A stretch of 25,020 nt of DNA from a virus, in IMG/VR virus record IMGVR_UViG_3300035034_000548, positions 1 to 25,020 of that record; one strand, given 5' to 3'. The position numbers and the translations under genes were made by a program. The notes below the pieces were generated by a model that ran no database searches, was not told where the DNA came from, and saw nothing but the letters and a program-made list of their open reading frames with translations. Positions 1 through 25,020 of the stretch are shown here, piece by piece. How positions within the stretch are numbered: position 1 is the first letter of the stretch; each line of letters starts with the position of its first letter.

Positions 1-1527
1 CTGCTCGATTGCACTAAATGCCTGATTAGCCCGCATGAGAGCCTCACGGCCTTTGCTCTGCTCGTCGAATGCGGACATAGATATGTCGGTGATGGTTTGG
101 AAGCTGGCCAGCGTATCGCGCTGTGATTTCTCAAGCGCTGACGTCTCGGCGCGGGTCGTCTTGCCCGTGGTGGTGATGGCCGTCTCGCCGGTCTTCTTGA
201 TTTCCTTTTGCAACTCGCGCTGTGCGCGAATCTGCGCCTTGATCGCCTCGAACCAATCGTCGAGCCCTTTAGACGGCAGCGGCTTCGCCAGTATGTCGAG
301 CACGCCGTCCCACGCGTTCTCAATGTTGGCGTTGCTGTCGACGAGTTCGGCCTCAAGTGCGAGGGCGTGTTCTTTTAAAACTCCCAACGACGTGACCGCG
401 TCGCTGACGTCTATCACAGGCGCGACGAAATCCACATCGTCGAACAGGTCGAAGCGGTCGGCGGCGTTTACGAGGTCTTGGAAACCCTCAGTCGCAGAGT
501 CGACCATGCTGTTGACCCAGCCCGCCGTTTCGATGTCCATGTTGGTGCTGAAAATTCTATAGTTTGTCAGGAACAAAGCAATGCGCGAGTCGAACGTGTC
601 GAACGTCCCCACGGCGATAAAACTCAGCGCCCCTATGCGCTCGCCGAATATCTCAACGACCCGCCCAGCGTCGGCGAATACGCCCGCGGCTGCGACCAAG
701 CCACCGGCCACATTGAGCACGGCGTCGCGTAGGTCGTCGCCTGACAGGCTGGCGTCATTGAATTGGGTTATTAGGTCAGCTATGAACGGCGCGAGCGCTG
801 CACCTATGACGTTGCTCGTGGCTTCGGACACGCCCCCTAACTCCGACAGCGAGGTGCGCATCTCGTTGAGGCTTTCGAGGTCTACCTCGTCAAGTATCAG
901 GCCCAAGTCTTCGGCGCGATTGCCCAGACGTTCGAACCCTGCCGCGTTGTCTGCCAGTAGCGGCAGCAAGATGGTCGAGTCGCTGGCCATAGTCTCCATG
1001 AAAAAGACCATTTCAGATTGTGATAAGTTCGCCTTTTCCAGCGAGCTGGTGTACAACTGCATGGCGTCCTTCCCAGACAAGCCACGAAACTGGTCAGCGG
1101 TGACGCCGACCTTGGGGCCGATCTGCTCGAAAAAGTCGATCATTGGGCCGCCGCCCGTGGTGACGAAATCACCGACCCTATCTTGGAAGTCTTTAAAAAT
1201 GTCGGCGAGCTTATCTTGTTCTATGCCCACGGACTTGGCCGCGAAGGCTTGTTTTTGAAATTCTGTTGTAGAGAGGTTAGACACTGCGGCGAATCGTGTT
1301 ATCTCACCGGCTGCGGCTGCCGACGACACGGCCACGGCTCCCATCGCAGCAACGGCAGCAACACCGAACGCGGCCACGGCCTTGCCTGCCTCGTTGACAC
1401 CGTCGCGAAGCTCGCCTGCCTTCTTGTCTGCTTTGCCTGCTTTGTCTGCTAAGTTGTCGAGGTCTTTCGCGCCCGTCTTAATGTCGCGCGTGTCCGCCTT
1501 AATCCCGAGGGTGAAAATATCCGCCAT
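1..1527 (-). CDS. Tail tape measure protein, N-terminal part (cut by window edge)
   Basis: The minus strand is open from the ATG at 1527 to base 1, giving 509 residues with the C-terminus outside the window. The protein begins MADIFTLGIKADTRDI and continues with a charged Lys/Asp/Ala helix. A hydrophobic Ala/Val stretch follows at about residues 48-70, then long helical sequence rich in Asp, Ala and Leu. This layout is typical of tape measure proteins, which set tail length and help DNA pass into the cell. Position supports the call: it lies directly downstream of the two tail chaperone frames, the usual place. The start has only a weak ribosome site. Without the C-terminus, no lytic or peptidase domain can be assessed. 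Confidence 0.85.
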   Translation of the reverse strand, partial: MADIFTLGIKADTRDIKTGAKDLDNLADKAGKADKKAGELRDGVNEAGKAVAAFGVAAVAAMGAVAVSSAAAAGEITRFAAVSNLSTTEFQKQAFAAKSVGIEQDKLADIFKDFQDRVGDFVTTGGGPMIDFFEQIGPKVGVTADQFRGLSGKDAMQLYTSSLEKANLSQSEMVFFMETMASDSTILLPLLADNAAGFERLGNRAEDLGLILDEVDLESLNEMRTSLSELGGVSEATSNVIGAALAPFIADLITQFNDASLSGDDLRDAVLNVAGGLVAAAGVFADAGRVVEIFGERIGALSFIAVGTFDTFDSRIALFLTNYRIFSTNMDIETAGWVNSMVDSATEGFQDLVNAADRFDLFDDVDFVAPVIDVSDAVTSLGVLKEHALALEAELVDSNANIENAWDGVLDILAKPLPSKGLDDWFEAIKAQIRAQRELQKEIKKTGETAITTTGKTTRAETSALEKSQRDTLASFQTITDISMSAFDEQSKGREALMRANQAFSAIEQ

Positions 1528-1564
1528 TGACCGCGCGCCTGCTTGTGCTGTTTGCGCTAGTGTA

Positions 1565-1930
1565 TCATATCTCGCCGCTATAGGGCGCGGGGTCGTTCTC
1601 TTCGCTGTTTCGATTTACTTGCGCCGTGAATGCTCGGCTCGCTTCGATCATTGTGCGGCATTCTTCGGGGTGAAGTGTGACGCGCATTAATTGCAGCCAC
1701 GCAACGAGGTCGGGCCAGTCCATAGGTACGGCCCCCATAGCGCCCGCTTTCGTCAGGCCGAACTCTAGGCAGTACTGCAATAGGTAGGGAGTGCGCGGCA
1801 CCTTCATGCTGCGCTTATTGGGTGCGGTGTCTGGTAGTAGCTGGCCGCGTGTCTTCGACCAGTCTTTGCCCTTGAAGTTGTGCCACGCCATGCGTGACAC
1901 ATACCGTATTATTTCTTCGCGGGCTTCTTG
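1565..1930 (-). CDS. Tail assembly chaperone, second frame (T part of a G-GT pair)
   Basis: This frame is most likely translated by a -1 frameshift from the upstream chaperone gene, not from its own start. Read in the shifted frame from 1930 it begins QEAREEIIRYVSRMAWHNF and ends at the stop at 1565-1567, adding 121 residues and making a fusion of about 246. Its first internal ATG, at 1900, has no good ribosome site. The Trp-rich middle (residues such as MDWPDLVAWLQL) and position before the tape measure gene fit the GT chaperone extension of lambda-like tails, which binds tube subunits and tape measure during assembly. The function is inferred from position and the slippery site; no specific domain was recognised. 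Confidence 0.8.
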   Translation of the reverse strand, partial: QEAREEIIRYVSRMAWHNFKGKDWSKTRGQLLPDTAPNKRSMKVPRTPYLLQYCLEFGLTKAGAMGAVPMDWPDLVAWLQLMRVTLHPEECRTMIEASRAFTAQVNRNSEENDPAPYSGEI

Positions 1931-2304
1931 AAAAAATTGTCGTCCTGATTGCTATATCGCTCGGCCTGTATTCTAAGCCAGCGGTACTCCTCCAGCCCTA
2001 ACGTCTCAGCTAAGGCGTCGCGGTCGTATGTGGCCGCCTTGCCGCCGATCTCGTAGCCGCTACAACAGTCAGCGACAAACTCAGCGCTCAACTTGACAGC
2101 CGCCTCGACATCGAGGTCGCCGTCGTCTTTGGCCATCTTGGCCCGACTCTTGAGCATGGTCGCGGCTGCGTCACGATACTGCGGCGAGTGCTTGCCGAAT
2201 AACATCAAGCTGACACCGTGGTTGGTGCCGATAGCGGGGTCAGGGTGAACGGGTACAAACTTTTGCGCGAGGGTGGCTTGTTTGCCGATAGGTATGTCGA
2301 ACAT
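1909..2304 (-). CDS. Tail assembly chaperone, first frame (G part)
   Basis: A 131-residue protein beginning MFDIPIGKQATLAQKF and ending NFFKKPAKK. It lies between the tail tube gene and the tape measure gene, as expected for lambda gpG-like chaperones. Its last codons contain the slippery heptamer T_TTT_TTC in the correct phase (aat ttt ttc), and the -1 frame beyond it is open for 121 codons. Most ribosomes would end at 1909 and make the short form; some would make the fusion. The middle is helical and contains CCSGYEIGGKAATYDRD, a pattern common in siphovirus chaperones. The leader on this strand contains ATTCACTGACAAGAGA, shared in part with another minus-strand gene at 4875. Confidence 0.85.
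   Translation of the reverse strand: MFDIPIGKQATLAQKFVPVHPDPAIGTNHGVSLMLFGKHSPQYRDAAATMLKSRAKMAKDDGDLDVEAAVKLSAEFVADCCSGYEIGGKAATYDRDALAETLGLEEYRWLRIQAERYSNQDDNFFKKPAKK
1930..1936 (-). promoter_or_regulatory. Programmed -1 ribosomal frameshift site T_TTT_TTC
   Basis: The plus strand reads gaaaaaa, so the mRNA reads U UUU UUC in phase with the upstream chaperone. Both tRNA-Phe can re-pair after slipping back one base. The downstream -1 frame runs without a stop into the second chaperone frame. Such sites at this position are well established in tailed phages. Slippage efficiency cannot be judged from sequence. Confidence 0.85.
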
Positions 2305-2380
2305 AATATAAAATCTCTTGTCAGTGAATTAGGTCGGGCGGGCTAGACGCTGACAAGACCGTCGCGCCGCACCCTCCCAT

Positions 2381-2398
2381 TTAGCCCCTAGGGGTTAA
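2381..2398. promoter_or_regulatory. 18-bp near-perfect palindrome upstream of chaperone gene
   Basis: The sequence ttagccccta-ggggttaa is a palindrome with one mismatched pair, centred on CCCCTAGGGG, in the 98-bp gap between the tail tube gene and the first chaperone. It has no loop and no T-run, so it is more like a dimer-binding site or a weak pause hairpin than an intrinsic terminator. Function unknown. Confidence 0.3.
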
Positions 2399-2402
2399 AG
2401 TG

Positions 2403-2849
2403 TTACGCGTCGACGATAGCCGTCACGAGTTCGAGCGTGGTGTTAGCTGCGATCACTTGGTCGATGGTGCCCGCGTTGCGAGTGTACGACATAATTTTCG
2501 CTTGGAAATACTCGATTGAGCCATCTTGGTATGTAATAGAGAACGAGTGGTCGACGTCGATCTGCGCGCCGTCTGCCCCTGCTACTAGCAAAATTTGCCC
2601 AGCGTCCGTCAAGTCCATACCCAAGCCGATGGGCATAGAACCGTCGTTGATGCTGCCCTTGAACTTAGCGACTCTTCGCGTGCCTAGCGGTGAGTGCGTC
2701 ACAAGTGCAACACTTGCGCCGTGTTCGCCTAAGCTAACGACTTCGCCCACGTCTGTGAAGGTGAGCGCTGCATATCCGGCTTGGTCTTGAGTGGCCGGTG
2801 TTTCGATGGACACAGCCAAGACCGTGCCCGCGTTTGTTTGTACTGTCAT
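2403..2849 (-). CDS. Major tail (tube) protein
   Basis: A 148-residue protein, MTVQTNAGTVLAVSIETPAT, rich in Gly, Thr, Val and Ala with alternating hydrophobic residues, which suggests a beta-sandwich. It has the small size and composition of siphovirus tube subunits, which stack as rings around the DNA channel. Position supports this: downstream of the tail terminator and gp10-like genes, upstream of the chaperones. A strong ribosome site (AAGGGG) lies about 8 bases before the ATG at 2849, fitting a highly expressed structural protein. No Ig-like C-terminal domain is present. The call rests on composition and synteny. Confidence 0.8.
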   Translation of the reverse strand: MTVQTNAGTVLAVSIETPATQDQAGYAALTFTDVGEVVSLGEHGASVALVTHSPLGTRRVAKFKGSINDGSMPIGLGMDLTDAGQILLVAGADGAQIDVDHSFSITYQDGSIEYFQAKIMSYTRNAGTIDQVIAANTTLELVTAIVDA

Positions 2850-2870
2850 GGCATTGTGCCCCTTAAAAGT

Positions 2871-3263
2871 TTAGTTTAATTTTGCTATTTCAGCGTCGAT
2901 GAACTGTTGATACTCTTCGACACTTATGCGCAGCATACCACGCGGTGCCTTGTCAGACCACCCGTCGTACTCCACGCGCCGGGCGTATGGCTGATTGTTC
3001 ACAAGGTAATAGTCGCCGACCTCAAGCGCGAGACGCGTCTCGTCTTCAATGGCAGCGAGCTGGGTGCTGTCCGTGCTGAACGCCGTCGAGCTGGTCGACG
3101 GGGCGGCGGTCGTTGGTCGCCAGCTAAGGGCGAGGGTGCCGTCAAGTATGGGCGTCTTAACTATGACGCTGCTCGACAGGTTGACCAGTGACTCGGCGAC
3201 CACGTCCTCAAATCCGCGCTTGGCTTTTTCGGCGTATGCTTTCATGTCGCTGGTGAAGCTCAC
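2871..3263 (-). CDS. HK97 gp10-like tail completion protein
   Basis: A 130-residue protein. It opens with a charged helix (MSFTSDMKAYAEKAKRGFED), has a middle section with TPILDGTLALSWRP, and ends with YYLVNNQPYARRVEYDGWS followed by a C-terminal helix. The pattern of a substrate-like PYA..VEYG/DG segment and final helix is characteristic of the HK97 gp10/lambda gpZ group that sits at the head-tail interface. Its ATG at 3263 overlaps the stop of the upstream gene by 4 bases (ATGA), suggesting translational coupling. Order (adaptor, closure, gp10-like, terminator, tube) is close to normal for siphoviruses, though here the terminator gene comes first. Confidence 0.75.
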   Translation of the reverse strand: MSFTSDMKAYAEKAKRGFEDVVAESLVNLSSSVIVKTPILDGTLALSWRPTTAAPSTSSTAFSTDSTQLAAIEDETRLALEVGDYYLVNNQPYARRVEYDGWSDKAPRGMLRISVEEYQQFIDAEIAKLN

Positions 3264-3661
3264 GCAGTCAGACCACGGTATCGCACCGACACAGGTATGT
3301 GAAAATAGTTGTCGCCGGTAATCGCTGGCGAAGAGTATACGAGCTGCAAGGCCACAGTCGTGTCGCCGTAGCTGATCGTTTGAGACCTTGCGAACCTTGC
3401 GACCAGCTTCTCAACTTCGGGCAAGTACCCAGCCTTGCCGGTGCCTAATTTTGCGTTGACAGTGATCTGGTACAAGCCGACGGCGACATCGCTCCCCCCC
3501 GACTCAACGCCAACACTCTGCGGCGTGGCCGGTAAGAGGTGCGCCGTTAGGTATATCGTGTCGTTAGGATCAAAGGGTCGATTCTCCCAAGCGATGGGCG
3601 GAGCGCCTGCCATTGTGTTGAGGTGTTGGTCGAGGGCTGCGCGCAGATTAGTCTCGGACAT
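3260..3661 (-). CDS. Tail terminator protein (DUF4128/gpU-like)
   Basis: A 133-residue protein beginning MSETNLRAALDQHLNTMAGAP. It continues with AWENRPFDP and a beta-rich body, VGLYQITVNAKLGTGKAGY, then a helix and a final strand set (YFHIPVSVRYRG). The short N-terminal helix, WEN-P-F motif and final hydrophobic strands match the tail terminator family, which caps the tube and ends its polymerisation. It lies between the head closure gene (1-bp gap) and the gp10-like gene (4-bp overlap). Confidence is good from motif order and synteny, but no structure comparison was done. Confidence 0.75.
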   Translation of the reverse strand: MSETNLRAALDQHLNTMAGAPPIAWENRPFDPNDTIYLTAHLLPATPQSVGVESGGSDVAVGLYQITVNAKLGTGKAGYLPEVEKLVARFARSQTISYGDTTVALQLVYSSPAITGDNYFHIPVSVRYRGLTA

Positions 3662-3662
3662 G

Positions 3663-4013
3663 TTAGCGCCTCATTTGTGCGGTGGTCAGAAGTGTGCCGC
3701 TTTCGTCGGGGTCAAGGTCGCCAATGCTCAGCACGCGCCAAGCTCCGAACTTGTCGCCAACTTGCAGGGCGTCGCCTTGGTATAGCAGCTTCCTGTCGGT
3801 CGCCAGTACTAACGACCCGTCAATGTCGCCCGCCATGTAGTCGAGCAGCACGCCGGTGCCGTTTAGTGTTAAGTCCGACCCGCCTGTGGTGCCTCCACTG
3901 ACAGGGTCATAGGTGCCGCCGGTGTCTTCACGTATGAGGGCGACAGCGTTGCCGAACTGAGCGAGCAGGCGCAGGGCCGTGACCCTTATCGCCGCATAAT
4001 CGAAGGTGCTCAA
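3663..4013 (-). CDS. Putative head closure / head-tail joining protein
   Basis: A 116-residue protein, MSTFDYAAIRVTALRLLAQF, with an N-terminal helix and then beta strands with Gly-rich turns (GGTYDPVSGGTTGG, KFGAWRVLSIGDLDP). Size and strand pattern fit the SPP1 gp16-like stopper that closes the capsid after packaging. It overlaps the upstream adaptor gene by 4 bases and is followed 1 bp later by the tail terminator gene. The assignment is mostly positional; another small connector protein is possible. Confidence 0.65.
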   Translation of the reverse strand: MSTFDYAAIRVTALRLLAQFGNAVALIREDTGGTYDPVSGGTTGGSDLTLNGTGVLLDYMAGDIDGSLVLATDRKLLYQGDALQVGDKFGAWRVLSIGDLDPDESGTLLTTAQMRR

Positions 4014-4531
4014 TAGCAGCTCCCCACTGCGCCTAGATTGCCCAGCACGCCGCCGTCTGTTAGCCCCTTGAGGTAATTGTCCGCGAGGGGGTACGACATC
4101 ACGCCGACATAGCCGCCGGTGCCGTCCATGTATTCGGTCTTCGTTTCCAATACGTCTACTTTGTCTTGCTGCGACTTCACAGTGCCGAGCACGCTGACGT
4201 CGGGCTGTAATGGTGCTGTCAATTGCCGATAGGCATACTCACAGACTGCGTACTTTAGGGCATCGGGTATGACGTCCGAAGCGATCACACGCCCCTCGTT
4301 GTCGATCACGCCGGAACGTGGCCAGCCTAACGCCTGCGCCGAGGACACAATCGCACCTCGCCAACTGTTGTTAGTGTCCACGTATTGCGTCGCGATAATA
4401 AGGGCTGCTTGATCGGTCGCGGTCTGTGTCACCGTGATGCCCCTGTCTGCCCAGTACGCGACCCACTCCACGAGCGAGACGTAAGACGTCGCACCTGTTA
4501 CGATTGAGCCGTCCTCAACTATAAACGCCAT
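4010..4531 (-). CDS. DnaT-like phage protein, probable head-tail adaptor
   Basis: A 173-residue protein with TGATSYVSLVEWVAYWADRG near the start, then ATQYVDTNNSWRGAIVSS and GWPRSG, and a helical C-terminal half (PDALKYAVCEYAYRQLTA). These segments are the hallmark of a phage family often annotated as DnaT-like ssDNA-binding protein. The position just after the capsid block instead points to a head-tail adaptor, binding under the portal. The DnaT name comes from distant similarity; I favour a structural role. It is coupled to the next gene by a 4-bp overlap. Confidence 0.7.
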   Translation of the reverse strand: MAFIVEDGSIVTGATSYVSLVEWVAYWADRGITVTQTATDQAALIIATQYVDTNNSWRGAIVSSAQALGWPRSGVIDNEGRVIASDVIPDALKYAVCEYAYRQLTAPLQPDVSVLGTVKSQQDKVDVLETKTEYMDGTGGYVGVMSYPLADNYLKGLTDGGVLGNLGAVGSCY

Positions 4532-4545
4532 GCCCTGCCCCTACT

Positions 4546-4875
4546 CTATTTTTTCGCTTTTGCTTTTTGCTCAGCGTCGAACTCAAGCTGGGCTTTTTTC
4601 TCGGCCTGTTTGATGTCGAGCTTGTCTTGCCTCTCAACTGCGGCGGCTGTCGCCTTCTCGGCTCTCTCGGCCTCGGCGGCTGCGCGCAGCTCAGTTAGGT
4701 TCGTCAGCTTCGGCGTATCTGTGGCGATGTCGTCAAGCTGGAACAGGTCGGCGAACTTGACGTCGACTATGCGCATGTTCTTCTCGCGAGCGAGCTGCTT
4801 TATGTTCTCTTTGAATTGGTGCGTGGGGTGCGGCACTAGCCACACTTTTCGAGTGTCTCTTATTTCGTTTGTCAT
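4546..4875 (-). CDS. Charged helical protein of unknown function
   Basis: A 109-residue protein. The N-terminal half (MTNEIRDTRKVWLVPHPTHQ) looks globular. The C-terminal third is an uninterrupted Ala/Glu/Lys/Arg helix ending AKAKK, likely a coiled coil or disordered tail. It is the first gene of the second structural block on this strand, behind the leader ATTCACTGACAATAAGAGA and divergent from the small plus-strand gene at 5025. Position between capsid and adaptor would suit a minor capsid or decoration protein, but nothing in the sequence shows this. Confidence 0.65.
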   Translation of the reverse strand: MTNEIRDTRKVWLVPHPTHQFKENIKQLAREKNMRIVDVKFADLFQLDDIATDTPKLTNLTELRAAAEAERAEKATAAAVERQDKLDIKQAEKKAQLEFDAEQKAKAKK

Positions 4876-4943
4876 GTTGGTGGTCTCTTATTGTCAGTGA
4901 ATGGTCAGCGCAGCATACCACAGGGGGTGGGGTATGGCACCGC

Positions 4944-5027
4944 CTACCGTTCGTCGGGTGCTGTTGACAGTGTCCGGCCACGGCGGCATGACAGCCTCAC
5001 ATTCAATCACACGGACGCACTGACATG
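4944..5027 (+). promoter_or_regulatory. Recurrent phage promoter/leader module, copy A
   Basis: Contains the box CTACCGTTCGTCGGG at 4944-4958, a perfect -35 TTGACA at 4964-4969, and a poor -10-like CATGAC at 4987-4992 after a 17-bp spacer. A conserved leader leads to CACTGACATGACA at the ATG at 5025. Over 87 bp it matches copy B (22351-22437) at 77 positions by my count. A good -35, weak -10 and fixed upstream box suggest an activator-dependent promoter (inference). Confidence 0.6.
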
Positions 5028-5206
5028 ACAACTCTCACACACAAAGGCGCGGCAATTCAAACTATCTCCAGCGGGAGGCAAACACAAGCGCGCGGCTCTA
5101 ACAGCAACGAGTACGACATATACGTGGCTTGCGCGGGCGACGGCAACGGCTTCGACAGCACCACGGGGTGCCTCTTAAAACATACGACGAGTGGCTCAAC
5201 TCGTAG
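5025..5206 (+). pseudogene. Small moron-like gene with an apparent -1 frameshift
   Basis: The start at 5025 (MTTLTHKGAAIQTISSG) lies at the end of promoter module A. The frame reads well through NSNEYDIYVACAGDGNGFD and STTG at about residue 48. The original frame then becomes Arg/Lys-rich, runs through the terminator and into antisense of the capsid gene. Shifting back one base at GGGG (5168-5171) gives GVPLKTYDEWLNS and a stop at 5204-5206, just before the terminator. The intended product is therefore about 60 residues. Either one G was lost (mutation or sequencing error), or the ribosome slips at this site. It is a single plus-strand gene inside a minus-strand operon, so it looks like a moron. 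No function recognised. Confidence 0.55.
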
Positions 5207-5210
5207 GCAT

Positions 5211-5242
5211 AAAAAAAAAAAGGGCGGCTCTCAGGCCGCCCT
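5211..5242 (-). terminator. Rho-independent terminator after the capsid gene
   Basis: On the minus strand AGGGCGGC pairs with GCCGCCCT around a 6-base loop, followed at once by 11 T. This is a textbook intrinsic terminator, 21 bp beyond the capsid stop at 5263. It would separate the capsid block from the downstream tail block, which has its own leader region. The plus-strand copy has no T-run, so it should not act efficiently on the small gene at 5025. Confidence 0.9.
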
Positions 5243-5262
5243 CCGTGTTGCTGTGCTGCGCT

Positions 5263-6240
5263 TTACAATGCAGCGTCAGCGACCGCGATCACGCCAGCCG
5301 AAGCCTTGATGTCGACGCCAGTCGCGTCCCAGTTTGAGCCTGTCGCGAGTTCCGCGTCAAGTGGCGATTTTCCGCCGTTCACTGTGTCCCAAGCGTAACC
5401 CTTCAAGCCTAGGCCGAAAGTGTAGTCAGTCTGGAACGAAGTTTTTATGCGGTCGCTGCCGTTCTCATTCTGAATGTTGGTGATTGAATCGCCACCATCT
5501 CGAACCATCGCAGCACCGGCCACAAGGCCCAGCACTTTCATCTTGTCAGGCGTTCCAGCTTCTGACAATGCTGGAGCGTCTGTGACTACAATCGGTCGAC
5601 CTTGGCCGAACGCTGTGCCCTCTCGAACTGCCACACCGCCAATCTCAAAAAGCGAATTGCTGTTCGTGATAGCTGCACCGACTAGCTTGTGGTAAGCAGC
5701 GCCGGTCATAACAAGCGCCTGTATGCGTTGAGACGCGTCGCCGAACTTGGCCAAGGAGTCATTAATAAGCCCCTGAGACATGCCTGCGGATCCGCTCACG
5801 TCGGTGGTCACTGCGGCCACATTTTCAAGCGCTGCCACTAACGACATGATAGCTGTGTTAAGTTCGTCGGCGACCATAGCCCTGACGAATTGATTCGCAG
5901 CGATAAGTACGCCCTCTTGCGTAGGCTTACGAAGCCATGACAACTGTGAAGGCTCGAACAAGATAGGCCCGAAGCCGCCCGCGATCTTAACGTCGACGTC
6001 TTTGCCCTGTGTCAAGTTGGTGCCTGCGTTCGTGGCGTTCGCTGCATAGCGGTCGACTCGACGCTGGCTTGCGTATAGTGAATGGTAGAACGAAGACTCT
6101 AAGTAATCGCCGCTGAAACCTTCTCCCGTCAGCAAAATGGTGCCGTTAGATGCGGCGTTAAATTTGTCGGTAGCCTGCGCGAATTGCTCCACGATCACAG
6201 GGGCGACGTAAGTGTTAAAAACTTGCATGTTTGATAACAT
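5263..6240 (-). CDS. Major capsid protein (HK97-fold, Gp13-like)
   Basis: A 325-residue protein beginning MLSNMQVFNTYVAPVIVEQF. The body contains FYHSLYASQRRVDRY, a long central helix region (FVRAMVADELNTAIMSLVAA) and ALVMTGAAYHKLV. It then has an FGQGRPIVVTDAPAL segment and a closing beta region with DYTFGLGLKGYAWDT. This is the usual layout of the phage capsid family annotated as major capsid or Gp13-like. No cleavage domain is evident at the N-terminus. A good ribosome site (AAGGA) precedes the ATG, the scaffold gene is immediately upstream, and a strong terminator follows. Confidence 0.9.
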   Translation of the reverse strand: MLSNMQVFNTYVAPVIVEQFAQATDKFNAASNGTILLTGEGFSGDYLESSFYHSLYASQRRVDRYAANATNAGTNLTQGKDVDVKIAGGFGPILFEPSQLSWLRKPTQEGVLIAANQFVRAMVADELNTAIMSLVAALENVAAVTTDVSGSAGMSQGLINDSLAKFGDASQRIQALVMTGAAYHKLVGAAITNSNSLFEIGGVAVREGTAFGQGRPIVVTDAPALSEAGTPDKMKVLGLVAGAAMVRDGGDSITNIQNENGSDRIKTSFQTDYTFGLGLKGYAWDTVNGGKSPLDAELATGSNWDATGVDIKASAGVIAVADAAL

Positions 6241-6264
6241 AAATATTCCTTAGCCGGTGGCTAA

Positions 6265-6957
6265 TTAGTTTAATGGCAGATCGCCAAGTGCAGGAACTTT
6301 CCCGCGCATTTCGACGACTTTGTCGCCGCCTTGTCCAGCTTCGCCACCGGCTCCGCCTTGTCCTGTCCCGCCTTTGCTCGGCACCGCCGACACTAGAGAG
6401 GGGTATCTGTTTTTGAGTCCAGCCTCGTACTGCTCGACCGTCTCGCTTGTCGCTTTACCGTCAGCACCTAACACGTACACTGTGCCGTCGTCTGCGATGT
6501 CAATGTCTTGCGCGACAAGCCTCTGCAACGAGGCGCGCGTGTCGGGTGTTCCTTGGGCGGCGATACCGGCCACGACTCCCTTCTTCTTGTCGAGGCGGGT
6601 GTCCGCTTTTATCTGGTCGAGGGCGGCGGTGTGTGCTGCGCCCTGCTCGGTCAATTGGTTGCGTAGATCGTCGACGATCTCGCTGCCTCGGCCTGCCTTT
6701 AGTAGTGCCGCGTCGCTCACTTCCTTGGCGAGACGTGCGTTCTCAGCGGCCACGCTCTCGAACGTGGTCAGCTTGGTGCGTGTGCTGTCCAGCTCGGTGG
6801 TCAGGGTGGTGTTATCCCCGACGAGGCGGAACTGCTCGCGCTTGCTCTCGGCGAAGTCTTTATGTACAAAAATGTCTCGACCATCCTCTTGGAATGGTAC
6901 GAAGTCTGCCTGCTCGGCCTCTGGAATTTCTGCTTGTGTGTCGTATCTTATGGGCAC
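6265..6957 (-). CDS. Capsid scaffolding protein
   Basis: A 230-residue protein if started at GTG 6957, the start I prefer because GAGGAG lies 8 bases upstream. An ATG at 7011 would add 18 residues but overlaps the portal gene and has no comparable ribosome site. The protein has a short N-terminal domain (FVPFQEDGRDIFVHKDF) and a long charged coiled coil at about residues 45-120. A KKGVVAGIA segment follows, then a Gly-rich linker (GGTGQGGAGGEAGQGG) and a short C-terminal tail. This layout and the place between portal and capsid are those of internal scaffolds that guide capsid assembly and leave before packaging. Confidence 0.85.
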   Translation of the reverse strand: MPIRYDTQAEIPEAEQADFVPFQEDGRDIFVHKDFAESKREQFRLVGDNTTLTTELDSTRTKLTTFESVAAENARLAKEVSDAALLKAGRGSEIVDDLRNQLTEQGAAHTAALDQIKADTRLDKKKGVVAGIAAQGTPDTRASLQRLVAQDIDIADDGTVYVLGADGKATSETVEQYEAGLKNRYPSLVSAVPSKGGTGQGGAGGEAGQGGDKVVEMRGKVPALGDLPLN

Positions 6958-6997
6958 GGTGTGCGCTCCTCGTTTATTGCCAGTGTTGTGTATAGTA

Positions 6998-8479
6998 CTA
7001 CGCGCTGCCACCCGTTTCCAGTTCGTCGAATATTCGGGCCACGTCGGCTGCGAGAACGCCGCCCTCTTCTAGCTGTCTCAGGGCCTCGGGGTGGGAGATT
7101 AAGCCCGCGTTATACTCGGCCACGATAGCGGCACGGTCTTGAGCCGATAGGCTGGCCGCGCTAAATTCTCGGGACAGTTTGACGCTAGTCTCGTCGGTCA
7201 ATTCGACCCCCATGTACAAGCCTGCCAACATCATGGCGCGCATGTACCCCCCTTCGATATTCTTGGCCAGTGTAGACAGCACGCCCTTTTTCTCGGCGCT
7301 GTTAATCGCTGCCGCCGTGGCCGTGCTGGCGCTGTCGCTCTCCTCGTTAAATACACCGCCGAGCGCTATCATTTGCGCCTTATTCTCGGCCATGTATTTA
7401 AAAAGGCCGTTGCTGTCCGCGTTCCAGTCAAGGAACCCCGCCTCGGCGTCACCGAAGAGCGGGATATGTGCACCGGCCCCGAGCATGATTTGCTCACGCC
7501 CTGTCGCCTTCTTGTATAGCTCGAACGATTGAGCCGTCCAGCCTTTCGAGTAGCTGGTCGGCTGTGCTGTGATCCGTAGCGCCTCTTTTAACAGCGCGCT
7601 AACTTGGTAGCGGTGTATCGCCTTGGAGCTTATCGGGTCAATGTAGCCTAGCTGTATGGGCACGTCTCCGACCGCTCGCTCGGTGCTGTAGATAAACTCG
7701 AACGGTATCGTTTTTAGATTCTGGGCCGCTGCCTCGGGGTATACCGCCGCGCCCCACTCGTCTGTGGTGTCCGGCCCCTCGGTGACTCTTCGGCGTTGAA
7801 AGTATCGGCCCTCACTGTCTAGCCCTAACAATAGCAGCGAGGTGATGGTCTTCTGATCTACGCCGTCCGCCCCTGCGTCCAATACGTTGAACGCCTGCCG
7901 CTCGCTCTCGCGCAGTATGACCATGTTTAGTTGTTTGACGCCGTCTATCACCGCATAAGACCAGTTGACTATTGACTCGCGGGGGTAGTGCTTTATCGAC
8001 GCCCGCAGATTTCGGTCGCGCTGGTCCTGTACCGTTATCGCGTCGATGTTCTCACCGGCTAAGTCTGCGTACTCAACGAGCAGGCCCACGTATCGCAATT
8101 GAAGGCACTCGCTGGCCACGTACTCGATAGACTCCGACATTGTCATGCCGTTGCCGTCTGAGTCCGTCAGCAAGTACTCAAGGCCCTGCGGCACGTCTTC
8201 AATGGTGACAGGTACGCGGAACATAGCGCCGACCAGTGTGTCGAGGGTATTCGCTGGCACGTTGTCGTACTCGGCGAAGGTGATATATGACTTGTAGCGT
8301 GCGATCTCCGACGCTTTCAACACCTCGACGGGGTCAGTGCACGGGTGCGGCAGGTATGTGGTCGTCTCGGCCTTGACAGCGTCCTCGCCCGACACGCTTG
8401 TGCGTACCCGTGCGACGCCCGCCCTGCTGGCCGTGTAGTTCGGGTGCTGCCATGCCGTTGCGCTTTCGTTAGCCGCCAT
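6998..8479 (-). CDS. Portal protein (DUF4055 type)
   Basis: A 493-residue protein. Recognisable pieces are an N-terminal HPCTDPVEVLKASEIARYK, then ANTLDTLVGAMFRVPVTI and LQLRYVGLLVEYAD. Further on come HYPRESIVNWSYAVIDG and a C-terminal helix-rich region (ALRITAQPTSYSKGW). These match the DUF4055 portal group. Portals form the dodecameric ring at one capsid vertex through which DNA enters and leaves, and which docks the terminase and head-tail connectors. Length is normal. The ATG at 8479 overlaps the end of the minor head gene by 11 bp, suggesting coupled translation. Confidence 0.85.
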   Translation of the reverse strand: MAANESATAWQHPNYTASRAGVARVRTSVSGEDAVKAETTTYLPHPCTDPVEVLKASEIARYKSYITFAEYDNVPANTLDTLVGAMFRVPVTIEDVPQGLEYLLTDSDGNGMTMSESIEYVASECLQLRYVGLLVEYADLAGENIDAITVQDQRDRNLRASIKHYPRESIVNWSYAVIDGVKQLNMVILRESERQAFNVLDAGADGVDQKTITSLLLLGLDSEGRYFQRRRVTEGPDTTDEWGAAVYPEAAAQNLKTIPFEFIYSTERAVGDVPIQLGYIDPISSKAIHRYQVSALLKEALRITAQPTSYSKGWTAQSFELYKKATGREQIMLGAGAHIPLFGDAEAGFLDWNADSNGLFKYMAENKAQMIALGGVFNEESDSASTATAAAINSAEKKGVLSTLAKNIEGGYMRAMMLAGLYMGVELTDETSVKLSREFSAASLSAQDRAAIVAEYNAGLISHPEALRQLEEGGVLAADVARIFDELETGGSA

Positions 8480-9650
8480 TGCCTATTCTCCTGAACGCTT
8501 TTTCGCCTGCGTTAGTGTCTAGCAGTTCTTTAAGTGTGAGTTCTCGCCCTATCATATCATTAAAGCGGTCGATATTCAGGCCGCCATCAACGAACAGCTT
8601 GGCGCGCTCAGGCCCCAGCGTCGAATTGATAAACCAGCGAGGCTGTGACCGCAGCCACTTGTCTGACGACATACGTGCGCTCACTGTCTCGACCTTGAAC
8701 ATATCGTCGTCTGACCGGCCACGCCTCGTCACCTTCTTGGCCGTGTTGCCTTGGCGCTGGTCGAACCTTTCCTCGGCGGCCTTGGTCTTCTTACCGCCGA
8801 CGGCGGTGCGCTCGCCTGCGAGGGGGTCAAGGCCCCGCGTCTTAAAGAGGTACTTCGACCGCTCATTGTAATGGAAAGGCAGCGGCGGGTATTTCTCGCC
8901 GATGTCGTACTCGTTGAGGTGCCGCTTAAAGCAGATAGTCGTCGTGCGATTGTCTAGGGTGGCGAATAGTATGCGCGTCTGTATGTGGCGCTTATTTCTG
9001 ACAGCGAACTGGTCGGCGGCTGTGCTTGAGAAGTGAGACGTGCCTGTGCGTGCCAGCGCCTCGGCCCGCGCCCTTGTTAAGTTGTTTATCACACCACCCG
9101 ACCATTTCCGTGTCCGTCTGTTGTATGTGCCCCGTAACGCCTTCATAACTTCCGACTTAGATGCGCCGCTGTTGAACCCCTCGCGAATAGTCGAGACGAT
9201 TGCGCGGCTCGTGGCGTCACTGTTCTGCCGTGTAAATTCTAGCCATGTGCCTGACTGTGGTGATGCGCCTGTCAGGGTGATAAGGGCGGTACGTGTGGCG
9301 GCCGTTAGCTTGGCAGCGTTCGGGGCCGCCATTGTGATGCCTGTCAGATCGGAATACGTCGCGGCCAGCGCGTTGCCTTCGACCTTGGCGGCGGCGAGCA
9401 GCTCCTTGCTAATGTCGGCCCACATGCCGCCGACTTTCGTGTCCGTGTAGTCCCGAATCGCCCGTGTGAGGGCGTTCATCTCCACGCGGGTAAAGTCGTC
9501 AAAGTCTAGCTCGGCCAGTATGCGAGGCATGGCCTTGCTGAGCGCCTGCGTGGTCGGCGGTATGTTCTCGCGTATTAACAGCGTCGTGAAGCGCTGCCGA
9601 TTGACCTCACGCCGTAGCTCAGCGTCTAACAGTTCTTTATTGTTTGCCAT
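8469..9650 (-). CDS. Phage minor head protein (SPP1 gp7/Mu F-like)
   Basis: A 393-residue protein. The N-terminal half is helical. It is followed by RTGTSHFSSTAADQFAVRN and the family signature FATLDNRTTTICFKRHLNEY with KYPPLPFHYNERS, the usual T-L-D-R-T-x-x-I-C ... P-P-x-H-x-N-x-R-S pattern of the SPP1 gp7/Mu F family. Such proteins bind the portal inside the head and affect DNA exit. The pattern's second cysteine is replaced (HYNERS), which is common. AGGAG lies about 9 bases before the ATG. It comes before the portal gene here, whereas the reverse order is usual. Confidence 0.8.
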   Translation of the reverse strand: MANNKELLDAELRREVNRQRFTTLLIRENIPPTTQALSKAMPRILAELDFDDFTRVEMNALTRAIRDYTDTKVGGMWADISKELLAAAKVEGNALAATYSDLTGITMAAPNAAKLTAATRTALITLTGASPQSGTWLEFTRQNSDATSRAIVSTIREGFNSGASKSEVMKALRGTYNRRTRKWSGGVINNLTRARAEALARTGTSHFSSTAADQFAVRNKRHIQTRILFATLDNRTTTICFKRHLNEYDIGEKYPPLPFHYNERSKYLFKTRGLDPLAGERTAVGGKKTKAAEERFDQRQGNTAKKVTRRGRSDDDMFKVETVSARMSSDKWLRSQPRWFINSTLGPERAKLFVDGGLNIDRFNDMIGRELTLKELLDTNAGEKAFRRIGNGG

Positions 9651-9653
9651 CGG

Positions 9654-9972
9654 TCAAACTCCTGTCTGCCCATTTATCACATAGGGGGGCCTGTGCGCGC
9701 GCAGTCTAATCGTCGCGCTTGCCTCGGTGTCGTTAATCTCTCGCGGCACGCCGAGTTCGTCGAGTAGCGCGTAGACGCCTGCGAGTTCGACAGGACCGTC
9801 GACCGGCTGCGCGACCATCTCAAGCTCGACAGCGGCGAACGTGATGCGCGCCTCGGCCAGCTCGTCGAGTCCTATCGGCTGTATCTCGATGCGCGTTACG
9901 CCGTAGAGTAGTTGGTTGCCTGCGTGAGGTGCCGCCGCTTACTATTAATATCTTGGTGCTGTCTTTTCCCAT
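9654..9972 (-). pseudogene. Small gene between terminase and minor head, broken by a frameshift
   Basis: The ATG at 9972 lies one base after the large terminase stop and reads MGKDSTKILIVSGG. The same frame then turns into Arg-rich nonsense. The +1 frame carries a convincing protein to the stop at 9654-9656: PHAGNQLLYGVTRIEIQP, then DELAEARITFAAVELEMV, GVYALLDELGVPRE and RPPYVINGQTGV. That frame is closed by TAA at 9939-9941 and has no start codon before the middle of the gene. The junction therefore falls within about 9928-9940. The joined product would be about 105 residues. No family recognised; position suggests a packaging or head-related accessory. It could be a real mutation, a sequence error or programmed +1 frameshifting. 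Confidence 0.65.
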
Positions 9973-9973
9973 G

Positions 9974-11503
9974 TCAGTATCCCCGCCCTATGATGGGCAT
10001 TAGCTCGGCTTTCGTGTTAGCTGTGACGCGATACCGTAGCACGTCATAGTCGTGGTCTTCTTGCTCGGTGTCTACGTCGTCTGGTTTTTTCGTGTCCCGT
10101 GATAATACAGGAAAGCGGGAAATAATGCCGCGCACGTTCTCGAATATGTACAGCGCTGGCCGTTCGGGCTTTCCTGCCTGAGACTTCGACCCCTCGACCG
10201 CTGCCTCTAACATTTCACACAGTAACGCCGCACCACGTTCGCGAGAGCCTGCCGACTTGTCGGACGCCTCCCAGACAACGCCCTGCGCCTCCATTTTCTT
10301 TGCGATGCTGTTTGCCTCGTCGTCTGGGTTATTGATTGAGTTATCCGCAGGCCCAGCGAGAACGCCTTGCGGCGCAATGGCGGGTATGAGGTTTATCTCA
10401 CAGCCGAACACAGGGTCGATGCTGTTAGATGCGGACACAAGCGCCTCGTCTATTTGCTTCACGGTCTTGGCGACGTTCGTCGCGCTCATGTGCACCCCTT
10501 TGTTGATCTCGTCAGGGTCGCAGCCGTAAAACTCAGCTATCACGAACACGCAGCCCGCGCAGTATCCGCCGGTGCCGTCGCTCTCAGCAAACCACAAATT
10601 TGAGAAGGGCTTAGACTCACCCCAGTCATGGCCACGGTCGACGCGCCAGCTCGCTGGGATAACAAACGGCTTAACGACGTGAATCGCTTCGTCATACAGG
10701 TGGTCGAATCGTCCGCCCGCTGTGACAGACCAATCGCCATCGACCCACGCCTTGCGCCTGTTCGGGTCTTTTATTGATTGCAGATAAGCGATGTACTTCG
10801 CGTCAAGATATGGGTTCTCACGCCATGAGCCGTGTATTGCCACACGGGTGAGGGTTATCTCGACTTCTTGGTCGATACGTGGGTCGATAACGGTCATACT
10901 ATGGCGCGCCACTGTGCCACGCGGTACAGGATCGATGAATCGTTTCTTAACCCAGTTATGCCCAACGCCGAACGGGTTCGTCGTGCTAAATACTTCGAGC
11001 GGTATCGGTGGGAGGTCTACGCCTTCCGGCGTGATGTAGGACGACCGCATACACGAGAACATAGCCTCGTAGAATCCGGCGTCGGCCCGCTTCGTCAGCT
11101 CGTTGTATCCGATGAAGGGCAATTCCTGCCCGTGATAGTCCCAGTAGTCGGCCTCAGTGCGCGCGTACCTGAACATGAGTTCCTCACCTGTCGGCCATAC
11201 CCATTTTAGCTCAGACGGTGAGGCGAGAAACTTCGCGCCATCTCGGAAGGCATAAAAGAACTTTTTAGACTGGGCGATGATGTCCGAGAGATTCTTGTAC
11301 TCAATGTCGAATATCACACCACGCCAGTACGCACCATAACCCAGACCAACGCGAGCACGAAAGCGCATGAGCTGCACGGCTGTCTTGCTGGCACCTCGGG
11401 TGCCTTCGTAAAGAATCTCGTCACACGGGCACGACAGGGCCAAAGACTGCGACCCTTTCAGCGGCTTGAATACTACCTTATGACTTTGGAGTGCTTGCGA
11501 CAT
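9974..11503 (-). CDS. terL: Terminase large subunit
   Basis: A 509-residue packaging motor. The ATPase domain carries Walker A at residues 34-41 (GTRGASKT) and a Walker B-like strand LPFIGYNEL (128-136), with Glu135 as the likely catalytic acid. FSTTNPFGVGHNWVKK (about 172-187) is the coupling region. The C-terminal RNase H-like nuclease begins near RVDRGHDWGESKPF (287-300) with acidic residues Asp289 and Asp293. It cuts concatemeric DNA and pumps it through the portal. The ATG at 11503 overlaps the small terminase gene by 26 bp. Full-length and apparently intact. Confidence 0.92.
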   Translation of the reverse strand: MSQALQSHKVVFKPLKGSQSLALSCPCDEILYEGTRGASKTAVQLMRFRARVGLGYGAYWRGVIFDIEYKNLSDIIAQSKKFFYAFRDGAKFLASPSELKWVWPTGEELMFRYARTEADYWDYHGQELPFIGYNELTKRADAGFYEAMFSCMRSSYITPEGVDLPPIPLEVFSTTNPFGVGHNWVKKRFIDPVPRGTVARHSMTVIDPRIDQEVEITLTRVAIHGSWRENPYLDAKYIAYLQSIKDPNRRKAWVDGDWSVTAGGRFDHLYDEAIHVVKPFVIPASWRVDRGHDWGESKPFSNLWFAESDGTGGYCAGCVFVIAEFYGCDPDEINKGVHMSATNVAKTVKQIDEALVSASNSIDPVFGCEINLIPAIAPQGVLAGPADNSINNPDDEANSIAKKMEAQGVVWEASDKSAGSRERGAALLCEMLEAAVEGSKSQAGKPERPALYIFENVRGIISRFPVLSRDTKKPDDVDTEQEDHDYDVLRYRVTANTKAELMPIIGRGY

Positions 11504-12122
11504 TGAGCGCCACTTCTTGCTGTTGTTGGGCTATGGCTTCCCAGTCGTCGACCGAGGCCGCGTTCGGCACTAGCATGATGTTGTTCGTCACGTTGTGCTC
11601 GATGGCGTCCTTGTCCCACGCCCTGACACCGATGTGACGGCCTAGCAGCTCGGCGACTTTTAGCTTGTCCGGCAGCTTGATTTTCTTGAGCACCCCAACG
11701 ACGTCACGAGTGCGGCCTTCCTGTTCGATTATCTCTTGCACCTCTAGGGCGTTAACGCTTATGCGCCACGCTCGGGGCCATTGCCATATAGGCAGCACCC
11801 AGCCGTCGCCGTCGACTATGTCCGCGATGTCCAGCTCGGCCATCTCCCTGAGACGTACGCGAAGGTAATCTGCGCCGGTCTCGGTGCGCTTGTCGACGTC
11901 TGCGCACAATTCTGAAACATACGCTAATACTACGCGATGGTGAGCGTTGGCATATCCGGCCTGAGCGCAAGCCCCAGCCGCATAGCCTGCGTCACGAGCC
12001 GCCGCTGTGGCGTTGAACCCGTTCGCCACCCAATACCTCGCCCAGTACCGCTGTCTGCCGTTGAGACTTTCGCCTGCCGATTCTGTCATTTCGATCACCT
12101 TGTCACTGTATGCGCCTAGCAT
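11478..12122 (-). CDS. terS: Terminase small subunit
   Basis: A 214-residue protein. The N-terminal third has the Terminase_2-like DNA-binding helix set, LNGRQRYWARYWVANGFNAT followed by AAARDAGYAAG. The middle is helical (DYLRVRLREMAELDIADIVD), and the C-terminal region has KIKLPDKLKVAELLGRHIGV. Small terminases recognise the packaging site and load the large subunit. The start codon at 12122 is only about 10 bp from the first iteron of the candidate origin, so its promoter must lie within or beyond the iterons. The protein that binds them could then also control late transcription (inference). Confidence 0.88.
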   Translation of the reverse strand: MLGAYSDKVIEMTESAGESLNGRQRYWARYWVANGFNATAAARDAGYAAGACAQAGYANAHHRVVLAYVSELCADVDKRTETGADYLRVRLREMAELDIADIVDGDGWVLPIWQWPRAWRISVNALEVQEIIEQEGRTRDVVGVLKKIKLPDKLKVAELLGRHIGVRAWDKDAIEHNVTNNIMLVPNAASVDDWEAIAQQQQEVALNVASTPKS

Positions 12123-12131
12123 AACCTATTT

Positions 12132-12170
12132 GTAACACCGTAACACTTCGGTAACACTTCGGTAACACTT
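12132..12170 (+). repeat. Left iteron array, GTAACACT-type repeats
   Basis: Four direct repeats of GTAACAC[C/T] start at 12132, 12140, 12151 and 12162, at spacings of 8, 11 and 11 bp. The last three are GTAACACTT. The 11-bp pitch is about one helical turn, placing sites on one DNA face. A degenerate pair (GTGACACT GTAACGCT) follows at 12205-12220. Confidence 0.9.
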
Positions 12171-12364
12171 CCATTTCGGCCACAAGCCCCAGCGCCGCTA
12201 CATTGTGACACTGTAACGCTATTTAAGCTCAAACAACTTAAGAGAGCATCTCAGACAATATTCCCCTATATATATATATATATACTACATTTTAATAAGT
12301 TTATAGTTATATAGTGTTACAGCGTTACACCTCCCCGCCTCTAAGCCTCTAATCTAATAATCAT

Positions 12365-12401
12365 AGTGTTACAGTAGTGTTACACAAGTGTTACGCGTTA
12401 C
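12365..12401 (-). repeat. Right iteron array, inverted copies
   Basis: Copies of AGTGTTAC (reverse complement of GTAACACT) start at 12365, 12376 and 12387, at 11-bp pitch, followed by the degenerate CGCGTTAC at 12394-12401. Further copies, AGTGTTAC and AGCGTTAC, are adjacent at 12313-12328. Order and spacing mirror the left array. Confidence 0.9.
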
Positions 12402-12416
12402 AAATGCCCGCAGGGG

Positions 12417-12446
12417 TTGCACCGCTCACCCCCGCCATGATATAAA
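12417..12446 (+). promoter_or_regulatory. Candidate sigma70-like promoter of the primase operon
   Basis: TTGCAC (12417-12422), an 18-bp spacer and TATAAA (12441-12446) lie just after the right iteron array and upstream of the first plus-strand gene at 12533. The -10 is strong and the -35 only moderate. The overlap with the origin region suggests joint control. Confidence 0.5.
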
Positions 12447-12532
12447 GATTAAACCAGCTTATAGAGATCAAGACGGAATGGACGAACTGAGGCATCGCTC
12501 TCGCGCAGCTATTAGAAAGGACGCTAAACATA

Positions 12533-12742
12533 ATGCACCCCCGCGAGCGTGGGGCGTTTCGGGACTACATGCGCACAGCTCTCGCAGCCACAGAACAGGA
12601 AGCGGCAGACGCTATGCGGGCTAGCACCCCGTATGACATAGAGTTCAAGCGCATACGGCGCATAGCGGCCGCCCTGCGTCACCTATTAGCGAACCCAACA
12701 AACACCCGCGCACCGCGCATAGCACAGGAGACCCTCGCATGA
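12533..12742 (+). CDS. Small Arg/Ala-rich helical protein, unknown
   Basis: A 69-residue protein, MHPRERGAFRDYMRTALAAT, predicted to be mostly helical with alternating Arg and Ala/Leu (FKRIRRIAAALRHLL). AAAGGA lies 11 bases before the ATG. The final stop overlaps the ATG of the next gene (ATGA at 12739), which supports this frame over the alternative open frame from 12388 across the same region. It is the first gene of the rightward operon beside the origin. A small basic helical protein here might bind DNA, but no family is recognised. Confidence 0.6.
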   Translation: MHPRERGAFRDYMRTALAATEQEAADAMRASTPYDIEFKRIRRIAAALRHLLANPTNTRAPRIAQETLA

Positions 12743-13059
12743 AGTTAAAGCGACCCAAGATAGGCGACACCTTTTTCGCCGTATCCCATACAGCCCACCG
12801 CTCGACCGTCGTCGTGTATCATGTCGGACAGACGCACTTTTATACCCGCGTAGCGGGGAGCAACGCACCGGCCGGAAGGTTCGCGCTAGGCACCCACGCT
12901 AACAATAAGGGTGTAGTGATCTATAAGGATGAAAAAACATACTACGACACCGAGCGAGTCGCTGGTCTCATTGAGCGCATACGGCGCACCCTGAGCGACG
13001 GCGTGTACACCCCGCACGAGGCCCAGAAAATGGCAAAAATATTAGGTATAACCCCTTGA
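12739..13059 (+). CDS. Small beta-rich protein of unknown function
   Basis: A 106-residue protein, MKLKRPKIGDTFFAVSHTAH. The first 75 residues alternate hydrophobic and polar positions (STVVVYHVGQTHFYTRVAG), suggesting a small beta barrel of the kind seen at IGDTF..V sequences. The end is helical (YTPHEAQKMAKILGITP). It is coupled to its neighbours by 4-bp and TTGA overlaps. Its product could be an accessory of the primase encoded downstream; that is inference only. Confidence 0.7.
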   Translation: MKLKRPKIGDTFFAVSHTAHRSTVVVYHVGQTHFYTRVAGSNAPAGRFALGTHANNKGVVIYKDEKTYYDTERVAGLIERIRRTLSDGVYTPHEAQKMAKILGITP

Positions 13060-13244
13060 GCACCACACCAGAAAAAATGTACAAGACGAAGGAGGTCGCC
13101 GAGCGGCTGAACGTATCCCGCGACACCGTCCTGTCTTTAGTTAAGAAAGGTGCACTTCGCGCCGTATGGGCTGGGCCAAGGTCGCCCCGCATCTCTGAGA
13201 GTTCCTTGATACAGTTTGAAAAATCAGGGGGTGTTAGTGAGTAA
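13056..13244 (+). CDS. Small helix-turn-helix DNA-binding protein (excisionase/MerR-like)
   Basis: A 62-residue protein if started at TTG 13056, whose TTGA overlaps the upstream stop; the alternative ATG at 13077 removes 7 residues and has no better ribosome site. It contains YKTKEVAERLNVSRDTVLSL, the pattern of the HTH_17/excisionase family, then a wing-like GALRAVWAGPRSPRISESS and a closing LIQFEK. Such proteins bind DNA as recombination directionality factors, repressors or replication helpers. No integrase is in view. It sits between the origin and the primase gene, so binding the iterons is a reasonable hypothesis. Confidence 0.75.
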   Translation: MSTTPEKMYKTKEVAERLNVSRDTVLSLVKKGALRAVWAGPRSPRISESSLIQFEKSGGVSE

Positions 13245-15663
13245 CTTGGCAAGACAACTATTCGACAACGGGCTGGCAGTGTTCCCGTGTCGTGCTGATA
13301 AGTTACCCGCCGTGCCAAAAGGTTCGAGCTGGCGTGAGCTCTCAAAGTTAGACCCCAAGCGTCACACATGGCCCCTCGACGGCCTCGTTGGCGTTCCTGT
13401 GCCTGACGGTGTAATCGTTCTCGACCTAGACACATACAAGGGCGTGACGTGTGAAGCGGTCGAGGAGGCGCTCGGTTGTCGGCTTGACTGGCAGGGTGGC
13501 CTCATACAGTCCACACTCAACGGCGGCAAACACTATGCTTTCGCCTGCGATTTCTCTGCGAAGTTCGGCAGCAACATTCTAGGCGTGAAAGGATTCGATA
13601 CTCGCGTCGCTGGCAAGGGGTACATCGCAACGGGCGACGCCTATACGTGGGGCGAAGACGGCGGCGTGTTTAAGCTGACCGGCTCAACGTTGCCCAAGCT
13701 TCCAGCCGAGGCACGCGAACGGCTGGAAATGTTAGAACAGGCCCCCGAACGCGAACGGGCAGCACTGCCCACAGGCGACCGGGACCTTGACGCTATCAAG
13801 GCGGCACTGGCTGCGATCTCGCCAGCTTGTGGGCGCACAGAGTGGGTCAGGGTGGGGTTGGCACTCCGGCACCACTTCCATGACGATATGACGACAGGCG
13901 AGGCCCTGTTCGACGCTTGGAGTGCTGGCGACATGTCAGTCGACGGTATGCCTGAGAACTACGAGGCTGAGACAATCGGCGCACAGTGGCGCAGCTTTAA
14001 GGCCGAGGGCGGCGTCACCATTGCAACACTGTTTCACCACGCCATAGCAGCGGGATGGCAGCCACCGGCAGGGCTTGACACGTCGCTGGCATTCGGCGGC
14101 ACACCGGCCACGGCGAGCACCTTCAACGCACTGGTCGACCAGATCACCACGACAGGCGGCGACCCTAAAAGCACTAACGGATTAATTCAGGACGTGCAGC
14201 GATTGCCATGTAACGAGCTACAACGGGGCGTGCTGCTTGCGACCTTGGCCCGCGAACTCAAAGACGCCGACCTACTGACCAAGGCCGTGCGCGTCCAACT
14301 AGACGGCGGCAAGGCACCCAAGGCGAAGGGCGACTACGATACGAGCCACACAGCGAACGCGATCACATTCTTAAACACACAATTCCCAGACAACACCCTG
14401 CGCCGTGTAGATGATGTCTGGTATCATTACACCGGCAAGGCATGGGAGTCGCTCACCGACGGGCACATCAGGCACCTAGTGGCCGTCGCGATGGCGGCGA
14501 GTGCGCCCCAGCATTCAACTGTCACCGGCACAGTCAACATGATGGCCGAACTCGTAAACAATCCGACGGCTAAGCTGGGCGACATACCCGACGGCTTGGT
14601 GATCTTGCAAAACGGCGTACTGAACGTGAACACCGGCGCAATACTGCCACACAGTGCGACATTCTTTTCGACCACCATCATGCCATATAGATACAACATA
14701 CAGGCGCGCTGTGACTCGTGGCTACAATTTCTCGACACCACATTCGACGGCGACCCTGAGCGCATCGCACTATTGCAGGAGTGGTTCGGCTACATGTTGA
14801 CGTCGAGCTACTCACACCAAAAGATACTCGTCTTACTGGGGCCTATGAGGTGCGGCAAGGGCACCATAGGGCGGGTGCTGAACATGCTAGTGGGCGACGC
14901 GAATTTCAGCGGGGGCAGCCTCTCAGCGTTCGCAGACGACGCTTTTATCGACAGCGTGAGCGAGAAGACTGTTGTGTTCATAGGCGACGCGGCGAAGAGC
15001 TTACCACGCAACGCGAGCGACCGAATCATTGAGCGACTCAAGGGCGTCTCAGGCAATGACAAAATCCCATACGGCAGGAAGTATAAGCCGAACGCTAACG
15101 GATACATTCCGGCGCGCATAACAGTGGCCGCGAACCATGTGCCGAGACTGTTCGACGATTCGGGCGCACTGGCCTCGCGCATGATGGTGTTGCCCTTTGA
15201 TAATTCGTTCTACGGGCGCGAAGACTTGGAGCTGTTCGACAGGCTGGCGAAGGATATAGAAGGCATCGCCATGTGGGCGCTCGCCGGATTAAACAGGCTC
15301 AGCGAGTACAAGAAGTTTACCGCACCAAAGGCCAGCAAGGACGAAGAGAGATATCTCCGCGAAGCGTACAGCCCTATGATGCAATTCATCGAGGAGACGT
15401 TCGACATGGGGGGCGCGAATCGCCTCTCGTGTGAGCAGACGTACGAGGCATATAAGGGCTGGGCGTTGTCCAGACAAGAGGAAAAAATACTACCCCGCCG
15501 CACGCTAATCGGCACACTAAAAGACGCGACCCGAGGGCGTGGTGTCCGATACGGCGCGCACAGGATGCCGGACGGTAGCACGTCGAGAGGCTTCGAGGGG
15601 CTCACCATTAAACCGCAGACACCCGTCAGCGGCTCCATACCTCTACACGCCATTAAGCAGTAG
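13237..15663 (+). CDS. Bifunctional primase-polymerase / SF3 helicase replication protein
   Basis: I choose GTG 13237 (808 residues) because AGGGGG lies just upstream and it overlaps the previous stop; TTG 13216 would add 7. The N-terminal prim-pol domain (about 5-165) carries VLDLDTYKG with metal-binding Asp63 and Asp65, and GGKHYAFA at about 96-103. A PriCT-2-like helical domain covers about 185-270 (CGRTEWVRVGLALRHHFHDD). The D5/P4-type SF3 helicase follows, with Walker A GPMRCGKGT at 535-543 and Walker B-like TVVFIGDA. The sequence AANHVPRLFDDSGALASRMM and a winged-helix-like C-terminus complete it. It would prime, unwind and probably initiate at the adjacent origin. Confidence 0.92.
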   Translation: MSNLARQLFDNGLAVFPCRADKLPAVPKGSSWRELSKLDPKRHTWPLDGLVGVPVPDGVIVLDLDTYKGVTCEAVEEALGCRLDWQGGLIQSTLNGGKHYAFACDFSAKFGSNILGVKGFDTRVAGKGYIATGDAYTWGEDGGVFKLTGSTLPKLPAEARERLEMLEQAPERERAALPTGDRDLDAIKAALAAISPACGRTEWVRVGLALRHHFHDDMTTGEALFDAWSAGDMSVDGMPENYEAETIGAQWRSFKAEGGVTIATLFHHAIAAGWQPPAGLDTSLAFGGTPATASTFNALVDQITTTGGDPKSTNGLIQDVQRLPCNELQRGVLLATLARELKDADLLTKAVRVQLDGGKAPKAKGDYDTSHTANAITFLNTQFPDNTLRRVDDVWYHYTGKAWESLTDGHIRHLVAVAMAASAPQHSTVTGTVNMMAELVNNPTAKLGDIPDGLVILQNGVLNVNTGAILPHSATFFSTTIMPYRYNIQARCDSWLQFLDTTFDGDPERIALLQEWFGYMLTSSYSHQKILVLLGPMRCGKGTIGRVLNMLVGDANFSGGSLSAFADDAFIDSVSEKTVVFIGDAAKSLPRNASDRIIERLKGVSGNDKIPYGRKYKPNANGYIPARITVAANHVPRLFDDSGALASRMMVLPFDNSFYGREDLELFDRLAKDIEGIAMWALAGLNRLSEYKKFTAPKASKDEERYLREAYSPMMQFIEETFDMGGANRLSCEQTYEAYKGWALSRQEEKILPRRTLIGTLKDATRGRGVRYGAHRMPDGSTSRGFEGLTIKPQTPVSGSIPLHAIKQ

Positions 15664-15710
15664 GGGTTGACGTGGCCACCCACCCACACAACTGACAAGG
15701 ATAGATAGAC
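15663..15710 (+). promoter_or_regulatory. -35-like element shared with module C, plus leader
   Basis: ggggttgacgtggcc at 15663-15677 is identical to 24946-24960 and contains TTGACG. It lacks the upstream 15-bp box and has no good -10 at 17 bp. The leader has ACTGACAAGGATAG, with an AAGGA ribosome site before the ATG at 15711. Possibly a promoter of the same class with a different upstream control. Confidence 0.4.
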
Positions 15711-15773
15711 ATGAGCCGCGACACACTGCGCGAAGTACTCCAAAGACTCGTAGACGACGAAGAGGGCACATAG
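15711..15773 (+). CDS. Possible 20-residue leader peptide / micro-ORF
   Basis: ATG at 15711 with AAGGA 9-12 bases upstream encodes MSRDTLREVLQRLVDDEEGT and stops at 15771-15773, two bases before the ATG of the next gene. It reads as an amphipathic helix with an acidic end. The good ribosome site, the -35-like element upstream and tight spacing suggest it is translated, perhaps to couple the next gene. A stand-alone function is not evident. Confidence 0.45.
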   Translation: MSRDTLREVLQRLVDDEEGT

Positions 15774-15775
15774 AG

Positions 15776-15988
15776 ATGGTAGGAGTAATACGAGAGAACC
15801 CAAGACTCGACGCCGCCGAGGTGCGGCGGACGAAAGGCCCGACGAGGAAAGCGTCACGCGGTCGAGGTAATCAGGGCGACTGGGCGGTGGCCAGCCCGAA
15901 AGGGCGAGCCGCCACACCAGAACAGGCCGAACATAATGCCGCCATAGAGGCGAAACGAAACGAAAAACTAGCAAGGCGTAAAAAATGA
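15776..15988 (+). CDS. Small, very basic protein of unknown function
   Basis: A 70-residue protein beginning MVGVIRENPRLDAAEVRRTK and ending EAKRNEKLARRKK. It is rich in Arg, Lys, Gly and Ala, probably disordered in the middle (RKASRGRGNQGDW) with a C-terminal helix. The stop overlaps the next ATG (ATGA at 15985). Nucleic-acid binding is possible from charge alone. No family recognised. Confidence 0.6.
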   Translation: MVGVIRENPRLDAAEVRRTKGPTRKASRGRGNQGDWAVASPKGRAATPEQAEHNAAIEAKRNEKLARRKK

Positions 15989-16230
15989 CTAACGACCAAA
16001 TAGAGGAAGTATGTGCGAGATTCTGCCACCGTGTGGGGGTGCTGTACTCACCGGCTAAGCTGCACATAATGCACCAAGAGGTTGACGGTGCTACCGCAGG
16101 CACCGCGAGCATATCATTCGAGATAGACGGCGCAGACCTCACACTCGAACTACGGGGCGATGCGCACAGCGACGCGCACGGGGCCGCGTCTCACGCTATG
16201 ACATTACTCAGCGGGGTGGGTAATGGATAG
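15985..16230 (+). CDS. Small protein of unknown function
   Basis: An 81-residue protein, MTNDQIEEVCARFCHRVGVL, with an N-terminal helix and then beta strands (ASISFEIDGADLTLELRGDA) and a helix at the end. It looks folded and acidic, unlike the basic protein upstream to which it is coupled by a 4-bp overlap. No family recognised. Confidence 0.65.
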   Translation: MTNDQIEEVCARFCHRVGVLYSPAKLHIMHQEVDGATAGTASISFEIDGADLTLELRGDAHSDAHGAASHAMTLLSGVGNG

Positions 16231-16236
16231 CTTAGC

Positions 16237-16611
16237 GTGTTGCAGCGGGTGCGGTGCGTAGCACGAGAGGCCACACAAGCCGCTCAGGCCGACGCCTTTC
16301 GTGTAGCCTTCCCAGACGTCCAGACGTCCAGACGTCCAGACGTCACCGAGTACCTAACAGCCCACAAAAACGACGACGAGGGCTTCGGATCCCTGCCTGA
16401 CATGATGCGCAGCGTTGAGCGCCTCGGCACCGTAGACTACAAGCTGCTAATTCGTGACGATAGGGGGTCTAAATTGTTGGGATCGAGACCGACCAGCATA
16501 GAGGATGCGGCCAAGGGTGACAGGGTCAGCTTTATGGCTAAGATTGAGCGCTCAGACGACGACGCAAAGTTCGGATTTTACAAGCGGCCAACGAAGGCCG
16601 CCATCGTTTAG
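16237..16611 (+). CDS. Unknown phage protein, possible OB-like fold; start uncertain
   Basis: The C-terminal 75 residues are well formed: LPDMMRSVERLGTVDYKLLI, then PTSIEDAAKGDRVSFMAKIE and FGFYKRPTKAAIV. The pattern of strands with a final GFYKRPT resembles small OB-like proteins in other phages, but this is a weak impression. The start is unclear: GTG 16237, TTG 16240 and GTG 16249 are candidates, none with a good ribosome site, while the better-placed ATG at 16223 (overlapping the upstream stop) ends after 12 codons. An 8-bp repeat array lies inside the coding frame. Its TAG overlaps the stop of the convergent minus-strand gene. Confidence 0.6.
   Translation: MLQRVRCVAREATQAAQADAFRVAFPDVQTSRRPDVTEYLTAHKNDDEGFGSLPDMMRSVERLGTVDYKLLIRDDRGSKLLGSRPTSIEDAAKGDRVSFMAKIERSDDDAKFGFYKRPTKAAIV
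16313..16344. repeat. Four perfect tandem copies of the 8-bp unit CAGACGTC
   Basis: CAGACGTC is repeated at 16313, 16321, 16329 and 16337; each copy contains the palindrome GACGTC. The unit is not a multiple of three, so gain or loss of one copy would shift the reading frame of the gene around it. It encodes DVQTSRRPDVT in the present frame. Confidence 0.9.
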
Positions 16612-16796
16612 ACCTTCCCGCCGCACCCAGTGCAACGCCAGCCGCCTATCTTAACGGCGGCGAGCACCCACAGAATAAGACCGAACCCCATAGTTAAAAT
16701 GCTCACGAATAACCACATTAAATGGTTAGTGCTTGGCCTAACGGCGAGCACTTTACAGCCGCACGTCTTGCACTTTTTCTGTGTCCTGTCTGTCAT
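16608..16796 (-). CDS. Small zinc-ribbon membrane protein
   Basis: A 62-residue protein with a Cys-x2-Cys pair near the start (C9, C12; sequence CKTCGC), one hydrophobic segment at about residues 25-49, and a second Cys-x2-Cys (C55, C58; CTGCGGK). The two pairs would meet only if the membrane segment folds back as a hairpin, or if the protein forms dimers. It is the last gene of the leftward operon, coupled to the gene upstream by ATGA at 16793-16796. Its stop overlaps that of the convergent gene. Function unknown. Confidence 0.7.
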   Translation of the reverse strand: MTDRTQKKCKTCGCKVLAVRPSTNHLMWLFVSILTMGFGLILWVLAAVKIGGWRCTGCGGKV

Positions 16797-17095
16797 AGTA
16801 AAATACTCCTTGTAGCTTTTTGTTTTAAGTCGTCACTCGCCTTCATGGCGTGCCGGTTTTTGAGGGCCAAGCCCTCGGCGACAATGCCTAGAATCTCATG
16901 CTTTACCGCGTACCGCATAACGTCACGCCTGAGCCGCCCCATAGTCCTGAAGTAGTGCTGCACTAACGACGGCGCGCAGTCGGCCAACTCAGCGACCGCC
17001 GCACGAGTCATAGCGGTGTAGCTGCCGAACTTAGCCACGGCCACAGCGGCGAGCAGTATCTCGTCTTTTCTGTCCGCTGGTTTGAGACGCTTCAT
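16793..17095 (-). CDS. Short TetR-like HTH protein
   Basis: A 100-residue protein from the ATG at 17095, which overlaps the upstream stop as ATGA; the open frame extends farther but that part is antisense-like. It begins MKRLKPADRKDEILLAAVAV. It then has MTRAAVAELADCAPSLVQHY with FRTMGRLRRDVMRYAV, the TetR N-terminal pattern in which the HTH recognition helix is followed by HYF. Usual TetR proteins are about 190-220 residues with a ligand-binding C-terminal domain; here that domain is nearly absent. It may be a constitutive DNA-binding protein. The promoter at 19398-19438 and the CTACCGTTCGTCGGG boxes are candidate targets (inference). Confidence 0.75.
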   Translation of the reverse strand: MKRLKPADRKDEILLAAVAVAKFGSYTAMTRAAVAELADCAPSLVQHYFRTMGRLRRDVMRYAVKHEILGIVAEGLALKNRHAMKASDDLKQKATRSILL

Positions 17096-17607
17096 AGTTT
17101 TACATCCCCTGTTGAAAATTGAGCCAGCCCGCCGACCGCTGCGACGCGGGCGAGATAAGCTTGCTGTGCTGTCTCGTGGGCGTCGCCTTTGAACTTCCAG
17201 CCTGACCACTTGCACTCTATGGCCACGAACTGCCCGACGACAGTGCCAAGGTGCGCCGGTGTGATCTCCACAGGAAGTACGCCGATTAGGTCTGATGACT
17301 TGACGACCTTATTCAGTTGGTGCGAGTCATTCGCCAGCCCGTAGCGTACAGGGCGTTGCCGCTCCTCGAATCTAAACGAGCACGACGGGCATGTCGACTG
17401 TACGGTCGACGGGGTGGCCCCGACGTTGTTACGCCACACAAGACCACCCGCGCGTGCCATCTTAAAGCGTACCGCTTGCTGCACGATTGTTTCGGCCTTG
17501 TTACCCCCCACGCTTGGGGTGGGTGGTGGCAGCGGTGCCTCGGCGGTCACGAGGAGCAGCTCAGCGGCAGCCCTCGCGTTGCGCTGTTTCCATTCGTTAT
17601 ACGTCAT
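17092..17607 (-). CDS. VRR-NUC domain nuclease
   Basis: A 171-residue protein. The nuclease core has GGLVWRNNVGA at about 54-64, then SSDLIGVLPVEI with Asp106. It continues with QFVAIECKWSGWKFKG, with Glu131 and Lys133 as the PD-(D/E)xK catalytic pair, and AQQAYLARVAAVGGLA. This is the VRR-NUC order (D, ExK, then Q-x-x-x-L-x-x-V-x-x-x-G-G). An inserted CPSC at 73-76 offers one Cys pair only. VRR-NUC enzymes cut branched DNA; in phages they often sit beside a helicase. Its first 11 bp overlap the helicase gene. A Pro-rich N-terminal extension (residues 24-32) is of unknown role. Confidence 0.85.
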   Translation of the reverse strand: MTYNEWKQRNARAAAELLLVTAEAPLPPPTPSVGGNKAETIVQQAVRFKMARAGGLVWRNNVGATPSTVQSTCPSCSFRFEERQRPVRYGLANDSHQLNKVVKSSDLIGVLPVEITPAHLGTVVGQFVAIECKWSGWKFKGDAHETAQQAYLARVAAVGGLAQFSTGDVKL

Positions 17608-19243
17608 ACTTAAAGCCCTGTGTTATCCGTTCGATTAGTGCGTCCGTGTCGGTCGCGTTGAGTGTGAAAGCCGTCGACATGTCTATGCCGAAACGGTGAA
17701 AAAAGCGGCGGTACTTCTCGCCCATATCGCGACCGGCTGGCTGAGTTCCTACCCACCACCCGACCAGATTGTGTAGAACGTCGCGACGGTAGAGTGTGTG
17801 GTCGTGTGCTTTCGCCTGACGGCCTTGTCCTATCTTGGGCACGTTACGCCGCATCATGTCGAGCGCGAACTCGTCGCGGGTCAGGTTAGCGGCTGCACGT
17901 TCTCGGAACAGGGCGGCCAAGGCTTCGACATCGAGTTCGAGCAGGTCACCGTCGACATGTTCGGGTCGGGTACGCTCGGGCGGTATCGGTACGTGCTGGC
18001 AGTAGGGGCACGCCTTGAAAAACGCTTCGTAGGGCTGCGTGCACTTCATACAAACACGCTGCGGCACAGTGCCGTCGTCAGATGCTCGCGCGCCTTTCGG
18101 CTTATCGTCGAGCGTCCACTCGCGGGGCCAGTCCGGCATACCGTGCCGCTCCCAGTTCCGCACGGGGTCGATGATAAAAGCGAACTGCTTGCCGTCCAGT
18201 ATGCGAAGCGAGCGGCCTATCATTTGTAGAAATTTGCCCAGCGATTGCGTCGGGCGTGCGAGTATGCAGCACTCGACCGCAGGCACGTCGAACCCCTCGT
18301 CGAATAGGTCGACGTTTATCACGCCGTCTAGCTCGCCCGACTCGAAAAGGTCGAGCACCCTGTCACGTTCGCCTGCGTCCGTGGTGCCGTCCAGTGCCTC
18401 GCACTTGATGCCGACAGCGCGGAACGCCTCGGCAGTCTCTCGGGCTGTGGCCACGTCTGTGGAGAAACATATAAACCGCTTACCTTTTGCAAAGGTGAGA
18501 TAATGCTGTACAACGTCGCCGATAAGGTGCGAGTCTACAACGCGCTTTCGCAGTGCCGTGGCATTGAAGTCGCCCGACGCTGTGACCGCCAAGCCCGACA
18601 CGTCGAGGTCGCTGTCAGGTGCGAAGTACTTATACTTAGACAAGAACCCCTCGGACATGAGACACTTCGGGGTCGGCCCGAGCACCATCTCCTCGACATA
18701 CCCAGACGCGTGAGCACCGAGGCCCTTGCCGTCGGCGCGGTCGGGTGTGGCTGTTACCATAAGCAGTTTCGCCCGCTCGAACATCTCGACAGCCTGCGCC
18801 CACTTCCCTGTGTTGACATAGTGGTGCCCCTCGTCGAACACCCCGAGCGTAACTTGATTCACCCACGACATAAGTGCGTCGTTAGACTTGGCGCTGCGGC
18901 TGGTCAATGTCTGCACGGATATGACGCCGCACTGTGCGGTCTGGTCGACGAAGTTCGCGCCCAACTTCTTGAAGTGGCGACGGCGTATTCGCCTAACGAC
19001 TGACGCAGGGGCGACGATACGGTGGCGGACTCCAAGCGATGCGAGAGCGAGACTTATCTGTGCGACGATCTCCTTGCGATGAACTATAGCAGCGGACGCC
19101 CCGACGTGGTCGTGTATTATCGAGGAAAAAATAACCGTCTTGCCGCCGCCCGTTGCGAGGACTGCGAGCACCACGCGCACCCGAGTCCAAGCCGAGCGAA
19201 TACCCTCGACGAGCTGTTCTTGATAGTCGCGTAGCTTAAACAA
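17597..19243 (-). CDS. SF2 DEAD/DEAH-type helicase with zinc ribbon
   Basis: A 548-residue protein starting at TTG 19243, overlapping the small membrane-protein gene by 8 bp. It has LRDYQEQLVEGI (Q-like motif), Walker A LATGGGKT at 29-36, DEGH at 137-140 and VTATPDRADG from 163. The second RecA domain has ICFSTDVATARETAEAF, LFDEGFDVPAVE and the arginine-finger motif QMIGRSLR at 340-347. A Cys-x2-Cys pair set at C398, C401, C412 and C415 forms a zinc ribbon. It resembles RecG/RadD/UvsW-like phage helicases that remodel branched DNA. With the nuclease next to it, it may process recombination or replication forks. Confidence 0.9.
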   Translation of the reverse strand: MFKLRDYQEQLVEGIRSAWTRVRVVLAVLATGGGKTVIFSSIIHDHVGASAAIVHRKEIVAQISLALASLGVRHRIVAPASVVRRIRRRHFKKLGANFVDQTAQCGVISVQTLTSRSAKSNDALMSWVNQVTLGVFDEGHHYVNTGKWAQAVEMFERAKLLMVTATPDRADGKGLGAHASGYVEEMVLGPTPKCLMSEGFLSKYKYFAPDSDLDVSGLAVTASGDFNATALRKRVVDSHLIGDVVQHYLTFAKGKRFICFSTDVATARETAEAFRAVGIKCEALDGTTDAGERDRVLDLFESGELDGVINVDLFDEGFDVPAVECCILARPTQSLGKFLQMIGRSLRILDGKQFAFIIDPVRNWERHGMPDWPREWTLDDKPKGARASDDGTVPQRVCMKCTQPYEAFFKACPYCQHVPIPPERTRPEHVDGDLLELDVEALAALFRERAAANLTRDEFALDMMRRNVPKIGQGRQAKAHDHTLYRRDVLHNLVGWWVGTQPAGRDMGEKYRRFFHRFGIDMSTAFTLNATDTDALIERITQGFKYDV

Positions 19244-19376
19244 TTAGAGACCCCGCCAAAATAACCACGCAGCACACGGCCACGGCAGACGCGAGCAACA
19301 CGACCACGGACACCGCCGCCCTGTCCTGTGCGCTAAGTTCTTCGGTGCCGAGGGCCTTGTCGATACGATCTAACAT
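19236..19376 (-). CDS. 46-residue single-pass membrane protein
   Basis: ATG at 19376, with AAAGGA 6-8 bases upstream, encodes MLDRIDKALGTEELSAQDRA and then a hydrophobic segment from Val22 to the end, rich in Val, Ala, Leu and two adjacent Cys. The stop lies 8 bp inside the helicase gene. Ribosome site, coupling and clear membrane segment support a real gene although it is very short. It is the first gene of the leftward operon. Such proteins can be membrane anchors or host-targeting toxins; no family recognised. Confidence 0.65.
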   Translation of the reverse strand: MLDRIDKALGTEELSAQDRAAVSVVVLLASAVAVCCVVILAGSLIV

Positions 19377-19397
19377 AATAATCCTTTAAAATAAAAG

Positions 19398-19426
19398 TTG
19401 ACATGCCGAAGAGTACGGCTTATTGT
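19398..19426 (+). promoter_or_regulatory. Sigma70-like promoter for the DUF2800/DUF2815 operon
   Basis: TTGACA at 19398-19403 is a perfect -35, followed by a 17-bp spacer and TATTGT at 19421-19426. The next gene starts at 19461 with AAGGAG before it. GCCG and CGGC arms inside the spacer could be a small operator. Confidence 0.75.
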
Positions 19427-19438
19427 CCGCTCTGTCAA
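19410..19438 (-). promoter_or_regulatory. Opposing sigma70-like promoter for the helicase operon
   Basis: Read on the minus strand: TTGACA (19438-19433), a 17-bp spacer and TACTCT (19415-19410). The -10 is weaker than the rightward one. The two promoters overlap face to face and cannot both be bound by RNA polymerase. Confidence 0.55.
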
Positions 19439-19460
19439 TAACTAAAAGGAGCCTTGACAC

Positions 19461-20222
19461 ATGATCAATATTAGTTTTCCGGCGAGCAACAAGACCCTCG
19501 CCGCAGCCATAGGGGCCGCACTCGTCCATTATGGGAACGGCACGACACAGGACACTGCTATGGCGGGCGACATCTCCGAGAGCACGACAACTGTCACGCC
19601 AAAAATCGAAGGCGGCCCCGCCCCTGTCGTGACGTCATTACTTAAAAAGGCCCCCGCCGCCGCTGAGACAATAACGCCGCCCCCAACGGGCGACAACGGT
19701 CTCGACGAGTCTGCGGAGTTGGCGGCCTTTATGAAGGACGACGAAGAGGAGACCAACGAGCCGGAAGTGGTGCGACTTGACGAGCACGGCGTCCAGTTCA
19801 ACGCCAAGGTGTGCGCCAACGCGGCGAAGCCTTTCTACAGCAGCGGCAAGCTGCTCGGACAATGGAAGCGGCGGCAAGGTGTTGACCAAGCCGAGTATGA
19901 TGTCTGGTACGAGTCAGCGCGCCCTAGCAAGTCGCCGGCAGCGGCAGGCCCAGCACAAGACAAACCACTCGACACGGGTGCGGCGTTCACCGCTGGCGAA
20001 ACGACAACGCCCCCGCCTCTCGCTTCGATCACTGAGGCAGGCGAGCTTATGGCGTGGGTTAGCGCACAGCAAGCGGCTGGACTACTCACCGAGGAGGCCA
20101 TCGCAGGCGCTTATGTTGCGACAGGTGTGACGCTTCAATCCCTATTCACTCCCGCGACTCAAGTCGACAGCGTGACGAAAGCATTCGCCGAGCTGTCCCG
20201 CATTGTAGAGTCAAACAAGTGA
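19461..20222 (+). CDS. Acidic, low-complexity protein encoded upstream of the DUF2800 nuclease
   Basis: A 253-residue protein beginning MINISFPASNKTLAAAIGAA. The middle is Pro/Ala/Thr-rich with an acidic patch (FMKDDEEETNEPEVV). One conserved-looking block follows: LDEHGVQFNAKVCANAAKPF and SSGKLLGQWKRRQGVDQAEY, then WYESA. Blocks of this kind (target D-x-x-G-x-x-F ... G-x-W-x-x-R-x-G-V) occur in phage proteins with this neighbourhood, but their function is not known to me. AAGGAG lies 9 bases before the ATG. It overlaps the nuclease gene by GTGA. Confidence 0.7.
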   Translation: MINISFPASNKTLAAAIGAALVHYGNGTTQDTAMAGDISESTTTVTPKIEGGPAPVVTSLLKKAPAAAETITPPPTGDNGLDESAELAAFMKDDEEETNEPEVVRLDEHGVQFNAKVCANAAKPFYSSGKLLGQWKRRQGVDQAEYDVWYESARPSKSPAAAGPAQDKPLDTGAAFTAGETTTPPPLASITEAGELMAWVSAQQAAGLLTEEAIAGAYVATGVTLQSLFTPATQVDSVTKAFAELSRIVESNK

Positions 20223-21406
20223 GCGCCGAGCACTCGCACATACTGCCAGCCAGCGGCGCGCCTCGGTGGGCCAACTGCACCGGCAGCGTGCAAGTGTGCG
20301 CCGCTGTGCCCTCGTTTGACTCCCCCGAGTCTATCGAAGGAAGTGCGGCGCATTGGGTGGGCCGCGAATGCCTGACTGTCTGGAAAAATCCCGACGCCGA
20401 AGTGCCTAGCGTCGACCAGTGGCTCGGCAAGACTGCGCCGAACGGCTACGTCATAGACGCGAAATGTGTCGAAGGTGCCCGCGAATATGTCGGCCACTGT
20501 ATCGGCATCGCGCAAAAGTACGGCGGCCTGTCTGAGATGCGAATCGAGGAGCGGGTTAACATGCCGCAGATTCACGTCGACAACTGGGGCACCCCTGACT
20601 TTGCTCTGACCCGTGTCGTAGGTGAGCGCCTTCGCGTGATCGTCAGCGATTACAAGCACGGACACCGAGAGGTCAAGGCCGAGGATAATTTGCAACTGAT
20701 AGACTATGTGGCGGGCGTCACAAGTGGCCGAGAGTTCAACGGCCACACCGACCAACTGACCGACGTCGAGCTGCACATTGTGAACCCTTTCGCGTACAGC
20801 TCCGACGGTATCAGCTCATGGTATGGGACGCTTGCCGATCTGCGAGGACATTTCAACAAGCTACGGGCGGCAGCGCAGGACATTGACGAAGGTCGCGGCG
20901 CGCTAACGACTGGGCCGTGGTGCAGAGATTGCCCTGCGGTGCACCGTTGCACGGCGGCCAAGGGTTCGGCGTATGCGTTGCTGCAATTTGTCGACATGCC
21001 TGTCGTTGTCGATACAATGGGCGACCACGACCTCGCAGTCGAGCGCAACATTCTGACGGCTGGGTTGGCCACCACCAAGGCCCGCCTCGAAGCCGTAGAG
21101 GCCGAACTACAACACAGGATAGGCCAAGGTTCCACAGGTTCGGGCCTCGCCCTAGAGACGAAGTTCGGGCGCAATACGTGGTCTGTGCCAGTGGCGCAAG
21201 TCTTGGCGCTGGCTAAGCAATTCGGCGTCGACGCTAACAAGCCGACCGCCCTCACCCCGCCACAGGTCAAAGCCCTAGTGCCTGTCGATCTGCGTGCGGC
21301 CTTTGAACTCTCGATAAAAAACCTCACCGCCCGACCTTCGGGTGGCGTTAAACTTGTCCGCGCTGACGACTCAATCGCGGCGCGCGCATTCACTAAAAGG
21401 AAGTAA
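20219..21406 (+). CDS. DUF2800 RecB/Cas4-like nuclease
   Basis: A 395-residue protein started at GTG 20219 (GTGA overlap). It begins EHSHILPASGAPRWANCTGS, the DUF2800 signature. Catalytic PD-(D/E)xK elements are EGSAAH (Glu40, His45), TPDFAL with Asp127, and VSDYKHG with Asp144 and Lys146, followed by NLQLIDYV. Four Cys suit an iron-sulphur cluster of the Cas4/AddB type: C20 near the start, and C235, C238 and C244 (WCRDCPAVHRC). Such enzymes resect DNA ends from the 5' side. The adjacent ssDNA-binding protein and polymerase support a role in recombination-dependent replication. Confidence 0.88.
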   Translation: MSAEHSHILPASGAPRWANCTGSVQVCAAVPSFDSPESIEGSAAHWVGRECLTVWKNPDAEVPSVDQWLGKTAPNGYVIDAKCVEGAREYVGHCIGIAQKYGGLSEMRIEERVNMPQIHVDNWGTPDFALTRVVGERLRVIVSDYKHGHREVKAEDNLQLIDYVAGVTSGREFNGHTDQLTDVELHIVNPFAYSSDGISSWYGTLADLRGHFNKLRAAAQDIDEGRGALTTGPWCRDCPAVHRCTAAKGSAYALLQFVDMPVVVDTMGDHDLAVERNILTAGLATTKARLEAVEAELQHRIGQGSTGSGLALETKFGRNTWSVPVAQVLALAKQFGVDANKPTALTPPQVKALVPVDLRAAFELSIKNLTARPSGGVKLVRADDSIAARAFTKRK

Positions 21407-21410
21407 AACT

Positions 21411-22319
21411 ATGAAATTTGACGACCATCATTCTAAGATACACGGCTGCTATGTAGTCTGGGACGGCATCACACGCCCCGAGATCGGCGACGACGGTGTG
21501 ACGAAAAAGTTCTCGCTTAAAGTTGTGACCGAACCCTCTAACCCTGACCTACTCGACCATGCGAACGTCGCACAGAAATGTCTCGCTGAGTCCAAGTGGG
21601 GTGGCGTTCTGCCTGCGGGCGGACGTATGCCAATCGGTACGGCTCGCGCTGACGAGTTTAACGGCATGTTCAACGGCTATTCAGTCCTAGGGTGCAACAC
21701 GCAGAGAATGCCCACAGTCTACGACGAGAACGGCGCAGTGCTCGACCCTATGGCGTATGGTGCCTTGTTGTACGGCGGCCAAAAGGTCGACGTCTTGGTG
21801 CACTGTTACCCCTACGACCACAAGGGCAACAAGGGCGTAGCGACAGGTTTAGACGCCTTCGCTATTATCGTTAGCGCTGCAATGCCGCCTCAACAGTTCG
21901 GCCGCTCGTTCGACAGCGCTCAGGCGTTCGGAGCAAGTGCAGCCGCAGCACCGGCAGCGATAGGCGCACCCGCCGCAGCACCGGCCACGGCTTGCCCTGT
22001 CGTGATGAATGCGGGGCTAGACTACGCTGCGCACATCGCCGCAGGCTGGACAGACGACTCGCTGATTGCCAACGGCATGGCAACGGCTAAGCCCGCCGCA
22101 CCTATAGCGCAGCCAGCGCAGCACACCCCCGCAGTCGCAGGCCCACCGGCAGCCGCACCGGCACCGGCAGCCGCGCCCCCTTGTCCAGTCGTTATGAACG
22201 CGGGGTTAGACTATGACGCCCACGTCGCAGCGGGCTGGACAGCCGAGACACTGATCGCCAACGGCATGGCAACGGCAAACCAGCCAACGCAAGCGGCGAA
22301 CTTTTTGCCCGCCACGTAA
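21411..22319 (+). CDS. DUF2815 single-stranded DNA-binding protein with duplicated C-terminal motif
   Basis: 302 residues from the ATG at 21411, preceded by AAGGAAG. An upstream ATG in the same frame at 21342 lies inside the nuclease gene and is less likely. The N-terminal 180 residues are a DUF2815 OB-fold domain (YVVWDGITRPEI, KKFSLKVVTE, GGQKVDVLVHCYPYDHKGNK). The C-terminal tail is Ala/Pro-rich and holds two copies of a 32-residue motif, at residues 195-226 and 258-289, with cores NAGLDY..H.AAGWT and LIANGM. Phage ssDNA-binding proteins of this type coat DNA for replication and recombination, using the tail to recruit partners. Confidence 0.88.
   Translation: MKFDDHHSKIHGCYVVWDGITRPEIGDDGVTKKFSLKVVTEPSNPDLLDHANVAQKCLAESKWGGVLPAGGRMPIGTARADEFNGMFNGYSVLGCNTQRMPTVYDENGAVLDPMAYGALLYGGQKVDVLVHCYPYDHKGNKGVATGLDAFAIIVSAAMPPQQFGRSFDSAQAFGASAAAAPAAIGAPAAAPATACPVVMNAGLDYAAHIAAGWTDDSLIANGMATAKPAAPIAQPAQHTPAVAGPPAAAPAPAAAPPCPVVMNAGLDYDAHVAAGWTAETLIANGMATANQPTQAANFLPAT
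21993..22277 (+). repeat. Two coding repeats of a 32-residue motif
   Basis: 21993-22088 and 22182-22277 encode copies that match at 27 of 32 residues by my count, starting CPVVMNAGLDY and ending LIANGMATA. They are separated by an Ala/Pro-rich linker that is itself repetitive (AAAPAPAAAPP). Confidence 0.85.
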
Positions 22320-22330
22320 ACCTCCTCGCG

Positions 22331-22346
22331 CCGCCCTTCGGGGCGG
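22331..22346 (+). terminator. UUCG-tetraloop hairpin after the ssDNA-binding protein gene
   Basis: CCGCCC-TTCG-GGGCGG starts 12 bases after the stop codon: a 6-bp GC stem with a very stable UUCG loop. No T-run follows, so termination may be weak, or it may protect the 3' end of the mRNA. Module B begins 5 bases later. Confidence 0.5.
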
Positions 22347-22350
22347 TGCC

Positions 22351-22433
22351 CTACCGTTCGTCGGGAAGTGTTGGCAGTGTCCGGCCACGGTGGAATGATA
22401 GCTCCACATTCAATCACACGGACACACTGACAT
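22351..22433 (+). promoter_or_regulatory. Recurrent phage promoter/leader module, copy B
   Basis: Box CTACCGTTCGTCGGG at 22351-22365, TTGGCA at 22371-22376, a 17-bp spacer and AATGAT at 22394-22399 are followed by the leader ending CACTGACATGACA at the ATG at 22431. Differs from copy A at about 10 of 87 positions, including one base of the -35. Positioned to drive the leader ORF and the polymerase gene. Confidence 0.6.
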
Positions 22434-22508
22434 GACACAGCAACTTACTAGAGCAGCACAACGCGCGATCAGCAAGCACGGCGCAGACAAGGAGCGTTAT
22501 CGAAAATG
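22431..22508 (+). CDS. 25-residue leader ORF coupled to DNA polymerase
   Basis: ATG at 22431 encodes MTQQLTRAAQRAISKHGADK and five more residues, and ends at TGA 22506-22508. That stop overlaps the ATG of the polymerase gene as ATGA. The start context (CACTGACATGACA) is identical to the one at 5025. It contains the polymerase ribosome site AAGGAG. It may act mainly by coupling translation; the peptide is a short basic helix. Confidence 0.5.
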
Positions 22509-24893
22509 AGAACCATAGCCCACCACCCCGAAAGCTCGTGCTACTTCACGACCGACGGCCTGAGCGGCACCGAGTATGACGAGGGTGCGCACGACAACAT
22601 CGACCCCGCGACCATCCCGGCCGGTACGCGTATCGCTGCCGGTATCCGACACAGCACCGTGATGCCGTCGCTCGACTTCGAGACGTACAGCGAGGCGGGC
22701 TACACCGTGAACCCTGACGGCACCGTTAAGGGGCAGGGCCCCCAAGGCACGGGCGGCATAGGTGTGGTGGGCGCGCCGGTTTACATAGCGCACCCCTCGG
22801 CGGAGATTCTCTGCATGTATTACGATCTGAAAGACGGGCGCGGGCGTCGCGGCTGGGTGCCCTCGTTATCAGGCCCCCCGCAAGACCTACTCGACCACGT
22901 CGCGGCAGGCAAGCCCCTCGCCGCTTGGAATATTGGGTTCGAGTTTCTCGTCTGGAACATGCTAGGCGTGCGTCGTTATGGCTGGCCGGTGTTGCAGCTT
23001 GAGCAGTGTTACTGCGACATGGCCAAGGCTCGGCGATACAGCTACCCTGCGGCACTCGACAGCGCCGCGCAGGCGCTCGGCACCTTACGCAAGGATAAGG
23101 CAGGGGGCCGACTAATGAACAAGCTCACGCGACCCGTGAGGGCCACCAAGGCGCACCCGTTCACACGCTGGACACCGGCGCAGGCGTGGCAGGATTTCGT
23201 CGACTTCTGCGGGTATTGCGAACAGGACGTCGCAGCCGAGGACAACGCGGCGGCTTGCATTCCAGACATGACAGAATACGAGCGGGCGACATGGCTCACT
23301 GACCAGCGCGTCAACCTTCGCGGCGTCAACGTCGACATGCCTGCCCTGCGCGCCTGCCTCCGGCTGTTAGACGAGGCGACGGTCGCATACACTGCCGAGC
23401 TGTACGAGATCACAGGCGGCGCGGTGGGCAGCGTCAACGAAATTGCGACATTGCAGGCTTGGCTCCGAATGCACTGCGCCATATACATGGACGACATGCA
23501 GGCCGAAACGGTCACGGAGCAAGTCGAGAGCATGGAGAAACAGGCCGAAGGCGGCAGCACGTCGCAAGCGTTCGCGGACGGGCTGCGCGCGCTTAAAATT
23601 CGCCAGATTCTCGGCGGCGCGAACGTCAAGAAGCTGCGCACCCTGTCGCTGCAAGTGAACACCGACGGCAGGCTTAGACAACAGTATTCGTACTGTGGCG
23701 CTGACCGTACAGGCCGGTGGTCTGCGGGCGGTGTCCAGCTCCAAAACATCACAGCGAAAGGCCCGAAGTCTGCGACGTGCGATTCGTGCGGCGAGATCGT
23801 CGGGCGCTTATGCCTCAACTGTACTGTCGACGATCTAACCCCGCGCAAGGACTGGACAGTCGACGCGGTCGAGGTCGCGCTTCGAGACATTCAGACCTTG
23901 AGCCTTGCCCAAGTCGTTAGCAAGTGGGGCGACCCTGCCGACCTCCTCGCTGGCTGCCTTCGTGGCCTGTTCTGCGCACCCGAAGGCAAGGTGTTGACCT
24001 GTGTCGACTTCTCGGCTGTCGAGGCGGTGGTCGCTGCCTGCTTGTCTCGTTGCCAGTGGCGCATTGACGTGTTCAACACGCACGGCAAAATATACGAGCA
24101 GGGGGCCAGCAAGATCACCGGCGTACCCTTCGAGGAGATACTGCAGTACAAGATCGACAATGGTGTCGACCACCCGCTGCGCAAAGGACTCGGCAAGGTG
24201 TCCGAGCTAGCGGGTGGCTTCGGCGGGTGGGTGAACGCGTGGCTAAACTTCGGCGCGGGCAAGTTCATGGACGAGGGCGAGATCAAGGCCGCTATTCTAA
24301 AGTGGCGGGAAGCCTCGCCCGAGATCGTCGAAATGTGGGGCGGCCAGTACAGGCAGACAGGGCCTAGCCCGTTCCGCGACTGGGTACCTGAGCTGTTCGG
24401 CCTCGAAGGTGCGGCCATCAAAGCAATACGAAATGTAGGCCAGCACTTCACGCACAACGACATCACGTTCGCAGTCGCTAACGACGTCCTTATGTGCCGC
24501 CTTCCCTCGGGTCGCTTGCTGAATTACCACTCTCCGGTGTTAGCACCTGACCGTGACAAGCTGAGACGAGGCCCTTGCTATAAGATCACGTTTATGGGGT
24601 ATAACAACGTAGCCACCAAAGGGCCACGGGGCTGGACACGCATGGAAACATACGGCGCGAGGCTGTTCGAGAATGTCGTCCAAGCCGTCGCCGCCGACAT
24701 ACAAGCCGAGGCACTGGTCAGACTCGACGCCGCAGGGTTCGACCTAGTCATGCACACGCACGACGAGGTCACCGCAGAGACCGACGGCGGACAACTTGAA
24801 CGAATGACGGCTATCATGGTCGAGCGGCCTGTGTGGGCTCCATGGTGGCCAATACGGGCAGGCGGCTGGGAGCACAGGCGCTATCAAAAATGA
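22506..24893 (+). CDS. Family A DNA polymerase with 3'-5' exonuclease domain
   Basis: 795 residues. The exonuclease domain has SLDFETYSEAGY (Asp57, Glu59), AAWNIGFEFLVWNML, and YCEQDVAAE. The polymerase domain has DRTGRWSAGGVQLQN. Motif A is DFSAVEAVVA (Asp501, Glu506), motif B RKGLGKVSELAGGFGG (559-574) and motif C HDE (752-754). A Cys4 cluster (C425, C428, C436, C439) between the fingers entry and motif A probably binds zinc. All catalytic residues are present, so it should be an active proofreading replicative polymerase. The first 50 residues precede the exonuclease domain and are not recognised. AAGGAG lies 12 bases before the ATG. Confidence 0.92.
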   Translation: MRTIAHHPESSCYFTTDGLSGTEYDEGAHDNIDPATIPAGTRIAAGIRHSTVMPSLDFETYSEAGYTVNPDGTVKGQGPQGTGGIGVVGAPVYIAHPSAEILCMYYDLKDGRGRRGWVPSLSGPPQDLLDHVAAGKPLAAWNIGFEFLVWNMLGVRRYGWPVLQLEQCYCDMAKARRYSYPAALDSAAQALGTLRKDKAGGRLMNKLTRPVRATKAHPFTRWTPAQAWQDFVDFCGYCEQDVAAEDNAAACIPDMTEYERATWLTDQRVNLRGVNVDMPALRACLRLLDEATVAYTAELYEITGGAVGSVNEIATLQAWLRMHCAIYMDDMQAETVTEQVESMEKQAEGGSTSQAFADGLRALKIRQILGGANVKKLRTLSLQVNTDGRLRQQYSYCGADRTGRWSAGGVQLQNITAKGPKSATCDSCGEIVGRLCLNCTVDDLTPRKDWTVDAVEVALRDIQTLSLAQVVSKWGDPADLLAGCLRGLFCAPEGKVLTCVDFSAVEAVVAACLSRCQWRIDVFNTHGKIYEQGASKITGVPFEEILQYKIDNGVDHPLRKGLGKVSELAGGFGGWVNAWLNFGAGKFMDEGEIKAAILKWREASPEIVEMWGGQYRQTGPSPFRDWVPELFGLEGAAIKAIRNVGQHFTHNDITFAVANDVLMCRLPSGRLLNYHSPVLAPDRDKLRRGPCYKITFMGYNNVATKGPRGWTRMETYGARLFENVVQAVAADIQAEALVRLDAAGFDLVMHTHDEVTAETDGGQLERMTAIMVERPVWAPWWPIRAGGWEHRRYQK

Positions 24894-24929
24894 GACAAGA
24901 CAAGACTCGGCATGTGTGCGGGCTTCGTG

Positions 24930-25015
24930 CTACCGTTCGTCGGGTGGGGTTGACGTGGCCGGTCACACATGAGAAGGTAGCTTCACATTAACGAACTAAG
25001 GAGATTTAAAGAGCT
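24930..25015 (+). promoter_or_regulatory. Recurrent phage promoter/leader module, copy C
   Basis: Box CTACCGTTCGTCGGG at 24930-24944 and TTGACG at 24950-24955 keep the same 20-bp offset as copies A and B. The rest of the leader differs and has a normal ribosome site (AAGGAG) before the ATG at 25016. The -10 region (gaaggt) is poor. CATGTGTG at 24911-24918 and CACACATG at 24964-24971 form an inverted repeat around it. Confidence 0.55.
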
Positions 25016-25020
25016 ATGTA
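25016..25020 (+). CDS. Start of a further gene, cut by the window edge
   Basis: ATG at 25016 follows AAGGAGATTTAAAGAGCT, with a good ribosome site 13-18 bases upstream, and module C. Only five bases are visible, so nothing can be said of the product. Confidence 0.4.

Follow-up and report, generated by a model that had tools for sequence, protein, structure and literature searches.

What is the function of a mirror-symmetric block of short repeats between the packaging and the replication genes of a virus, and which protein would read it? The DNA analysed here (the window) is a viral contig of 25,020 bp (IMGVR_UViG_3300035034_000548, positions 1 to 25,020). The block lies at 12132-12401, between its left neighbour, the terminase small subunit gene on the minus strand (11478..12122, start codon at 12122), and a rightward operon whose first gene begins at about 12533. 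The leftward genes include both the large and the small terminase subunits, while the rightward genes include those for an HTH_17 protein, a PrimPol-D5 primase-helicase, an exonuclease, a single-stranded DNA-binding protein and a family A-like DNA polymerase; the right arm also holds leftward helicase and nuclease genes. Encoding both terminase subunits and a DNA polymerase of its own, the window is not satellite-like, and head and tail genes are present in an isolated relative. Judging from sequence, the block is very probably the replication origin of this phage. A preliminary description had proposed an initiator-dependent origin with facing sets of iterons, a proposal strongly supported by the comparison of relatives and by a predicted winged helix resembling the origin-binding domain of P4.

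The block contains eight exact copies of GTAACAC/GTGTTAC, and 12 sites when one-base variants are included, six on each side. On the left, an outer array on the minus strand (12132..12168) consists of four GTAACAC copies (GTGTTAC on that strand) starting at 12132, 12140, 12151 and 12162, that is at spacings of 8, 11 and 11 bp, followed by an inner doublet on the same strand (12204..12219), TGTGACAC at 12204 and TGTAACGC at 12212, 8 bp apart. The right half, on the plus strand, begins with an inner doublet (12314..12329) of GTGTTACA at 12314 and GCGTTACA at 12322, again 8 bp apart (lattice positions 0 and 8), and ends with an outer array (12366..12401) of GTGTTAC at 12366, 12377 and 12388 and GCGTTAC at 12395, spaced 11, 11 and 7 bp (lattice positions 52, 63, 74 and 81). 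The repeats and spacings noted earlier are thus real. Between the doublets lies an AT-rich core (12220..12313, 77% A+T) with (TA)9 at 12267-12284, the presumed melting site. Taken as nested inverted repeats the inner doublets are centred at 12266.5, and the four outer inverted pairs at 12266.5-12267, so that the six inverted pairs agree in their centre to about 0.5 bp, and this centre lies on the border of (TA)9. When the six left sites were shuffled in position, equal centring arose in 1 of 5000 random placements. The preliminary description had placed the centre of the inner pairs correctly, with (TA)9 starting at 12267, but not all of these pairs are exact, one inner left site (GTGACAC) being a one-base variant. 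In the whole window GTAACAC occurs 10 times against 2.5 expected, a number reached by no shuffle, and 8 of the 10 copies fall within 263 bp. Elsewhere in the window, four copies of CCAGACGT at 8-bp pitch (16312-16343) were seen within a predicted gene (16237-16611).

A DnaA-dependent iteron plasmid origin of the Rep_3 type was considered and rejected: TTWTNCACA is absent from the window and the iterons are 7-8 bp long, not 17-22 bp. Rep_3 gave no match among ten proteins scanned with Pfam. GC skew, suggested as a means of mapping the replication start, was discarded as an origin marker because it is confounded by gene direction and because the cumulative GC skew of the complete relative R9Y2 does not turn at the block, its minimum lying elsewhere. 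The AT-skew minimum of R9Y2 is at 30440, beside its block (core about 30403), and is itself confounded by gene direction.

A DNA-level search against 50,697 phages gave no matches, and searches with the terminase and the HTH protein gave no useful relatives; the primase was therefore used as query. It identified relatives of 31-57% identity in IMG/VR and among isolated phages, namely Alteromonas R9Y1-R9Y3, Aeromonas AeroV_348, Oceanospirillum PD0307 and Vibrio 97.13. Short-motif arrays adjoin the primase operon in most relatives, and even those with as little as about 32-45% identity have the block next to the D5 primase gene. The motifs themselves vary widely (GTGTTAC, CGTTACA, GTGTGAC, CGTCACA, CGGTACA, GTGTAGT, AAGTGGT, TAAGCAC, AACTACA, GACTACA, TTACTAC and ATACAAC), and the comparison of repeat spacing in related phages that had been advised as a check showed the spacing to be kept and the iteron sequence not. 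Among the records retrieved, the PrimPol-like proteins of Pseudoalteromonas phage PY6 and Vibrio phage VP16T (L109, hit H20) are labelled putative integrase, apparently wrongly.

The gene to the left of the block is not constant: in relatives it encodes a terminase of one of two families, a minor tail or neck protein, or it belongs to unknown genes, and the iterons stay with the replication operon whatever this other neighbour is. The suggestion that the initiator may control late transcription is therefore unsupported. The same observation bears on whether the repeats are a packaging site (pac or cos) read by the terminase small subunit, an idea to which the gap of only 10 bp between the left array and the start codon of that subunit lends some appeal. 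We regard it as very improbable, since the iterons follow the primase operon past the changes of neighbour just described, and since integrated elements (see below) have the block after the helicase gene.

Counted from the inner iteron, sites in the family fall on a ruler at 0, 8-9, 52, 63, 74 and about 82 bp. The conserved plan comprises a doublet at 8-9 bp, an inverted copy 93-123 bp to its left and a further site 51-56 bp (mostly 51-53) to its right, and in 20 loci the inverted sites bracket an AT-rich core of 82-109 bp. The doublet score lay beyond any shuffle in at least 13 loci; the degenerate left doublet of the window caused it to be overlooked in an initial, strict scan for doublets. 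Exact sites pooled over 20 loci point left by 45 to 4 when left of the centre and right by 93 to 33 when right of it. We then considered distances from the inner right iteron in 13 phages with seven iteron types. Of the 61 same-strand sites, 42 fell in the bins 51-53, 62-64, 73-75 and 81-84, against 5.4 expected (P about 4e-30), and 35 of 54 did so (P about 6e-24) after removal of the window and L002, in which the pattern was first noticed; because some of these phages are kin, the P values overstate independence and the seven differing motifs are the better argument. Same-strand sites at 15-50 bp from the inner right iteron were found in none of the 13 phages. Of the D5 loci, about 25 show a clear lattice, but L025/L026, L043 and L053 do not. 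That the geometry is kept while the site sequence changes entirely suggests a ring-shaped helicase assembled on a fixed DNA ruler.

Two variations on the plan were observed. L006, L007 and L013 carry extra overlapping inverted iterons of the TGTAACGTTACA type about 165-195 bp right of the centre, outside the main lattice. In the ACTACA/ACAACA subgroup (L021, L022, L032, L033, L035 and L037) the site at a distance of five turns from the doublet is an inverted and not a direct iteron, a feature shared with P4.

The window has a left mirror of the outer array, and L002 and L003 have it in part; the other relatives have only one to three left sites. Twelve sites are thus inessential to the family, and the full symmetry is an elaboration of a conserved asymmetric plan. 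This raises the question of whether the right half alone is the working origin, the left array being a decoy or a copy-control element and replication running in one direction. Many relatives do keep the full right lattice with merely a doublet or triplet on the left, and the annotation of P4 includes, in crr, an additional set of sites away from ori. We nevertheless consider this unlikely: a left inverted site or doublet is kept in almost all relatives, where the counterpart of the window's left inner doublet persists as an inverted doublet or triplet, and the left array of the window is an exact mirror. An origin on which loading is bidirectional is the reading we prefer, and the two facing halves are consistent with it; the remark in the preliminary description that iteron origins usually work in one direction does not take account of phage-inducible islands, whose origins are two-sided.

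The ruler extends beyond this phage family. In a sequence-blind geometry scan of 112 loci, 33 scored 3 or less, some of them repeats of one genome, whereas 0 of 112 shuffled loci did so. Distant elements have lattices of CCCGGAC, ATCGTCG, ATCGTCC, GTGGATA, CCCGTGC or AAGTGTA iterons beside D5 genes, and at least ten unrelated iteron sequences follow the lattice. Among its carriers are elements inserted into the chromosomes of Acidithiobacillus and Rhodanobacter, and also compact contigs that resemble prophages or islands. The block comes after the D5 helicase gene in the elements with the first five of these motifs, as in phage-inducible islands, and before the D5 gene in L036 (AAGTGTA). The ruler was seen, in whole or in part, in L095 near 8048, L096 near 7473, L098 near 7474, L079 near 3379, L070/L072/L077 near 4139-4439, L055 near 7285 and L036 near 4601. 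Several such integrated or compact elements also encode an integrase and terminase, portal or capsid genes.

P4 alpha is known to bind the repeats of its origin. The annotated type-1 iterons of P4 (L111) lie in two crr copies (4314-4405 and 4494-4585) and in ori (9310-9413). The doublet spacing is 9 bp in both crr copies and 10 bp in ori, and the inverted site follows at 52 bp in the former and at 53 bp in the latter. Two further geometry matches, in L041 and at P4 7503, were taken as chance, both being inside coding sequence. No convincing lattice was found in the stretches examined of Salmonella phage 9NA and Escherichia phage Bas82, which have helicase-only similarity, or of Pseudoalteromonas PY6 and Vibrio 1.009.O.

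Two proteins of the operon had been named as candidate binders, the primase-helicase (13216..15663, plus strand) and a 62-residue HTH_17 protein (13056..13244, plus strand) whose gene overlaps the primase start. The former, our proposed initiator, has Prim-Pol, PriCT-2, D5_N and DUF5906 domains, of which D5_N and DUF5906 are above the Pfam cut-offs, and a C-terminal winged helix. The closest solved structure to its profile is a DNA primase, 7ola/7om0 (E 1.7e-27), which we take to be the structure of SaPI5 Rep, and the match extends into the C-terminal winged-helix domain; a profile restricted to the C-terminal domain gave no solved structure of relevance. AlphaFold2 predicts a confident winged helix for this Pox_D5-like domain (15373..15612, plus strand; model residues 31-110, pLDDT about 90), the proposed iteron reader, which aligns with the P4 origin-binding domain 1KA8 at Z 9.1 and 2.5 A rmsd over 82 residues. 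RFX DNA-binding domains and the C-terminus of the ASFV PrimPol align as well as the P4 domain; the RFX matches are read as a shared winged-helix fold only. Pox_D5 was matched in 15 of 19 relatives, the window itself falling below the curated cut-off. All of the five elements scanned had a D5 helicase core (DUF5906, in most cases accompanied by D5_N), four had Pox_D5 and none had HTH_17, and the five proteins differed in primase type (PrimPol, Toprim or none). Covariation between winged-helix residues and iterons gave a significant excess of changes in only one of five phages (L027).

Could the iterons instead be operators of the HTH_17 protein, which would coat the direct repeats and repress or activate divergent promoters, with the origin elsewhere? 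Small HTH proteins such as BldC and Xis can bind direct repeats one turn apart, which counts in favour of this explanation, as does the position of the HTH_17 gene, directly before the primase in most, indeed nearly all, relatives; in pRN1 the corresponding position is occupied by a repressor gene (PMC4234260). The evidence nonetheless makes it improbable. Four members of the family, the complete record of Vibrio phage 97.13 and three contigs, yielded no HTH_17 gene, yet all four retain the geometry or traces of it, and the lattice is also present in elements without this HTH. When phages that share an iteron are compared, identity averages 26% in the recognition helix of the HTH protein, as opposed to 50% in the helix and 66% in the wing of the primase domain, and no sigma-70-like promoter was found at the block. 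The absences of HTH_17, the helix identities and the scan of the five elements thus favour the primase-helicase of the two candidates first named and disfavour the HTH protein. On the strength of the structural model, the Pox_D5 winged helix of the primase-helicase is the best candidate for the binder and the HTH_17 protein a weaker one; the latter most likely regulates the operon, and we propose it as an autoregulator.

We consider it highly likely that the block is an origin at which the D5 primase-helicase reads the iterons through its winged helix and two opposed hexamers melt the core to give two forks. In this mechanism, the D5-type enzyme from the adjoining operon would bind GTGTTAC iterons by its C-terminal winged helix, meeting on each side an inner doublet and, five helical turns off, the outer array. 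The six sites per side would correspond to one per subunit of a presumed hexamer, and the facing halves would load two opposed hexamers, which would open up the intervening AT-rich core and set off two forks. The primase-helicase would lay primers, which the phage's own family A polymerase would extend.

Origins with two iteron sets are already known from phage-inducible islands. According to the available text of two reports, SaPI and E. coli PICI origins are served by a self-loading initiator helicase, Rep or Pri-Rep, whose C-terminal domain binds iterons, and SaPI5 encodes a D5-type helicase (PMC6092414, PMC7581432); the later of these adds that island Rep and Cch2 bind iterons through the C-terminal domain and that island Rep apparently acts as two hexamers (PMC7581432). 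The window phage is like the PICIs in having a D5-type helicase beside the origin and facing iteron sets, and differs in that its block precedes the replication genes, whereas the PICI origin directly follows rep, and in that it has its own terminase and polymerase and is not a helper-dependent satellite. A fixed spacing ruler is not reported for PICI origins in the portions of these papers available (PMC6092414, PMC7581432), and those of the R9Y phage paper describe no replication origin (PMC9430817). P4, whose alpha protein binds DNA by a winged helix (PMC4234260), shares the D5-type helicase with Pox_D5 winged helix, 8-bp iterons, and a doublet with an iteron 52-53 bp away; unlike the window, it has a Toprim primase, ori and crr kilobases apart, an inverted distant iteron and no mirror symmetry in one block. 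In pRN1 (orf56/orf904), a gene for a small DNA-binding protein likewise precedes that of a primase-helicase with a C-terminal winged helix, but the origin proposed there consists of a long stem-loop downstream of the gene and not of iterons (PMC4234260). The putative SCCmec Cch2 origin also pairs a D5-type helicase with short iterons (AAGTG) bound by the C-terminal domain but, in the text available, has only three, located after the gene (PMC7581432). SV40 and papillomavirus similarly load an SF3-type helicase as two facing hexamers at the origin (PMC9894130), whereas their origin-binding domain is N-terminal and their sites are different, as stated in the part of the source available (PMC7581432).

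More generally, we suggest tentatively that origins of D5 self-loading helicases may share a sequence-independent ruler because the six winged helices of a hexameric ring dock on six sites; the window would then be a complete double-hexamer template, and initiator and iteron sequences would change together while the ruler stays. Neither the fixed ruler nor the correspondence of six sites on each side to a presumed hexamer appears to have been described in the literature covered, of which the original SaPI and P4 origin work is not a part. Such an arrangement would bear on how D5/SF3-type helicases, which are common to phages, satellites, plasmids and large DNA viruses, load unaided on duplex DNA as rings facing each other. 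The ruler makes a structural prediction, six sites per ring with five turns from doublet to array, for which the block would be a compact substrate for structure determination, and it would allow origins to be found by geometry alone in unannotated phages and islands. The organisation of PICI origins was said in 2018, in the text available, to be shared by no other known bacterial replicon (PMC6092414); the origin organisation called unique to phage-inducible islands would also be present in ordinary tailed phages.
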